Source: Corallococcus carmarthensis
GTDB taxonomy: Bacteria; Myxococcota; Myxococcia; Myxococcales; Myxococcaceae
DNA: 62,845 bases
Direction of reading: 5' to 3'
NCBI RefSeq assembly: GCF_003611695.1
Contig: NZ_RAWE01000031.1
Location: forward strand, 1 to 62,845
A model generated the notes under the pieces. That model saw only the letters and a list, made by a program, of their open reading frames with translations. It was not told the DNA's origin and did no database searches. The position numbers and the translations under genes were made by a program. Position 1 is the stretch's first letter. Each line of letters starts with the position of its first letter. Positions 1 through 62,845 of the stretch are shown piece after piece.

Positions 1-3
1 TTT

Positions 4-119
<116 letters not shown>

Positions 120-132
120 TTCTTTTTTGAAA

Positions 133-165
133 GCCCCTGGTGCCGCAAGGCGCCAGGGGCTTTGT
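133..165 (+). terminator. Rho-independent terminator of the rrn operon
   Basis: A 12-bp stem, GCCCCTGGTGCC pairing with GGCGCCAGGGGC through one G-T wobble, closes a GCAA tetraloop and is followed by TTTGTCTTT. It lies 14 nt beyond the 5S gene. Confidence 0.9.
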
Positions 166-169
166 CTTT

Positions 170-490
170 GCGGGCTTGTTTCCCGCCTGCCGCCTCCTGG
201 CTTGAGCGCTGAATCGTGCTCGCCGGAGGGCTCATGGCCCCCAGGCTCGTGGGTTGATCTGGCCTGGTGAACGGTGGCCCTGAGCTCGCTTGGCGGGCGC
301 TGGGACCGTCTTGTGAAGGCGGGTGGGTCAGTTTTGGGGCAAGGAGGGGCCAAGTTCTCGGATTCCTTGGGGAATCGCGTCATCGTGGATGTTTGACCGC
401 CGTTCTCACTGGATCTAGAGTCTCTGCTCCCCCCGGTCTGCGCACCGCCTGCCGCGGTCCGTACTCGCCGGCGCCGGGCAGCCCCGCGAG
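170..490. other. Non-coding leader between rrn terminator and kinase gene
   Basis: No convincing gene is visible in these 320 bases; reading frames here have no family-like sequence. The stretch must contain the promoter of the downstream kinase, but I cannot identify a clear -35/-10 pair. No repeat or stable hairpin stands out. Confidence 0.5.
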
Positions 491-3280
491 ATGAAGAAGC
501 CGACCTTCTTTGGGAAGTACCTGCTCCTCGAGCGCGTCAACGTCGGCGGAATGGCCGAGGTCTTCATTGCGAAGGCCTTTGGCGTCGAAGGCTTCGAGCG
601 CATCCTCGCCATCAAGAAGATCCTCCCGACGATGGCGGAGGACGACGAGTTCATCACGATGTTCATCGATGAGGCGCGGATCAGCGTTCAGCTGAACCAC
701 GCCAACATCGTGCACATCCACGAGCTCGGGAAGCACGAGGACGCGTACTTCATCGCCATGGAGTACGTGGCGGGCCGTGACGTCCGCACGCTCCTGGAGC
801 GCTACCGTCGCCGCAAGGAGATCATGCCCACCGCACAGGCGGTGTTCATCGTCTCCAAGATGTGTGAGGGCCTGGACTACGCCCACCGCAAGAAGGACGC
901 GCGCGGCCAGGACCTGCACATCATCCACCGCGACGTGTCTCCGCAGAACATCCTCGTCTCGTACGAAGGCGAGGTGAAGATCATCGACTTTGGCATCGCC
1001 AAGGCCGCCAACCGTTCGCAGAAGACGCAGGCCGGCATTCTCAAGGGGAAGTTCGGCTACATGAGCCCGGAGCAGGTCCGGGGCATGCCCATCGACCGGC
1101 GCAGCGACATCTTCGCGGTCGGCGTGCTGCTCTACGAGATGCTCACGGGCGAGAAGCTCTTCGTGGGCGAGTCGGACTTCTCCACGCTGGAGAAGGTGCG
1201 CAACGCGGACATCCCGCTGCCGCGCGAGTTCAATCCGAACATCTCTTCGGGCCTGGAGAAGGTCGTCCTCAAGGCGCTCGCGCGCGAGCCCGAGGACCGC
1301 TACCAGTGGGCGTCGGACCTCCAGGAAGACCTGATGCGCTTCCTCCTCGCTGGGGACGCCATCTACTCGTCGAAGCACCTGTCCGGCTTCATGAAGGAGG
1401 CCTTCGCCGAGGACATGCTCCGCGAGGCGGAGAAGATGGAGCGCTACGCCTCCGTCGAGCGTCCGGACCAGATCGAGCATTCGGGAGTGACGGTTCCTCC
1501 TCCTCCGGCCGCGCCGCCCCGTGCGACCGCGCAGAAGAAGTCTCCCGCGCCTTCGGCCTCCGGCTCTCCCGTGGGCCGCGCCTCCACGGCGCCCGCCCAG
1601 CCCGCGCCTGGCTACATCCCGCCGCCGTCCGCTGAAGAACTGGCGGAGATGGATGGCGCCGCGGACAAGACGCAGATCGTCGACTCCACGCACACGTTCC
1701 GCGCTCCGGAGACGCGGATCGCGGACAGCAGCGTCGTCGTGGATGACAGCATCACCGGCCGTTCGGCGAACCCCATCGACCGGGCCGGGCACCACACCAG
1801 CGCCTCTCCCTATGCCCAGGAGGACGGCGCTCGCGGCAAGGGCAAGAGCGGTCCCAAGTCCCAGGTCATCATCGGGGACGAGGGCGGCGAGGCCTATGCC
1901 GGCGCGACCATGATTGGCCCGGCGCCGACGGCGCCGCCTTCGCGCTCGCGCGGTGGTTCGGCGGCACCGGTGCTGGAGCCCGAGGAAGAGGAGACCACTG
2001 GCAACATCACCGTTCCGGTGGGCTCCCGTCACAATGGCCTGCGTCCCCAGGCGGCTGAGGCGGACGACCCGGACGGCGCCTACGACGACCAGGGCGACGA
2101 GTACGATCGCGACGGTCAGGAGGACTACGGAGACGAAGGGCATGACGGCGAAGAGCCGCCCTACGACGACGAGGCCGACGGCCCGGCGACCATCCCCCAG
2201 AAGGCTTCCAAGATGGCGAAGCCGGCCCCGGCCGCCAAGGTCGAGGCCAAGGCCAAGGCGAAGCCCCCCGCCGGACCGAAGAAGCCGCTGCCCAAGCCCG
2301 CCATCATCGGCATGGCCGCGGGCGTGGCCCTGCTGCTCATCGTGGGCGTGGTCTTCGTGGTCCGTGGGGCGTCCACGGGCTCCGTGAACTTCGTCGCGCC
2401 CGTGGGCGCCACCGTCCTCGTGGATGGTGAGCCCGTGAACGCCAACCAGGTCATCGAGCTCTCCGCCGGGCTCCACAACGTGACCGCCTCGGCGCCGGGC
2501 TACCAGCCCGTGACGCAGCAGATCGAGGTCACCGCCGGGCAGGCCGCGGCCCCCATCCTCCTCAGCCTGAAGTCGGATGCTCCGCCTCCGAAGCCTCCGG
2601 AGCCCAAGCCTCCTGAGACCAAGGAGCCGACTCCCACGCCGCCGCCAGTGGTGGAAAACACGCCGCCGCCCACGACGCCGGAGCCGCCTCCGGAGAAGCC
2701 CGTCGAGCCGCCCGCGCCCAAGACGTTCACCGCGCTGTTCGAAGGGCAGGAGGGCGCGGAGATCACCGTCGACGGCAAGTCCCTGGGCAAGCTGCCCGGG
2801 GCGAAGCTCGGCGACCTGGAGATGGGCAAGAAGTACACCTTCACGGCGAAGCGCACCGGCTTCAAGCCGTTCTCCGGCGACTTCTCGTCCAACGGGGACA
2901 CCGAAGTGCGGGTCTCCGTGGACATGGTGGCCGAAGCTCCGCCGCCTGAGCCGAAGCCGAAGCCCCCGCCTCCGGAGCCGAAGCCCAAGCCTCCGCCCGT
3001 GGCCACGACGCCCACGCCGAAGCCTCCGTCCACCCCGAAGCCCACCGCCGCTGCCGCGATGGGCAAGTTCGCCTGCAGCACGTCGCCGGCGGGCGCTCAA
3101 ATCTGGGTGGATGGGAAGAACACGGGGCGCGTGACCCCTGTGCCGCTGGGCAATCCGCTGACGCTGCCGGTGGGCAAGCGCAAGGTCGTCTTCAAGCTCA
3201 ACGGGAAGTCGACCAAGCCACAGGTGGTGGCCGTTGAGGCGGAAGGCGTGGCCAAGCTCATCAACGTCAAAGTGGAATGA
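491..3280 (+). CDS. Membrane Ser/Thr protein kinase with PEGA repeats
   Basis: Hanks-type kinase that phosphorylates Ser/Thr on unidentified targets. The N-terminal ~280 residues hold the catalytic domain: glycine-rich loop GGMAEVF, ATP-anchoring K42 (AIKK), catalytic loop HRDVSPQN with D148, metal-binding D166 in DFGIAK, and the GYMSPEQ activation-segment end. A Pro/Ala-rich and acidic linker of about 300 residues follows. One membrane segment lies at about 603-626 (IIGMAAGVALLLIVGVVF). The outer part carries three PEGA-like beta modules (signature VDGEPV, VDGKSLG, WVDGKNTG) separated by Pro-Lys-rich spacers, suggesting binding to cell wall or surface structures. This layout is typical of the expanded myxobacterial kinase set. 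The gene stands alone after the rrn operon. The target and signal cannot be told from sequence. Confidence 0.93.
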   Translation: MKKPTFFGKYLLLERVNVGGMAEVFIAKAFGVEGFERILAIKKILPTMAEDDEFITMFIDEARISVQLNHANIVHIHELGKHEDAYFIAMEYVAGRDVRTLLERYRRRKEIMPTAQAVFIVSKMCEGLDYAHRKKDARGQDLHIIHRDVSPQNILVSYEGEVKIIDFGIAKAANRSQKTQAGILKGKFGYMSPEQVRGMPIDRRSDIFAVGVLLYEMLTGEKLFVGESDFSTLEKVRNADIPLPREFNPNISSGLEKVVLKALAREPEDRYQWASDLQEDLMRFLLAGDAIYSSKHLSGFMKEAFAEDMLREAEKMERYASVERPDQIEHSGVTVPPPPAAPPRATAQKKSPAPSASGSPVGRASTAPAQPAPGYIPPPSAEELAEMDGAADKTQIVDSTHTFRAPETRIADSSVVVDDSITGRSANPIDRAGHHTSASPYAQEDGARGKGKSGPKSQVIIGDEGGEAYAGATMIGPAPTAPPSRSRGGSAAPVLEPEEEETTGNITVPVGSRHNGLRPQAAEADDPDGAYDDQGDEYDRDGQEDYGDEGHDGEEPPYDDEADGPATIPQKASKMAKPAPAAKVEAKAKAKPPAGPKKPLPKPAIIGMAAGVALLLIVGVVFVVRGASTGSVNFVAPVGATVLVDGEPVNANQVIELSAGLHNVTASAPGYQPVTQQIEVTAGQAAAPILLSLKSDAPPPKPPEPKPPETKEPTPTPPPVVENTPPPTTPEPPPEKPVEPPAPKTFTALFEGQEGAEITVDGKSLGKLPGAKLGDLEMGKKYTFTAKRTGFKPFSGDFSSNGDTEVRVSVDMVAEAPPPEPKPKPPPPEPKPKPPPVATTPTPKPPSTPKPTAAAAMGKFACSTSPAGAQIWVDGKNTGRVTPVPLGNPLTLPVGKRKVVFKLNGKSTKPQVVAVEAEGVAKLINVKVE

Positions 3281-3396
3281 ACGGACGCACTGCGCCATGG
3301 GGCATCTTGTGCCCCTGGCGATTGTTGAGCAGGGATGTCGGGGGGCAGGCTATGACGCCTCGCCCACGACGCTCCTTACGTTGAGGTGATGTGTCC

Positions 3397-4767
3397 ATGA
3401 GCACGATGTCCACTCGAGGCAAGCCCGACGCTGGCCCCGCGCAGCAGCCTTTCACCTATCCCCTCCGCAAGGAGTTCGTGGAGCCCGACTGGCGGCGCAT
3501 CCCCGGCTACAAGGACGTCACCGAGGCCGAGTGGGAGAGTTCGGTGTGGCAGCGCAAGCACACCGTCAAGAACCTGCGCGAGCTGCGGGCGACGCTCGGA
3601 GCGCTGCTGCCGGACGACCTGGCCGTGAGCATGGAGTTGGACCAGAAGGAGCGGGCGACGATGTCCATCCTCGTCCCGCCCCAGATGCTCAACACCATGA
3701 ACCTGGAGGACCTGTGGAGCGACCCGGTCCGCAGGTACATGTTGCCGGCGCTCGCCGACCGCCGCACGGACTGGGCCAACCACCCGCGCGCCAGCCGTGA
3801 CAGCCTCCACGAGGCGGACATGTGGGTCGTCGAAGGCCTGACGCACCGCTATCCGACGAAGGTGCTGGCGGAGATGCTGCCCACGTGCCCGCAGTACTGC
3901 GGCCACTGCACGCGCATGGACCTGGTGGGCAACGACGTCCCGCAGGTGTCCAAGCACAAGTTCGCGACGGGGCAGAAGGAGCGCTATGAGCAGATGTTGG
4001 ACTACCTGCGCCGCACGCCCACCGTGCGCGACGTGGTGGTGTCCGGCGGCGACATCGCGAACCTGCCCATCCAGGCGCTGGAGCCGTTCGTCAGCGCGCT
4101 GATGGACATCCCGAACATCCGCGACATCCGCCTGGCGTCCAAGGGGCTCATGGCGCTGCCGCAGCACTTCCTCCAGGACAGCGTCCTGGCGGGCCTGGAC
4201 CGGCTGGCGAAGAAGGCCGTGGAGCGCGGCGTGGACCTGGCGCTGCACACGCACGTCAACCACGCGCAGCAGCTCACGCCGCTGGTGGGCAAGGCCGTGC
4301 GCAAGCTGCTCGACATGGGCTTCCGCGACGTGCGCAACCAGGGCGTGCTGCTGCGGGGCGTGAACGACAGTCCCAAGGCGCTGCTGGACCTGTGCTTCAC
4401 GCTGCTCGACCACGCGAAGATCCTGCCGTACTACTTCTACATGTGCGACATGATCCCCAACAGCGAGCACTGGCGGCTGTCGGTGGCGCAGGCACAGAAG
4501 CTCCAGCACGACATCATGGGCTACATGCCAGGCTTCGCCACGCCGCGCATCGTCTGCGACGTGCCGTTCGTGGGGAAGCGGTGGATCCACCAGGTGGCGG
4601 AGTACGACCGCGAGCGCGGCATCTCCTACTGGACCAAGAACTACCGCACGAGCGTGGAAGCGAACGACCCCGGCGCACTTGATCGGAAGTACGAGTACTA
4701 CGATCCCATCGACACGCTGCCGGAGTCCGGCCAGGCGTGGTGGCGGGAGCAGCCCAAGGCCGCGTGA
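3397..4767 (+). CDS. KamA-family radical SAM protein (divergent aminomutase 1)
   Basis: Member of the lysine 2,3-aminomutase family, which uses a [4Fe-4S] cluster, SAM and PLP to move an amino group between neighbouring carbons. The cluster motif is C164-PQY-C168-GH-C171, and VSGGDIANLP follows as expected. The PLP-lysine region, usually GGGGK, reads CDVPFVGK here; the Asp and K394 are kept but the glycine run is lost, so substrate or activity may differ. An in-frame GTG at 3391 is possible, but the ATG at 3397 lies 10 nt after GAGG (3383-3386) and is preferred. Its stop overlaps the next gene's start, so the two are translationally coupled. Confidence 0.85.
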   Translation: MSTMSTRGKPDAGPAQQPFTYPLRKEFVEPDWRRIPGYKDVTEAEWESSVWQRKHTVKNLRELRATLGALLPDDLAVSMELDQKERATMSILVPPQMLNTMNLEDLWSDPVRRYMLPALADRRTDWANHPRASRDSLHEADMWVVEGLTHRYPTKVLAEMLPTCPQYCGHCTRMDLVGNDVPQVSKHKFATGQKERYEQMLDYLRRTPTVRDVVVSGGDIANLPIQALEPFVSALMDIPNIRDIRLASKGLMALPQHFLQDSVLAGLDRLAKKAVERGVDLALHTHVNHAQQLTPLVGKAVRKLLDMGFRDVRNQGVLLRGVNDSPKALLDLCFTLLDHAKILPYYFYMCDMIPNSEHWRLSVAQAQKLQHDIMGYMPGFATPRIVCDVPFVGKRWIHQVAEYDRERGISYWTKNYRTSVEANDPGALDRKYEYYDPIDTLPESGQAWWREQPKAA

Positions 4768-6002
4768 TGGATTCCTCCGCGGGCGCGACGGCGCCCATGT
4801 CGTCTCCCCGTCCCTCGCTCAGTGCCGAGGGCCGGGCCCGGTTGTTCCCCTCCGTGACCGACGCGGAGTGGACGGACTGGCGCTGGCAGCAGCGTCACTC
4901 GGTGCGCAACCTGGAGCAGCTGGAGCGCTACGTGCGCCTGACCGCGGAAGAGCGCGCCGGGGTGCAGGAGACGTCCTCGCTGTTCCGGATTGGCATCAGC
5001 CCGTACTACCTGTCCCTCATCGATCCGGAGCACGCGTCGTGCCCGGTGCGCATGCAGTCGATTCCCGTGCGCGCGGAGGCACGGGTGCGGCCCGGGGAGC
5101 TGGAGGATCCGCTCGGCGAGGACAAGACGCGCCCCGAGGAGTGCATCGTCCACAAGTATCCGGACCGGGTGCTGTTCCTGGCCCTCGATACGTGCTCGGT
5201 CTACTGCCGCCACTGCACGCGGCGGCGCATCACCAAGGGCGGCGAGGCGGAGCTCACCAAGGATCAGATGCGCCGGGGCATCGACTACGTGCGCAACCAC
5301 CCGGAGGTGCGCGATGTGCTCATCTCCGGAGGCGATCCGTTCCTCCTGAGCGAGGAGCGGCTGGAGTCACTGCTCGCGCCGCTGAGCGAGATTCCGCACG
5401 TGGAGATGATCCGCATCGGGACGCGCGTGCCGGTGGTGCTGCCCATGCGCGTCACCGATTCGCTGGCGCGCCTGCTGCGCCGGTACGCGCCCGTCTACGT
5501 CATCACCCACTTCAACCACCCGAAGGAAGTGACGCCCGAGGCCCGTGAGGCGTGCGAGCGGCTGGTGGATCATGGCGTGCCGGTGGAGAACCAGGCCGTG
5601 CTGATGCGGCAGCTCAACTCGGATGCGCGCATCATCAAGGAGCTGTCGCATGTGCTCCTGCGCAGCCGCGTACGCCCGTACTACCTGCACCAGATGGACG
5701 TCGCGGAAGGGTGCGAGCACCTGCGCACGCCCATCGCCAAGGGGCTGGAGATCCTCCAGCAGCTTCGCGGGCACACCAGCGGGCTCGCGGTGCCGCACCT
5801 CGCGGTGGACCTGCCGGGTGGGGGAGGGAAGGTCACCCTCCAGCCTGACTACGTCATCGAGCGGGGCGAGCGGGAGACCCTGTTCCGCAACTACAAGGGC
5901 CAGACCTACGCCTACCCGGAGCCGGAGGAGACCGACTGCTCCTGCCCGTACGACGAGGTGTGGCAGGCGCGGTCGCGGGAGCTGGGTTCCAGAAGCCGCT
6001 GA
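4767..6002 (+). CDS. kamA: KamA-family lysine 2,3-aminomutase-like protein (2)
   Basis: Radical SAM/PLP aminomutase, expected to convert L-lysine (or a related amino acid) to its beta isomer. The cluster cysteines are C143-SVY-C147-RH-C150, followed by ISGGDPFLLS. The PLP lysine K355 sits in the canonical DLPGGGGK motif. At 411 residues it matches bacterial KamA, and the C-terminus keeps a DCSCPYDE motif resembling the zinc-cysteine region of clostridial enzymes. The start ATG shares its A with the TGA of the preceding paralogue (TGATG), so both are one transcription and translation unit. It converges on the minus-strand gene at 6011. The exact substrate (lysine, glutamate or arginine) is not decided by sequence. 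Confidence 0.88.
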   Translation: MDSSAGATAPMSSPRPSLSAEGRARLFPSVTDAEWTDWRWQQRHSVRNLEQLERYVRLTAEERAGVQETSSLFRIGISPYYLSLIDPEHASCPVRMQSIPVRAEARVRPGELEDPLGEDKTRPEECIVHKYPDRVLFLALDTCSVYCRHCTRRRITKGGEAELTKDQMRRGIDYVRNHPEVRDVLISGGDPFLLSEERLESLLAPLSEIPHVEMIRIGTRVPVVLPMRVTDSLARLLRRYAPVYVITHFNHPKEVTPEAREACERLVDHGVPVENQAVLMRQLNSDARIIKELSHVLLRSRVRPYYLHQMDVAEGCEHLRTPIAKGLEILQQLRGHTSGLAVPHLAVDLPGGGGKVTLQPDYVIERGERETLFRNYKGQTYAYPEPEETDCSCPYDEVWQARSRELGSRSR

Positions 6003-6010
6003 CCGCGGGA

Positions 6011-6610
6011 CTACTTGCCGCGGCGCGAGGACTTGGACGACTTCCGGCCGCCGGACTTCGTCGGCGTACCCGCGGCTTCGCCAATCTCCACGACCGGCGC
6101 GCTGGGCGCGGTCGGCGCGGTCTCCAGGCTGCTGTCGACGTCGACGACGGGCTCCGCGCCCTCCTCGGACTCCAGCTCCACGGGGTCCGCGTCGCTGAAG
6201 CCCTGCTGGATGTGGACCTCGCCGTCGCCCTTGCGCTTCTTCGCCTCGGCTTCCTTGTCGGCCTTGGCCTTGTCGTCGAGCCGCTTGGCCTCGTTGGCGA
6301 CGCGCTGGTTGTCTTCAGGCGTCATCCGGGCCGTGAAGGTCGCGTAGTCCTTCGCGGAGACGCCGTGCTTCTCCATGACCTTGGCGGATTCCTTCTGCTG
6401 GTCGCGGATGGACTGGCCTCGCTCCGCGTTGCTCATCTCCGAAGGTTTCCGGTTGCCGAAATCGGCGTTCACCTTCGCCTGGGCCGCGGCCTCATCGCGC
6501 TGGATGGCCGCCACCTTCTCCGGCGTCAGGCCTTCCTCCTCCGCCGCGAGGGCAGGGGTCGCCAGCACGAGCGACGAGACCGCGAGCATCAACGAGAGAC
6601 GGGGGTTCAT
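6011..6610 (-). CDS. Secreted Lys/Glu-rich hypothetical protein
   Basis: I do not recognise a family. The start at 6610 gives a clean signal peptide (MNPRLSLMLAVSSLVLATPALA, cleaved after ALA), making it a periplasmic or exported protein of 199 residues. The middle is charged and probably helical (KADKEAEAKKRK); the end is acidic and then basic (GRKSSKSSRRGK). A Met five codons upstream is possible but gives a poorer signal. It converges on the KamA pair with an 8-nt gap, and the two genes behind it run in the same direction. Confidence 0.75.
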   Translation of the reverse strand: MNPRLSLMLAVSSLVLATPALAAEEEGLTPEKVAAIQRDEAAAQAKVNADFGNRKPSEMSNAERGQSIRDQQKESAKVMEKHGVSAKDYATFTARMTPEDNQRVANEAKRLDDKAKADKEAEAKKRKGDGEVHIQQGFSDADPVELESEEGAEPVVDVDSSLETAPTAPSAPVVEIGEAAGTPTKSGGRKSSKSSRRGK

Positions 6611-6673
6611 GGGGAGGCTCCTCAATCCGGCCCATCATAGGCACGGAGTCAGAGCCGACGCATGGCCGGTTCT

Positions 6674-7021
6674 TCAGGGCGCCTGACACCGCGTGCAGCC
6701 GTCGCCCGCGCCCGCGCACTGCTCGCGGGCCCTGGCGCAGCGCGGCGGGAGGTCATCCCGGTCCGCTTGCTGTTCCACGAGGCCGCAGAGCTCTTCCGCC
6801 GTGGCGCACGTCTTCGCGGAGACGTCGCACTGCTGCGCGCACGTCAGGTCGTCACCCTGCTCGCGGGCCCGGAGCTCGTCGAGGCGGGCCTCGATGCCGT
6901 CGAGGGTCGCGTCGTCATCCCCGGCCACCCGGGTGTCCACGTGCTTCGCGCAGCCCGCCAGCGCGATTCCTGCCGTGAGGAGGGCCAGCCATGACCGGGT
7001 CGCTCGCATGGTCCTACCCAT
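6674..7021 (-). CDS. Small cysteine-rich lipoprotein
   Basis: Short lipoprotein of about 115 residues. The start at 7021 (MGRTMRATRS; the second Met at 7009 is equally possible) leads into a hydrophobic stretch ending in the lipobox LAGC. The mature part has eight further cysteines in spaced pairs (CAQQC, CATAEELC, CARAREQC, CTRC), which suggests a disulfide-bonded fold in the cell envelope. No family is recognised. It is followed on the same strand by the secreted protein at 6011 and preceded by the gene at 7048. Confidence 0.7.
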   Translation of the reverse strand: MGRTMRATRSWLALLTAGIALAGCAKHVDTRVAGDDDATLDGIEARLDELRAREQGDDLTCAQQCDVSAKTCATAEELCGLVEQQADRDDLPPRCARAREQCAGAGDGCTRCQAP

Positions 7022-7047
7022 ATGCGCCCGCTCGTGGCCGCGTCCAG

Positions 7048-7596
7048 TCAGCGGCGTTCGGGGGAGCGCATGCGGCGCTCGGGGCGGGGCTCGGGTTCCG
7101 GCGGACGGCTCCAGTAGAGCCAGGCCGTGAGCGCCAGGAGCGCGGCCACCGCCAGCCTCCGCAGCCATTCCTCCCGCGCCCTTCCAGGGGATTCCGCGTC
7201 GGCTTCCGCGGCCCGGGCCAGCGCGGTCTCAACCTCCGGTCCCAGCTCATGCATCCGACGGCACAGCCACGCCACGGGCGCGAGCGGCACCGGCACGGGC
7301 GCGGTGTCCTTCTCCACGGCCACGGCCAGCATCCGCTCCCAGGCAGTGGCTTCCTCCTGGCTTTCAGGAGGCCTTGTGGACAGCCCCAGCTGACGGGCCA
7401 GGGCGACCGCGGAACGGAGCAGGAGCGCCGAGAAGGCGTTGCTGGAGATCCCGTACCAGGCCGTGCACTCCGGCAGCGGGCGGCGCTCCACGAGCCGGCG
7501 GATGAGCACGGCCGCCGTGCGGGGCTCCAGCTCGCGCAGGGCCGCGACGAGGGTCTCGGGGGACAGGCGGGCGGCATCGGGGACAGAGGCGGTCAC
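7048..7596 (-). CDS. Membrane-anchored protein with sigma-region-4-like helices
   Basis: A 182-residue protein starting at a GTG. Residues ~15-70 (LEPRTAAVLIRRLVERRPLP, then ECTAWYGISSNAFSALLLRSA) have the spacing of the sigma-70 region 4 helix-turn-helix: a leucine-rich first helix, then a shorter helix, turn and recognition-like helix. A single membrane helix lies near the C-terminus (LAVAALLALTAWLYW), followed by a basic tail. It might be a membrane-tethered regulator or a remnant of an ECF-type sigma factor; no true region 2 is present, so it cannot act as a sigma factor alone. It heads a run of three minus-strand genes and is divergent from the SpoIID-like gene. Confidence 0.6.
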   Translation of the reverse strand: MTASVPDAARLSPETLVAALRELEPRTAAVLIRRLVERRPLPECTAWYGISSNAFSALLLRSAVALARQLGLSTRPPESQEEATAWERMLAVAVEKDTAPVPVPLAPVAWLCRRMHELGPEVETALARAAEADAESPGRAREEWLRRLAVAALLALTAWLYWSRPPEPEPRPERRMRSPERR

Positions 7597-7710
7597 GGGG
7601 CTCCATTCTGCGGCATCCGCCTGGGGTTTTCGCGGGCTCCTGCCGTTGGCGTGCCCCGCCGCCTGGCCGATTTCTTGAGGCGGATCGCCCCGCCCCTAGA
7701 CTGTTGGACC

Positions 7711-8817
7711 ATGTTGCAACGTGTGGCACTGCTGCTGCTCCTGCTCGCGTCGTCGCGGGCGTTCGCCGTGGAGACGATGCGCATTGCCATGGACGACCCC
7801 GGCGAAGAGGTCCGCGTGAGCGGCCGGGGCCTGGGCTTCGGACCCGATGCCGAGGACAGCAGCTTCGTCGCCATCAACGCCGGGCAGGCCACCGTGCGCC
7901 GCCGCAACGGCAAGCTGGAGGTCAACGGGGCGCCTGTCATCGGGGACGCCATCCGCTTTCGCGGCGGCATGGAGGCCACCGACGCGGGCGGTCCCGGCAA
8001 CGAGCCCCTCAAGGCGGGCAACGCGCAGGTGCGCGGCGACGTCGTCGTGCGCCTCTTCAAGAGCAGCCTCCAGCTCATCAACGTCATCCCCCTGGAGGAC
8101 TACCTCGCGGCGGTGCTCGGCAGCGAGATGCCCGTGTCCTTTCCCCTGGAGGCCCTCAAGGCCCAGGCAGTGGCCGCCCGGACGTACGCGCTGCAGAAGA
8201 AGCTGGACGCGTATGGGGCCGCCTTCCACATGGGCAGCAGCGTGCTCCATCAGGTGTACGGCGGCGTCAACCGCGAGGACGCCAAGACGCGCGCCGCCGT
8301 GGAGGCCACGCGCGGCGAGGTGCTCACGTACGACCTGGCCCCCATCGAGGCGTATTTTCATGCCTCCTGTGGCGGGCACACCGAGTCCGGCCAGGACGCC
8401 CTCCAGCGGAACCTGCCATACCTGCAGCCCGTCGACTGCCCCTGCGGCAAGCTGCCCGCCAGCCGCTGGTCCGCGACCCTCCCCGAAGCGGAGCTGCGCA
8501 AGGCGCTGAAGTCCTCGCCGGACGGCATGCGCGTCACCGGCCGCACGCCCACGCACCGGGTGACCCGCGTGACGCTGGCGGATGGCACCGTGGTGGACGG
8601 CGTGCAGTTCCGCCGCAAGCTGGGCTACACGCGCCTCAAGAGCCTGGACTTCGACGTGGAAGCCTCCGGCAAGAACTACGTGTTCACCGGACGTGGCTTC
8701 GGCCACGGGGCGGGGCTGTGCCAGTGGGGCGCCAAGGCCTTCGCCGACCAGGGCAAGACGTACCGGGAAATCCTTTCCCACTACTACCCGGGCGCCGAGT
8801 TCCAGCAGCTCTACTGA
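7711..8817 (+). CDS. SpoIID/LytB-domain protein
   Basis: Exported cell-wall protein of the SpoIID/LytB family; SpoIID is a lytic transglycosylase acting on stem-peptide-free glycan. The ATG at 7711 starts a signal peptide (MLQRVALLLLLLASSRAFA). The family core follows: LEDYLAAVLGSEMP, then FPLEALKAQAVAARTYAL, the YFHASCGG segment, and the terminal RGFGHGAGLCQWGA block. Length (368 aa) fits stand-alone SpoIID-like proteins of Gram-negative bacteria, where the role is likely in peptidoglycan remodelling, possibly during sporulation. It lies 51 nt ahead of queA on the same strand and may be co-transcribed with it. Confidence 0.88.
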   Translation: MLQRVALLLLLLASSRAFAVETMRIAMDDPGEEVRVSGRGLGFGPDAEDSSFVAINAGQATVRRRNGKLEVNGAPVIGDAIRFRGGMEATDAGGPGNEPLKAGNAQVRGDVVVRLFKSSLQLINVIPLEDYLAAVLGSEMPVSFPLEALKAQAVAARTYALQKKLDAYGAAFHMGSSVLHQVYGGVNREDAKTRAAVEATRGEVLTYDLAPIEAYFHASCGGHTESGQDALQRNLPYLQPVDCPCGKLPASRWSATLPEAELRKALKSSPDGMRVTGRTPTHRVTRVTLADGTVVDGVQFRRKLGYTRLKSLDFDVEASGKNYVFTGRGFGHGAGLCQWGAKAFADQGKTYREILSHYYPGAEFQQLY

Positions 8818-8868
8818 CGCCCTCGCCGGTTCCGTGAGGGCGCGGGGGCTGCTACAAGCGCCAACCCC

Positions 8869-11150
<2,282 letters not shown>

Positions 11151-11301
11151 GCGGGCAAAGGGATTGCCGCGCTTCCGGCGTTCACTTGCTCACATGGGGC
11201 GCCCTTGCTAAGAGGCCACCCTTTCGGATGTTTTGCCCCCACCCATACGCCGGGTCGGGGCCGCTTTCCCGAGTCCTCCCTTTCGAACGACGAGGCAGTT
11301 C

Positions 11302-11652
11302 GTGGCTGACAGTTTCCTGATTCTCGCGCAGGCCGGGGCCGGTTCCCCCCTGGGGACCTTCGGCTTCCTCGCCGTGCTGGTGGCCATCATGTACTTCGTG
11401 ATGATCCGCCCCCAGCAGAAGCAGCTCAAGGAGCACCGCAACCTGCTCGCGGGGCTGAAGAAGGGCGATGACGTCGTGACGTCCGGCGGCATCCTCGGGC
11501 GCATCCACCAGGTGGACGACTCCACCGTGACGCTGGAAATCGCCAGCGGGGTGCGCGTGCGCGTGCTCAAGACGGCTGTCAGTGCGAAGGGTACCGTTCC
11601 GGTGGCGGGCGCCCCGGCGGCGGCCCCCGCTGAGAAGAAGGAGGAGAAGTAA
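11302..11652 (+). CDS. yajC: Preprotein translocase subunit YajC
   Basis: Small membrane partner of SecDF in the Sec holotranslocon. One membrane helix (FGFLAVLVAIMYFVMI) is followed by the hallmark RPQQKQLKEH and the cytoplasmic beta domain (GDDVVTSGGILG). A GTG at 11302, 7 nt behind the GAGG at 11292-11295, gives a 116-residue protein of normal size; frames further upstream lack support. The TAA stop shares its last base with the ATG of secD. Confidence 0.93.
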   Translation: MADSFLILAQAGAGSPLGTFGFLAVLVAIMYFVMIRPQQKQLKEHRNLLAGLKKGDDVVTSGGILGRIHQVDDSTVTLEIASGVRVRVLKTAVSAKGTVPVAGAPAAAPAEKKEEK

Positions 11653-13424
11653 TGGACCGCGGCTGGTGGTGGAAGTTCGGAATGATTGTCGCGGTGACGC
11701 TGGGAACGATCTGGTTCCTCGTCCCGACGTACTACTCGCTGGTGGTGTTGGACCGCGCCGAGCGCAACAACATCGCCGTGCTGGAGCAGCGGCTGCCCAA
11801 GTGGGCGCCCCCCGCCCGGTACCGCCTCAACCTGGGGCTGGACCTGCAGGGCGGCATCCACATGGTGATGCGGGTGGACACCAAGACGGCCCTGCAGAAG
11901 CGCACCGAGCGCCGCGGGACGCAGATCGCCACCTACGTCAACGACAAGAAGCTGGGCGAGGTGACGGCGGACACGGATCCGGAGCGGCTGCAGCTGACGC
12001 TGACCGCGAAGGACCCGGCGACCATGGACGCCATCCAGAAGGAGGTCCTGGCCACCTTCACGGACTTCTCCCTGGAGTCCCGCAACGGCGGCACGCTGGT
12101 GCTCAAGCCGGACGAGGGCCAGGTGAACCGCTTCCGCGATGAGGCCGTGGACCAGGCGATGCTCGTCATCCGCCGCCGCATCGACAAGTGGGGCGTGGCG
12201 GAAGTGGACGTGCGCAAGCTGGGCACGGACTCCATCCAGATCTCGCTGCCCGGCCGCAGCAACCCGGAGCAGGCCAAGGAGCTGGTGGGCACCACCGCGC
12301 AGCTGGAGTTCCGGATGGTGGACGACACCAACCCCCAGGTGTTCGCGCAGATGTTCCAGCAGAACCCGCCCCCGGCGGAGAGTAAGATCACCCTGGTGGA
12401 GGACGAGGGCTTCCCGCAGCTGTCCTCGCCCAACCGCGAGGCCCTGCTGGCGTACGCGAAGGACAAGACGCCGGAAGGCCGCGACGTCGTCACCGAGTGC
12501 GTGGCGAACCCGGTGAAGAAGAACGACTGCATCGCGTACCGCAGCTACCTCTTGGACAAGAACGTTCCGCTCACGGGTGAGAGCCTGGCGGGCGCGGACG
12601 CGTCCGTCAGCCAGATGAACGAGCCGGAGGTGAACATCGCGTTCGACCCGGCCGGTTCTCGCGAGTTCGAGAAGCTCACCGAGGCCGCCGTGGGCCGCCG
12701 GATGGCCATCGTGCTGGACGACAACGTGCACACCGCCCCGCGCATCAACGAGAAGATTGGCGGCGGCCGCGCGCGCATCACCATGGGCCGCGCCAGCGGG
12801 CGCAGCTTCGAGGAGTGGCTGGGCGAGGCGCAGACGCTGGCGCTGGTGCTCAAGGCCGGTGCGCTGCCCGCGCCGGTGACGGTGGGCGAAATCCGTCAGG
12901 TGGGCGCGACGCTGGGCGACGAGCTCATCAAGAAGGGCAGCCTGGCCGCGCTGGTGGGCCTGGCGCTCGTCGTCGTCTTCATGGCCATCTACTACCGCAA
13001 GTCCGGCCTCATCGCGGACGTGGCGCTCCTGCTCAACGGCCTGCTCATCCTGGCGGGTCTGGCGTTCTTCAACGCCACGCTGACCCTGCCGGGCATCGCG
13101 GGCTTCGTGCTCACGCTGGGCATCGCGGTGGATGCGAACGTGCTCATCAACGAGCGCATCCGCGAGGAGCTGTCCCACGGCAAGTCCGCGCGCGCCGCGG
13201 TGGACCAGGGCTACGACCGCGCCTTCTGGACCATCTTCGACGCGCACGTGACGACGCTCATCGCGGGCTTCATCCTGTTCTTCACGGGAACGGGTCCGGT
13301 CCGCGGCTTCGCCACCACGCTCATCGTGGGCCTCCTGGCGTCGCTGTTCACGTCCATCGTCGTGACGCGCGTCATCACGACCTACTTCGTCCACGGCCGT
13401 AACGCGCAGTCGGTGTCCGTCTAA
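11652..13424 (+). CDS. secD: Protein translocase subunit SecD
   Basis: SecD uses the proton gradient to help finish export of proteins on the periplasmic side. The N-terminal membrane helix is followed by LGLDLQGGIHM, the large periplasmic P1 region, and the C-terminal RND-type membrane domain with TLGDELIKKGSLAALVGL and the TLPGIAGFVLTLGIAVDANV segment containing the functional Asp. At 590 residues it is near typical size. It overlaps yajC by one base and precedes secF by 33 nt. Confidence 0.97.
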   Translation: MDRGWWWKFGMIVAVTLGTIWFLVPTYYSLVVLDRAERNNIAVLEQRLPKWAPPARYRLNLGLDLQGGIHMVMRVDTKTALQKRTERRGTQIATYVNDKKLGEVTADTDPERLQLTLTAKDPATMDAIQKEVLATFTDFSLESRNGGTLVLKPDEGQVNRFRDEAVDQAMLVIRRRIDKWGVAEVDVRKLGTDSIQISLPGRSNPEQAKELVGTTAQLEFRMVDDTNPQVFAQMFQQNPPPAESKITLVEDEGFPQLSSPNREALLAYAKDKTPEGRDVVTECVANPVKKNDCIAYRSYLLDKNVPLTGESLAGADASVSQMNEPEVNIAFDPAGSREFEKLTEAAVGRRMAIVLDDNVHTAPRINEKIGGGRARITMGRASGRSFEEWLGEAQTLALVLKAGALPAPVTVGEIRQVGATLGDELIKKGSLAALVGLALVVVFMAIYYRKSGLIADVALLLNGLLILAGLAFFNATLTLPGIAGFVLTLGIAVDANVLINERIREELSHGKSARAAVDQGYDRAFWTIFDAHVTTLIAGFILFFTGTGPVRGFATTLIVGLLASLFTSIVVTRVITTYFVHGRNAQSVSV

Positions 13425-13457
13425 CCGGCCCCCCACAGGCGCCACGGGAAATCCGCC

Positions 13458-14624
13458 ATGCAGATTCTCAAGCACAAGACGAACATCGACTTCATTGGAA
13501 AGCGCAAGCCGGCGCTCTTCATCTCCACGATCATCAATCTGGCCATCATCGTCGGCATCGCCGCGGTGGGGTTCAACTTCGGCGTGGACTTCGCCGGCGG
13601 CACGGTGGTGGAGCTGAAGTACAACACGCCCACCACCGCGGAGCAGGTGCGTGAGAAGGCCCAGGCGGGCGGTCTGCACGACGTCAGCGTCCAGGGCGTG
13701 GGCGCGGCCGAGGAGAACTCCTTCCTCCTGCGCATGGGCGGCGTCACGCAGCTCACGGAGGAGAACGCCGAGCGCGCCAAGACGGCCATCCAGGGCCTGG
13801 GCGAGACGCGCAACGTCTACGCCGACATGGCGAACGGCATCGTGAACTTCCGCTCCACGCAGCCCATGTCCGCGGAGGCGGTGAAGAAGGCCGTCGAGGG
13901 CGCGGGCATCGGCGTGCAGGAAGTGCGCGACCTGGGCGCGAACCAGGGCGGCAGCGGCTACGACTACCAGGTCGTGGCGAGCGGCATGGCGGACAAGGTG
14001 TTCACCGCGTTGAGCGCGGGCCTGGACAAGCCCAACTTCGAGCAGCGCCGCGTGGACTACGTGGGCCCGCAGGTGGGCAAGCAGCTGCGCAACCGCGGCA
14101 TCATGGCGCTGGTGTATTCCATGATCGCCATCCTCATCTACGTGGCGTTCCGCTTCGACTTCAAGTTCGGCCCGGGCGCGCTGCTCGCCATGGTCCACGA
14201 CGTCATCATGGTGGCTGGCTACTACCTGGTGAGCCGGCGCGAGTTCAACCTCACGTCCATCGCCGCGCTGCTCACCATCGTGGGCTACTCGGTGAACGAC
14301 ACCATCGTCATCTACGACCGCATCCGTGAGGACATGGTGAAGTACAAGGGCAAGCCGCTGGCGGAGGTCATCAACATCGCCGTCAACGACACGCTGGGCC
14401 GCACCATCCTCACCTCCGGCGTGACGGCGCTGTCGCTCATCGGTCTGCTCATCTTCGGCGTGGGCGAAATCTTCGACTTCGCCATGGCGATGCTGGTGGG
14501 CATCCTCGTGGGCACGTACTCGTCCGTGTACATCGCCAGCCCGGTGGTCATCTGGTTGGAGGAGCGCGCGCACTCCCGCGAGGGCCACTCCGGCGGCGCC
14601 AAGCAGGAGCCGAAGGCGGCCTGA
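13458..14624 (+). CDS. secF: Protein translocase subunit SecF
   Basis: Partner of SecD in the same six-plus-six helix channel. Motifs include the first periplasmic FGVDFAGGTVVEL, YIAFRF-type segment VAFRFDFKFGPGALLAMVHD, and the VGYSVNDTIVIYDRIRE segment with its functional Asp. At 388 residues it is slightly longer than E. coli SecF owing to an extended P1 domain and a basic tail. The stop is followed by a strong hairpin that closes the operon. Confidence 0.97.
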   Translation: MQILKHKTNIDFIGKRKPALFISTIINLAIIVGIAAVGFNFGVDFAGGTVVELKYNTPTTAEQVREKAQAGGLHDVSVQGVGAAEENSFLLRMGGVTQLTEENAERAKTAIQGLGETRNVYADMANGIVNFRSTQPMSAEAVKKAVEGAGIGVQEVRDLGANQGGSGYDYQVVASGMADKVFTALSAGLDKPNFEQRRVDYVGPQVGKQLRNRGIMALVYSMIAILIYVAFRFDFKFGPGALLAMVHDVIMVAGYYLVSRREFNLTSIAALLTIVGYSVNDTIVIYDRIREDMVKYKGKPLAEVINIAVNDTLGRTILTSGVTALSLIGLLIFGVGEIFDFAMAMLVGILVGTYSSVYIASPVVIWLEERAHSREGHSGGAKQEPKAA

Positions 14625-14660
14625 GCCGGCCCCAGGCCGTCAGGTGATTTGAAGCAACGA

Positions 14661-14698
14661 GGGCCCTCCTCCCATTCGTGGGAGCGAGGGCCCTTCGC
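14661..14698. terminator. Bidirectional terminator after secF
   Basis: GGGCCCT pairs with AGGGCCC and the inner CTCCCA pairs with TGGGAG around a TTCG loop, with a small internal bulge. TTCGCTTTA follows on the plus strand. It sits between the convergent secF and the gene at 14700 and may serve both. Confidence 0.75.
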
Positions 14699-14699
14699 T

Positions 14700-15284
14700 T
14701 TAGAAGCGCGCGCCCAGCGTGAGTGACGCGTCCATGAGGCCACCGCCCGCGTCGTCCGTGCTGGTGGCGTCCGCGAAGTCCTGGTCGATGAGGACGCGGT
14801 ACGTGCCTCTCACGCCAGCGGTGAGGCCGCCGGTGTTGAACTCCAGGCCCACCGCGAGCGGGATCTCCTCCATCAGGTCGCTGTCGTAGAGCCCCGCGCC
14901 CGCGCCGCGCACGTCCACGTAGGACAGGCCCAGGCCCACGCCCGCGAAGGGACGCACCGCGGTGAGGAAGGGCGGCGACACCTTCACGAGCGCGCTGCCG
15001 CCGTTGCGCACCAGCGAGGGCGCGTCGAAGAGGCGCGTGTCGCTCACCTTGTTCTGAGAGCCCTCGTAGCCGACCTCGAAGCCGAGGAAGGTGGTGGGCT
15101 GGAGGTTGAGCGTCAGGCCCCACAGCGGGCCGGTGCTGGACAGGTCGCCCAGGTCGCCGGTGAAGTCACCGATGCCGCCGCGCAGGAACACGTTCACGTC
15201 GCCCTGCTTCTTCTGCGCGAGCGCGGGCCCGGCGCACAACACGACGGCCATCAGGGCACCGCCCTGGAGATACCTGCGAAGCAT
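14700..15284 (-). CDS. Small outer-membrane beta-barrel protein
   Basis: A 194-residue exported protein. The start at 15284 (MLRRYLQGGALMAVVLCAG) gives a good signal peptide cleaved near ALAQ; an in-frame ATG six codons upstream is less likely. The mature part alternates hydrophobic and polar residues with many glycines, as in eight-stranded barrels (VFLRGGIGDFTGDL, FAGVGLGLSYVDV, GLTAGVRGTYRVLI), and ends in ...LTLGARF, whose C-terminal Phe is the usual barrel-assembly signal. The substrate or role is unknown. It is divergent from recJ. Confidence 0.75.
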   Translation of the reverse strand: MLRRYLQGGALMAVVLCAGPALAQKKQGDVNVFLRGGIGDFTGDLGDLSSTGPLWGLTLNLQPTTFLGFEVGYEGSQNKVSDTRLFDAPSLVRNGGSALVKVSPPFLTAVRPFAGVGLGLSYVDVRGAGAGLYDSDLMEEIPLAVGLEFNTGGLTAGVRGTYRVLIDQDFADATSTDDAGGGLMDASLTLGARF

Positions 15285-15454
15285 GCGGACCTCCCTGTCC
15301 ACGGGTGTGCAATCAAGCTGGGCACCGCGTACCCGCCGTGCAGGTTCACAGCAGGGAAGCAGCCGAGCGTACGTCTGAACACGCGTGCAGGAGGGTGGTG
15401 TGAGCAGGCGGGTTGGACTGCCTTGGTCGGACGTCTGAGGTACTGTCCTTCACC

Positions 15455-17170
15455 ATGCGGTGGTTGCTTCCAGACGTCGTCGAGCAGGAGGTCGGTTCAC
15501 TCGCGGGTGAGCTGTCGCTGCACCCGTTGGCGGCGAGGGTGCTGCTGCATCGCGGCTACCGCACGCCGGAGGCGGCCTCGGCCTTCCTGTCGGACCGGTT
15601 GGCGGACCTGCCGGACCCGTTCCGCATGAAGGGCATGGGCCCCGCGGTGGAGCGCGTGCTGCGCGCGGTGCGGCTCAAGGAGAAGGTGACGCTCTACGGG
15701 GACTACGACGTGGACGGCGTGTCCTCCACGTCGCTCATGTACCTGTTCCTCAAGGAGCTGGGCGCTCCCCCCGCCACGTACATCCCGCACCGGTTGGACG
15801 AGGGCTACGGCGTCAACCTGGCCGCGGTGGAGCGCATCGCGCAGGACGGCACGCGCCTGCTGGTGACGCTGGATTGCGGCATCACCTCCGTGGCGGAGAT
15901 TGCCCGCGCGAAGGAGCTGGGCCTGGACGTCGTGGTGGTGGACCACCACACGGTGCCGCCCACGCTGCCGCCCGCCACGGCGGTGCTCAACCCGCACCAG
16001 CCCGGCTGCGAGTACCCCACGAAGGTGCTGTGCGCCGCGGGCGTGGCCTTCAACCTGTGCATGGGCCTGCGCAAGCGGCTGCGCGACGACGGCTTCTTCG
16101 CCACGCGCAAGGAGCCCAACCTCAAGGCGCTGATGGACCTGGTGGCGCTGGCCACCGTGGCGGATGTGGTGCCGCTCACCGGCGCCAACCGCATCCTCGT
16201 GGCGCACGGCCTCCAGGAGCTGTCCCAGGGCCGCCGCCCCGGCATCCGCGCGCTGAAGGAGGTGGCCGGCATGGAGCCGGACGCGTCCGTCACCGCGGGG
16301 CAGGTGGGCTTCCGCCTGGGGCCCCGCATCAACGCCGCGGGCCGCCTGCATGACGCTTCGCTGGGCCTGCAGCTGCTCTGCGCGGACTCCGTGGAGACGG
16401 CGCGCTCGCTGGCGCAGGTGCTGGACCGCGCGAACGCGGAGCGGCAGGGCATCGAGAGCGGCATCCTCACGCAGGCGCTGGCGCAGGCGGAGGAGCACAA
16501 GGACTCGCGTGGGCTGGTGCTCTACGACGAGGGCTGGCACCCGGGCGTCATCGGCATCGTGGCGTCGCGCGTGGTGGAGCGCTACCACCGGCCCACGGTG
16601 ATGGTGGGCGTGAAGGACGGGGTGGGGAAGGGCTCGGCGCGCAGCATCGAGGCGTTCCACCTGTACGACGCGCTCACCGGCTGCTCGGACCTGCTCATGC
16701 GCTACGGCGGGCACAAGCACGCCGCCGGCCTCACCGTGGACGCGAAGCAGCTGCCCGCCTTCCGCGAGGCCTTCGCCCGGATTGCCCTCCAGCGCCTGAC
16801 GCCCGAGGACCTGATTCCGCGCTGCCGCGTGGACGCGGTGGTGAACCCCCGCGACCTGGACGCGACGGCGGTGGAGTCCCTGCAGAAGCTGGGGCCCTTC
16901 GGCCAGGGCAACCCGGAGCCGGTGCTGGTGCTGCGCGGCCAGCAGGCCCGGCCGCGCGTGCTGCCCGCGAAGTCCGGTGTGCCCGGCGCGGGGCACCTCA
17001 AGCTCGCGCTCGTGGACGCACCGGAGCTGGACGCCATCGGCTTCGGCATGGCGGACCGCGTGTCGCTGGTGGAGGGGCCGGTGGACCTGGCCTTCCAGGC
17101 CGGCTTCGACACCTTCCGGGGCCAGCGCAAGCTGTCCCTGCGCCTCAAGGACGTGCGTCAGGCCGCCTGA
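15455..17170 (+). CDS. recJ: Single-stranded-DNA-specific exonuclease RecJ
   Basis: 5'-3' exonuclease of recombination and mismatch repair, DHH phosphoesterase family. Signature segments: YGDYDVDGVSSTSLM (motif I), LVTLDCGIT, the VVVVDHHTVPP motif with the DHH triad, the ALATVADVVPL segment, FRLGPRINAAGRL, and the DHHA1 part with GVGKGSARS and RYGGHKHAAGLTV. The ATG at 15455 gives 571 residues, normal for RecJ; an in-frame upstream ATG at 15413 would add an unconserved 14-residue leader. It converges on the small YHS gene. Confidence 0.95.
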   Translation: MRWLLPDVVEQEVGSLAGELSLHPLAARVLLHRGYRTPEAASAFLSDRLADLPDPFRMKGMGPAVERVLRAVRLKEKVTLYGDYDVDGVSSTSLMYLFLKELGAPPATYIPHRLDEGYGVNLAAVERIAQDGTRLLVTLDCGITSVAEIARAKELGLDVVVVDHHTVPPTLPPATAVLNPHQPGCEYPTKVLCAAGVAFNLCMGLRKRLRDDGFFATRKEPNLKALMDLVALATVADVVPLTGANRILVAHGLQELSQGRRPGIRALKEVAGMEPDASVTAGQVGFRLGPRINAAGRLHDASLGLQLLCADSVETARSLAQVLDRANAERQGIESGILTQALAQAEEHKDSRGLVLYDEGWHPGVIGIVASRVVERYHRPTVMVGVKDGVGKGSARSIEAFHLYDALTGCSDLLMRYGGHKHAAGLTVDAKQLPAFREAFARIALQRLTPEDLIPRCRVDAVVNPRDLDATAVESLQKLGPFGQGNPEPVLVLRGQQARPRVLPAKSGVPGAGHLKLALVDAPELDAIGFGMADRVSLVEGPVDLAFQAGFDTFRGQRKLSLRLKDVRQAA

Positions 17171-17192
17171 CGCCGTCCCCGGGGTTCCCGCC

Positions 17193-17432
17193 CTACGCGA
17201 GCCCCCAGCGCACCCGGCCCGGCGACATCAGCGCGCCGGCCCGCGCCAGCTCGTTGAGGCGGAAGCGCTCCGCCTGACGCTCGAAGGCGGTGCGGCAGCC
17301 CTCCGAACAGAAGAAGTACCGGCGCTTCTTGTACTCCGACGAGGGATGGCCCTCCGGGGCCTCCAGGTGCCTGCCGCACACCGGATCCCAGTGCCGGGTG
17401 TTGCCCTGTTCCTGTTCCTGTCCGCCGTTCAT
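17193..17432 (-). CDS. YHS-domain protein
   Basis: A 79-residue protein with the YHS metal-binding signature: DPVCGRHLE near residue 16, then a tyrosine/serine segment and RRYFFCSEGCRTAFERQAERF. Such domains bind metals such as copper through paired cysteines and occur alone or fused to P-type ATPases. It lies at the end of recJ with convergent orientation (22-nt gap). The metal is not decided by sequence. Confidence 0.8.
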   Translation of the reverse strand: MNGGQEQEQGNTRHWDPVCGRHLEAPEGHPSSEYKKRRYFFCSEGCRTAFERQAERFRLNELARAGALMSPGRVRWGLA

Positions 17433-17548
17433 CTTCCACCTCCAGCCAACGCCCCTGACTCCCCCACCCGGCGCGAATGAAAGCAGGGGGCGTGCCAGCG
17501 TTCAATCTCCTTGGAAGGCCAAGCAGCGCGGCCCTGTCCGGTACCTGA

Positions 17549-17604
17549 AGGGGGAAAAAGTTCAGCCCCCGCCATCCCTTCCCAGTGGGGAAGGGCGCGG
17601 GGGC
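17549..17604 (-). terminator. Rho-independent terminator of the 20842-17629 operon
   Basis: The plus strand shows GCCCCCGC (17565-17572) pairing with GCGGGGGC (17597-17604) and inside it CCCTTCCC (17576-17583) pairing with GGGAAGGG (17588-17595) around AGTG. Read on the minus strand the hairpin is followed by CTTTTTCCCCC. It lies 25 nt after the stop of the last gene of the minus-strand operon. Confidence 0.85.
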
Positions 17605-17628
17605 CGAAGGGACGTCCGGGGCTGCCTG

Positions 17629-18420
17629 TTAGAAGCCGACGCCGGCGCTGCCACCCAGGAAGAAGTCGTTGGCGTAGCCGCGCCGGAAGCCCATGGCCTC
17701 CAGGCGGAAGGTGAGGTTCAGCGTGCGCGACAGGGCGGGCCGGCCGCGGATGCCCAGGCCGTACTGGATGACGGGCTTGAGGCCGTTCACCTTGGTCTCG
17801 TCCTCGCCAATGGTGATGCCGGTGTTCTGGTACGCGAGTCCGCCACCGGCCTGAAGGAACAGACCGAAGGGCGAGTCGCCGAAGCGGAACAACCAGGCGG
17901 GTGCGAGCGTGAAGTAGTGAAGCCGCGTGTCCCCCTTGATGAAATCCGTGCCGTCACTGAGGCTGCCGTAGATCCAGCGCAGGTCCGCGAAGAGGGCCTC
18001 GCGCAGGGTGTCGTTCTCCGTGAAGAGCGAGCGGCCGAACTCCCAGGTGGCGCGCACGCCCAGGCCAGGCTTGTTGTCGGAGAAGTCACCGCGGGCGCTG
18101 TCCACCATCAACAGGCCGGCGACCAGCTCCACCGCGACGCCCAGGTTGGGGTCGTCCAGGCGGGACATGCGCTGGAAGCCTTCGTTGTTGTCGGTCTCCG
18201 CGGCTTCGCGGAACTCGTCCGTCTCATCCACCAGCTTGCGGCGGCGGTCGTACGCGTCGTCGTCTTCCTTCTGGGACTTCTCCTGGGCGCGTTCGGCTTC
18301 CTGCTCCGGGTAGGCGTAGGGGTCGTCGTCGTCCGCGCTCTGGGCGAAGGCGGCAGGGGTGATGAGCAGGCTGCCAGCGAGGCAGGCCTTGAGCCAGGTG
18401 TTCAAGGGAGCGGGCCTCAC
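17629..18420 (-). CDS. Outer-membrane beta-barrel protein (operon gene 3)
   Basis: Exported protein of 263 residues. The start is a GTG overlapping the stop of the preceding gene (GTGA), leading into a signal peptide (MRPAPLNTWLKACLAGSLLI ending TPAAFAQ). An acidic/charged segment rich in Asp, Glu and Lys (DDDDPYAYPEQEAERAQEK) precedes a barrel-like region with alternating strands (LFLQAGGGLAYQ, YGLGIRGRPAL), ending in ...GGSAGVGF with a C-terminal Phe. No function is recognised. Tight coupling with the metalloprotease lipoprotein suggests a joint role at the outer membrane. Confidence 0.75.
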   Translation of the reverse strand: MRPAPLNTWLKACLAGSLLITPAAFAQSADDDDPYAYPEQEAERAQEKSQKEDDDAYDRRRKLVDETDEFREAAETDNNEGFQRMSRLDDPNLGVAVELVAGLLMVDSARGDFSDNKPGLGVRATWEFGRSLFTENDTLREALFADLRWIYGSLSDGTDFIKGDTRLHYFTLAPAWLFRFGDSPFGLFLQAGGGLAYQNTGITIGEDETKVNGLKPVIQYGLGIRGRPALSRTLNLTFRLEAMGFRRGYANDFFLGGSAGVGF

Positions 18421-19712
18421 TGGTGGATGTTCGGGCAGGTGGTGCCGCCCGCCGCGCTGGCCGGGCAGAGGTTGTCGCCGATGAGGTCTGCGCGCGGAAT
18501 CTGCAGGTGGTCCATGAACTCGTTGCAGACGGCCTTGCGCAGCTCCAGGTCGGAGATGTGCGCGATGATGGAGGCGGCGGGGACCGCCAGCGAGAACCGC
18601 GACTGGTCGCCCAGCACAATCTGGGTCAGCTGGAAGATGCCCTCCTTGCCGGGAGTCGTGTCGTAGTACGCGGAGACGATGTCGCGCTGCAGCTGGGCCT
18701 CCTGGCCGGTGGAGCGGCCCGCCTGGTAGAGCGCGGTCGCGAGCAACGTACCCACCTGGTACTCGGCGCCGTCGGCGGAGAAGGTGCCCAGGTCCTGCTG
18801 CTGCACGCGGGCGTACAGCAGCGCGCTCATGCACCGGTCCCCACGCGACAGGTCGCGCGCGTCCGTGACGGCAGAGTAGGCGCCGCCGTCGAAGGAGGGC
18901 GCCATGAAGCGGGGGTCACACCCGCTGGGGCTGCGGCAGGTGGCGCCGTAGGCGTGGTAGTCCGCCAGGCCCTCGTCGAAGGCCTTGAGCACGTTGGCGC
19001 CCTGGCTGGGCGACTGCGAGCCCCAGGTGGACAGCGACTGGGGCAGCGACTGGCCGGCGTACGCCAGCCGGTTGAACACGAGGTGCGAATACTCGTGCGC
19101 CATCACCGCCGCGTTGAGGGGCAGCGGGGCGCGCTGGATCTTCTCGAACGGCAGCACCAGGAACGACTGGAGCACCGGGTAGAAGAGGGCGTTGTCCCGC
19201 GCCGGCTCCTTGCTCACCTGCGCCTGGACGAACTCCGGGAAGTAGTAGAGCGTCGGCGAGGGCTCGAAGGACACCGTCTTCACGTTGGCGACGGTGCGGA
19301 AGTACTCGTTGGCGCGCTCGAGGTTGTAATACGAGGTCACCATGTTCCAGGAGTGGAAGTCCGCGGGCCAGAGGACGTCCTCGCCCGTCTTCTCATCCTT
19401 CTGGGAGATGTAGCTGGCCTTCACGTCGTGGCCGGACTTCTTGATCAGCACGTCCGCGATGGTGTCTTCCGTGGCGTTCTGCAGCCCGGGGTCGTTCACG
19501 TCGATGACGATGCGTGCGCCACCCTGGAGGTCGCCGACGGTGCCCTTCAGGCCGACGACGTCTTCGATGGTGGTGAGTTCGACCTGCGTGGGGACGTACT
19601 GGCCATTGCTGGAGCGCGACAGGACGGAGACCTTCACGGGGGCCGTGCTGTCCGGCGCGCAGCCCGTGGCCAGGGTCAGCCCGACGGCGGCGGTGATGAC
19701 TGTTCGGAGCAT
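18417..19712 (-). CDS. Putative zinc metalloprotease lipoprotein (HEYSH)
   Basis: Lipoprotein of 431 residues: MLRTVITAAVGLTLATGC ends in a lipobox with C18. The centre holds MAHEYSHLVFN with H206, E207 and H210, the zinc and catalytic residues of HExxH peptidases, and about 37 residues later FDEGLADYHAYG, where E247 fits the third zinc ligand of gluzincins (EGLADY). The remainder resembles no family I can name. It is the middle gene of a three-gene minus-strand operon between two barrel proteins: 23 nt after one and overlapping the other by 4 nt. The substrate is unknown. Confidence 0.75.
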   Translation of the reverse strand: MLRTVITAAVGLTLATGCAPDSTAPVKVSVLSRSSNGQYVPTQVELTTIEDVVGLKGTVGDLQGGARIVIDVNDPGLQNATEDTIADVLIKKSGHDVKASYISQKDEKTGEDVLWPADFHSWNMVTSYYNLERANEYFRTVANVKTVSFEPSPTLYYFPEFVQAQVSKEPARDNALFYPVLQSFLVLPFEKIQRAPLPLNAAVMAHEYSHLVFNRLAYAGQSLPQSLSTWGSQSPSQGANVLKAFDEGLADYHAYGATCRSPSGCDPRFMAPSFDGGAYSAVTDARDLSRGDRCMSALLYARVQQQDLGTFSADGAEYQVGTLLATALYQAGRSTGQEAQLQRDIVSAYYDTTPGKEGIFQLTQIVLGDQSRFSLAVPAASIIAHISDLELRKAVCNEFMDHLQIPRADLIGDNLCPASAAGGTTCPNIHQ

Positions 19713-19735
19713 GACGCCGTTTTACTCCGGACCGC

Positions 19736-20842
19736 TCAGAACGTGTATTCCCCTCCGAGTGTGAGCAGGCCGGACACCTCCGCCGGGGTGTCCTGGGGCA
19801 CGTCCCGCTGGAGGGCCACGGAGGCCCACAGCCGCACCGCGTCGCCCAGGCGCACCGTCCACCGGGTGGCCACCACGTGGGCCACCCCCTGGCCGGGCAC
19901 GTACCGGGTGAAGGCGTAGGATAGCTGGCCCCTGACGGCCGGGGTGAGGCGCCAGGAGAGGGACGGCTTCACGTCCCAGCGGACCGGGGCGGAGGGGAAG
20001 CCGGTGCTGGCGTTGACGTCCCCCAGGCGCCGCGTCACGGCCGCACCCAGGTCGCGCAGCTGGCGGCGGCGCAGGCCCGCCAGGGCCTTCCGGGCCGCCA
20101 CCCGGCTTTCGAGCTGGGCCTCCAGCGTCTCCGTCTCCGCGTCCGTGAACTGGCCCGCGGTGAGCGGGTCCTCGCTGTAGAAGGCGTAGCCCCCGCGCAG
20201 CCCCAGCTCCCAGCGGCCGTCCCAGATGAGCCGCGCGCCCAGGGTGGGGCGGGCCGACCAGAGGAGGTCCTCCTGTGTGTAGCGCTCCGTGGGGGTGCCT
20301 CCGGAGACGGTGAAGAGCTGGCGGCGCAGCGGGTAGCGGCTGACGCCCACGCCCGCGTCCAGGCCGTACTCCCAGGTGTCGAAGCCCGCCGAGTCCCAGG
20401 CCGCCCCCAGCTGCACCGCCTGGCTGCCGTAGCCCGTCCGGGCGGTGAGGCCGGGGACGTTGAGGCGGGGGCGCTCCGGGGAGAGCTCCGTGTCGGAGGC
20501 CTTGGACAGCCCCAGGCTGACGGCGCCGGACAACAGCCAGTGCCCGCCCGCCAGGTGATCCACGCCCACGGAGAGCTGGTGGGTGGCCGCGGTGCCGGAC
20601 TCCGGCCGCGCGCCGGTGTAGCCCAGCGTGAGGAAGGTCGCCTCCCCCACGCCCACGTCACCCAGCAGGCTCCAGAGGGCGTAGCCGTGGCCGCCGCTCG
20701 CCTCCAGCGTGACGGAGCTGTCCGCTGCTTCCGCCCGGGCCGTGCGCGCCCCCAACAGCGCCAGCAGCACCAGCCCCGCGCGCGCGGACGCGGACGTGGG
20801 CACGCTCCCGGGCCGGCGGCGGGTTTCCAGGTCCCCCTGCAT
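19736..20842 (-). CDS. Putative outer-membrane barrel protein (operon gene 1)
   Basis: The start at 20842 follows a GGAG-type ribosome site and gives 368 residues with a rather long, basic signal sequence (hydrophobic core AGLVLLALLGARTARA). The mature protein is rich in amphipathic strands typical of porin-like barrels (GHWLLSGAVSLGLS, YGLDAGVGVSRYPL, WELGLRGGYAFYS), and ends ...LLTLGGEYTF with C-terminal Phe. No family is recognised. It is the first gene of the operon that continues with the HEYSH lipoprotein and a second barrel. Confidence 0.72.
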   Translation of the reverse strand: MQGDLETRRRPGSVPTSASARAGLVLLALLGARTARAEAADSSVTLEASGGHGYALWSLLGDVGVGEATFLTLGYTGARPESGTAATHQLSVGVDHLAGGHWLLSGAVSLGLSKASDTELSPERPRLNVPGLTARTGYGSQAVQLGAAWDSAGFDTWEYGLDAGVGVSRYPLRRQLFTVSGGTPTERYTQEDLLWSARPTLGARLIWDGRWELGLRGGYAFYSEDPLTAGQFTDAETETLEAQLESRVAARKALAGLRRRQLRDLGAAVTRRLGDVNASTGFPSAPVRWDVKPSLSWRLTPAVRGQLSYAFTRYVPGQGVAHVVATRWTVRLGDAVRLWASVALQRDVPQDTPAEVSGLLTLGGEYTF

Positions 20843-21032
20843 GGAGGCTCCAACCCGGGAACCCTTTCCGGGTTGCGGGGACGTGCGCGCCTGGCTGCTC
20901 AAGCGCCCATCTTCCGAGTGAGACGGCGGTGAAAACACAGGGGTGCCGGAGCCATGGATTCCTTGACGCGTCGTTTCCACGATCCGCTATGGTGCCCGGC
21001 CTTCCTTCCCGAACCAAACGCAGGCGGTCTCC

Positions 21033-22850
21033 ATGGCGGTCCCGTTCATCTCCGAGGTCAAGCGTACCCACACCTGCGGTCAGCTCACTGCCGCGAACGT
21101 TGGCGAAGAAGTGGTCCTCTTCGGCTGGGTGCACAACCGCCGCGACCACGGCGGCGCGGTGTTCATCGACCTGCGGGACCGCGACGGGCTCACCCAGGTG
21201 GTGTTCGAGCCGGACAGCAAGGACGCCCATGAGACGGCCGGGCACCTGCGCCTGGAGTACTGCGTCGGCATCAAGGGCAAGGTGCTGTCGCGCGGCAAGA
21301 ACGTGAACCCGAAGATGAAGACGGGCGAAATCGAGGTGAAGGCCTCGGACCTGACCATCTTCAACCGCTCGGAGCCCACGCCGTTCCTCATCGAGGACAA
21401 CGTGGAGACGTCCGAGGAGAAGCGCCTGGCGCACCGCTATCTGGACCTGCGCCGCGGGCCCCTCCAGAAGACGCTGATGACGCGCTCCAAGATGAACACG
21501 CTCGCGCGCTCGTACATGGCGGGCAACGGCTTCCTGGAGCTGGAGACGCCCTTCATGGGCAAGTACACGCCGGGTGGCGCGCGTAACTTCCTGGTCCCCA
21601 GCCGCTTGAACCCGGGCAAGTTCTACGCGCTGGCGGAGAGCCCGCAGCTCTACAAGCAGCTGTTCATGGTCGCGGGCTTCGACCGGTACTTCCAGATCGT
21701 GAAGTGCTTCCGCGACGAGGACCTGCGCCTGGACCGGCAGCCGGAGTTCACGCAGATCGACGTGGAGATGAGCTTCGTCACCCAGGACGACATCTTCACC
21801 ATCATCGAAGGGCTCTTGAAGAAGCTGTGGGGCGAGGTGCTGGGCATCGACATCCCGACGCCCTTCCAGCGCATGGACTTCTACGAGTCCATGGCGAAGT
21901 ACGGCAACGACAAGCCGGACCTGCGCTTCGGGCTGGAGCACACCGTGCTCACGGACGTCATCCGCGAGCACGGCGCCGCGGGCGGCGTGCCCATGATGTG
22001 GGACGCGGTGCAGGACAAGGGCATCGTCAAGGCGATGGTCGTCCCGGCGGAGAAGGCGCTGTCCCGCGCGGAGAGCGACAAGCTGGAGGACTTCGCGAAG
22101 CAGGCGGGCGCGAAGGGCCTGGCGCGCGCGAAGGTGGGCGAGGGCGGTGAGTGGACCCAGTCCCCGCTGTCCAAGACGATTACGCCGGCGCTGCGGCAGG
22201 CCATCAACCAGGCCGTGAACGCGAAGACGGGCGACCTCATCCTGTTCCAGTTCGGCAAGGAGTCGCTGGTCCACACGGTGATGGCGAACCTGCGCGTGCA
22301 CGTGGCGAAGAAGCTGGGGCTCATCCCCGAGTACGGCAGCGGCGGCCAGTGGAAGTTCCTCTGGGTGGTGAACCCGCCCCTCTTCGAGTTCGACGAGGAG
22401 ACGAACACCTGGGCGGCGGCGCACCACGCCTTCACCCGTCCGCACGACGAGGACGTGCAGTACCTGGGGACCGACCCCGGCCGCGTGAAGTGCCACCGCT
22501 ACGACGTGGTGCTCAACGGCTTCGAGATTGGCGGCGGCTCCATCCGCCTGCATGACCCGAAGGTGCAGAGCGAGGTCTTCAAGGCGCTGGGCATCCAGGA
22601 GGAGGAGGCGCGCGTGAAGTTCGGCTTCCTGCTGGACGCGCTCAAGTACGGCGCGCCCCCGCACGGCGGCATCGCGCTGGGCATGGACCGCCTGGTGATG
22701 CTGCTGACGGGCGCGGAGTCCCTGCGCGACGTGATCCCGTTCCCCAAGACGAAGACGGGCACGGACACGATGACGGGCGCCCCCGGCGACGTGGACGAGA
22801 AGCAGCTGCGCGACCTGCACGTGCGCACGGTGCCGCTGCCGCAGAAGTAG
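21033..22850 (+). CDS. aspS: Aspartyl-tRNA synthetase
   Basis: Class II synthetase charging tRNA-Asp. The N-terminal OB fold (VVLFGWVHNRRDHGGAVFIDLRDR) is followed by motif 1, motif 2 (FRDEDLRLDRQPEFTQIDVEMSF) and motif 3 (GIALGMDRLVMLL), with the bacterial insertion domain between. The 605 residues match bacterial-type AspRS. The sequence alone does not tell whether it also charges tRNA-Asn. It stands alone, followed by two hairpins. Confidence 0.98.
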   Translation: MAVPFISEVKRTHTCGQLTAANVGEEVVLFGWVHNRRDHGGAVFIDLRDRDGLTQVVFEPDSKDAHETAGHLRLEYCVGIKGKVLSRGKNVNPKMKTGEIEVKASDLTIFNRSEPTPFLIEDNVETSEEKRLAHRYLDLRRGPLQKTLMTRSKMNTLARSYMAGNGFLELETPFMGKYTPGGARNFLVPSRLNPGKFYALAESPQLYKQLFMVAGFDRYFQIVKCFRDEDLRLDRQPEFTQIDVEMSFVTQDDIFTIIEGLLKKLWGEVLGIDIPTPFQRMDFYESMAKYGNDKPDLRFGLEHTVLTDVIREHGAAGGVPMMWDAVQDKGIVKAMVVPAEKALSRAESDKLEDFAKQAGAKGLARAKVGEGGEWTQSPLSKTITPALRQAINQAVNAKTGDLILFQFGKESLVHTVMANLRVHVAKKLGLIPEYGSGGQWKFLWVVNPPLFEFDEETNTWAAAHHAFTRPHDEDVQYLGTDPGRVKCHRYDVVLNGFEIGGGSIRLHDPKVQSEVFKALGIQEEEARVKFGFLLDALKYGAPPHGGIALGMDRLVMLLTGAESLRDVIPFPKTKTGTDTMTGAPGDVDEKQLRDLHVRTVPLPQK

Positions 22851-22861
22851 CCTTCGTGATG

Positions 22862-22936
22862 ACGCCGGGTGGAGGACACTCCCGGCGTGCCGCTTTCGTT
22901 CCTCGCCGCACCCCGGGCCCTTCGAAAGGCCCGGGG
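22862..22936 (+). terminator. Double hairpin downstream of aspS
   Basis: First hairpin: ACGCCGGG (22862-22869) with CCCGGCGT (22881-22888), followed by CTTTCGTTCC. Second hairpin: CCCCGGGCC (22911-22919) with GGCCCGGGG (22928-22936) around a palindromic TTCGAA loop. Only the first has a modest pyrimidine tail. Together they probably end aspS transcription; the second could lie in the leader of the next gene. Confidence 0.5.
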
Positions 22937-23032
22937 GAGTGGCTGGAAGGTGACGGACGGCCCCCCGGCACGGCTGGACATCCCGCTGCCCGTGGCCATT
23001 GAGGACCCGTGGCGTGCGAGGAGGCGGGCGCG

Positions 23033-24286
23033 ATGCGGGGACGGGGCTGGGCGGCGTGGGTGATGGCGTGGGCCCTGCTGTGCGCGGGGCCGGCCTTCGC
23101 GGCCGAGACGAAGATGCCCCCGGGCCTCACCGGTGGCTGGGGCGGGGCGCGCGGGCTGCTCTACGAATTGGGGGTCGCGCTCCAGGTCCGTTACGTGACG
23201 GAGCTCGCCTTCAACGCGCGCGGCGGCAAGGGCCATGCGCTGCGGCAGGCGGGCCAGCTCAACGTGGGGCTGGGCCTGGACATGGAGAAGCTGGTGGGGC
23301 TGAAGGGCGGCACCTTCCAGTTCTCGTTCACGCACCGCAACGGCAACAACCTCAACGCGGACATGGAGCTGGGGAACCTCCAGCTGGTGCAGGAGGTGTA
23401 CGGGCGCGGCAACGTCGGGCGGCTCACGCAGCTCTGGTACGACCAGCTCTTCTTCGACGGGCGCGTGCACCTGAAGCTGGGCCGCGTCACGGTGGGCGAG
23501 GACACGGCGGACTTCCCCTGCGACTTCCAGAACCTGAGCTTCTGCGGCGCGCAGCCCGGCAACATCGTGGGCAACTACTGGTTCAACTGGCCGGTGAGCC
23601 AGTGGGGCACGCGGCTGCGAGTGGACCTCAAGAAGGTGGCGTACGTGCAGCTGGCCGCGTACGAGGTGAACCCGCGCAACCTGGAGGAGGCCTTCTACCT
23701 GGGGCGCTTCAACGGGGCGACGGGCGTGATGCTGCCCCTGGAGCTGGGGTGGAACCCGAAGTTCCGGGGCGACCGGCTGGAGGGGCTCTACAAGGTCGGC
23801 GTCTGGTACGACACGTCCAACGCGCCGGACGTGCTGCTGGACGGCGTGGAGCGCGAGGGGCGCTACGGCCTGTACTTCGTCGCGCGCCAGCAGCTCACGC
23901 ACGTGGCGGGCGCGGAGAACACCGCACAGGGGCTCAACGTGTTCGCGCGCCTGACGTACGCGGACCGGGACACCTCCACGCAGGACGGCCAGTACACGCT
24001 GGGCCTGGGGTACACGGGCGTCTTCGGCCGGGCGGATGACGACGTGGGCTTCGCGCTGGGCGCCACGCACTCCAACGGGCGCTACGTCACCGCCCAGCGG
24101 CTGGAGCAGGCGCAGGACCCCAGCACCGTGGTGCCGCGCACGGAGTACCTGGGCGAGCTGTACTACAGCCTCCATGCGACGCCGTGGCTCGTGCTGCGGC
24201 CCAACTTCCAATACATCCGCCCCGGCGGTGACGAGGCCGCGCGCAACATCATCGTGCTGGGCCTCAAGGGCGCGCTGACCCTGTAG
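23033..24286 (+). CDS. OprB-type carbohydrate-selective porin
   Basis: Outer-membrane porin resembling OprB, which takes up sugars. The ATG at 23033 lies 8 nt after GAGGAGG and starts a signal peptide (MRGRGWAAWVMAWALLCAG, cleaved at AFAAE); a GTG eight codons upstream is less likely. The mature N-terminus has LTGGWGGARGLLYELGV, the hallmark of OprB (GxWGGARxxLxxxGV). The rest is a run of amphipathic strands, including YNWFNWPVSQWG-like and RLKLGRVTVGED segments, with the OprB-type cysteine pair FPCDFQNLSFCG. At 417 residues it is of typical length. The substrate is unknown. Confidence 0.83.
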   Translation: MRGRGWAAWVMAWALLCAGPAFAAETKMPPGLTGGWGGARGLLYELGVALQVRYVTELAFNARGGKGHALRQAGQLNVGLGLDMEKLVGLKGGTFQFSFTHRNGNNLNADMELGNLQLVQEVYGRGNVGRLTQLWYDQLFFDGRVHLKLGRVTVGEDTADFPCDFQNLSFCGAQPGNIVGNYWFNWPVSQWGTRLRVDLKKVAYVQLAAYEVNPRNLEEAFYLGRFNGATGVMLPLELGWNPKFRGDRLEGLYKVGVWYDTSNAPDVLLDGVEREGRYGLYFVARQQLTHVAGAENTAQGLNVFARLTYADRDTSTQDGQYTLGLGYTGVFGRADDDVGFALGATHSNGRYVTAQRLEQAQDPSTVVPRTEYLGELYYSLHATPWLVLRPNFQYIRPGGDEAARNIIVLGLKGALTL

Positions 24287-24345
24287 GTCATGTGGGGAGA
24301 GGGCCCCCTTTCCGCGCCGCTTCGCCAGGGGATTAGAGTGGGGCC

Positions 24346-25335
24346 ATGGCCCTGTCACCCTCGTGGGATGCGTGGCTGTCGGAGAACCTGCTGCGTGGCG
24401 TGCCGGAGGAGGCACTGGCCCGGACGCTGGTCGAAGGAGGGGTGGCTCCGGAGGAGGCGCGTTCGGAGGTGGCTCGCGCGCGGCGGCACCCGGCGGTGGA
24501 GGCCGGGGGCCCGCATGTGGCGCTGGCGGCGGAGGTGGTGTCGCTGATGGACGTGCGCGCGTCGCTGCATGCGCAGGCCCGCCGTGGGGTGGAGCGGCGG
24601 CGGGGCGTGTCCGCGGAGGAGTTCCAGGCCCGCTACTACCGAGCGCACCGCCCCGTCGTCCTGGAGGACTTCCTGGAGGGCTGGCCCCTGTTGGAGCGCT
24701 GGCGGCCGGAGGCGCTGGCGCGGGACTACGGCGACGTGGAGGTGGAGGTCATGGCGGGCCGCGAAACCCGCGCGGACCATGACGTGTCACCGGATGCGTG
24801 CCGCACGGTGGTGCGGCTGGCGGACTTCCTCCACCGGCTGGAGCACGGCGGGCCCAGCAACGACCTGTACCTCACCGCGCGCAACTTCGCGCTGGAGCGG
24901 CCGGAGCTGCGGGGGCTCCTGGAGGACCTGCGGCCGGCCCCGGGCTTCGTGTACCCGACGCGGCAGCCCGGGAGCCTCAAGCTGTGGGTGGGGCCGGCGG
25001 GCACGCGCACGGCGCTGCACCATGATGTGGACTCGGTGTTGTTCTGCCAGATCCACGGGCGCAAGCGCTTCTGGTTGGTTCCGTCCTTCGAGACGCCTCG
25101 CATGTACAACCGCGAGCACGTGTGGAGCGCGGTGGACGCGGCGGCGCCGGACCTGGAGCGCTTCCCGGATTTCGCCACCGCGCACGTGCACGAGGTGGTG
25201 GTGGGCCCCGGGGAGATGCTCTTCATCCCCGTGGGCTGGTGGCACCAGGTGTACGCGCTGGACGTGAGCGTGTCGCTGACGTTCCAGTCGCTGGATGTGC
25301 CCGGTGGCAACGCGCGGTGGCACACCTTCGGCTGA
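24346..25335 (+). CDS. JmjC/cupin-8 2OG-Fe(II) hydroxylase, copy 1
   Basis: Probable Fe(II)/2-oxoglutarate oxygenase of the FIH/cupin-8 group, which hydroxylates protein or small-molecule substrates. Residues ~5-60 form a short helical N-domain (WDAWLSENLLRGVPEEALA) shared with the next two genes. The catalytic cupin shows H225-H-D227 (the HxD iron pair), HGRKRFWLVP, and the distal iron ligand H300 in PVGWWHQV. DLERFPDF between the two is shared with copy 2. It is the first of three tandem paralogues; the second is 263 nt further on. Confidence 0.85.
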   Translation: MALSPSWDAWLSENLLRGVPEEALARTLVEGGVAPEEARSEVARARRHPAVEAGGPHVALAAEVVSLMDVRASLHAQARRGVERRRGVSAEEFQARYYRAHRPVVLEDFLEGWPLLERWRPEALARDYGDVEVEVMAGRETRADHDVSPDACRTVVRLADFLHRLEHGGPSNDLYLTARNFALERPELRGLLEDLRPAPGFVYPTRQPGSLKLWVGPAGTRTALHHDVDSVLFCQIHGRKRFWLVPSFETPRMYNREHVWSAVDAAAPDLERFPDFATAHVHEVVVGPGEMLFIPVGWWHQVYALDVSVSLTFQSLDVPGGNARWHTFG

Positions 25336-25363
25336 GGTGTGCCCACCGCTTCAATGGCTTGCG

Positions 25364-25534
25364 TCAGCCGTTGAGGTTTTCGTCCTTCGGCGTTTCAGGA
25401 AGGGGCGGCGTGGACGGCGGTGGCGTGGGCGTGGGGGGCTCGGGGGCCCGCTTCCGGCTGAGGTCCTCCTGCGCTGGGTCACAAGGGGGATTCGGGTTGG
25501 GGACGATTTTGTATGAGTTCTCGGGAGGCGTCAT
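25364..25534 (-). CDS. Small proline-rich hypothetical protein
   Basis: A 56-codon reading frame on the opposite strand between JmjC copies 1 and 2. It begins MTPPENSYKIVPNPNPPCDP and ends with runs of Thr-Pro and Ser-Pro. The frame fills the gap well and reads like a real protein rather than a GC shadow at its N-terminus, but there is no recognised family and only a weak ribosome site. It may be a short conserved myxobacterial peptide or a chance frame. Confidence 0.45.
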   Translation of the reverse strand: MTPPENSYKIVPNPNPPCDPAQEDLSRKRAPEPPTPTPPPSTPPLPETPKDENLNG

Positions 25535-25597
25535 GGAGTCCGCTCGTGGTGGATGTGGACGACCCAAAAGGTTCAGCCCGATTCAAGGGAGCCGGCG

Positions 25598-26632
25598 ATG
25601 ACGTCTTCCTTCCCCCTCGAATGGAAAACGTGGCTCGCGAATAACCTTGCGCGTGGGGTGCCCTCCACGAGCCTCGCCGCCCGGTTGGAGGCGGCGGGAC
25701 TGGCTCCAGAGGTTGTCTGGGAAACGATTCGGGCCGCGGAAGCCCATCCCGCTGTCACGCGGAGCCGTGAGTTCACGGGACGTCTGGGATTGCTTGAATC
25801 GTTGCTCGAAACGCGGTCGGTGTTACGCCGACAGGCATTGCCGGTGCCTCGCGTGGAGCGGCGGTCACGGCTGTCGCCAGCGGAGTTTTTCACGGAGTAC
25901 TACCGGCGCAACCGGCCGGTTGTCATTGAAGGGCTGATGGAGGACTGGCCCGCGCGGACGCGGTGGACGCCCGCGTGGATGGCCGAGCGCTTCGGTGACG
26001 AGACGGTGGAGGTGATGGCGGGGCGCGATGCCCAGGAGCTGCCGGACCTGCATGCGGACCGCCTGCGCCGGGAGGTGCCGCTGCGGGAGCTGCTGGCCCG
26101 GTTCGACGGTGCGCCCGCGAACGACATGTATCTGGTGGCTCGAAACAGCCTGCTCTTGCGGGATGCGTTCCGGCCGCTGCTGGAGGACCTGCGTGCGCCG
26201 GAGGGGTACATCCAGCCGGATCTGCGCGGGCCCGACCGCGTGCACCTGTGGCTGGGGCCGGCGGGGACGCTGTCCAACCTGCACCATGATCATCTCAACG
26301 TCCTGTTCTGCCAGGTGTGGGGGCGGAAGCAGGTGTGGTTGGCGCCGTCGTGGGAGACGCCGTGGATGTCCAACGTGCGCGGCTTCTACAGCGCGGTGGA
26401 CGTGCTGGCGCCGGACCTGGAGCGCTTCCCGGACTTCGCCCGGGTGGCGTTGCACTCGGTGGAGGTGGGGCCGGGGGACACGCTCTTCATCCCGGTGGGG
26501 TGGTGGCATGCGCTGCGGGCGTTGGACCCGAGCCTGTCGGTGACGTTCGTGAGCTTCGAAGAGACACCTGGGTTGAACACCTGCTGGCGGGAGGGCTGGC
26601 TGGGCGCCACGCCTCCGGAGGAGCACCGATGA
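25598..26632 (+). CDS. JmjC/cupin-8 2OG-Fe(II) hydroxylase, copy 2
   Basis: Paralogue of copy 1 with the same architecture: N-domain (LEWKTWLANNLARGVPSTSL), then the cupin domain. Iron ligands are H229-H-D231 in LHHDHLNV and H304 in PVGWWHAL; the partner block is VWGRKQVWLAPS. The ATG at 25598 follows AAGGGAG by a good distance and gives 344 residues; a further in-frame ATG at 25553 has no such site. Its last codon overlaps the start of copy 3 (ATGA), so translation is coupled. The substrate is unknown. Confidence 0.85.
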   Translation: MTSSFPLEWKTWLANNLARGVPSTSLAARLEAAGLAPEVVWETIRAAEAHPAVTRSREFTGRLGLLESLLETRSVLRRQALPVPRVERRSRLSPAEFFTEYYRRNRPVVIEGLMEDWPARTRWTPAWMAERFGDETVEVMAGRDAQELPDLHADRLRREVPLRELLARFDGAPANDMYLVARNSLLLRDAFRPLLEDLRAPEGYIQPDLRGPDRVHLWLGPAGTLSNLHHDHLNVLFCQVWGRKQVWLAPSWETPWMSNVRGFYSAVDVLAPDLERFPDFARVALHSVEVGPGDTLFIPVGWWHALRALDPSLSVTFVSFEETPGLNTCWREGWLGATPPEEHR

Positions 26633-27519
26633 GAGCTTCGCGTGAAGTGGAGTCGGGGACCTCGCCGCTGACGCCCGAGTGGCGGCGGTGGCTGGTGGAG
26701 AACCTGGTGCGCGGTGCGTCGCCGAAGGAGCTGGTGGCGTCGCTGGAGAAGGCGGGCGTGTCGGCGGAGCAGGCGCGGCGGGCGGTGGAGGTGGAGCGGG
26801 AGGAGCCCTTCGTCGCGGGCGCGCTGCGCGCGGTGGGCATGCAGCGAAAGCTGGAGGGGCTGCTGGACGTCTACGCGGAGCTGTTCCAGCAGACGGAAGG
26901 ACCGCCGCGCGTGGACCGGCACGAAGCGCTGACGCCCGCCGCGTTCTTCGAGCGCTACTACTTCGACAACCTGCCCGTGGTGGTGCGCGACGGCTGGAGT
27001 GCGTCGCTGGAGCCGACGGCCTGGAGCCCCGGGAACGTGGCCGCGCTGCTGGGCGAGCGCGAGGCGAGACACGCGTGCTGCGTGCCGCTGTTCGAGGACC
27101 CGCGGCTGGAGTCCCTGACTCAAGGCCTGACGACGCTGCGGGGATTCACGGCGGAGGAGGCGCGCGCGTGCGAGCCCCGCCTGTGGTGGGAGCCGCCAGG
27201 GGCGGAGGTCCCCCTGCGCGCGGCGCGCCGCAACGTGCTGCTGGCGCAGGTGCATGGGGAGCGGCGGCTCCAGCTCGTTCCGGCCTTCGACTTGCGGCGG
27301 GTGACGGCGGCGTCGGAGGGCGACGGCGCACCGGTGCGCCTGGAGGTGACCCTGTCTCCCGGGGAGTGGGTGCTGCTGCCGGTGGGGTGGTGGCACGGCT
27401 TCAGCGCGCCAGGGGGCGGCGTCGCCGTTTCGTTCGAGGCCTTCGCGCTGCCGGAGCCGAACGTGACGTGGGATGCCGACGCGGAGCCCCAGCCATCGCC
27501 GCTGCCTCCCAGGGACTGA
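26629..27519 (+). CDS. Degenerate JmjC/cupin-8 paralogue, copy 3 (likely inactive)
   Basis: The same N-domain is clear (EWRRWLVENLVRGASPKELV) and the cupin scaffold is kept (QVHGERRLQLVPAF, LPVGWWHGF with H256). The iron-binding HxD is lost: the aligned positions are R197 and A199 in VPLRAARRNVL. The segment with DLERFPDF is also missing, which shortens the protein to 296 residues. It probably cannot bind iron in the usual way and may act as a regulatory or structural partner of copy 2, to whose stop codon its ATG is coupled. It converges on the CHAT gene with a 14-nt gap. Confidence 0.8.
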   Translation: MRASREVESGTSPLTPEWRRWLVENLVRGASPKELVASLEKAGVSAEQARRAVEVEREEPFVAGALRAVGMQRKLEGLLDVYAELFQQTEGPPRVDRHEALTPAAFFERYYFDNLPVVVRDGWSASLEPTAWSPGNVAALLGEREARHACCVPLFEDPRLESLTQGLTTLRGFTAEEARACEPRLWWEPPGAEVPLRAARRNVLLAQVHGERRLQLVPAFDLRRVTAASEGDGAPVRLEVTLSPGEWVLLPVGWWHGFSAPGGGVAVSFEAFALPEPNVTWDADAEPQPSPLPPRD

Positions 27520-27533
27520 AGCCGCGCCCGGCG

Positions 27534-30317
27534 CTACTGGTACAGCAGGACCTTGTCCACCCAGCGCATGCTGGGCTGTTTCTGGTGCCAGTCCAGGCGC
27601 TCGGCGCGGAGGGCCTGGGAGGGTTCTTCGCCGGATTGGATGCGCTCTCGCACGGCGCGGAAGAAGGCGCCCGCGTCGTTGGGAATCTCCGCCGTGGCGG
27701 CGAACACCGCCCTGGCTCCGGAGGCGACGAACGCCTGCGGCAGCGATGACGTCTCATGCAGGATGGGGACGAGCCGGGCCGCGCTGCATGCGCCCAGCAC
27801 CACCAGCGGCGCGCCATGCAGGTGGCGGCGGCGCAGCTCCTCCGCGGTGAGCGCGTAGCGGCCGTCCTGCTGCGGCGACAGCGCGATGATGGTGGCGTCC
27901 GACAGCGCGCGGTCCACCACCCCGTGCGCGTGGATGTCGATGTCCGTGGCCTGCTCCATCGCCTCCAGCACCCGTTCAGGCGTGGCCTGCGCGCCCTTGA
28001 GCCGCAAGAGCCGCTGCGCGCCCGCCAGGTCCACGTCCGCCGCGGAGGGCAGCCGCGCCAGCTTCAGCGTCATGGGCGGCTCCACGTCCGACACCACGAC
28101 GTGCATGGGCGGCTTCGCGGGGGAGGCCGCGTGCGCGCCCGTGCCCACCCGGTAGCTCCAGGCCAGGTCCGGCGGCAGGATGCCCGCGCGGCTGTCCAGC
28201 GGCGGCGCGGCCAGCACGGCGACGCGCGGACAGTCGCGCAGCAGCTCCACCAGGTCGCCGGGCACCAGCCCCGTCAGGTCATCGTGCAGGGGCAGCGTGC
28301 GCGAGGCGTCATAGCGCCCCTGCACCTGACCCTGCGGACCGCGCACCACCGTCACCGTGCGCTCCGCCTCCACCGCCGCCGCCAGCACGCAGCCCTCCGG
28401 CACGGGCACCTGGAGGCTCTGCGCCACCACGTCCATCGCTTCCCGGAAGGCCCCCGCGTGGCCCGCGCTCACCGCCAGCGTCTGGAAGGCCACCGCCCTG
28501 GCGTCGCGCGCATCCGCGTTCACCCGCAGGAGCGGCTCCGCCTCCGCGATGGTCTGCCGGAGCACCCGCTGGCCCTCCTGCCAGTCACGGTCCACCAGGT
28601 ACCGTCCCCGGATGAGCGTGGCCAGCACGCGCCGTCCCGCGTTCTCCCGCAGCGGCGTCACCCGGGCCAGCTCCGCCGTGAGGCGCGCCTCGTCGGACGG
28701 CCGCGGCGCCAACCGCGCCAGGTCCGCGAGGATCCACGCGCCCTGCAGCCCCGGCGTCAGGCCACACGCCAGCGACTCCTCCAACTCCTGCCGCGCTTCC
28801 TGCGGCCGGAAGCGCATCAGCGCCAGCGAGGCCAGGTTGAGGTGTGCCTGCGTGCGCGCCTTGCAGTCATCGGGCTGGCGGGCCAGGGACTCGGTGAGGT
28901 AGGCGCGCGAGAGCGCCACCCGCACCTGGAAGCGCGTCGCGTTGGCCATCATCACCAGCGCCAGTCCCTCGCGCTCCCATTCGCCCAGCGCGGCGGCCTC
29001 CTGCCACGCGGCCCTCGCGGACTCCTCCGCCTCCACCAGCCGGTTCGACGCGGTCGCGCGGCTGCTCAACCGCAAGAGCAGGTCCACGCAGCGCAGGGGC
29101 AGCTTGCGCGCGCGGCATTCCTTCAGCGCCTCCCGCAGCCGGTCCCCGGCCGGAGTCCCCTGGCCCGCCAGGTCATCCAGCCGCGCACCCTCCTGCTCCA
29201 CGCGCGACAGCACCCAGGGATCCGTCACGCCCGACGTCAGGGCGCGAAGCTCCTCGTATGTGCGCGCCACGCCCGGCGTGCGCAGGAGCGCGCCCAGCAG
29301 CAGGTCCTTCGCCGTGGCCTCCTGGCGCAGCCGCTCGATGAGCGCCGCGGGGCTGGGATGCGCGTCCTGCACCAGCTTCGCGTACTCCCGCGCGAACGGC
29401 GCCCGGTGCGTGAAGTCCATCACCGCCACCCGCCGCACGGTGTCCGCCAGCACGGCGTCCCCACCGGCCGCGTGGTCCAGCACCTGCGCGAGCGGCAGCA
29501 ACTCCTCCACCTGCCCGGAGTCTTCCGCGGTCGCCAGCAGGTCGTAGAAGGACTCGCGCGCCAGGCCCGGGAAGCGGGCCGCGCCCTCCAGGGGCAGCGG
29601 CGCCTTGCTCGAGCGCAGCCGGGCGAGGAACGCCTCGCGCGTGGCCTTCCAGGCATCCGCCCGCGCCTGGAAGCGGGCGCGCAACGTCCGCGCCTGTTCG
29701 CGCGCCTCGTCGCTCCAGCCGGGCTCGCCCTTCGCGGCCACCGCTTCGAACGTCATGGCCGCGAGCAGCGTCAGCCCCAGCTCGCGCGCCACCACGGCCC
29801 GGTTCCAGCGCGCCTGGGGGTGATCGGGCATGGCCTCGAGCGTGGCGTCCAGCAGCGTCAGGGCTTCGTCGGAGTGGCCGCGCAGGATGGCGATGGCGGC
29901 CAGGTCGCTGTCCCGGTCCAGCGAGGGCGACGTGCGCCTCAGGTACGCGAGCGCCTGCTCCGTGTCGCCGTGCAGGAGGTAGCTGACGCCCACGCCGTGC
30001 GCATCGCCTCGCTCCTCCAGGCGGGACAGCGCGCCCAGGGGCACCGGCGGGGCCAGCGCGTCCCGGCCTCGGGGCGGCGCATAGGGGCGGTACACGTCCG
30101 CGGAAGGGAGGCTCAGCCGCACCTCCAGGGGACGGTGCGACGCGTCAGCAAGCCACAGCGCCGGCGTCTGCGGCCCGGTGTCCCGCTGCCTCCACGCGTG
30201 TACGGCGACGAAGCCCAGGGCCATGCAGAGCGCCAGGGCCACGAGGCCCCCCACGCGCGTCATGCCTGTTCGCCCCGGAAGGCGCTTGCCCCGGGGCGTC
30301 TGCTGCATGCCAGCCAT
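27534..30317 (-). CDS. Membrane-anchored TPR-CHAT caspase-like protease
   Basis: CHAT proteins are caspase-fold cysteine proteases, several of which act in regulated cell death or defence. The 927-residue protein has an N-terminal membrane helix (VGGLVALALCMALGFVAV), a long helical middle with TPR-like repeats (for example HGDTEQALAYLRR, GHSDEALTLLDATLEA, DDCKARTQAHLNLASLAL), and a C-terminal CHAT domain. The catalytic pair is H798 in IHAHG and C844 in VLGACSAAR, 46 residues apart as expected. A GGAGGCC ribosome site precedes the start. It is convergent with the JmjC cluster and 117 nt beyond the M14 gene on the same strand. The trigger and substrate are unknown. Confidence 0.87.
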   Translation of the reverse strand: MAGMQQTPRGKRLPGRTGMTRVGGLVALALCMALGFVAVHAWRQRDTGPQTPALWLADASHRPLEVRLSLPSADVYRPYAPPRGRDALAPPVPLGALSRLEERGDAHGVGVSYLLHGDTEQALAYLRRTSPSLDRDSDLAAIAILRGHSDEALTLLDATLEAMPDHPQARWNRAVVARELGLTLLAAMTFEAVAAKGEPGWSDEAREQARTLRARFQARADAWKATREAFLARLRSSKAPLPLEGAARFPGLARESFYDLLATAEDSGQVEELLPLAQVLDHAAGGDAVLADTVRRVAVMDFTHRAPFAREYAKLVQDAHPSPAALIERLRQEATAKDLLLGALLRTPGVARTYEELRALTSGVTDPWVLSRVEQEGARLDDLAGQGTPAGDRLREALKECRARKLPLRCVDLLLRLSSRATASNRLVEAEESARAAWQEAAALGEWEREGLALVMMANATRFQVRVALSRAYLTESLARQPDDCKARTQAHLNLASLALMRFRPQEARQELEESLACGLTPGLQGAWILADLARLAPRPSDEARLTAELARVTPLRENAGRRVLATLIRGRYLVDRDWQEGQRVLRQTIAEAEPLLRVNADARDARAVAFQTLAVSAGHAGAFREAMDVVAQSLQVPVPEGCVLAAAVEAERTVTVVRGPQGQVQGRYDASRTLPLHDDLTGLVPGDLVELLRDCPRVAVLAAPPLDSRAGILPPDLAWSYRVGTGAHAASPAKPPMHVVVSDVEPPMTLKLARLPSAADVDLAGAQRLLRLKGAQATPERVLEAMEQATDIDIHAHGVVDRALSDATIIALSPQQDGRYALTAEELRRRHLHGAPLVVLGACSAARLVPILHETSSLPQAFVASGARAVFAATAEIPNDAGAFFRAVRERIQSGEEPSQALRAERLDWHQKQPSMRWVDKVLLYQ

Positions 30318-30382
30318 CCGGGGCCTCCCGCGTGCCCCCGCACCATCTCCGCGGGTCCTGCGGGCTCCAGTCTAGGGCCAAT

Positions 30383-30409
30383 GCCCCCGGGCATGACAAA
30401 CCCGGGGGC
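30383..30409 (-). terminator. Hairpin between M14 and CHAT genes
   Basis: A perfect 9-bp stem, GCCCCCGGG with CCCGGGGGC, around CATGACAAA. It lies 26 nt after the M14 stop on the minus strand. There is no U-tract, so it may be a weak terminator or an RNA-stability element. Confidence 0.5.
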
Positions 30410-30434
30410 AAGGCGGCGTCCGGAAGCGGAAGGC

Positions 30435-32099
30435 CTACTCCACCTTCAGGGGGGCGCGCGTGGACTCCACGACGCGGTGGATGGGGTACAGCTCGCCCAC
30501 CGTGAGGCTGTCGTCCAGGTACTGCCAGCGGCAGAAGCCGTCGTCCGAGTGCGGCTCCAGCAGGTAGGTGATGAGCGTGCCCGTGCGCTGGTCGGTGGGG
30601 ACCTTGAGGGTGCCGGCGGGGAACTCGCGCTCGGAGCGCTCGGGGGCCACGGTGAGGATGGTCTCGAAGCGCACCGGCTTGGGCTTCTGGCTCAAGGGGA
30701 CTTCGTCCTGGCCGGGGGGCGGCACGTTGGCGGCGACGTCCGGGCTGAAGGTCTGCTCGCGGCGGGCGATGCGGTAGCTGTCCACCTGGAAGCGCTCCGC
30801 CTTGGCCAGCTTCTCGAAGCGGATGCCGTGGCCTTCCAGCCGGGACGCGAGCGACGCGGGCACCAGGTACGCGGACGGCGTGCTCACCGACTGCGTGGGC
30901 ACGAAGGTGCGGTAGTGCGGCGTCTTGTAGACCTTGCGGCGCTTGCCCGGGTAGCGGCGCGCCTCGATGCTGGCTTCGTCGAAGGAGTTGATGACGGCGG
31001 TGTCCTTGCCCAGCACGTAGGCCGGGTAGTCGAACACCAGCGCCCCTTCCGCGTCGCGCTGGGCGACACCGAAGTTGATGCCCACCCACTCCTTCGCGTC
31101 GGGGGACTTGCCGCGCGCGATGATGGCGGACTCCTCGAAGGAGGTGGCGGTGCGGTAGTCCTTCGCGTAGCGGGCGGCGTCGCGGATGAGCTCCAGCACC
31201 CACGCGCGGATGACGGCGCAGCGGCGGGGGAAGTCGATGTAGCTGTAGGTCTCCAGCAGCACGTCCAGCCGGCCCAGCAGACCGCGGTAGTGGCTGCCGA
31301 AGCGGGGCAGCGCGGGGTAGGTGTGCCAGCCGGAGCTCGGGTTGCCTTCCTTGAGGAAGTTGCCGTACCAGAAGCTGTCGAAGCCGTGCTTCTTCTTCAC
31401 GGCGGCGGACACGCGTTCCGCCAGCTCGCGGTTGAAGTCCCGCGACATGTGGAAGAGGTCCGCGTTGCCGTGGGGGATGTCGAAGGTGAGGTCGAACCCG
31501 TGGATGCTGCCGTCCGTGGTGTGGCAGTCCACGAAGAGGTGCGGCCACCACGTCTGGTACAGCTTCGCCATGGCGCGCGTCTCCGGCGCCTCCTGCTTCA
31601 TGTTGTCGCGGTTGAGGTTCCAGCCCTCGCCCGTGTAGCGCATGCCCACGCCATCGGGCGGGTTGACCTGTCCCTCCAGGTTCTTCAAATCCAGCGCGCG
31701 GTTGCCCTTGCTGATGCGGTCATTGCCGTCCGGGTTGAAGTTGGGGACGAACACGAGGCACAGCCGGTCCAACAGCTTCTTGCCCAGCGACGTGAGCGTG
31801 AGGTCGCGCGCGAGCGCCTGGAGGGTCTCCTTGCCCTCCACCTCGCCGGCGTGGATGTTGGCCTCCACCATCACGATGATCTTCTTCTGCTTCTGCGCCA
31901 GCTCCGGCGTGAAGCAGTTGCGGTCGCTCAGGATGAGCGCCATGAGCGGCTGGCCTTCACCGCTCTGGCCGAAGTCCACGCGCTTCGCGAGCTTGGTCTG
32001 GGCACACAGGGCGTCGACGAAGGCGACCACGTCGGCGCTGCGGGACGTTTCCTGGTAGTCGGTGGCTTCCGCGCGGGTGAGCAGCTTGGGAGTGGGCAT
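30435..32099 (-). CDS. M14-family zinc carboxypeptidase
   Basis: Metallocarboxypeptidase-like enzyme that removes C-terminal residues or trims peptidoglycan peptides. The zinc ligands are H83 and E86 in NIHAGEVEGKE and H193 in FVDCHTTDG; the substrate-binding NR pair is in GWNLNRDN (about residue 163). A glutamate in LLETYSYIDFPRR fits the catalytic base. The protein lacks an obvious signal peptide and extends about 200 residues beyond the catalytic core, giving 554 in total. It is divergent from the lipoprotein array at 32225 (125-nt gap). Confidence 0.88.
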   Translation of the reverse strand: MPTPKLLTRAEATDYQETSRSADVVAFVDALCAQTKLAKRVDFGQSGEGQPLMALILSDRNCFTPELAQKQKKIIVMVEANIHAGEVEGKETLQALARDLTLTSLGKKLLDRLCLVFVPNFNPDGNDRISKGNRALDLKNLEGQVNPPDGVGMRYTGEGWNLNRDNMKQEAPETRAMAKLYQTWWPHLFVDCHTTDGSIHGFDLTFDIPHGNADLFHMSRDFNRELAERVSAAVKKKHGFDSFWYGNFLKEGNPSSGWHTYPALPRFGSHYRGLLGRLDVLLETYSYIDFPRRCAVIRAWVLELIRDAARYAKDYRTATSFEESAIIARGKSPDAKEWVGINFGVAQRDAEGALVFDYPAYVLGKDTAVINSFDEASIEARRYPGKRRKVYKTPHYRTFVPTQSVSTPSAYLVPASLASRLEGHGIRFEKLAKAERFQVDSYRIARREQTFSPDVAANVPPPGQDEVPLSQKPKPVRFETILTVAPERSEREFPAGTLKVPTDQRTGTLITYLLEPHSDDGFCRWQYLDDSLTVGELYPIHRVVESTRAPLKVE

Positions 32100-32224
32100 A
32101 GGTGCCGCGCATCCGAGCGCTCCGGCCCTGCGGCGTCAAGCACGCGCGAAGGGGAGCCGTCTTGCCGCGCCGTGGCGGTGTCCCATATGAAACCGGCCGC
32201 GGAAGACAGCTCGAGGGGTCCATC

Positions 32225-33280
32225 ATGCGTCGGAGTGATCAGCGGCGGGGGCACGCGTGGGGCGTGCTCCTGGTGACGTGCGCGGCGGTGTGGGCGGCAG
32301 GGTGCAAGAAGGAACAGCCCCAGGCGAGCGCGCCGGTGGACGCGGGCGTGGTGGCCGTGGCCGCCGTGGACGCGGGCGTTCCGGACGCGGGAGCGGTGGC
32401 GGTGGCGAAGGTGGTGAAGCCGCTGCGGTTCTCGGACGTGACGCTCAGGACCGAGGGCCGCAACGTGAGGGTGACCTACACGCTGACCAACCCGGGGACG
32501 GCGCAGGGGCGCGGGGATGCGTGTCTGTCCCTGCACGACGACCAGGGCATGGTCATCGAGGTGAAGCGGATGGGCGGCATCACCGTGAAGGGGGGGACGA
32601 CGGACTCGTTCGAGGACACGGTGTCCGTAGGCGAGACATTCTGGAAGCAGACCCGGACCGTGATGCTCTATACGGCGGGCGAGTTCCGCTGCTCGAACGG
32701 AGCGCCCACGGCGACCAGTGAGCTGCTGCGCCTGCTGCCCACGGGGCAGCCTGCTCCGGCGGACGCCCCCGCGCCCCATGCCCCTCAGGCCTCGCAGGCG
32801 ACCGACTTCGAGGTGTCCGGCGTCGAGCTGACCCAGTCCGGGCAGTTCGGTGACGACTACACCCTCACGTACACGGTGAAGAACGTGAGCGACCACCGGG
32901 CGGCGGGCTCGGGGTGCCTGCGGGCCTACGTGGGGCAGGAGGACGCGCCCCACCTGGAGGAGTCGCCGGAGGGAGACTTCAGCCTGGCCCCGGGGGCTTC
33001 GGAGAAGATCGAGGACTCCGTCGTCTTCGACAACGAGCGGAACTGGGACCGGGTGATGGAGCTGCGCCTCTTCACCAGCCCCTTTGGCTGCGCGGACGGC
33101 GCGGACACGGACAACCTGGGCTTCAAGTTCATGAAGCCCGAGTCCATCCATGCGCCGGAGGAAGGGGTGGAGGGCGAGCCCTCCGGGGATCCCGAGGACG
33201 AAACGGGGATGGACTCGAGCGATGCCTATGACCCGGAAGAGGAGGTCCATCATGAGCAGCAGGCCCCGCATGGGGAGTGA
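32225..33280 (+). CDS. Tandem lipoprotein paralogue 1 of 3
   Basis: Lipoprotein of 351 residues; the signal ends in WAAGCKKEQPQAS with a lysine after the lipidated cysteine. In Myxococcus xanthus, lysine at this position has been associated with lipoproteins found in the extracellular matrix. An Ala/Val/Asp-rich linker (VDAGVPDAGAV) precedes two similar beta modules: LRFSDVTL...VTYTLTNPGTAQGRG and FEVSGVEL...LTYTVKNVSDHRAAGSGCLRAY, each resembling an Ig-like CARDB-type repeat. The acidic tail has ETGMDSSDAYDPEEE. No family is recognised. It overlaps paralogue 2 by 29 nt. Confidence 0.82.
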   Translation: MRRSDQRRGHAWGVLLVTCAAVWAAGCKKEQPQASAPVDAGVVAVAAVDAGVPDAGAVAVAKVVKPLRFSDVTLRTEGRNVRVTYTLTNPGTAQGRGDACLSLHDDQGMVIEVKRMGGITVKGGTTDSFEDTVSVGETFWKQTRTVMLYTAGEFRCSNGAPTATSELLRLLPTGQPAPADAPAPHAPQASQATDFEVSGVELTQSGQFGDDYTLTYTVKNVSDHRAAGSGCLRAYVGQEDAPHLEESPEGDFSLAPGASEKIEDSVVFDNERNWDRVMELRLFTSPFGCADGADTDNLGFKFMKPESIHAPEEGVEGEPSGDPEDETGMDSSDAYDPEEEVHHEQQAPHGE

Positions 33281-34211
33281 TGCGCGCAAGGTCCTGGGCT
33301 GGGTGCTGATGGGCCTCGCGGTGGTGTGGGGCGCCGGGTGCAAGAAGGACGCGCCCGCGGCCAGCGCCCCCGTGGACGCGGGTGGGGAGGCCGCCGCCAC
33401 GGTGGATGCGGGCGTGCCGGACGCGGGGGCCCTGGCGAAGGTTTCGAAGCCGCTTCGCTTCTCGAACGTGGGGCTGAAGCACGTGCAAGACGGCGGCGTG
33501 ACCGTGACCTACACGCTCACCAATCCGGGCACGGCGCAGGGGCGTGGGAGGACGTGCCTGATGCTTCTGGATGAGCGCGGCCTCGCCATCGACTCCCGGT
33601 TGATTGGCTTCATCACCGTGAAGGGCGGATGGGAGGACACGTTCGAGGACGCGACGAGCGTGGACGATCTGCGGTGGAACCAGGCCCGCTCCTTGATGCT
33701 CTTCACGACGGCGTCCGCTGTCTCCTGCTCCGAAAGCCCCCCCGCGCCGACCAGTGAACCCTTCCGGATGCTCCCCACGGGAACACCCGCGCCCGCGAAC
33801 CTGCCGCTGCCCGATCCGCCGCCGGATTCGACGCCGGCGGACATCGAGGTGTCCGGCCTCCAGCTCCGACAGGGCGGGACCCCGCCGGACCCCACCCTCA
33901 CGTATACGGTGAAGAACGTGAGCGACCGCCGGGCCTCGGGGACAGGGTGCCTGCGGGCCTATGCGCGGGAAGGTTCCTACGCCCTGGAAGAGGTCGACGT
34001 CGGGGAGTTCGACCTGGCCCCGGCGGCTTCGTCGACCCAGACGGTCCCCGTGGCCTTCCACAAGGCCCGACACTGGGAGGAGGCGACGGTGCTGCGCTTC
34101 TTCGTGGACCCCTATGGCTGCGAGATGTCCGGGGGAGCCGGCAACCCGGGCCTGCCGGTCGACCTCCCGGCGAAGGCCGACAGTGAAGAGGCTCATCATG
34201 ATGCGGAGTGA
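33252..34211 (+). CDS. Tandem lipoprotein paralogue 2 of 3
   Basis: Paralogue of the preceding gene: lipobox WGAGCKKDAPAAS, the same VDAGVPDAG linker, and modules VTYTLTNPGTAQGRG and LTYTVKNVSDRRASGTGCLRAY. The start is placed at 33252 because GGAGG sits just upstream and the CCATCATG context matches paralogue 1. The ETGMDSSDAYDPE tail is absent, leaving a 319-residue protein ending SEEAHHDAE. Its coding region overlaps both neighbours, so the three genes are translationally coupled. Confidence 0.82.
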   Translation: MSSRPRMGSDARKVLGWVLMGLAVVWGAGCKKDAPAASAPVDAGGEAAATVDAGVPDAGALAKVSKPLRFSNVGLKHVQDGGVTVTYTLTNPGTAQGRGRTCLMLLDERGLAIDSRLIGFITVKGGWEDTFEDATSVDDLRWNQARSLMLFTTASAVSCSESPPAPTSEPFRMLPTGTPAPANLPLPDPPPDSTPADIEVSGLQLRQGGTPPDPTLTYTVKNVSDRRASGTGCLRAYAREGSYALEEVDVGEFDLAPAASSTQTVPVAFHKARHWEEATVLRFFVDPYGCEMSGGAGNPGLPVDLPAKADSEEAHHDAE

Positions 34212-35289
34212 CTGGAGGGCGCGGACCCTGTGCGCGTGGCTCGTGGGGAGCGCGGCGCTGTGGGGGGCGGGCTGCAAGAAGGAACAGCCCCAGGCGAGCG
34301 CCGTGCCTGACGCGGGCGGCGGGGTCCGGGTGCAGGCGGGTGGGCCGGACGCGAAGCCGGTGAAGCCGCTGAAGTTCTCCGGCGTGACCCTCGAGCGCAC
34401 CACCCCGTATACCGTGGACGTCACGTACACGCTCACCAACGCGGGGACGGCGCAGGCGCGTGGAAGCTCATGCCTGGCGCTGTTGGACGAGAAGGGCTTC
34501 GTCATCCATGAAGGGGAACTGGGACACATCACCGTGAAGGGCGGCACCGACGACGTCTTCGTCGACCGCGCCTACGTGATGGAGGACCTCTGGCAGGACG
34601 CCCGGACGGTGCTCCTGTACACGGCCCGGGATTTTCACTGCACGCAAGACGAATTCCAGGCGGCCAGCGAGCCGTTGCGATTGCGTCCCACGGGAAGCCC
34701 CGCCTCCGCGGACGCGCCGGCGCCCCGTCGGCCGGGAAGGCCACAGCCGGGAGAGCTCGTGCTGTCCAACGTCGGCCTGCGAAGGTCAGGCGAAGACAAC
34801 GAGTACCGCTTCCAGTACACGGTGAAGAACGTGAGCGCCCGGCGCATCACTGCCGAAGCCTGCGTCCAGGGGCATGGCGAGGACGAGGACGTGAGCGAGG
34901 ACAGGGCCTCCGCGTTGGCGGACTCCTTGCGCGGCTTCAGCCTGGCGGCCGGTGCGACGCAGACCTTCACCAGCAGCGTCCTTTTCGTGGATGCGCAGCG
35001 CTGGGGCGAGGTGGTCGCGCTGGACGTGTTCCTCGACAAGCGGGGATGCAAGACGAAGCCGGTGGCGGCGGCAGCACGCGTGCGGTTCGCCATGCCCGAG
35101 GTCGTTCCTGTTCTCGGCGAGGACACGGAGGTGGACGAGGGCGACTCCGATGAGGACGCGGCGGAGCTGGACGTGCACGACGCTGGCCCCGACGAGGAGG
35201 AGACGGGGATGGATTCGAGCGACGCCTACGACCCGGAAGTGGAGTTTCCGCAGCAGCGGACGCCTCCGGATGAAGAGACGGCGGACTGA
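34198..35289 (+). CDS. Tandem lipoprotein paralogue 3 of 3
   Basis: Third paralogue: lipobox WGAGCKKEQPQAS, nearly identical to paralogue 1, then module 1 VTYTLTNAGTAQARG and module 2 FQYTVKNVSARRITAEACVQ. The tail again carries EETGMDSSDAYDPEVE and is strongly acidic. Of the two adjacent ATG codons the first is preferred because it keeps the CATCATG context of paralogue 1. The protein is 363 residues. The DUF1152 gene follows 12 nt later. Confidence 0.82.
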   Translation: MMRSDWRARTLCAWLVGSAALWGAGCKKEQPQASAVPDAGGGVRVQAGGPDAKPVKPLKFSGVTLERTTPYTVDVTYTLTNAGTAQARGSSCLALLDEKGFVIHEGELGHITVKGGTDDVFVDRAYVMEDLWQDARTVLLYTARDFHCTQDEFQAASEPLRLRPTGSPASADAPAPRRPGRPQPGELVLSNVGLRRSGEDNEYRFQYTVKNVSARRITAEACVQGHGEDEDVSEDRASALADSLRGFSLAAGATQTFTSSVLFVDAQRWGEVVALDVFLDKRGCKTKPVAAAARVRFAMPEVVPVLGEDTEVDEGDSDEDAAELDVHDAGPDEEETGMDSSDAYDPEVEFPQQRTPPDEETAD

Positions 35290-35301
35290 GAGGGCATTCC
35301 C

Positions 35302-36252
35302 ATGGACCTGGCCACATCCCCGCTGTTCGAGCGGCTCCAGCGCGCGGACCACGTGCTCCTCGCGGGCGCGGGAGGCGGCTTCGACATCTACTGCGGCCTG
35401 CCGCTGTACTTCCGGCTGCGCGCGATGGGCAAGCGCGTGTCGCTGGCGAACCTGAGCTTCACGGTGCTCGAGCGCGTGGACGGACGCGTCGTGGCCCCGG
35501 GGGTGATGGAGGTCCGCGCGGAGACGCAGGGGCCGGCGCACTACTTTCCGGAAGGCGTGCTCGCCCGCTGGTTCCAGGCGCGAGGCGAGGCCGTCTCCAT
35601 CTACTGCTTCGACAAGGTCGGCGTCGCGCCGCTGAGCGCGGCCTGGGCCGCACTGCAAGCGGAGCTGGGCTTCGACACGGTGGTGCTGGTGGACGGCGGC
35701 ACGGACATCCTCATGCGCGGGGACGAGGCCGGGCTGGGCACACCGGAGGAGGACATCTCGAGCCTGGCGGCGGTGGACTCGCTGACGCTGCGGGACAAGT
35801 TGATCGTCTGCCTGGGCTTTGGCGTGGATGCCTTCCACGGCATCTGTCACGCGCACTTCCTGGAAGCCGTCGCGGACCTGAGCCGGCGCGGGGCCTACCT
35901 GGGCGTCACCGCGCTGCTGCCGGGGATGCCGGAGGTGGACCGCTATCGGGAGGCGGTGATGTTCTCGTCGGAGGAGATGGCCCGGCGGCCCAGCATCGTG
36001 TCGCTGTCGGTGGTGGGCGCCATCGACGGGGACTACGGCGACCAGCACCGCACGTCGCGGACACAGGGCAGCAAGCTGTGGATCAACCCGCTGATGAGCA
36101 TGTACTGGGCGTTCGACCTGGACGCGGTCGCGAAGCGGTGCCTCTACCTGGACCTGCTGCGGGACACGAACACGAGCTGGGAAGTGGGCGCGCGCATCGA
36201 GGTCTTCCGGAACCAGCACCCCACGAAGCCGTGGCAGGACATTCCCGTCTAG
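35302..36252 (+). CDS. DUF1152 family protein
   Basis: A 316-residue cytoplasmic protein resembling DUF1152. The N-terminus has HVLLAGAGGGFDIYCGLPL, a glycine-rich nucleotide-binding-like loop; further conserved-looking parts are VLVDGGTDILMRGDEAGLGTPEED, GFGVDAFHGICHAHFLEA, and GDYGDQHRT. The biochemical role of the family is unknown. It lies 12 nt behind the third lipoprotein gene and is likely co-transcribed. Its TAG stop overlaps the TAG of a degraded gene on the other strand. Confidence 0.8.
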   Translation: MDLATSPLFERLQRADHVLLAGAGGGFDIYCGLPLYFRLRAMGKRVSLANLSFTVLERVDGRVVAPGVMEVRAETQGPAHYFPEGVLARWFQARGEAVSIYCFDKVGVAPLSAAWAALQAELGFDTVVLVDGGTDILMRGDEAGLGTPEEDISSLAAVDSLTLRDKLIVCLGFGVDAFHGICHAHFLEAVADLSRRGAYLGVTALLPGMPEVDRYREAVMFSSEEMARRPSIVSLSVVGAIDGDYGDQHRTSRTQGSKLWINPLMSMYWAFDLDAVAKRCLYLDLLRDTNTSWEVGARIEVFRNQHPTKPWQDIPV

Positions 36253-36567
36253 CGCACGGGCATTCCGAGCGCGTAGGTGACGGCGCCCTTGCCCTTCTCG
36301 CGCACCTGGCCCACCTCCCAGGCGTAACCGGGGCTCAGGAGGCTTTGCGTCAGGGCCTTCAGTTCCTCCGGCCGGTGGGCCCGGAGCGTGGACACCTGTT
36401 CGCGAGCACGTCCACCGCCGCGTCGAACATTCCCATCCGCGTGGCCACGGTGTGCAGGGAGTCCGTGGACAGGTTGCGCACCGCGCGTGGATACCAGGGC
36501 TGATCAATCAGCTCGAACAAGTGCAGGCGGGGCAGCAGGGCGGGGCGCTCGGTGAGGGGGAGTCCAT
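36249..36567 (-). pseudogene. Degraded class I SAM-methyltransferase-like gene with internal deletion
   Basis: Two separated pieces in different frames read like the ends of one protein. The 5' piece, RLHLFELIDQPWYPRAVRN continuing to ATRMGMFDAAVDVL, matches my recollection of the N-terminus of a methyltransferase family (HLFExxDQPWFP). After about 36398 the frame shifts and the 3' piece reads VSTLRAHRPEELKALTQSLL, then PGYAWEVGQVREKG...AVTYALGMPVR and a stop at 36249, like the C-terminus of that family. The ~170-residue SAM-binding core expected between them is absent. The left boundary is set at an ATG whose frame also breaks soon. Calling the family rests on memory. Confidence 0.6.
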
Positions 36568-36666
36568 GCGGGACAAGGTGCCGCCCGTACGCGCGGGATG
36601 CACTGACCGTCCGCGCCAGAACGGCTTGCCGCTCGCGCCAGACGGTCGCTAGCGTCCCTGCCCGTG

Positions 36667-37686
36667 ATGTCCTCCGCTCCCCCCTCACTCTCCGCCCGGC
36701 TGGCACGGCAGGGGCTGCTCGCGGCGGCGAAGCGCGGCGTGCCCGCGGAACGCCTCTGCGAGGACGTGGGATTGCGGTGGTCCGACCTGGGCGACCCGGA
36801 AGCGCGCATCCCCTACGCGGTGCTGGACGACATCCTGGAGCGGGCCGTGGCGCTGACCGGGGATGACAACCTGGGGCTGCACATGGCGGGCATGGACGTG
36901 ATGGACGCGGACGACCCCGCGTCGCTCGTCATCCTCACCAGCGCCCACCTGCGCGAGGCCATGGTGCGCGGCTGCCTCTACCAACGCGTGTGGGGCGACG
37001 GCGAGCGCTTCCTCGTGGAGGCCACACCGCACGGGGTGCGCATGCGCTTCACCCCGGTGGGCCCTTCGTGGCGGCCCGCGCACCGGCACCTCACGGAGGT
37101 CGCGCTGGTGCAGCTCGCCATGGGCGTGCGGGTCTTCACCGGCGCGGACGTGCGGCCCGTGCGCGCGCGCTTCGTCCACGCAGCGCCGGCGGACCTGCAC
37201 GAGCACGAGGCCCTCTTCGGCTGTCCGCTGGAGTTCAACACCCCGGTCAGCGACCTGGAGTTCTCCCACGCGGACGCGGACCGCCCGTTCGTCCACGCGG
37301 ACGCGCTGCTCAACGCCGTGTTCGAATACCCCGCCCGCCGCGCGCTGGAGCGGTTGCCCGTCACGGACATCCTGTCGGACCGCGTGCGCGAACAGGTGCG
37401 CCGGACGCTGGCGGGGGGCGACTTCTCCTTCGCCGCCGTGGCGCGCGCCCTGCGCGTCCCCTCCCGCACGTTGCAGCGCCAGCTGGCTGCGGAAGGGCGG
37501 ACCTACGCGGGCATCGTGGAGACGCTGCGCCGCGAGCTGTCCCAGGGCTACCTCCAGCGGCGCATGTCCATCGCGGAGGTGTCCTTCCTGCTGGGGTACG
37601 CGGAGCCGGTCGCCTTCCACCGCGCCTTCAAGCGCTGGTGGCGCACGTCCCCGGAGGCCTTCCGCAAGGCCCGGGCAGGGGGCTGA
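36667..37686 (+). CDS. AraC-family transcriptional regulator
   Basis: A 339-residue regulator. The N-terminal ~190 residues match the arabinose-binding-like sensing domain common in long AraC proteins (GLHMAGMDVMDADDPASLVILTS). The C-terminus is the double helix-turn-helix: FAAVARALRVPSRTLQRQLAAEG for the first and ISIAEVSFLLGY-type MSIAEVSFLLGYAEPVAFHRAFKRW for the second. The ATG at 36667 is preceded by an alternative GTG at 36664. It is divergent from the methyltransferase pseudogene, which may once have been its target. The effector is unknown. Confidence 0.9.
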   Translation: MSSAPPSLSARLARQGLLAAAKRGVPAERLCEDVGLRWSDLGDPEARIPYAVLDDILERAVALTGDDNLGLHMAGMDVMDADDPASLVILTSAHLREAMVRGCLYQRVWGDGERFLVEATPHGVRMRFTPVGPSWRPAHRHLTEVALVQLAMGVRVFTGADVRPVRARFVHAAPADLHEHEALFGCPLEFNTPVSDLEFSHADADRPFVHADALLNAVFEYPARRALERLPVTDILSDRVREQVRRTLAGGDFSFAAVARALRVPSRTLQRQLAAEGRTYAGIVETLRRELSQGYLQRRMSIAEVSFLLGYAEPVAFHRAFKRWWRTSPEAFRKARAGG

Positions 37687-37796
37687 CAGGCAGGCGTCGC
37701 TCCGCGGCCTTCCGTGCAGGGAGGCAGGACTCCGTCCGGAAGCGGGCGTGCCTACTTTTCCCGCTAGAGGGCCGGGACCCTCGGGGAGAGACGACC

Positions 37797-38147
37797 ATGT
37801 GGACACGCCACTTCAACGGGCTCGTCGTGCTGGGTGTGATTGGAACGGTGAGCTTCACGGCGGGCTGCAATGAACGTCAGCAGCAGACCGTCAACGAGAA
37901 CGCCCGGCAGGTCGGGCAGGAGGTAGGCGAGGCGGCCAAGGACGTCCAGCACGGCGCCAGCCGCGCCGCGGAGAGCGTCCGCGAGTCCAGCCGCGAGGCC
38001 GCCGACGGCTTCCGCGAAGGCGTGGGCGGCTCGGGCGACACGGCCTCCGAGGAACAGAAGGCCGACGAGCGCAGCGGTGACGGACCGGACATCGGCCGCA
38101 ACCCGGGCGTCATCCACGACGGGGAAGGGCCGCTGGAAGAACACTGA
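37797..38147 (+). CDS. Small lipoprotein with amphipathic helix
   Basis: A 116-residue lipoprotein; the signal sequence (MWTRHFNGLVVLGVIGTVSF) ends in the lipobox FTAGC. The mature part has heptad-like Ala/Glu repeats (VGQEVGEAAKDVQHGASRAAESVRESSREAADG) resembling the long-helix stress and envelope proteins, and an acidic end. An in-frame, well-placed GGAGAG lies just upstream. No family is recognised. Confidence 0.75.
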   Translation: MWTRHFNGLVVLGVIGTVSFTAGCNERQQQTVNENARQVGQEVGEAAKDVQHGASRAAESVRESSREAADGFREGVGGSGDTASEEQKADERSGDGPDIGRNPGVIHDGEGPLEEH

Positions 38148-38192
38148 AAGACGCACCGGGCCAGACCCCGTGCTGCCCGGCGGTGTGTTTGA

Positions 38193-39050
38193 ATGTGGAC
38201 CATGGTTGCGGCCCCAGCCCACCGTGGTCCTCTTCAGTCCCCTGGCCGTTGGCTGTGGCTCTTGCCGTGCCTGATGACGGTGGCGTGCGCGACGACGAGG
38301 AGCGAGGTGACGCGCGTCCCCACGCTGGAAGAGAACTGCAATGGCGGGAGCGCCTACGCCTGCGAGAACTGGGGGAAGCAGCTCCAGGTGGACCACCGGA
38401 TGGAGGAGGCGGACCGGGCCTTCGGGCTCGCGTGCGCGATGGGCTCCACGTCCGCCTGCCTGACGCAGGGCAAGGACCGGCTGGCGCGGGGGGACCTGGA
38501 CGGCGCGGAGCCGCCGCTGCGCAAGGTGTATGACGAGGATTCGGAAGAGGCCGCGCTGGCGCTCGCGGACCTCCAGGACGCGCGCGGGGACGTGGCCGGC
38601 GCGGCGCACCTCCGCTACGAGGCGCTGGCCATCGACAAGTCGACGACGGAGTTCGCGTTGGGCTGGCGCGTCCCGTTCGACGGCGGATTGGGCCTGGCGC
38701 TGGACGTGAACGTGCAGCCCATGGGGCTCAAGGCGCGGCGGCTCACGCTGGGCGCCAACATGGGCCTGGACGCGAAGCGGGTTTCGCTGAACGCCACCGT
38801 GGGCTACCAGCACTTCGTGACGAACTGGTTCGCGCCCTATGCCCGGGCGCTCGTGGGCCCGTACCTGGATGCGGAGCGCTCACGGCGCAACCCCATCAAC
38901 CTGGGGGCCGAGGTGGGCATGAAGTTCTTCGCGGGGCCCCTGGGCCACCTCGGTACCGGGTTTGGCACCTCGCTGGACGGCTCCACCTACTACTTCCTCG
39001 AAGCCGGGCTGGACTGGGTGCTGACGCTGGTGGTGCTCGCGCACCTGTGA
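38193..39050 (+). CDS. Lipoprotein with Sel1-like and barrel-like parts
   Basis: A 285-residue lipoprotein. The basic N-terminus and hydrophobic core WLWLLPCLMTVAC give a lipobox at MTVAC. Next, residues ~45-125 contain cysteine-bearing Sel1/TPR-like helices (GSAYACENWGKQL, AMGSTSACLTQGKDRLARGD). The rest has amphipathic strands (LGLALDVNVQPMGLKAR, SLNATVGYQHFV, LEAGLDWVLTLVV) suggesting an outer-membrane domain. No family is assigned. It converges on nth with a 4-nt gap. Confidence 0.7.
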   Translation: MWTMVAAPAHRGPLQSPGRWLWLLPCLMTVACATTRSEVTRVPTLEENCNGGSAYACENWGKQLQVDHRMEEADRAFGLACAMGSTSACLTQGKDRLARGDLDGAEPPLRKVYDEDSEEAALALADLQDARGDVAGAAHLRYEALAIDKSTTEFALGWRVPFDGGLGLALDVNVQPMGLKARRLTLGANMGLDAKRVSLNATVGYQHFVTNWFAPYARALVGPYLDAERSRRNPINLGAEVGMKFFAGPLGHLGTGFGTSLDGSTYYFLEAGLDWVLTLVVLAHL

Positions 39051-39054
39051 CGGC

Positions 39055-39690
<636 letters not shown>

Positions 39691-39700
39691 GGGCGGGTCC

Positions 39701-40867
39701 TCACATCGACCGTTCGACGAGCGCCGTCAACTCCGCGTCGGTGAGCGGAAGCGGATTGCCCTTCATGCTGCTGGCGGCGCGGGCCTTGGTGACGAGCTCC
39801 GGGACGGCCTCGGTGGTGAGGCCCATGTCGTGCAGGCCCCGGATGCGCACGGCGTGGACCAGGTCCTTCACCCAGGCGATGCCGTCCTCGGCGCGGGCGT
39901 TGGACTGGCCGGTGAGCAGCACGGCGAGCTCGTGGAAGCGGGGCAGGGCGGGGTGCTCTGGAGCGCGGGAGCGCAGCGCCTCCAGGTTCACCTCCAGCGT
40001 GGCCCCGAGCAGCGCGGCGCACAGCGCCCCGTGGGCCGCGCCGAGCATCCCGCCCAGCGGCGCCGCGAAGCCATGCACCGCGCCCAGGCCCGCGTTGGCC
40101 AGGCACAGGCCGCCGAAGAGGCTGGCGAGGGCCAGGTCCTCGCGCTCCGCCGGGCCGGGGCCGTGCAGCACCGCCTTGCGAAGGGAGCGGGCCGAGCGCT
40201 GCATGCCTTCGCGCGCGAGCGCGTCCGTGAGCGGCTGGGCGCGGATGGACAGGAACGGTTCGATGAGCTGCGACAGTGCGTCCAGGCCGCCCGCCGCGAG
40301 CACCTCCGCGGGTGCATGCTCCAGCAGGTCCGGATCCACCAGGGCCACGCGGGGGAGCATCATCGGGCTGCGCAGGCTGGCCTTCACGCCGGCCTCCTTC
40401 GAGCCCAGCACCGCGTTGCGTGTCACCTCGGAGCCGGTGCCCGCCGTGGTCGGCACGGCCACGAACGGTAGCGGCGGCTTCGTCAGCGCCTGTCCCCGGC
40501 CGATGACCTCCAGGTAGTCCAGCGGGTCGCCCCCGTTGGCGGCGAGCGCGGCGATGGCCTTGCCCGCATCGAGCGCGCTGCCACCGCCCAGGGCGACCAC
40601 GGCGTCACAGCCCGCGTCCACGGCGGCGGCGGTGCCTTCGCGCGCGAGGTCGACGGTGGGCTCACCCGGGACGCGGAAGGAGGCGGAAGCAATGCCCAGC
40701 CGTTCGAGCCCCGCGCGGACGGGCTCCGCGCGGGCGGGGTTCGTCCCGGTGACGAGCAGGACCTTCCGGCCGCCGAGGCCGCGCACGAGGTCGGGGACTT
40801 CCTGGACGCGGCCCGGGCCGAAGAGGACGCGAGTGGCGGTGGCGAACTCGAAGGGGGCGGTGGACAT
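39701..40867 (-). CDS. Iron-type alcohol dehydrogenase family protein
   Basis: Group III (Fe-ADH) dehydrogenase of 388 residues. The NAD(P) site is VVALGGGSALDAGKA and VPTTAGTGSEVTRNAV. Metal-site positions are D196 in GLDALSQLIEP, and two histidines in AVHGFAAPLGG and GAAHGALCA. The fourth ligand, normally His in DALTHAIE, is Q200 here, a variant known in a subset of the family. The substrate may be an alcohol, aldehyde or maleylacetate-like compound. It starts 3 nt after the ABM gene and is followed by nth. Confidence 0.87.
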   Translation of the reverse strand: MSTAPFEFATATRVLFGPGRVQEVPDLVRGLGGRKVLLVTGTNPARAEPVRAGLERLGIASASFRVPGEPTVDLAREGTAAAVDAGCDAVVALGGGSALDAGKAIAALAANGGDPLDYLEVIGRGQALTKPPLPFVAVPTTAGTGSEVTRNAVLGSKEAGVKASLRSPMMLPRVALVDPDLLEHAPAEVLAAGGLDALSQLIEPFLSIRAQPLTDALAREGMQRSARSLRKAVLHGPGPAEREDLALASLFGGLCLANAGLGAVHGFAAPLGGMLGAAHGALCAALLGATLEVNLEALRSRAPEHPALPRFHELAVLLTGQSNARAEDGIAWVKDLVHAVRIRGLHDMGLTTEAVPELVTKARAASSMKGNPLPLTDAELTALVERSM

Positions 40868-40870
40868 CGG

Positions 40871-41188
40871 TTACCAGGCTGCGTCGTCGGGGAAGCGGTT
40901 GGTGTAGCGGCGGGCGGCGCGGGGCTCGGCCATCATGGAGGTGACGGTGTCACGCCACGTGAGGTAGTGGGCGGTCTCCTTGTGCGCGGCGGGGGCGTCG
41001 GGGGAGCGGTAGGCCTCCACGAGGACGAAGCGGGTGGGGTCTTCGTTGTCCTGGCAGACGTCGAAGCGGGCGATGCCGGGCTCCTTCACGCTCTCGCGGG
41101 CGTTGGCGAGGGTGGCCTGGAGGAAGGCGTCGACGTGCTGGGGCAGCACGTGCACATGGACATGGATGACGAGCAGGCTCGTGGGCAT
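40871..41188 (-). CDS. ABM-domain monooxygenase-like protein
   Basis: A 105-residue ferredoxin-like fold protein of the antibiotic biosynthesis monooxygenase family. It has the N-terminal strand [20 protein letters not shown], then [24 protein letters not shown] and [10 protein letters not shown], typical of small quinol monooxygenase or LsrG-like proteins. The start at 41188 is chosen over a Met three codons upstream. Its stop is 3 nt from the Fe-ADH start, suggesting joint work on a small aromatic or aldehyde substrate. Confidence 0.85.
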
Positions 41189-41275
41189 GGCGCGCACGGT
41201 AGCGCGGGCGTCCCTGAGCGGAAACCGCTAGGGTTCCGGGCCGTTCACTCCCTCATTTTCGGAGCAAGACAGCGC

Positions 41276-42169
41276 ATGGTCTCGGACCTCTTCGACGCGT
41301 CCCGCTGGCAGCCGGTGGAAGGCCACAAGTTCAAGGACATCACGTTCCACCGCGCGGTGGATCAGGGCACGGTGCGCATCGCGTTCAACCGGCCGGAGGT
41401 GCGCAACGCGTTCCGTCCGAAGACGGTGGACGAGCTGGCCCGGGCGCTGGAAGCCACGCGGTTCATGACGGACGTGGGCGTGGTGTTGCTCACGGGCAAC
41501 GGGCCGTCGCCGAAGGACGGCGGGTGGGCGTTCTGCTCGGGGGGAGACCAGCGCATCCGCGGCAAGGACGGCTACAAGTACGAGCCGGGGGAGGACGCGG
41601 CGGATCCGGCGCGGCTGGGGCGCCTGCACATCCTGGAGGTGCAGCGGCAGATCCGCTTCATGCCGAAGGTGGTGATGGCGGTGGTGCCGGGCTGGACGGC
41701 GGGTGGCGGGCACAGCTTGCATGTCGTCTGCGACCTGACCATCGCGAGCAAGGAACACGGGATGTTCAAGCAGACGGACGCGGACGTGGCCAGCTACGAC
41801 GCGGGCTACGGCTCCGCGCTGCTGGCGCGGCAGGTGGGGCAGAAGCGGGCGCGGGAGATCTTCTTCCTGGGCCAGGCCTACACGGCGGACGAGGCGTTCC
41901 AGATGAACGCCATCAACAAGTCCGTCCCGCACAAGGATTTGGAGAAGGTGGCGCTGGAGTGGGCGGCGGAGATCAACACCAAGAGCCCCACGGCCATCAA
42001 GATGCTGAAGTATGCCTTCAACCTGCCGGACGACGGGCTCGTGGGCCAGCAGCTCTTCGCGGGTGAGGCCACGCGTCTGGGTTACGGCACGGAAGAGGCA
42101 CAGGAAGGCCGCGACGCGTTTGTTCAAAAGCGCAAGCGCGACTTCAAGCGGTTCCCCTGGACGTACTGA
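41276..42169 (+). CDS. menB: 1,4-dihydroxy-2-naphthoyl-CoA synthase
   Basis: Crotonase-fold enzyme that closes the naphthoquinone ring from O-succinylbenzoyl-CoA in menaquinone synthesis. Hallmarks: RPEVRNAFRPKTVDEL, AFCSGGDQRIRG, GWTAGGGHSLHVVCDLTIA, SYDAGYGSALLARQVGQKRAREIFFL, and the ending FPWTY. At the site where E. coli has a glycine and needs bicarbonate, this protein has D168 (QTDADV), as in the bicarbonate-independent type II enzymes. The length of 297 is slightly long. It stands alone; other men genes are not in the window. Confidence 0.93.
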   Translation: MVSDLFDASRWQPVEGHKFKDITFHRAVDQGTVRIAFNRPEVRNAFRPKTVDELARALEATRFMTDVGVVLLTGNGPSPKDGGWAFCSGGDQRIRGKDGYKYEPGEDAADPARLGRLHILEVQRQIRFMPKVVMAVVPGWTAGGGHSLHVVCDLTIASKEHGMFKQTDADVASYDAGYGSALLARQVGQKRAREIFFLGQAYTADEAFQMNAINKSVPHKDLEKVALEWAAEINTKSPTAIKMLKYAFNLPDDGLVGQQLFAGEATRLGYGTEEAQEGRDAFVQKRKRDFKRFPWTY

Positions 42170-42193
42170 GCAGGCGCTATCCTGAGGCCGTCC

Positions 42194-42199
42194 GAGGGG
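42194..42199 (+). promoter_or_regulatory. Ribosome binding site before an interrupted start
   Basis: GAGGGG lies 6 nt ahead of the ATG at 42206. That ATG opens a five-codon frame ended by TAG at 42221. The same frame continues downstream into a lipoprotein signal core, so this site marks the probable original start. Confidence 0.55.
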
Positions 42200-42205
42200 C
42201 CTTGG

Positions 42206-42685
42206 ATGCGCGTGTCGCAATAGGCGTCGCCAATACTTCTGTCACTGATGCTGGGCTTGGGATGTGCTCATTCACCAAGCCCGGCTCCGCAGCATTGCGT
42301 GATCGCGGACTCCGCCGAAGGCGTAGGAGCGTCGCTTGCGACAGGCGGGGCGGGAGCAAGGGATTGTCAGGCGGAGCATGAAGCCTGCTTCCGGGAGTGT
42401 TGGCGGAAGAGCCGACCTCCGTACCCGCACAAGCATGACGAGTGGTACTACAAACGCTGCACAGCGGACTGCGGCAAGGCGTTCAACGACTGCGTGGATG
42501 AGGAAGGCGAGCAAACATCCAGCGCGCAACGCCTGGAGTTCGAAAATGTGCGGCAAGCCAAGGAATGGCTGCTGGAGCACAAGTCTGAAGTCGCGCTCGG
42601 CACGCTGGTCATTGTCGGTGGCACCGGCTTCATGCTGACCATTGGCGCGGCTGGTGCTTTGATCCTGGTCCCCCTCGCTCTGTAG
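42206..42685 (+). pseudogene. Cysteine-rich lipoprotein gene interrupted by an early in-frame stop
   Basis: From 42206 the frame reads MRVSQ, a TAG at 42221-42223, then ASPILLSLMLGLGCAHS and the rest of the protein. With the stop ignored this is a perfect lipoprotein signal (basic start, hydrophobic core, lipobox). The longest uninterrupted frame starts at 42248 (MLGLGC, 145 residues) and lacks both a basic region and a ribosome site. The mature part has CFRECW, YYKRCTADCGKAFNDC and a C-terminal glycine-rich hydrophobic pair (LGTLVIVGGTGFMLTIGAAG). I recall similar Cys-rich proteins only from myxobacteria. Use of the downstream ATG cannot be excluded. Confidence 0.6.
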
Positions 42686-42693
42686 GAAGACCC

Positions 42694-43071
42694 ATGGCCT
42701 ACAACTCCAATTTCGACGTCGATGCCGTGATGGGCGTTCTTGGGACGATCGGTGAGCGGTTCCAGGATGGAACGCCCGAGGACGAAGCACTTCGTATCGC
42801 AGCGGTGGCCCTGCTCTACGTCCGCGAGAACGGAAAGCTGGAGGACTATCGCGAGTACTTCCAGAAGTTCTTCATCCCGGCCACGGAGTCCCTTGTCGTA
42901 GCCCAGTCGTTCTCGACAGCCGAAGAGGCGGACGCCTGGCTCGCGCAGGGGCTGGGGCAGGAGGGCGACCTGGTTCGTGTCGCGGGAAAGGGCTTCCGGG
43001 TCATCACTCGAAGGAAGGGCGGCGGGCTGATGTTTCTTCGCACGCCACTTCCCGACGAAATGGAGCCCTGA
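42694..43071 (+). CDS. Hypothetical protein, partner of the Cys-rich lipoprotein
   Basis: A 125-residue cytoplasmic protein starting 8 nt after the stop of the lipoprotein gene. It has a helical N-half (AVMGVLGTIGERFQDGTPEDEALRIAAVALLYV) and a C-half with SFSTAEEADAWLAQG, then short strands (LVRVAGKGFRVITRRKGG). The pattern 'SFxTxEEADAWL' recurs, in my memory, in small myxobacterial proteins next to Cys-rich lipoproteins. It may be a partner or immunity-type protein; that is an inference from position only. Codon use is less GC-biased than in menB upstream. Confidence 0.72.
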   Translation: MAYNSNFDVDAVMGVLGTIGERFQDGTPEDEALRIAAVALLYVRENGKLEDYREYFQKFFIPATESLVVAQSFSTAEEADAWLAQGLGQEGDLVRVAGKGFRVITRRKGGGLMFLRTPLPDEMEP

Positions 43072-43076
43072 ACAGC

Positions 43077-45140
43077 TCAGATGTTGATCCGCGAGCTGAC
43101 CGTCCGGACGTCCAGGCCCAGTGCCGCGAACTCCGCGGCGTGGGTGCGGAGCAGCTCCAGCAGCCGGGGATGCAGGTCTTCCTCTTCGTTGGACAGGATG
43201 AATCCGTAGTTCGTCTTGGAAAGCATCCAGGAGATCCACAGCATCTCCGTTGCCTCATCCGGCGTGGGCGCGACGTCCAGGTCCTCTTCCGTCGACAGCG
43301 CGCCTCCCTTGCCCCAACGCAATCCCAGACACGAGTACAGGACTTCGCCCGCGTCCTCCCACTGGAGGTTGTTCGCCCAGGCGTGACGGAACGTCGCGAA
43401 GAAGATGACGTAGCGGCAGAGGCTCTTCAGCGCCTCCACCTCACCGGCCTGCGGCCTCTCCGTCCGCGTCACCGCGCTCACGGCCTTGGGGGGCGGCTCC
43501 GCGACCTTCGCGCCCAGGTCCATGCGCTCCGAGCGCACGAACCACAGCGCTTCCTTCCCCGGCACCTTCGCTCTCAGATAGCGACACACGAACGCTGGCG
43601 CTGAATGCGCGACCAGGTCGTCCGAGAACCGGTGCACCTCCTGCCATTGCGCTTCAATCTCCGCGCCGTGCTCCGCGAAGAACGCGTCGATGTGCTCCCC
43701 GAGCAGCTTCCAGAACAACTGCCCTGCCTGCGCGTAGCGGTGTCCCTCGCAGACCGGTGTCGCGGGCGCGAAGCCCTTCCAGTCGTAGCTGCCCAGCAGG
43801 TGCTCCAGCCGCTGGTTGATGCCCCCTTCCGTCAACGCGCTGGCCCGAGAGATGTATCCGGTGGGTCCCACCAGGAATCCGTTGGCGGAGTGGTTGATCA
43901 ACACCACCTCCCGCAGGTGCGGCATGAGCAACCAACGCAAGGGATTGCGCCGCAGGTTCCGGTGCGCGGCGATAGCGTACTGCTCGACGTTGAAGTGGCA
44001 CTGCCCCAGGTGGTTGCCCAGCTCCACGTCCAGCGTCGCGCTCACCCGCGCCATCCGCTTCGCCGCCTCCCACGCCGCGCCATCCGCGGGCGTGTACGTC
44101 CGCCGCGTCACCGGTGAGCCGGGCGCCGTCGCTCCGGGCTCCCGCATCCCCAGGATGATCCGCTGGGGCATCAGCTTGCCGTCCACCAGCCGCAGCCGGA
44201 GGTCCACGTCCGGTAGGCAGTGCACGCCGTCCTGCTCATAGGCATTCCAGGGCAGATACAGCCGGAAGGCCTGCGCATCCCCGGGCACCTCCGGGTCGCG
44301 GTCCAGGATGCTGGAGAACATCCCGTTGAGCAGCCGTTCCCCGAACCACGCGTCACTCCGCGTGGAGCCCGGCGACTCGCGCTCCATCCGGACCGTCATC
44401 GCCTCCGGGTAGTCCGCCTGGATCTTCGCGAGGCTCGGCGTCTGCCCCATCCGGATCTGCAGTTGGTGCTGCCGCTTCACCAGCTCGATGGGCGCGACCG
44501 CCTTGAGCATCGCCAGCGCGCGTCCTGGCGCATACGCCGTGGGCGGAGTGCCTTCCTCCACCACCAGCAGGCGCGCCAGCGGCGTTGACGGGTCGTATTC
44601 CCAGTACGGCAGCCGGAGCGTCCCGAAGTCGTACTCCAGCCCTGTGTGATCATCCGGCCCCCGCTCCGAACCGATGCGCTTCCACGTCTCCACCACCCGG
44701 CCGTCCTGGCGGAACGTGTGCTGCGGTTCGAAGAAGCGCAGCTCCAGGTCCGGCAGGTCGCCTTCACCCGCGTCCGCGGGGTCGTAGCGGATGACGAACG
44801 ACCCATCCGCGCCCGTGAAGGTCTCGCCCAGGAAGTCGTCCGGCGTGCCGAAGTCCCGGTCCCACAGCTCGACCTTGAGGTGATGCAGGGGGATGGGGCC
44901 TTGCGGTCCGTCCTGCTCGAACATCAGCCGGCCGGTGACGACGGCGGGGAGGGTCGAAGGATCCCTTGGCGCTCGCGGTGCACGCACGCGCTGGATCAGG
45001 TTGCGGCTGACCGCCAGCCGCTCCTTCAATCCCAGCCCCGCGTACCACCGGGCCAGCTCCTCCGCCTCCAGGAGCGGCGGCTCCTCGGCCTTCGAAGAGA
45101 ACCCCAACGAGGTCAACAATCGGCGCCAGGCGGTGCGCAT
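43077..45140 (-). CDS. Lipoxygenase-family protein with transthyretin-like N-domain (LOX1)
   Basis: Lipoxygenases add O2 to polyunsaturated fatty acids. All five iron-ligand positions are visible: H377 and H382 in HLGQCH, H586 and N590 in FRHAWAN, and the C-terminal isoleucine I687 (SSRINI). The usual helix segment is recognisable as NPLRWLLMPHLREVVLIN (family: HPxYxLLxPHxRxTxxIN). Residues ~65-140 form a beta-sandwich (VVTGRLMFEQDG, HLKVELWDRDFG, DDFLGETFTGADGSFVI) of the transthyretin/carboxypeptidase-regulatory type rather than a PLAT domain. There is no signal peptide. The sequence is far from plant and animal enzymes, so the substrate is open. It is divergent from LOX2 and P450. Confidence 0.85.
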   Translation of the reverse strand: MRTAWRRLLTSLGFSSKAEEPPLLEAEELARWYAGLGLKERLAVSRNLIQRVRAPRAPRDPSTLPAVVTGRLMFEQDGPQGPIPLHHLKVELWDRDFGTPDDFLGETFTGADGSFVIRYDPADAGEGDLPDLELRFFEPQHTFRQDGRVVETWKRIGSERGPDDHTGLEYDFGTLRLPYWEYDPSTPLARLLVVEEGTPPTAYAPGRALAMLKAVAPIELVKRQHQLQIRMGQTPSLAKIQADYPEAMTVRMERESPGSTRSDAWFGERLLNGMFSSILDRDPEVPGDAQAFRLYLPWNAYEQDGVHCLPDVDLRLRLVDGKLMPQRIILGMREPGATAPGSPVTRRTYTPADGAAWEAAKRMARVSATLDVELGNHLGQCHFNVEQYAIAAHRNLRRNPLRWLLMPHLREVVLINHSANGFLVGPTGYISRASALTEGGINQRLEHLLGSYDWKGFAPATPVCEGHRYAQAGQLFWKLLGEHIDAFFAEHGAEIEAQWQEVHRFSDDLVAHSAPAFVCRYLRAKVPGKEALWFVRSERMDLGAKVAEPPPKAVSAVTRTERPQAGEVEALKSLCRYVIFFATFRHAWANNLQWEDAGEVLYSCLGLRWGKGGALSTEEDLDVAPTPDEATEMLWISWMLSKTNYGFILSNEEEDLHPRLLELLRTHAAEFAALGLDVRTVSSRINI

Positions 45141-45450
45141 CAGCTCCGCGCCTCAATCCCATCCGTGGTCGGGGACGACCCGCGATAGGTCCTGCTGGAA
45201 CCACGAACACAAAGGGCGCGACGGGAAGCGGGCTTCATCGCGCGGGAAGGTACCACGCCCCGGGTCGAGCGCCGCCCCGCGCCCCTGCGGCAATCCCATA
45301 CCCGGGCGCTCGCCCCGGAGGGCGACCCGCTATCGATTTCAGTGCAGGCCCCGAGCGAACGGGCCGTGATCAGCCTCCACGCAGGAGCCTGTCTTGTCCG
45401 GCCCGCTTTCGCCCGCGTACTTTCTGGTTCACGTGCTAGTGGAGGAATCC
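45141..45450. promoter_or_regulatory. Divergent control region between two lipoxygenase genes
   Basis: These 310 bases separate the starts of LOX1 (minus) and LOX2 (plus). They must hold two promoters. A GGAGG (45440-45444) gives a good ribosome site for LOX2. I see GC-rich imperfect dyads near 45295-45330 (CCCGGGCGC with GGGCGA-type text), but no confident -35/-10 pair and no coding frame. Confidence 0.5.
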
Positions 45451-47481
45451 ATGACTGTCGATTACACGCTGACGATTCGCACGAGTTCGAAGCTCGGCGC
45501 CGGAACGAACGCGGCCATCTCCGTGGTCCTGGTGGGAACGAAGGGCGAAAGCCAACCGCAGGCCCTGGACAAGCGCTTCCACAACGACTTCGAGGCCGGC
45601 GCGGTGGACGCCTACTCCGTCAGGTCCGAGGACCTGGGGGACCTGCTCCTGCTCCGGTTCTCCAACGCGGGGGGCGGCGTCGGGGGCGACTGGCTCCTCG
45701 ACTCGGTGACCGTCACCGCGCCGGGGAAGCACTGGTTCTTCCCGTACTACCGCTGGGTCCTGGCCAAGGCCTCCGCCGAGGTCCTCGAGGGCACCGCCCG
45801 GCTGCCCCAGCAGGTCCAGCACGAGCGGGAACGGGCCGCCCGGAACGACCTGCTCCAGGCCCGCCAGCGCATGTATCCCTGGCGCCCCGCGGAGGCCACC
45901 GCCGGGCTGCCCGGCGCGCTCGACATCTCGGAGGAGCGCCCGCTGCCGAAGGACGAGCTCTACCGGGGGCTCGTGGAGGGCAGCTACGAGGTCGTCATCG
46001 CGAAGACGCTCGCGGCCATCAAGCTGCACATGCCCGTGTTGAGCAAGGCGTGGAACGGCCTCGTGGACGTCTTCGACTTCTTCAAGGGCATCGAGCTGCC
46101 GACGATCGCCAGGCGCTGGCAGGACGACATCGAGTTCGCCCGGCAGGCCGTGCAGGGCATCAGCCCCGTCCACATCCAGTCCATCACCGCGCTGCCGGAA
46201 GGAATGCCCCTCCAGGACTCCGAGCTGCGGGGCCTGTTGTCTCCCGGCACGACGCTCCCGCAGGCGCTGGCCGGCAAGCGTGTCTTCCTGCTCGACTTCG
46301 AGATCCTGGGCGACGTGCCCATGTTCAAGAAGGCCGACAAGGAGGGCGTCGAGGAGCGCCGGTGGGCGCCCGCGTCCCGGTGCCTGCTGTACCTGGATGA
46401 CACGCAGCAGCTGCGGCCCATCGCCATCCAGCTCGGCCGCGACCCGGCGCTGGATCCCGTGTTCACGCCCAATGACAGCCAGCACGACTGGCTGGCCGCG
46501 AAGATCTACCTCCGGTGCAGCGAGGGCAACACGCACCAGATGGTGGGCCACGCGCTCCGGACCCACTTCGTCGCCGAGCCGTTCGTCATGGCGACGATGC
46601 GCAACCTCCCGGACCCGCACCCCGTCTACAAGCTGCTGCGCCGCCACTTCCGCTACACGCTCGCCATCAACGACGGTGCACGGAAGGGGCTGCTCGCCGC
46701 GGGTGGCGTGTTCGACGACCTCATCGCCACGGGCGGCCCCGACCAGGGCCACGTGTTCCTGGGCAAGAAGGGGTACAAGGCCTGGACGCTCGCGGACAAC
46801 AAGCCGCGCCCGGACATCGAGCGCCGTGGCGTGCTCGACCCGGCGGTGCTCCCGCACTACCCCTACCGCGATGACTCGCTGCTCCTGTGGGAGGCCCTGG
46901 AGGAGTACGTCGGTGGGGTGCTCGGGCACTTCTACGCGTCCGACGCGGAGCTGGTGCGCGACACCGACATGCAGCGCTGGTGGAAGGACCTCGTCGACCA
47001 CGGCCTGCCCGTGGAGAAGCTGCCGTGCGCGGAGCTGAAGCGCGTCTCCGACCTCACCGACATCCTCACCACCGTGCTCTTCACGGTCAGCGTCCAGCAC
47101 GCGGCGGTCAACTACCTCCAGTACGAACACTACGCCTTCGTGCCCAACGCGCCCCTGTGCATGCGCCAGGCGCCGCCGCGCCAAAAGGGCGTCCTGGGGG
47201 AGAAGGACATCGACGCGATGATTCCTTCCAAGACGCAGATGCTCTGGCAGGTGGCGGTGGGCCGCGCGCTGTCCAGCTTCGGGGACGACGAGGAGTACCT
47301 GCTCCACGAGGGCGGCTGGCGCGAGGACTACTTCCAGGAGCCGGAGCTCATCGCCATCCGCGACCGCTTCCATTCCCGCCTCCGCGCGCAGAGCGAGGCC
47401 GTGAAGGCGCGCAACGCGAAGATCGCGGTGCCCTACACCGTCCTGCAGGCCGACCGCATCCCCTGCGGCATCACCGTCTAG
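45451..47481 (+). CDS. Lipoxygenase with PLAT-like N-domain (LOX2)
   Basis: Dioxygenase that forms fatty-acid hydroperoxides. The catalytic domain is canonical: H362 and H367 in THQMVGH, followed by FVAEPFVMATMRNLPDPHPV and KLLRRHFRYTLAIN, then H550 and N554 in VQHAAVNYLQY. The last residue is Val (V676) instead of the usual Ile; a C-terminal Val is known from manganese lipoxygenases. Residues ~1-95 look like a PLAT beta-sandwich (YTLTIRTSSKLGAGTNAAI, then SVTVTAPGKHWFFPYYRW). The start at 45451 follows GGAGG. It precedes the P450 by 21 nt, so both are likely one transcript. Lipoxygenases are known from Myxococcus xanthus. Confidence 0.95.
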   Translation: MTVDYTLTIRTSSKLGAGTNAAISVVLVGTKGESQPQALDKRFHNDFEAGAVDAYSVRSEDLGDLLLLRFSNAGGGVGGDWLLDSVTVTAPGKHWFFPYYRWVLAKASAEVLEGTARLPQQVQHERERAARNDLLQARQRMYPWRPAEATAGLPGALDISEERPLPKDELYRGLVEGSYEVVIAKTLAAIKLHMPVLSKAWNGLVDVFDFFKGIELPTIARRWQDDIEFARQAVQGISPVHIQSITALPEGMPLQDSELRGLLSPGTTLPQALAGKRVFLLDFEILGDVPMFKKADKEGVEERRWAPASRCLLYLDDTQQLRPIAIQLGRDPALDPVFTPNDSQHDWLAAKIYLRCSEGNTHQMVGHALRTHFVAEPFVMATMRNLPDPHPVYKLLRRHFRYTLAINDGARKGLLAAGGVFDDLIATGGPDQGHVFLGKKGYKAWTLADNKPRPDIERRGVLDPAVLPHYPYRDDSLLLWEALEEYVGGVLGHFYASDAELVRDTDMQRWWKDLVDHGLPVEKLPCAELKRVSDLTDILTTVLFTVSVQHAAVNYLQYEHYAFVPNAPLCMRQAPPRQKGVLGEKDIDAMIPSKTQMLWQVAVGRALSSFGDDEEYLLHEGGWREDYFQEPELIAIRDRFHSRLRAQSEAVKARNAKIAVPYTVLQADRIPCGITV

Positions 47482-47502
47482 CGCCGTCAGGAGACCCTTC
47501 CC

Positions 47503-48921
47503 GTGCCCAACGCTCTTTCTCGCGGCATCTTCAACCTGTTCTTCGGCGCGAAGCGAAAGCCGTTCGCGTCGCTGCCCGGCCCCCAGCCGGGGATCCTCGG
47601 CACCGCTGGGGACTTCCTGGGGGCTTCCCCCTGGGACGTCTGCGCGCGCTACGGCCGCGAGTACGGCGGCGTCACCCTCATCTGGATGGGCCCCAACCCG
47701 GGGCTGGTGCTCAACGACCCGGCGCTCATCGCGGAGGTCTACGAGTCCCCCCGCCGGATGGAGTTCGAGAAGGGGAACATCAGCGAGCAGATCCGCCCCT
47801 CGACGACGGACGACACGTCCTTCACGGCGGAGCTGCGAGGAGACTGGGTCCAGAAGCGCGACATGGAGCCCACGGCCCGGCCATGGGCCGCGGAGTCGCT
47901 GGCGGAAATGGTGGGTCCCATGCAAGCGGCCATCTCCGAATCCGTGGACGCGCTCCTGAAGCGGGACGCCATCGACCTCGCGCCGGATCTGCGCCGGCTC
48001 ACGTTCGATGCGTTCTCGGTCGCGCTGGTGAGCGAGAAGCTGCCGGATCAGGTGTTCGAGGACTTCATGCTGCTGGCGAAGGCGGCGGATGCGCGCATCC
48101 AGGCCAAGCTGCCGCTGAAGTTCGTCAAGCCGCCCAAGGGCTTCGAGGAGGCGAAGGCGCGCTTCTACGGGCACTTCGTGGACCGCATCCGCGAGGCGCG
48201 CAAGCGGCAGGGCTCCCGGGCCGTGGACGTCATGTCGCGCTACCTGGAGGAGCAGCCGGGCATTGACGACCAGGTGCTGGCGCACATGCTGGGCGGCACG
48301 TACTTCGGCGGGGCGTTCTCCTCCAGCGTCACGCTGGTGGGGGCGTTCCACCAGCTCAACAAGTATCCCCAGGCCGCCGAGCGCCTCGCCGCCGAGGCAG
48401 CCTCGCTGGTGGCGGACGGGCCGCTGACCTTCGGGAAGCTGGAGGGCGCGAAGTGGACGGAGGCGGTGGCGTTCGAGTCGCTGCGCATCCTGCCGGCGGT
48501 CCGGGTGATGACGCGCACGCCGTCAAAAGACGCGCGGCTGGCGGGCGTCACGTTGCCGGCGGGTTCGATGATCATGATCACGAACCAGCACCTGCACCGG
48601 GACCCGGCCCACTGGCCGGATCCCGACACGTTCAAGCCGGAGCGCTGGCTGGATGGGGGCACGACGCGGGATCCACTGGGGAGCGGCCACTTCTTCCCGT
48701 TCGGCCGGGGACCGCGCGCGTGCGTGGGCGCGGACTTCGCGATGACGTTCCTGAAGACGGCGCTCGCGACGATTGCCTCCCGGGTGAAGGTCCACGTCGA
48801 TTCCACGGAACCCTTCGAGGAGGGCTTCTTCTTCGGCGTGGTGCTGCCCAAGGGTGTCACCGGGAAGCTCGTCGCGCGGACGGCCCCGTCATCCGAGGAC
48901 GTACGAGTCCGGAGCGCCTAG
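47503..48921 (+). CDS. Cytochrome P450 linked to lipoxygenase
   Basis: Heme-thiolate protein of 472 residues starting at a GTG. The K-helix ExxR is E325-SL-R328; the heme loop is FPFGRGPRACVG with C407; PERW precedes it at the meander. The I-helix reads GGTYFGGAFSSSVT (264-277): where most P450s have A/G-G-x-D/E-T, this one has G269-G-A-F272-S273, so the acid is replaced by Phe and Thr by Ser. P450s that rearrange peroxides instead of activating O2 (plant CYP74, prostacyclin and thromboxane synthases) share such loss. With a lipoxygenase gene 21 nt upstream, a hydroperoxide isomerase, dehydratase or lyase role is likely. Confidence 0.93.
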   Translation: MPNALSRGIFNLFFGAKRKPFASLPGPQPGILGTAGDFLGASPWDVCARYGREYGGVTLIWMGPNPGLVLNDPALIAEVYESPRRMEFEKGNISEQIRPSTTDDTSFTAELRGDWVQKRDMEPTARPWAAESLAEMVGPMQAAISESVDALLKRDAIDLAPDLRRLTFDAFSVALVSEKLPDQVFEDFMLLAKAADARIQAKLPLKFVKPPKGFEEAKARFYGHFVDRIREARKRQGSRAVDVMSRYLEEQPGIDDQVLAHMLGGTYFGGAFSSSVTLVGAFHQLNKYPQAAERLAAEAASLVADGPLTFGKLEGAKWTEAVAFESLRILPAVRVMTRTPSKDARLAGVTLPAGSMIMITNQHLHRDPAHWPDPDTFKPERWLDGGTTRDPLGSGHFFPFGRGPRACVGADFAMTFLKTALATIASRVKVHVDSTEPFEEGFFFGVVLPKGVTGKLVARTAPSSEDVRVRSA

Positions 48922-49053
48922 AACGGATCGCCAGGGGCCTGCCGGCCGCCGACTTCCTGGCCCAGGCCGGACGCTGACCGGAGGGGGCGAGCAGAGCCGC
49001 CTCGACCCTCGCCGGCCAGCCGAGCCGATACGACTCTCGGTGCCTGCCGACTG

Positions 49054-50190
49054 CTACTGGCTCGCGAGCTCGTACGGCCTGAGAGACACCACCGCGTTGC
49101 CGCGTGCTCCGCTGTAGTTGGTGTAGGTGTGGTTCTTCTCCAGGGTGTAGAACGAATCGACGTAGTCGTCGTCGTTGGTGAACCATTCACCCGGCATGCG
49201 ATCCACCAGCCCGCTGCCCAGGGCCACCAGGGCGCCGATCTCCGGCTGGCCGATGGAGGTCAGGATCTGGCTCGCGACCGTGAACAGGTAGCTCACCAGC
49301 TCCTGGTAGCTGGTGTTGTCGTCGTGCTCCATGAGGATGACGTTCGCCGCCGCCCAGCGGTAACGGTCCCAGAAGATCAGGACCTGGTTCGGGGAGTAGG
49401 TCCTACCGTCCGTGTCCAGATAGGGCATGTCGACGATGTCCAACTGCGGCGCGTCACGGCTGGGGTCGACACCATTGACGATGGCATAGACCTCCGCGTT
49501 ACCGGAGATCCAGGGCTCCTCGTCGTCGTTCAGGTAGATGCGATCAAGGATCGTCACCGGCGTGCTGGTCGCCGCGGCGGCCGTGTCCAGGACGGGCAGG
49601 GGATGTTGCCCGAGGGCCACGAGGTGCTTGCGCATCAGCTTGATGCCGGCGGCCAGGTCTCTGCGCGCGTCGATGTCCACCACCAACACCGGCTGCTCGG
49701 GCATGCGGTGCACGTCGAGGCGGTGCACGCGGCCAAGGCCATCGAAGGCCTCGATGAATCGCCACTGGGAGTCATTGCCATCCGGTTCGTACGCGTAGAG
49801 GGGTTCAACGCCTTGCTGCAATGCCGCCAGCATGGACGCGCTGGCCAGACGAACCTGCAGCAGGCTGTCGAGTTCACGATCGATGCCCTTGAGCCGACGG
49901 ATGTTCAGGTCCGCTCGCTCCGCCACGCCCGTGACGGAGGACGGGGCCGGCACGGTGCTCAGCCATTGCTTCAGATCCACCGCGAGGTGCTCGCCGCTCA
50001 AGTGGGAAGCGAGAGCCTTTCGCAGCACCGGGTCCTGCTGCGCCAGGGTCAGCGCCACCTCGCGCTTGTCGGCGGCCAGCGACACGCTGATGCGTTCGCG
50101 CAGCGCCGCTGGCTTCATGGCGGCGGCTCGAGCTTGGGGGGCTACGTTCACGCAAACGAGCAGCGCGATGACCATCCCTATCCGTTTCAT
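49054..50190 (-). CDS. Secreted DUF3103-like protein
   Basis: Exported protein of 378 residues; the start at 50190 gives the signal MKRIGMVIALLVCVNVAPQA cleaved at ARAAA, whereas the longer frame adds a non-signal leader. The C-terminal half (MPYLDTDGRTYSPNQVLIFW, then RWAAANVILMEHDDNTSYQ) fits my memory of DUF3103, found mainly in gammaproteobacteria; function unknown. Codons are less GC-rich than in neighbouring genes, which with the family's distribution hints at transfer. The CARDB gene lies upstream on the same strand. Confidence 0.72.
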   Translation of the reverse strand: MKRIGMVIALLVCVNVAPQARAAAMKPAALRERISVSLAADKREVALTLAQQDPVLRKALASHLSGEHLAVDLKQWLSTVPAPSSVTGVAERADLNIRRLKGIDRELDSLLQVRLASASMLAALQQGVEPLYAYEPDGNDSQWRFIEAFDGLGRVHRLDVHRMPEQPVLVVDIDARRDLAAGIKLMRKHLVALGQHPLPVLDTAAAATSTPVTILDRIYLNDDEEPWISGNAEVYAIVNGVDPSRDAPQLDIVDMPYLDTDGRTYSPNQVLIFWDRYRWAAANVILMEHDDNTSYQELVSYLFTVASQILTSIGQPEIGALVALGSGLVDRMPGEWFTNDDDYVDSFYTLEKNHTYTNYSGARGNAVVSLRPYELASQ

Positions 50191-50385
50191 TGGATTCTCC
50201 GGTGGGTGAGCGAGGGTCCTGGGCCAGCAGCCGCAGGTGCACGGCAACGCTGGCCTGGCCATTATTCATCGCGGCCTGGATTCATGGATATAGAAGAAAA
50301 AGCCGGATTGCGTGAGCCGCTCCCAGCGAGGCCGCCGTTCGCGTGCATGCCGGCGGTGCCGAGGCCTCCTGGGATGCCAGTTGCA

Positions 50386-50413
50386 GGGACCCGGGCCGGA
50401 TGAGCCCGGTCCC
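50386..50413 (-). terminator. Hairpin after the CARDB-protein gene
   Basis: GGGACC-C-GGGC pairs with GCCC-GGTCCC with a single bulged base around CGGATGA. It lies 18 nt beyond the stop of the minus-strand gene at 50432. No U-tract follows on the minus strand. Confidence 0.4.
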
Positions 50414-50431
50414 CGCGGCTGCCTCACTTCA

Positions 50432-51361
50432 TCAGCGCGACATCGAAGCGTAGCCGTCCACGTACCCGATCGTCGGGGCGTACTGTCCGATGTGCTCGCG
50501 GACCGGGCCGGGCAGGTCGGAATCCAGGTCGCTGGCCGACTCCTGCACCGTCAACGGCTGACTCGCGACGACCTGCACGGTGAATGCACCCTGGTTGTTG
50601 TTCTCGTTGCTCTCCGCGATGACCGCGTCCACGTCCGCCGCGAGGACCAGGTAGTAGGTCCCCGGCGCGATGGCCGTCGAGAACGTGATGGCCGTGGGCG
50701 CGACGGAGAACGTCCCCGCTCCGGCGCCCACGGAGATCCCGCCGATATAGCTGAGCACGTTGTAGCTGGCGTCCGTCAGGAAGACCCCGATCGTGGACGG
50801 GGCATTCACGGGGCACGCGGTGTAGAGGTCCGCGGTGAAGCTGACAGTGCCGCCCGGCGTGATGGTCGAGGGCGTCAGCGTTCCGGCCGTGAAGAAGAAG
50901 TCGGGCAGCTTGGTGGTGCCAATCAGCGTGTCGTCGCCCCACGGGGTTCCAAAGTCCGCTTCGACCTGGATGTAGAAGCTTTGCGGAACGCAGGCGTTCA
51001 CGGCCGCATCCAGCACGGTCTGCGCACTGGCCTGGACCGTGGCGTAGGAGAAGGACGCAGACTGGGTGCCAGTGGGAGGCAGGTAGAGCCCCGTTCCGGC
51101 CCGCCCGAGCAGGATCTGCGTTGAGCGCATCAGGACCCGGTTGCTGGTCCCCTGCCGGGTGGCCGCCAGGTAGAACCGGAGCTGTGCTGACGCCAGCGGG
51201 CTGCTTCCATTCAGGGCATAGTTGATCGTGAAGATGGAATAGGGATTGGGAATCGTCGCGGGGGCGGTGACCGTCGTGACCCCGATCGCCGCTTGAGCAG
51301 GAGCCGCGGCAATGAAAGTCAATGCGAAGACCGCCACCAGGAGCTGCTTGAGTTTTGTCAT
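50432..51361 (-). CDS. Secreted CARDB-domain protein
   Basis: Exported protein of 309 residues. The start at 51361 gives a signal peptide MTKLKQLLVAVFALTFIAAA ending PAQAA. Two beta-sandwich modules follow; the second has the CARDB ending APGTYYLVLAADVDAVIAES then NENNNQGAFTVQV, typical of cell-adhesion or surface Ig-like repeats. Residues are rich in Thr, Ser and Ala, as in surface proteins, and codon use is noticeably less GC-rich than in the core genes. The target is unknown. Confidence 0.78.
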   Translation of the reverse strand: MTKLKQLLVAVFALTFIAAAPAQAAIGVTTVTAPATIPNPYSIFTINYALNGSSPLASAQLRFYLAATRQGTSNRVLMRSTQILLGRAGTGLYLPPTGTQSASFSYATVQASAQTVLDAAVNACVPQSFYIQVEADFGTPWGDDTLIGTTKLPDFFFTAGTLTPSTITPGGTVSFTADLYTACPVNAPSTIGVFLTDASYNVLSYIGGISVGAGAGTFSVAPTAITFSTAIAPGTYYLVLAADVDAVIAESNENNNQGAFTVQVVASQPLTVQESASDLDSDLPGPVREHIGQYAPTIGYVDGYASMSR

Positions 51362-51507
51362 TCCTTGAGAATGGAAAATCTCAGGCATTCAAATCAAGAG
51401 TTCTTGGCGAGGGTGGGAATTGCCCCGTCTGAGGTGGTTTTTGCCCTCGGGGGAATCCACTATTGCTTTCGCATCCTTGATAGTATTTGCGAGGTGGCGG
51501 TGGATGC

Positions 51508-52253
51508 TTATGCGGCGTCGTGAAAGATGATTCCCGCCGTGTGTCTTTGACCGGAGCGCACGCGGCTGACGCCGTGCCGGAGGTTGACGCGGTAGGTGCC
51601 GCGCGTGCCCTGGACGGGACGGTGGTGCACCGCGAAGACGACCGCGTCTCCCTGGCGCAGGGGGACGACCTCCGCGCGTGACTGCATCCGGGGACGCTGC
51701 TCCGTCAGCACGAACTCGCCGCCCGTGAAGTCCCGTCCGGGTTCGGAGAGGAGCACGGCCACCTGGAGCGGGAAGACGTGCTCGCCATACAGGTCCTGGT
51801 GCAGGCAGTTGTAGTCGTCCACGCCGTAGCGCAGGAGCAGGGGAGTGGGCCGCACCTGTCCGGCTTCATGGCAGCGCGCGAGGAAGTCCGCGTGCGCGTC
51901 CGGAAACCGCACGTCGATTCCCATCGCTGTGTTCCAGCGGTTCGCGATGGGCGCGAGGCACGGGTAGAGCGCCGTGCGCAACTCCGTCACGGCCTCCGGC
52001 AGCGGATGGTCGAAGTATTTGTATTCACCCCGTCCGAACCCGTGCCGCGCCATCACCACGCGGCTGCGGAAGGCGTCCTCCACGTCGTAGAGCCGCGCCA
52101 ATGCCTCGCACTCGCCGGGCGTGAGCAGGTGCTCCAGTACGGCGCACCCTCGCGCATCCAGCTCCCGGCCCGTTCCCTCCCAGTCCACCGCACGCACCCG
52201 CGCCGGGACTCCCGCCACGGCACGGACCGCGAGCGCACCGGCACGTCGTGCGC

Positions 52254-52257
<4 letters not shown>
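51508..52257 (-). CDS. 2OG-Fe(II) oxygenase coupled to ada
   Basis: A 249-residue dioxygenase. The iron pair is H153-Q-D155 in CLHQDLYGEHVFPLQ; the distal part is VVFAVHHRPVQGTRG and YRVNLRHGVSRV with the arginine expected to bind 2-oxoglutarate. Its ATG overlaps the ada stop (ATGA), so it is made with Ada. Similar oxygenases sit beside ada in other proteobacteria, which suggests a part in alkylation damage response, distinct from AlkB by sequence. The direct substrate is unknown. Confidence 0.85.
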
Positions 52258-53381
<1,124 letters not shown>

Positions 53382-53625
53382 GCACTGCCTCCCTTCGAGA
53401 GCGGTCTCCATGACCACGACGGGAAACCTAACCCCCGGAGTCCAGACCAGCACTCCGCGCCTTGCGGTCGAATTCGGACCGGCATGGAGCATGGCGTCAT
53501 GGCGTGACGCGGCCCGGTCTTGCTGGGAGTGAACCGCCCGCCGGGAGCGTGCAATGCATGGCGGCACGCCCGCGTAGGTCGTGACAGGATGCCGCACCCC
53601 AGTTCCTCCTTTCCATGAGCAAGCC

Positions 53626-56600
53626 ATGTCCCACCTGCGTCTGATGTGGAAGCGCTCCCGTCTGCTCTGGCCCACGCTGGCCGTCTGCGCCGCGGCTCCC
53701 GCCTGGGCCGCCCCCGCGCCTGTCGCCGTCCCCAACGCCGGCTTTGAAACCGCCGCCACCACCGGCCTGCCCCAGGGCTGGACGGCCTCGGGCCAAGGCA
53801 AGGTGTCCGCCCGCACCGACGCGAAGGCGGAGGGCAGCCGCAGCCTCGCCATCGAAAGCCCCCAGGGCGGCGCGGAGACCACCGTCGAGTCCGAAGCCGT
53901 GAAGCTCCAGGTGGGCCGCCTCTACCGGCTCTCCGCCTGGGTCCGCACCAAGGGCGTGCAGGCGGACGCGCAGGCCCGCTATCCCACGGCGCTGGGCGCA
54001 TGTCTGTCCATGCAGAGCTTCCCCTTCACCAACTGCTCGCCGCCGCAGGGCGCGGACGCCAGCGGCCGGGTGCAGGTGCTGTTCTTCGCCACCCAGTCCA
54101 ATGACCGCGTGCGCGCGCACCTGGGCCACAACGGCAAGGCCACCGGCACCGCGTGGTTCGACGACGTGAAGCTGGAGGAGGTGGACGACGTCACCGCGTA
54201 CGTCCCCATGGAGAGCGTGCGCTGGGCCGGCAAGGGCTTCCGCTACGACGACGGTGGCTGGGTGTACGTGCACATCGAGGGCGAGCCCTACGAGCGCGGC
54301 CGGCAATACGGCGAGCTCGTCTCGCAGGAGATCGTCCGCTACATCGAGAAGCTGGGCGTCCAGAAGGACAAGGCGGACGCCGCGAAGGGCTGGGCGCAGG
54401 TGCGCCTGCTCGCGGACTCGCTGTTCCTGCGCCGCTTCGACGCCGAGTACCTGGAGGAGATGAAGGGCATCGCCGACGGCGCCAACGTGGGCGGCGCGAA
54501 GTTCAAGGGCCCGGACGGCAAGGAGCGCGACCTGGACGTGCTGGACGTCGTCGCGATCAACTCCGCCGTGGACCTGGGCCAGCTGGACGACGCCAACCGC
54601 GTCACCGCGTCCCCGCTCACCGGCCGCACCTTCCTCAAGGGCGAGGACGAGAACGGCCGCGCGGGGGAGGGCGACCACTGCTCGTCGTTCGTGGCCACCA
54701 AGTCCGCGACGAAGGACGGCCGCGTCGTCATGGGGCAGATCTTCATGTGGAACGGCTACACCGGCGTCCACTGGGACGTGGTGCTGGACGTGCAGCCCAC
54801 CAAGGGCCACCGCTTCGTGATGCAGACCTTCCCGGGCGGCATCCACAGCGGCTCCGACTGGATGCTCAACGACGCGGGCATCGTCATCGGTGAGACGACC
54901 GTGGGCCAGACGCCCTTCAACATCGACGGCACCCCGCAGAGCAACCGCATCCGCAAGGCCGTGCAGTACGCGAACTCCATCGACGACGTGGAGCGCATCC
55001 TCAAGGACCGCAACAACGGCCTCTACACCAACGACTGGACGCTGGCGGATACCAAGACGGATGAAGGCGCGTGCCTGCTGCTGGGCACCGCGAAGACGCG
55101 CCTGTGGCGCACCGGCAGCAAGGGCAAGACGGCGGACACGCCCGGAAACCTCAAGGACTTCATCTGGGCCAACAACAACAACCGCGACCCGGAGGTGCGC
55201 AAGGAGTCCGTGCCCAACGCGAGCAACGCCCCGGTGGACCTGGCCTTCAACACCTGGAACCGCGACATCGCCTTCCAGGAGGCCTACGCGAAGTACGGCA
55301 AGGGCGGCTTCGACGTGGACAGCGCCACGCGGATGATGGCGTCCAGCCCCATCAACCGCCCCCACGCGTGTGACGGGAAGATCACCACGTCGGAGATGAC
55401 GGAGAAGCTGATGTTCCTCGCGCACTACGGCAAGACGACGCTGCGCGAGAAGATGGTGGGCAGCCGCTGGATCCCGGACCTGCCCGGCGCCACGCCGCAC
55501 CTGTCCCTGGGCTACACCGCCTTCAGCCCCATCTACGTGGCGGACAAGCTGAAGGCCGCCAAGGCGAAGCAGAAGCCGGAGGCCAAGGAGGACAAGCCCA
55601 AGCGCGACTTCGCCCGCGTGAAGGACGCGCTGTCCTTCGACGAGAAGAAGCTCTGGGCCAACACGGTGTTCCCCGCGACGGACGCGGACAACTGGTTCGG
55701 CAGCGGGTCCGCCGCGTACTGGACCCAGCTCAAGGACCTGCCGGAAGGGGATGACCTCTCCAAGGCCTTCGACACCCAGCGCGACGCGCTCGCGGAGCTC
55801 AACGCCCGCTACCTGTACGTCACGGCCCGCGAGGGCGACGTGGTGCCCAACGCCGCGCGCACGGACTACGGCCGCTACGGCACGTACGCGGTGCCGCGCA
55901 TCAAGGGCACATACCTGCTGCACCAGCTGCGGCTGACCCTGGGCAACGCGAAGTTCGCCAAGGTGATGGACGCGGTGCACGCGAAGTTCGCGAACAAGAA
56001 GCTCACCACGCAGGACTTCATCCGCACCGCCTCGGAGGCCGCGGGACAGGACGTGGGCCCGTGGGTGAAGCAGTGGGTGGAGCGTGGCGGGCTGCCCGCG
56101 CCGCGCCTCACCACGCGGGCCCAGAAGGCGAAGGAGGGCTACGAGGTCACGCTGAAGGTGGACCAGTCCGGGACACCCTGGCGCTTCGCCACGCTGGTGG
56201 AGGTGCAGACGGAGAAGGGCGCCGTGCTGGAGCGTGTGGAGGTGAAGGGCTCAAGCGACACCTTCACCGTGAAGGTCGCGGACCGGCCGGTGCGCGTGGT
56301 GTTCAACGTGGGCAACGACATCCCCGTGGCCCGCGAGCGCTACCAGACCCTGTCCAACACGCTGGACGACTGGGAGAAGCTCCTCTTCGTCTACGGGTCC
56401 GCGCGCCAGGTGGAGTCCATGCGCACGCTGGCGACGAACTACCGCGAGCAGCTGGCGGACGCGTCTCCGGAGCGGCTGGCTCCGCTCAAGCCGGACGCGG
56501 AGGTGACGGACGCGGAGCTGGCGGACCGCGACCTCGTCGTCTTCGGCGGTCTGGAGGACAACGGGCTGCTGGCGCGGCTCGCGGCGGAGAAGAAGCTGCC

Positions 56601-56898
56601 GGTGGAGCTGGGCCGGCGCTACTTCCGGTGGCAGGGCAAGACCTACGGCCGCGCGGATGACGGCCTGGCCATGGCGCTGCCCAACCCCTGGAACCCGAAG
56701 CGCACCATGTACCTCTTCGTCGCCAACAGCGGCCTGGAGCTGTGGCACATGACGCGCTCCTTCCAGCGCGGCCTCCAGAGCTGGGCCCTGTTCCGCGCGG
56801 GTGAGGTCAGCGGCAAGGGCTTCCACGCCACGGAGGGCTTCACCCAGGAGCTGTCCGTGGACCTGCCCGCCCCCAAGCTGGGCATGCTCACCCCCTGA
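53626..56898 (+). CDS. Secreted C45/phospholipase-B-like Ntn hydrolase with M1-like tail
   Basis: Large exported protein (1090 residues). After the signal (LLWPTLAVCAAAPAWA) come a carbohydrate-binding-like beta domain (NAGFETAATTGLPQGWTASG, ending WFDDVKLEEV, ~30-195), then a C45/phospholipase-B-like domain with YERGRQYGELVSQEI and the likely autocatalytic C352 in GDHCSSFVATKSATKDG, followed by FPGGIHSGSDWMLNDAGIVI. A Lys-rich linker at ~645-665 leads to a C-terminal part resembling the helical end of M1 aminopeptidases (TYLLHQLRLTLGNAKF, LTTQDFIRTASEAAGQD, VKQWVERGGLPAPRL), without its own zinc site. It probably hydrolyses amides or lipids outside the cell. The gene stands alone. Confidence 0.78.
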   Translation: MSHLRLMWKRSRLLWPTLAVCAAAPAWAAPAPVAVPNAGFETAATTGLPQGWTASGQGKVSARTDAKAEGSRSLAIESPQGGAETTVESEAVKLQVGRLYRLSAWVRTKGVQADAQARYPTALGACLSMQSFPFTNCSPPQGADASGRVQVLFFATQSNDRVRAHLGHNGKATGTAWFDDVKLEEVDDVTAYVPMESVRWAGKGFRYDDGGWVYVHIEGEPYERGRQYGELVSQEIVRYIEKLGVQKDKADAAKGWAQVRLLADSLFLRRFDAEYLEEMKGIADGANVGGAKFKGPDGKERDLDVLDVVAINSAVDLGQLDDANRVTASPLTGRTFLKGEDENGRAGEGDHCSSFVATKSATKDGRVVMGQIFMWNGYTGVHWDVVLDVQPTKGHRFVMQTFPGGIHSGSDWMLNDAGIVIGETTVGQTPFNIDGTPQSNRIRKAVQYANSIDDVERILKDRNNGLYTNDWTLADTKTDEGACLLLGTAKTRLWRTGSKGKTADTPGNLKDFIWANNNNRDPEVRKESVPNASNAPVDLAFNTWNRDIAFQEAYAKYGKGGFDVDSATRMMASSPINRPHACDGKITTSEMTEKLMFLAHYGKTTLREKMVGSRWIPDLPGATPHLSLGYTAFSPIYVADKLKAAKAKQKPEAKEDKPKRDFARVKDALSFDEKKLWANTVFPATDADNWFGSGSAAYWTQLKDLPEGDDLSKAFDTQRDALAELNARYLYVTAREGDVVPNAARTDYGRYGTYAVPRIKGTYLLHQLRLTLGNAKFAKVMDAVHAKFANKKLTTQDFIRTASEAAGQDVGPWVKQWVERGGLPAPRLTTRAQKAKEGYEVTLKVDQSGTPWRFATLVEVQTEKGAVLERVEVKGSSDTFTVKVADRPVRVVFNVGNDIPVARERYQTLSNTLDDWEKLLFVYGSARQVESMRTLATNYREQLADASPERLAPLKPDAEVTDAELADRDLVVFGGLEDNGLLARLAAEKKLPVELGRRYFRWQGKTYGRADDGLAMALPNPWNPKRTMYLFVANSGLELWHMTRSFQRGLQSWALFRAGEVSGKGFHATEGFTQELSVDLPAPKLGMLTP

Positions 56899-56932
56899 GC
56901 CGCGGCACCTGAAATCCTGAAGCGCCCAGGCC

Positions 56933-56961
56933 GGGCCGGCGGTGAGCACTCCCGCCGGCCC
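56933..56961 (+). terminator. Terminator after the Ntn hydrolase gene
   Basis: A perfect 10-bp stem, GGGCCGGCGG with CCGCCGGCCC, around TGAGCACTC, followed by GTCTTGCGTCC and a T/C-rich stretch. It lies 34 nt after the stop. Confidence 0.7.
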
Positions 56962-57005
56962 GTCTTGCGTCCTCCTGCCTGTTTCCCTCTGGAAACCCAC
57001 TCGAT

Positions 57006-57066
57006 TTGACTCCTGGGCGGAGAAGGTTAAATCTCCCTTCAGAGAATGAATCGAGATTCAAAATCT
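57006..57066 (+). promoter_or_regulatory. Promoter and possible TetR operator of the efflux operon
   Basis: TTGACT at 57006 and TTAAAT at 57027, 15 nt apart, form a plausible promoter in an unusually AT-rich stretch. Half-sites AATCTC (57030-57035) and GAGATT (57053-57058) face each other, and AGATT-CAA-AATCT (57054-57066) is a second short dyad running over the start codon. Such dyads suit autoregulation by the TetR protein encoded just downstream. Confidence 0.45.
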
Positions 57067-57666
57067 GAGGCGCCCGTCAAACGGCTGCGCTCGCGCATGA
57101 AGGAAGCCACCGCTGACGCCATCCTGTCGGCGGCCGCGGAGGTGTTCGCCCGGGACGGGCTGCACGCCGCGAAGATGGAGTCCATCGCTGAGCAGGCGGG
57201 CGTGTCGGTGGGGACGCTCTACAACCACTTCACCGACCGCGCGGCGCTGCTGGACGCGCTGCGCGCGAAGCGCCGGCAGGTGATGCTGGACCGGCTGGAC
57301 GCGGCCCTGGCCCCCGTGGCGGAGCGGCCCGCGCGTGAACAGCTGCGCGCCTTCGTGACGGCGGTGTTCGCCCACGTGGCGGAGCGCGACGCGTTCGTGC
57401 GGGTGCTGGTGCAGCTGCCGGAGGACCCCGTGCGCAAGAGCCGCGTGCTGGCGGAGCTCACCCGGCGCCTGGCGGTCATCATCGACCGGGGCATCCAGGC
57501 CGGTGAGGTCCGCGCGGAGGGCCGCGCGCTCTATCCGTCGCTGCTGATGGGAATGGTGCGCGGCGCATTGGACCGCCTGCGCGAGGACGACGCCGCGAAC
57601 CTTCCGGCCGCTGTCTGGGCGGAGGAGATCCTCCGCGTCTTCCTGAAGGGAATCGAGGCCGACTGA
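57046..57666 (+). CDS. TetR-family regulator of efflux operon
   Basis: A 206-residue repressor-type protein. The DNA-binding part is ILSAAAEVFARDGLHAAKME, SIAEQAGVSVGTLYNHFTDR; the C-terminal ligand domain is divergent, as usual. The chosen ATG at 57046 has only a weak ribosome site; a start at 57097 (MKEATADAILS) is possible and would leave the dyad outside the gene. Its stop is 1 nt from the MFS start, so it most likely controls the transporter genes and itself. Confidence 0.9.
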   Translation: MNRDSKSEAPVKRLRSRMKEATADAILSAAAEVFARDGLHAAKMESIAEQAGVSVGTLYNHFTDRAALLDALRAKRRQVMLDRLDAALAPVAERPAREQLRAFVTAVFAHVAERDAFVRVLVQLPEDPVRKSRVLAELTRRLAVIIDRGIQAGEVRAEGRALYPSLLMGMVRGALDRLREDDAANLPAAVWAEEILRVFLKGIEAD

Positions 57667-57667
57667 C

Positions 57668-59299
57668 ATGGCGACAGCCGTCGCGACACCGGAGGTCCTG
57701 GCGCCAGCGGTGCCCAAGGCCCCCGTCAACAAGTGGCTCGTCACGCTGTCGGTGACGTTCGGCACGCTGATGGGCGCCATCGACTCGTCCATCGTGAGCG
57801 TGGCGCTGCCGCAGATCCGCGGTGCCGTGGGTGCCACGGTGCAGGAGATCACCTGGGCCACCACCGGCTTCGTCATCGCCACGGTGATGGTGATGCCGCT
57901 CACCGGCTTCCTGGGCCGCATGTTCGGCCAGAAGCGCGTCTACATGGCGTGCCTGGTGCTCTTCGTGGCGGGCTCGTTCCTGTGCGGCCTCGCGTGGAAC
58001 CTGCCCACGCTGGTGCTCTTCCGCTTCCTCCAGGGCCTGGGAGCGGGCGCGCTTCAGCCCACCGAGCAGGCCATCCTCCGGCAGACGTTCCCGCCGAAAG
58101 AACAGGGCACCGCGATGGCCATCTTCGGAATGGCCGTGATGGTGGGCCCGGCCATTGGCCCCACGCTGGGCGGCTACATCGTGGACAACTGGCACTGGTC
58201 CTGGATCTTCTTCATCAACGTGCCGGTGGGCATCCTGGGCTTCTTCATGGTGGCCCGCTTCGTCCAGGAGGACGAACAGCTGCGCACCACCGCGCGCCTG
58301 GAGGCCGAGCGCCAGCGCAAGCACATGGACTGGTCCGGCATCACGCTGCTCTGCATGGGCCTGGCCACGCTCCAGTACTTCCTGGAGGAGGGACAGGCGG
58401 ATGACTGGTTCGAGTCTCCCATCATCATCCTCTGCGCGCTCCTCTCCGCGACGTGCCTCATCGCCTTCGTCATCCGCGAGCTCACGGCGGTGGCTCCCGC
58501 GGTGAACCTGCGGCTGTTCAAGGACCCGGTGTTCGCGTCCGGCACGCTCCTGGGCGCGCTGGTGTTCGCGGTGCTCATGGCCAGCATGTTCCTGCTGCCG
58601 GTGTTCATGCAGGAGCTCCTGGGCTTCACCGCGACGCAGTCCGGCTTGTCGCTGATGCCGCGCACGCTGGTGATGATGGTGATGATGCCCATCGTCGGGC
58701 GGCTGTACGGCAAGGTGCCGGCGCGGGTGCTGGTGGGGGCGGGCATCGTGTTCGCGGGCTTTGGCGCCTTCGAGATGAGCCACTTCTCGCTCGCCACGGG
58801 CTCCAGCAACATCATCGCGGCCATCGCGCTGCAGGGCGTGGGCTTCAGCCTGATGTTCGTGCCGCTCAGCGCCACGGCGCTCGGCAACATCCCGCGCGAG
58901 CGGATGGCGGACGCGACGGGCCTCAACTCCCTGCTGCGCCAGATTGGCGGGTCCGTGGGCCTGGCCATCTTCACCACGCTCCTGTCGCGCTACACCGTGC
59001 TGTCCAAGGCCTCCATCGCGTCGCACCTGAACCCGGAGCGGTGGGAGGTGGCCAGCCGCATGGCCTCCACCCAGCGGGGGCTCATGCAGCACGGCCTGGA
59101 CGCCGCGAGCGCCAGCATGGCCAGCCTCCAGATGATGGTGGGCAACGTGTCGCGGCAGGCCATGGTGCTCGCGTTCGACAAGCTCTTCGTCCTGGCATCG
59201 CTGATGTTCGTGGTGGTGCTGCCGCTCATCTACTTCCTCAAGGACCCCCCGAGCGTCGGGGGCTCCCACGAGAAACCCCACATCGACGTGGAGATTTAA
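57668..59299 (+). CDS. DHA2-type MFS multidrug transporter (EmrB-like)
   Basis: Inner-membrane drug:proton antiporter with about 14 helices. Typical motifs: FGTLMGAIDSSIVSVALPQI in helix 1, WATTGFVIATVMVMPLTGFL, GRMFGQKRVYM (motif A), FRFLQGLGAGALQP and AMVGPAIGPTLGGYIVDN-like text (motif C). The length of 543 fits EmrB. It lies between a TetR gene and a HlyD-type adaptor; here the transporter precedes the adaptor, the reverse of emrAB. No TolC-like outer-membrane gene is in the window. Confidence 0.94.
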   Translation: MATAVATPEVLAPAVPKAPVNKWLVTLSVTFGTLMGAIDSSIVSVALPQIRGAVGATVQEITWATTGFVIATVMVMPLTGFLGRMFGQKRVYMACLVLFVAGSFLCGLAWNLPTLVLFRFLQGLGAGALQPTEQAILRQTFPPKEQGTAMAIFGMAVMVGPAIGPTLGGYIVDNWHWSWIFFINVPVGILGFFMVARFVQEDEQLRTTARLEAERQRKHMDWSGITLLCMGLATLQYFLEEGQADDWFESPIIILCALLSATCLIAFVIRELTAVAPAVNLRLFKDPVFASGTLLGALVFAVLMASMFLLPVFMQELLGFTATQSGLSLMPRTLVMMVMMPIVGRLYGKVPARVLVGAGIVFAGFGAFEMSHFSLATGSSNIIAAIALQGVGFSLMFVPLSATALGNIPRERMADATGLNSLLRQIGGSVGLAIFTTLLSRYTVLSKASIASHLNPERWEVASRMASTQRGLMQHGLDAASASMASLQMMVGNVSRQAMVLAFDKLFVLASLMFVVVLPLIYFLKDPPSVGGSHEKPHIDVEI

Positions 59300-59302
59300 G
59301 AC

Positions 59303-60535
59303 ATGGCAACGACAACGACTGCTCCCCAACTCGTCCCCGAAGCGGCGCCCGCGCCCGCCGAAGCGGCGCAGGCGAAGCGCGGCAAGCGGGGCTTCCTCAT
59401 CCTCGGCGGCATCGTGGCCGCCATCGTGCTGGCCATTGGCGGCTTCAAGGTCATCACGGCCGGGCAGGAGACCACCGACGACGCGCAGGTGGAGGCGGAC
59501 GTGGTGCCCCTGGCCGCGCGCGTGTCCGGCCCCGTGGTGAAGGTGGCCGTGCTGGACAACGCCACCGTGCACCAGGGCGACGTGCTCCTGCAGATCGACT
59601 CGCGTCCGTACGAGGCGCGCGTGAAGCAGGCGGAGGCCGAGCTGGAGTCCGCGCGCGCCCAGGCGGCCGCGGCGGACGCGCAGGCCACGGTGGCGGAGGC
59701 CGGCGCGAAGGGCGGCCTGTCCAGCGCGAAGGCGCTCGTGTCCACGAGCACGTCCGCGGTCAGCAGCGCCCAGGCGCAGGTGGCGGCGGCCCGCGCGGCG
59801 CTGACCCGCGCGGAGGCCCAGGCCCGCAAGGCCACGCTGGACCTGGATCGCGCCAAGAGCCTGCGCCAGCAGAACGTGGTGGCGCAGAGCGCGCTGGATG
59901 ATGCCCAGACGGGCAGCGAGACGGCGCAGGCCGCGCTCGAAGGGGCTCGCGCGCAGCTCGCCCTGGCGGAAGAGGGCCGGCGCACCGCGGAGAGCAAGGT
60001 CGCGGAGGCCAAGGGCCAGCTCGACGTGAGCGCGCCCATCGACGAGAAGATCGCCGCGGCCCAGGCCAACGCGTCGCTGGCGCACGCCCGGGTGAAGGGC
60101 GCGGAGGCCGCGTTGGAGCAGGCGAAGCTCCAGCTGGAGGACACGCGCATCGTCGCTCCGGCGGACGGCCAGGTGTCCAAGCTGTCCGTGCACGCGGGCC
60201 AGCTGCTCACCCCGGGCCAGGCGGTGGCGGAGCTGGTGCCGCTCACCACCTACGTGGTGGCCAACTTCAAGGAGACCCAGGTGGGCCACATGCAGCCCGG
60301 CCAGCGCGTGGAGGTGGAGCTGGACGCCTTCTCCGGTGAGAAGCTGGAGGGCAAGGTGGAGAGCCTGTCCGGAGGCACCGGTTCCCGCTTCTCCCTGCTG
60401 CCGCCCGACAACGCGTCCGGCAACTTCGTGAAGGTGGTGCAGCGCGTGCCCGTGCGCATCACCTGGCTGCACCCGCCCGAAGGCCTGGCCCTGCGCGCCG
60501 GCCTCTCCGCCGCCGTGACGGTGCACACGAAGTAG
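59303..60535 (+). CDS. HlyD/EmrA-family membrane fusion protein
   Basis: Periplasmic adaptor that links an MFS pump to an outer-membrane channel. One membrane helix (GFLILGGIVAAIVLAIGGF) is followed by the lipoyl-like half (VVPLAARVSGPVVKVAVLDN), a long Ala-rich coiled coil from ~100 to ~270, the second lipoyl half (DTRIVAPADGQVSKLSVHAG) and a beta barrel (PGQRVEVELDAFSGEKLEG). At 410 residues it is of normal size. It starts 3 nt after the MFS gene and is followed by a strong terminator. Confidence 0.94.
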   Translation: MATTTTAPQLVPEAAPAPAEAAQAKRGKRGFLILGGIVAAIVLAIGGFKVITAGQETTDDAQVEADVVPLAARVSGPVVKVAVLDNATVHQGDVLLQIDSRPYEARVKQAEAELESARAQAAAADAQATVAEAGAKGGLSSAKALVSTSTSAVSSAQAQVAAARAALTRAEAQARKATLDLDRAKSLRQQNVVAQSALDDAQTGSETAQAALEGARAQLALAEEGRRTAESKVAEAKGQLDVSAPIDEKIAAAQANASLAHARVKGAEAALEQAKLQLEDTRIVAPADGQVSKLSVHAGQLLTPGQAVAELVPLTTYVVANFKETQVGHMQPGQRVEVELDAFSGEKLEGKVESLSGGTGSRFSLLPPDNASGNFVKVVQRVPVRITWLHPPEGLALRAGLSAAVTVHTK

Positions 60536-60559
60536 CCCGCGCCCGAAGCCCCACACCCC

Positions 60560-60593
60560 AGCGCCGCGCCCCAACCGGGACGCGGCGCTTTTT
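60560..60593 (+). terminator. Rho-independent terminator of the efflux operon
   Basis: AGCGCCGCG pairs perfectly with CGCGGCGCT around a 12-nt loop and is followed by TTTTC. It lies 25 nt after the HlyD stop. Confidence 0.92.
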
Positions 60594-60629
60594 CATGCCG
60601 TGATGACGCGGCAGGCCGCGCGCCTCCGG

Positions 60630-60900
60630 CCAAACACTGGTCGGCCCCATGCCCTCGGGCATGAACCCCGTCGCCAATGGATGAGAGGACGAGAACCCTG
60701 CTGGGGTCGCCCGTCCGAGGCGCGCAGCCCGAACTGGTCCGACAGTCGGACCAGTTGGGCAGACCCAGGCTGAGGGGGCGGCCCGTTCAGCCGGGCCGTG
60801 GAGACTGGTCCGACAGTTGGACCAGTTGGGTTCGCCTCGGTTGGGGGGCTCCTCCCCGCTCGCACAGCGAGAACGGGGCCGGCAGTTGGACCCATTGGGA
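60630..60900. repeat. Tandem block of palindromic repeats, non-coding
   Basis: Three units spaced about 70 nt apart carry the same dyad. In unit 1 (60732-60756) AACTGGTCCGAC is followed by one A and its exact complement, a perfect 12-bp inverted repeat. Unit 2 (60804-60826) keeps ACTGGTCC...GGACCAGT with a changed centre. Unit 3 (~60871-60898) is weaker (GGGGCCGGCAGTTGGACCC). Text following each dyad (TTGGG, then a G-rich run) is also shared. A separate short hairpin (CATGCCC with GGGCATG) lies at 60648-60663. No credible gene fits the 420 bases between the HlyD and GNAT genes. Confidence 0.75.
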
Positions 60901-60958
60901 CCGCGTCCGGGCGAAGACGGACCGCAGGGCGCGTCCGGCGCCTGGCTCGGGACTGCCG

Positions 60959-61441
60959 TCACAGCGTGACAGCCATCTCCACGTCCGCGCGCGAATAGCC
61001 TGTTTCCCGCGCAATCTCCGGGCCGCTGCGCTTCACGACGAAGCCGTGCTTGCGGTACAGGCCCAGCGCGGGCCCCAGCGCGCTGTTGGTCACCAGGTGC
61101 ATCCGCTTCGCGCCACGCTCACGGGCCGTGGCCAGCGCGGCCCGCATCAACACGTCGCCCAGGTCCCGGCCCCGGGCCTCCGGTGCCACCGCCATCTTGC
61201 ACAGCTCGAAGCTGGCCGCGTCCTCGCGCTTCAGCGCGCACGTGCCCAGCACCTGGCCGTCCACGAGCGCGAAGAACACCTCGCCCCCGGACGCCACGAA
61301 CATTCCGTGGGGATCCGCGAACGAGGCCTCGTCCGAGCCCTCGACGCGGAAGTCCTTTTCAATCCAGAGCCGGTTGAGCCGCTCGAAGTGCTCGCGCAGC
61401 TCCGGCCGGTAGGTGACGACCTCGACGGGGGAGGGGGCCAT
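60959..61441 (-). CDS. GNAT-family N-acetyltransferase
   Basis: A 160-residue acetyl-CoA-dependent acetyltransferase. The central strands read GEVFFALVDGQVLGTCALKR, with the acetyl-CoA pocket in KMAVAPEARGRDLGDVLM (motif A, R/Q-x-x-G-x-G/A) and a C-terminal LGLYRKHGFVV. The ATG at 61441 lies 5 nt from the stop of the permease gene, so it is the second gene of that unit. The substrate (amino acid, peptide or antibiotic) is not decided. Confidence 0.9.
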   Translation of the reverse strand: MAPSPVEVVTYRPELREHFERLNRLWIEKDFRVEGSDEASFADPHGMFVASGGEVFFALVDGQVLGTCALKREDAASFELCKMAVAPEARGRDLGDVLMRAALATARERGAKRMHLVTNSALGPALGLYRKHGFVVKRSGPEIARETGYSRADVEMAVTL

Positions 61442-61446
61442 GGGGC

Positions 61447-62742
61447 TCACGCGGTGGCAGGGGCCGGAGCGGGCTTCTTGCGCAGGAAGAGCGCGAAGAT
61501 GAGCGCCACGATGGTGATGCCGCCCAGGGTGATGAGGCCGTCCGCCGCGATGGTGGCCCGCGTGCCGATGTTCCGGAACTCCGACGCGTGCCCGTCCAGC
61601 GCCGTGGTGTAGCTGATGGCGAAGTTGGAGGCCGCGACGAAGAGCGAGTACTTCGTCGTCACCGCCGCGCCCTCGCTCACCATCTCCAGCACCATGCCGG
61701 CGAAGGCCGCGAAGCCCGCGCCGTTGGCCAGGCTGTACGCGAGCGAACCCCAGATGTACGTGTCCGTCGTCATCGGCCCCGCCGCCATCGCGAAGGCGCA
61801 CAGCGCGGTGGCGCCGCCCATCAGCGCGTACGCGAGCTTGCGGTTCATCCGGTCCGACAGCCAGCCGCCCAGCAGCGAACCCAGCGCGCCGGTGACGCCC
61901 ATGCCCAGGCCGTTCACCAGCTCCACCGTGTGCTCCGGCACCTGGTACGCGCCCGCCATCGCGCTGAAGAGGTTGGTGAGCGCGCCGCAGCTCACCGGCG
62001 CAAGGCACAGGATGAGCATGATGAGCCCGTCACGGCTGAAGGCCGTCTTCGCCAGGTCCACCACGATGCTCTTCACCCGGTCCACCGCCGCCCGGAACAG
62101 CGGCCCGGTGGGGACCGTGGACGGGTCATGCCGTTCGGTGATCCAGAAGATGCCCGCGCCGCTCGCCAGCACCAGCGTGGAGAGCACGATGCCCGCCACC
62201 TGCCGGGAGAAGCGGCTCGCGAGGAAGATGGCCAGCGCGCCCATGAGCGCGGTGGAGCCCACGTTGCCCGCCATCTGCCAGCCGCCCGTGCGCCCCTTGT
62301 CGGCCGGCTTGGACGTCGTGGCCATCAGCCCGTTGAGCGCCGCGTGCGCCGTCGTCGCCGCCGCCTGCAACGCGGTCAGGAGCAGCGTGAAGAGCCCCAG
62401 GTGCTGCGCGGGCTCCGGAAACACCGCGCACGCGAGGATCAGCACGGCGGTGAGCAGCGTGCTCACGCCGTACCAGACGCGGCGCCACGGCCCCAGGTCG
62501 ATGAGCGGCACCCACAACAGCTTCCACGCGTGCGGCGAGAAGGCCGTCCCCGACAGCACGCCAATCTCCGCCAGCGGCATCCCGTCCTTCGCCAGCCAGT
62601 ACGGCACCGCCGTCTGCAGGTAGCCCACGGCGGCACCGAACTGGACCTCCAGCAGGCCGAACAGCGGGGGCCAGGACCAACGCGCTTCCTCGGCGGGAGC
62701 CGTGGCCGGAAGGGCTGTCTCTTGTTCAATCAAGGGCGACAC
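61447..62742 (-). CDS. AmpG-like MFS permease
   Basis: A 431-residue inner-membrane transporter of about 12 helices. The beginning (WSWPPLFGLLEVQFGAAVGY then PYWLAKDGMPLAEIGVLSGT) and KLLWVPLIDL fit the AmpG/PAT group of the major facilitator family, which imports muropeptides or carries acetyl-CoA. Motif-A-like text is LGGWLSDRMNRKLAY. It is followed by the GNAT gene on the same strand. The substrate is inferred only at group level; a peptidoglycan fragment is one option. Confidence 0.82.
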   Translation of the reverse strand: MSPLIEQETALPATAPAEEARWSWPPLFGLLEVQFGAAVGYLQTAVPYWLAKDGMPLAEIGVLSGTAFSPHAWKLLWVPLIDLGPWRRVWYGVSTLLTAVLILACAVFPEPAQHLGLFTLLLTALQAAATTAHAALNGLMATTSKPADKGRTGGWQMAGNVGSTALMGALAIFLASRFSRQVAGIVLSTLVLASGAGIFWITERHDPSTVPTGPLFRAAVDRVKSIVVDLAKTAFSRDGLIMLILCLAPVSCGALTNLFSAMAGAYQVPEHTVELVNGLGMGVTGALGSLLGGWLSDRMNRKLAYALMGGATALCAFAMAAGPMTTDTYIWGSLAYSLANGAGFAAFAGMVLEMVSEGAAVTTKYSLFVAASNFAISYTTALDGHASEFRNIGTRATIAADGLITLGGITIVALIFALFLRKKPAPAPATA

Positions 62743-62845
62743 CTACAGGGGAGGACAGGGGAGGGTGGGATTCTAGACAGCTCCCGCGTCCTGCACAGCG
62801 CGACGCACTGCGCCGTCCCCTCGGAAGCACGGGGTGGGAGGGGCC
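62743..62845. other. Upstream region of the permease gene, window edge
   Basis: A non-coding stretch of about 100 bases. It should contain the promoter of the minus-strand permease-GNAT unit, but I see no clear consensus elements. Confidence 0.4.

Follow-up and report, generated by a model that had tools for sequence, protein, structure and literature searches.

Genes and features of the locus

The window, i.e., the whole stretch of 62,845 nucleotides of Corallococcus carmarthensis analyzed here, harbors two divergent lipoxygenase genes, LOX1 and LOX2, and a P450 gene behind the second of these. The initial annotation had described such a back-to-back pair of differing domain make-up, with a P450 21 nt behind LOX2; the open reading frames confirm this arrangement in position and strand, and Pfam places a PLAT domain in LOX2 and none in LOX1. 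The features are as follows:

43077-45140, minus strand: LOX1, lipoxygenase without PLAT, 687 aa (ORF, Pfam, structure-sequence match)
45141-45450, no strand: divergent LOX1/LOX2 intergenic region, 310 nt (gene ends)
45451-47481, plus strand: LOX2, PLAT plus lipoxygenase, 676 aa (ORF, Pfam, orthology to MF-LOX1)
45463-45768, plus strand: PLAT/LH2 domain of LOX2 (Pfam)
46114-47421, plus strand: lipoxygenase catalytic-domain match in LOX2 (profile match)
47503-48921, plus strand: P450, 472 aa, GTG start (ORF, Pfam)
48307-48324, plus strand: P450 I-helix motif GGAFSS, residues 269-274, Phe272 replacing the usual Asp/Glu (alignment)
48700-48723, plus strand: canonical P450 heme loop FGRGPRAC, residues 400-407, Cys ligand C407 (alignment)

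As called, the LOX2 reading frame spans 45394-47481 (plus strand). A start at the ATG at 45451, rather than at 45394, is plausible, since this codon lies behind GGAGGAATCC and gives a protein of 676 aa, the length of the characterized ortholog. LOX2 ends with its stop at 47481, and after a gap of 21 nt the P450 begins with the GTG at 47503, which has GGAG upstream of it. The host genome contains two PF00305 matches, LOX1 and LOX2.

The lipoxygenases and their characterized orthologs

LOX2 combines a PLAT domain (Pfam, 3.4e-20) with a lipoxygenase domain (7.9e-74), its PF00305 score of 249.8 bits lying above the cut-off of 23.6, and arachidonate 5-lipoxygenase aligns with it nearly end to end (3.6e-111). 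The residues H367, H372, H550 and N554, which we take to be the iron ligands on the basis of 5-LOX numbering, are unchanged across 16 aligned sequences; LOX2 carries a C-terminal Val, whereas the lipoxygenase ligand pattern consists of His-His-His-Asn and a C-terminal Ile. LOX1, which ends in Ile, reaches 2.8e-8 and 33.2 bits for the Pfam lipoxygenase domain (cut-off 23.6), lacks PLAT, and aligns over residues 67-687 with the lipoxygenase 5ek8 (1.1e-140).

The lipoxygenases at this locus are not new, as their orthologs have already been characterized. LOX2 is the ortholog of MF-LOX1, the 12S-LOX of Myxococcus fulvus, with 75% identity and an equal length of 676 aa; the MF-LOX1 region (NZ_FOIB01000010, complement 205294-207324) corresponds to the LOX2 match G098:C10:205297-207324 plus the stop codon. 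MF-LOX1 carries out 12S-lipoxygenation of arachidonic acid and its M. xanthus ortholog is reported to prefer linoleic acid (PMC6612559, available sections), a pair of preferences that gives no clear hint as to the role. In M. xanthus, MXAN_1744 and MXAN_1745 are the characterized 11-/12-LOX (PMC5760719, available sections), and in both papers, as far as their accessible text goes, the orthologs of the present enzymes act on polyunsaturated fatty acids. We infer that MXAN_1744 is the ortholog of LOX2, hence 11-lipoxygenation in that species, and by the same mapping LOX1 is likely the ortholog of the 12-LOX MXAN_1745. The MF-LOX1 paper (PMC6612559) nowhere uses the term P450 (0 occurrences).

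Conservation of the LOX2-P450 pair

The conserved adjacency anticipated by the initial annotation was found on searching 145 genomes of the order, in which the P450 lies on the same strand and directly downstream of 46 of the 47 LOX2 genes (46 genomes), and the gene order is thus not unique to this strain. The spacing between match ends is 11-54 nt, except in one degenerate copy (134 nt, with a P450 match starting at residue 39), and from this spacing co-transcription appears most likely. Values of dN/dS of 0.18-0.36 over LOX2 and the P450 (six within-genus comparisons each) indicate purifying selection, which, together with the adjacency, argues against a chance association. A co-inheritance of both genes in a stable region, with unrelated substrates, would be in line with G075, in which LOX2 lacks the P450, and G048, in which a P450 copy lacks LOX2, yet the rearranged loci that were read keep the pair while LOX1 shifts its position and other neighbors change, and a second branch of the P450 clade (two genomes, one genus) is again located near a lipoxygenase, a different one, at about 5 kb; we therefore regard incidental adjacency as very improbable. 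A tight pair conserved to this extent very likely shares a pathway.

LOX1 follows another pattern. Where the divergent order is found (39 cases), its spacing from LOX2 is 77-310 nt, and an alignment of this region from seven Corallococcus-type loci contains a short conserved stretch beside the LOX2 ribosome site and nothing interpretable beyond it. In four genomes (G045, G048, G055, G056) LOX1 lies far off or on another contig, in G046 and G075 it was not found, and in G072 it is located downstream of the P450, on which grounds a three-gene unit of LOX1, LOX2 and P450 was rejected. Since the P450 follows nearly every LOX2 gene, whereas several genomes have LOX1 at another place or showed none, the unit is LOX2-P450; from the earlier proposal of one route comprising both lipoxygenases and the P450, the tight, conserved pair survives, but not LOX1 as an integral part.

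Further downstream, 23 of the 45 genomes with the pair carry a desaturase-family gene next to the P450 (the 47 genomes with the P450 also include G073 and G074, which are outside these 45); this gene starts 4 nt inside the P450 gene at 22 of 23 loci compared, L024 being the exception. It is the third gene in g19, the group holding Myxococcus, and in two other genera, and some genomes that lack the pair have it as well (e.g., G043, G047, G076, G078). In Corallococcus the desaturase is located elsewhere, with a 74% relative at G000:C466, and a fixed third gene was accordingly rejected for this genus.

A P450 close to a lipoxygenase is not a general habit either. Among the 21 other lipoxygenase loci (all non-LOX2 matches), three have a P450 in their flanks, which cover about 8 kb as a rule and less at contig ends in L146, L152 and L154; the P450s of L072 and L073 belong to the same acid-less clade and that of L148 is an ordinary AGHETT P450. 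No annotated P450 lies within 5 kb of a plasmid lipoxygenase in 4 records of the 7 with a lipoxygenase, the PLSDB annotation being incomplete. Outside the taxonomic family to which the window belongs, no member of the P450 family was found (195 genomes of the phylum and one close-relative scan, 17 loci), and P450 matches from other phyla, covering plasmids only, have 26-29% identity among the matches listed (15 of 79 records).

An acid-less I-helix in a canonical P450 framework

The protein matches the P450 profile PF00067 (1.2e-47, 163.2 bits); E325 and R328 of the ExxR motif and C407 are unchanged in 25 aligned sequences, and the heme-loop spacing FPFG-x-G-x-R-x-C is canonical across the family. 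At the I-helix acid position, where monooxygenases carry Asp or Glu, Phe is present in all 45 distinct ortholog sequences and Thr in the two sequences of the second branch, and the (A/G)Gx(D/E)T motif occurs in 0 of the 47 distinct family sequences. These 47 were drawn from 74 loci yielding a sequence and read to the first stop (432-481 aa); some P450 rows carry one in-frame TGA mark. Among P450s outside the family, 7 of 8 in the host genome retain the acid, as do 22 of 24 aligned from four related genomes (30 loci of 50 match rows, giving 28 ORFs, minus one without an I-helix and three family members). In a tree that includes four of the five fetched plasmid P450 loci (the unannotated L164 was left out), the family and its second branch split from all other P450s with a support of 1.00.

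Such an acid-less I-helix fits what would be expected of a hydroperoxide-using P450, and the closest precedent is the plant LOX-CYP74 cascade (AOS/HPL/DES/EAS), in which a lipoxygenase likewise acts before a P450. The CYP74A I-helices CFNTFGGVKILFP (3dam) and CFNTWGGMKILFP (2rch) have in common with the P450 both the loss of the acid and a GG at the same place. In CYP74, an Asn before the GG has a catalytic role, and the heme loop is modified, with an insertion. Unlike CYP74, the P450 has the canonical heme loop FPFGRGPRxC and lacks the Asn three residues before GG (0 of 47 family sequences; present in 2rch and 3dam), which led us to reject an assignment to CYP74. Ser replaces the I-helix Thr, so that the alcohol half of the acid/alcohol pair is kept, again unlike CYP74. 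A further difference from the plant cascade is that LOX2 and the P450 are encoded as a neighboring pair. Membership in CYP74 by sequence would call for an identity of 40% or more to one of its members; CYP74 is not among the best 60 of 277 PDB sequences or the listed predicted-fold matches, which does not amount to exclusion. The special oxylipin-type P450 of the initial annotation thus holds with respect to the lost acid and not, by the features checked, with respect to CYP74. The CYP74 review equates this I-helix region with the oxygen-binding domain of monooxygenases (PMC10813956, section 4, available text). A CYP152 fatty-acid peroxygenase was also rejected (NCBIfam CypC, 14.9 bits against an equivalog cut-off of 600).

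Could the P450 be an ordinary O2/NADPH monooxygenase, CYP102- or CYP4-like, which relies on redox partners encoded at other loci and hydroxylates either the product of LOX2 or the fatty acid on which LOX2 acts? Among the best 60 of 277 PDB sequences the nearest are monooxygenases, CYP3A5 and others, and the closest of the listed matches to the predicted fold are the fatty-acid hydroxylase BM3 (CYP102) and CYP97; the canonical ExxR and heme loop and the retained Ser point in the same direction. Furthermore, two sterol hydroxylases, CYP8B1 (7lyx) and CYP7A1 (3sn5), match the atypical I-helix segment of prostacyclin synthase, so that an unusual I-helix is no proof of hydroperoxide chemistry, and the (A/G)Gx(D/E)T motif is probably not present in every monooxygenase. 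Against this stands the replacement of the acid in 47 of 47 family sequences, compared with 2 of 24 and 1 of 8 other P450s, and the P450 differs from CYP102 in its lost acid, the lack of a fused reductase (472 aa) and an identity of about 20%. Pfam detects no redox-partner domains among ten window proteins scanned, which is weak evidence because bacterial P450s often occur without adjacent partners. Overall, we consider an ordinary monooxygenase rather unlikely.

A candidate two-step route

Our preferred reading, held with slightly more belief than doubt, is that LOX2 and the P450 form one enzymatic unit in which the P450 rearranges the LOX2 hydroperoxide without O2 or a reductase. LOX2 would produce a fatty-acid hydroperoxide, an activity known from its ortholog MF-LOX1, and the P450, in which Phe takes the place of the acid that activates O2 in ordinary P450s throughout the orthologs, may use this hydroperoxide as both substrate and oxygen source, releasing an epoxyalcohol, a ketol/allene oxide or an aldehyde. 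Of these, an epoxyalcohol is our guess, since epoxyalcohol formation is called the basic reaction in the CYP74 review (PMC10813956, available sections). Epoxyalcohols as such can arise without a P450, because E. coli with M. xanthus 12-LOX or 11-LOX alone yields hepoxilins via 12- or 11-HpETE (PMC5760719, available sections). LOX1 would act as an accessory lipoxygenase that often shares a promoter region with LOX2 and is dispensable for the unit, and the substrate fatty acids may originate from desaturation of the bacterium's own lipids or from prey.

Myxobacteria are predators, and LOX2 and the P450 might serve disposal rather than signaling, by the breakdown of prey lipids or the scavenging of toxic hydroperoxides, a role compatible with either chemistry and counting nutrient mobilization, which the MF-LOX1 authors name as possible (PMC6612559, section 3.3, available text), in its favor. 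Neither lipoxygenase has an evident signal peptide (sequences judged by eye), and the desaturase-family gene that many species carry beside the P450 suggests use of the cell's own fatty acids, both of which speak against disposal; we regard this role as a serious, if on balance doubtful, possibility. A complete signaling route, as proposed in the initial annotation, is unproven.

Two known systems are comparable in part to the hydroperoxide-using unit that we favor. LOX2 aligns with the lipoxygenase part of an allene oxide synthase-lipoxygenase (1.4e-110), also a two-step unit, which we take to be the coral fusion. In the coral protein the lipoxygenase partner is catalase-related, and here it is a P450 encoded by a separate gene. 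We know of no lipoxygenase partner of the CYP74-clan hydroperoxide lyase of Methylobacterium. By its description alone, this enzyme resembles the present one as a bacterial P450 of oxylipin type (PMC10813956, available sections).

The LOX2-P450 pair is real, conserved and unreported in the literature searched, and its new part is the P450 partner; no report of a bacterial LOX-P450 gene pair was found in the open-license PMC literature, as far as its accessible text goes. The combination of an animal-like lipoxygenase with an acid-less P450 suggests a built-in two-step route to oxidized-lipid molecules like those of plants and animals, and the conserved P450 gives bacterial lipoxygenases a concrete candidate second step. 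A broader proposal, to which we give not quite even chances, is that the P450 represents a new family that came to use hydroperoxides independently, convergent with CYP74 and the prostacyclin/thromboxane synthases, and that with the animal-like PLAT lipoxygenase it would constitute the first bacterial LOX-P450 operon, a self-contained oxylipin pathway often equipped with its own desaturase. Activity of the P450 in the absence of NADPH would mean a further origin of oxylipin P450 chemistry, this one bacterial, and would make M. xanthus, which is amenable to genetics, a model for the role of such lipids in a social predator. Two M. xanthus thromboxane-synthase candidates, MXAN_0683 and MXAN_2304, were inactive (PMC5760719, available sections); judged by number, they are not neighbors of MXAN_1744/1745, and the earlier result may relate to neither being the lipoxygenase-linked P450.

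Locus and lipoxygenases

The divergent arrangement of two lipoxygenase genes with a P450 gene beginning 21 nt past the second, as described in the initial annotation, is seen in the open reading frames (ORFs) of the window. The two also differ in domain make-up, as noted there: a PLAT domain accompanies the lipoxygenase domain in LOX2 and is absent from LOX1.

43077-45140, minus strand: LOX1, ORF
From 45394 (TTG of the listed ORF), plus strand: LOX2, ORF

From the ORF reading, the ATG at 45451, preceded by GGAGGAATCC, is the plausible start of LOX2 in place of the TTG. LOX1 matches the lipoxygenase 5ek8, and arachidonate 5-lipoxygenase and allene oxide synthase-lipoxygenase align with LOX2 over nearly its full length. 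No PF00305 match other than LOX1 and LOX2 was found in the window's genome, and there was none in 14 control genomes. Just 5' of the LOX2 ATG, the stretch CGTG(C/G)TAGTGG (45432-45442) is kept in 7/7 aligned Corallococcus-type loci.

Conservation of the LOX2-P450 pair

All three proteins were searched in one set of 145 genomes of the order. The P450 occurs in 47 genomes, comprising 45 with the family proper and two (G073, G074) with a distant branch; LOX2 or weaker lipoxygenase matches occur in 52, and LOX1 in 44. Among the 47 LOX2 genes, found in 46 genomes and including one truncated copy in G066, 46 have a same-strand P450 just downstream, the exception being G075. The gap between match ends is 11-54 nt, mostly 20-21 nt, and 134 nt at the truncated copy, where the P450 match runs from residue 39 onward. 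LOX1 and LOX2 are divergent in 39 cases. In G072 LOX1 instead follows the P450, and in G045, G048, G055 and G056 it is distant or on a separate contig; it was not found in G046 and G075, nor beside the truncated G066 copy. As the position of LOX1 varies while LOX2 and P450 stay adjacent, the conserved unit is LOX2 plus P450 and not the lipoxygenase pair. The lipoxygenase-P450 adjacency on which the initial annotation built its candidate oxylipin pathway is thus not unique to this strain, but the double lipoxygenase is not a fixed component.

Six comparisons per gene within Corallococcus gave dN/dS values of 0.19-0.36 (P450) and 0.18-0.29 (LOX2). At E <= 1e-60, the P450-family profile matched 47/195 genomes of the phylum, all from the window's taxonomic family. 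It is very probable that LOX2 and P450 serve a shared pathway, whatever its chemistry.

The second LOX2-P450 locus of Corallococcus sp. CA053C (L036/L083; G066:C776:20295-22528), with LOX2 reduced to its final 266 residues and a P450 frame open only from about residue 40, is probably a decaying copy. A single TAG stop was reported by the search within the LOX1 match at G057:C12:3132-5183. Genome G048 holds a second family P450 (L078:6742-8130; 59%; I-helix SGVFSS), with no LOX2 nearby, behind sensor kinase and APH-type kinase genes.

The P450 and its I-helix

The P450 family has a canonical ExxR and haem loop and an I-helix that mostly reads (F/Y)GG(A/V)FSSS. Where the (A/G)Gx(D/E)T motif carries Asp or Glu, 45/45 distinct orthologue sequences have Phe. 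A second branch of two sequences (32-33% identical) has Thr at this position. The acid is kept in 7/8 other P450s of the window's genome, in 22/24 other aligned P450s from four related genomes and in the 4/4 plasmid P450s used in the tree; the plasmid matches listed (15 of 79) are only 26-29% identical. In the tree, the family and second branch split from all other P450s with support 1.00, and an acid-less P450 of the AGHGPP type falls outside the family clade. The AGHGPP I-helix is that of a second P450 type (loci L097, L197); L187, with AGGHTTT, likewise lacks the acid.

As in this family, the I-helix in structures of the plant hydroperoxide-using CYP74A has GG followed by a non-acid (CFNTWGGMKILFP or CFNTFGGVKILFP), but it has Asn and no Ser. 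The P450 thus shares one mechanistic trait with the hydroperoxide P450s, yet by the features checked it is not a CYP74; if hydroperoxide-using, it would have arisen separately. The closest solved P450s by sequence are monooxygenases, e.g. CYP3A5, and the nearest folds to its AlphaFold model (mean pLDDT 78.7; haem loop partly <50) are BM3 and CYP97 (Z 31-34). A caution is that the I-helix piece of prostacyclin synthase also finds a match in two sterol hydroxylases, so that atypical I-helices probably also occur in true monooxygenases. On balance, we slightly favor use of the LOX2 hydroperoxide by the P450, including a step without NADPH.

Chemistry of orthologues

The M. fulvus gene that was cloned as MF-LOX1 (NZ_FOIB01000010, complement 205294-207324), an arachidonic acid 12S-lipoxygenase (PMC6612559), is the LOX2 orthologue G098:C10:205297-207324. 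An M. xanthus relative 86% identical to MF-LOX1 is reported there to prefer linoleic acid and a pH near 3 (PMC6612559). According to a second study, MXAN_1745 forms 12-HpETE and MXAN_1744 11-HpETE, M. xanthus given arachidonic acid yields hepoxilins, trioxilins and prostaglandins, and hepoxilins form in E. coli with either lipoxygenase alone (PMC5760719). Accession order and the 86% figure point to MXAN_1744 as the putative LOX2 orthologue and to MXAN_1743 as the putative P450. The M. xanthus and M. fulvus reports disagree on 11- versus 12-specificity. MXAN_0683 and MXAN_2304, tried as thromboxane synthases, had no activity, and the study's list of eight contains no gene adjoining MXAN_1744/1745 (PMC5760719).

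Neighboring genes

In 23/45 genomes with the pair, from genera g19 (holding Myxococcus and Pyxidicoccus records), g5 and g8, the pair is followed by a gene of about 280 codons of the fatty-acid-desaturase family (PF00487); G102, whose contig ends there, was left unjudged. The desaturase-family gene starts within the P450 gene, by 4 nt, at 22/23 loci with both ends read (exception L024). Since a relative (72-75%) is located elsewhere in the window's genus, and relatives also occur in genomes without the pair, the desaturase is a helper at most.

The flanks fetched for all 21 non-LOX2 lipoxygenase loci contain a P450 in three cases. In G073 and G074, some 5 kb separate the second-branch P450 from a lipoxygenase that shares only about 30% identity with LOX2, an association noticed post hoc that counts as one event (single genus). 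At the third (L148:3941-10468), another lipoxygenase is followed on its own strand, after about 1.8 kb, by an ordinary P450 (AGHETT); this locus belongs to G075, whose LOX2 has no P450 neighbor.

Elsewhere in the window, an Oxygenase-NA (PF09859) gene adjoining an Ada-type methyltransferase/regulator gene (51508-53882, minus strand) resembles a pair for the repair of alkylated DNA, and consecutive genes for a TetR regulator, an MFS transporter (543 aa) and an HlyD-type fusion protein (57046-60535, plus strand) have the appearance of an efflux operon.
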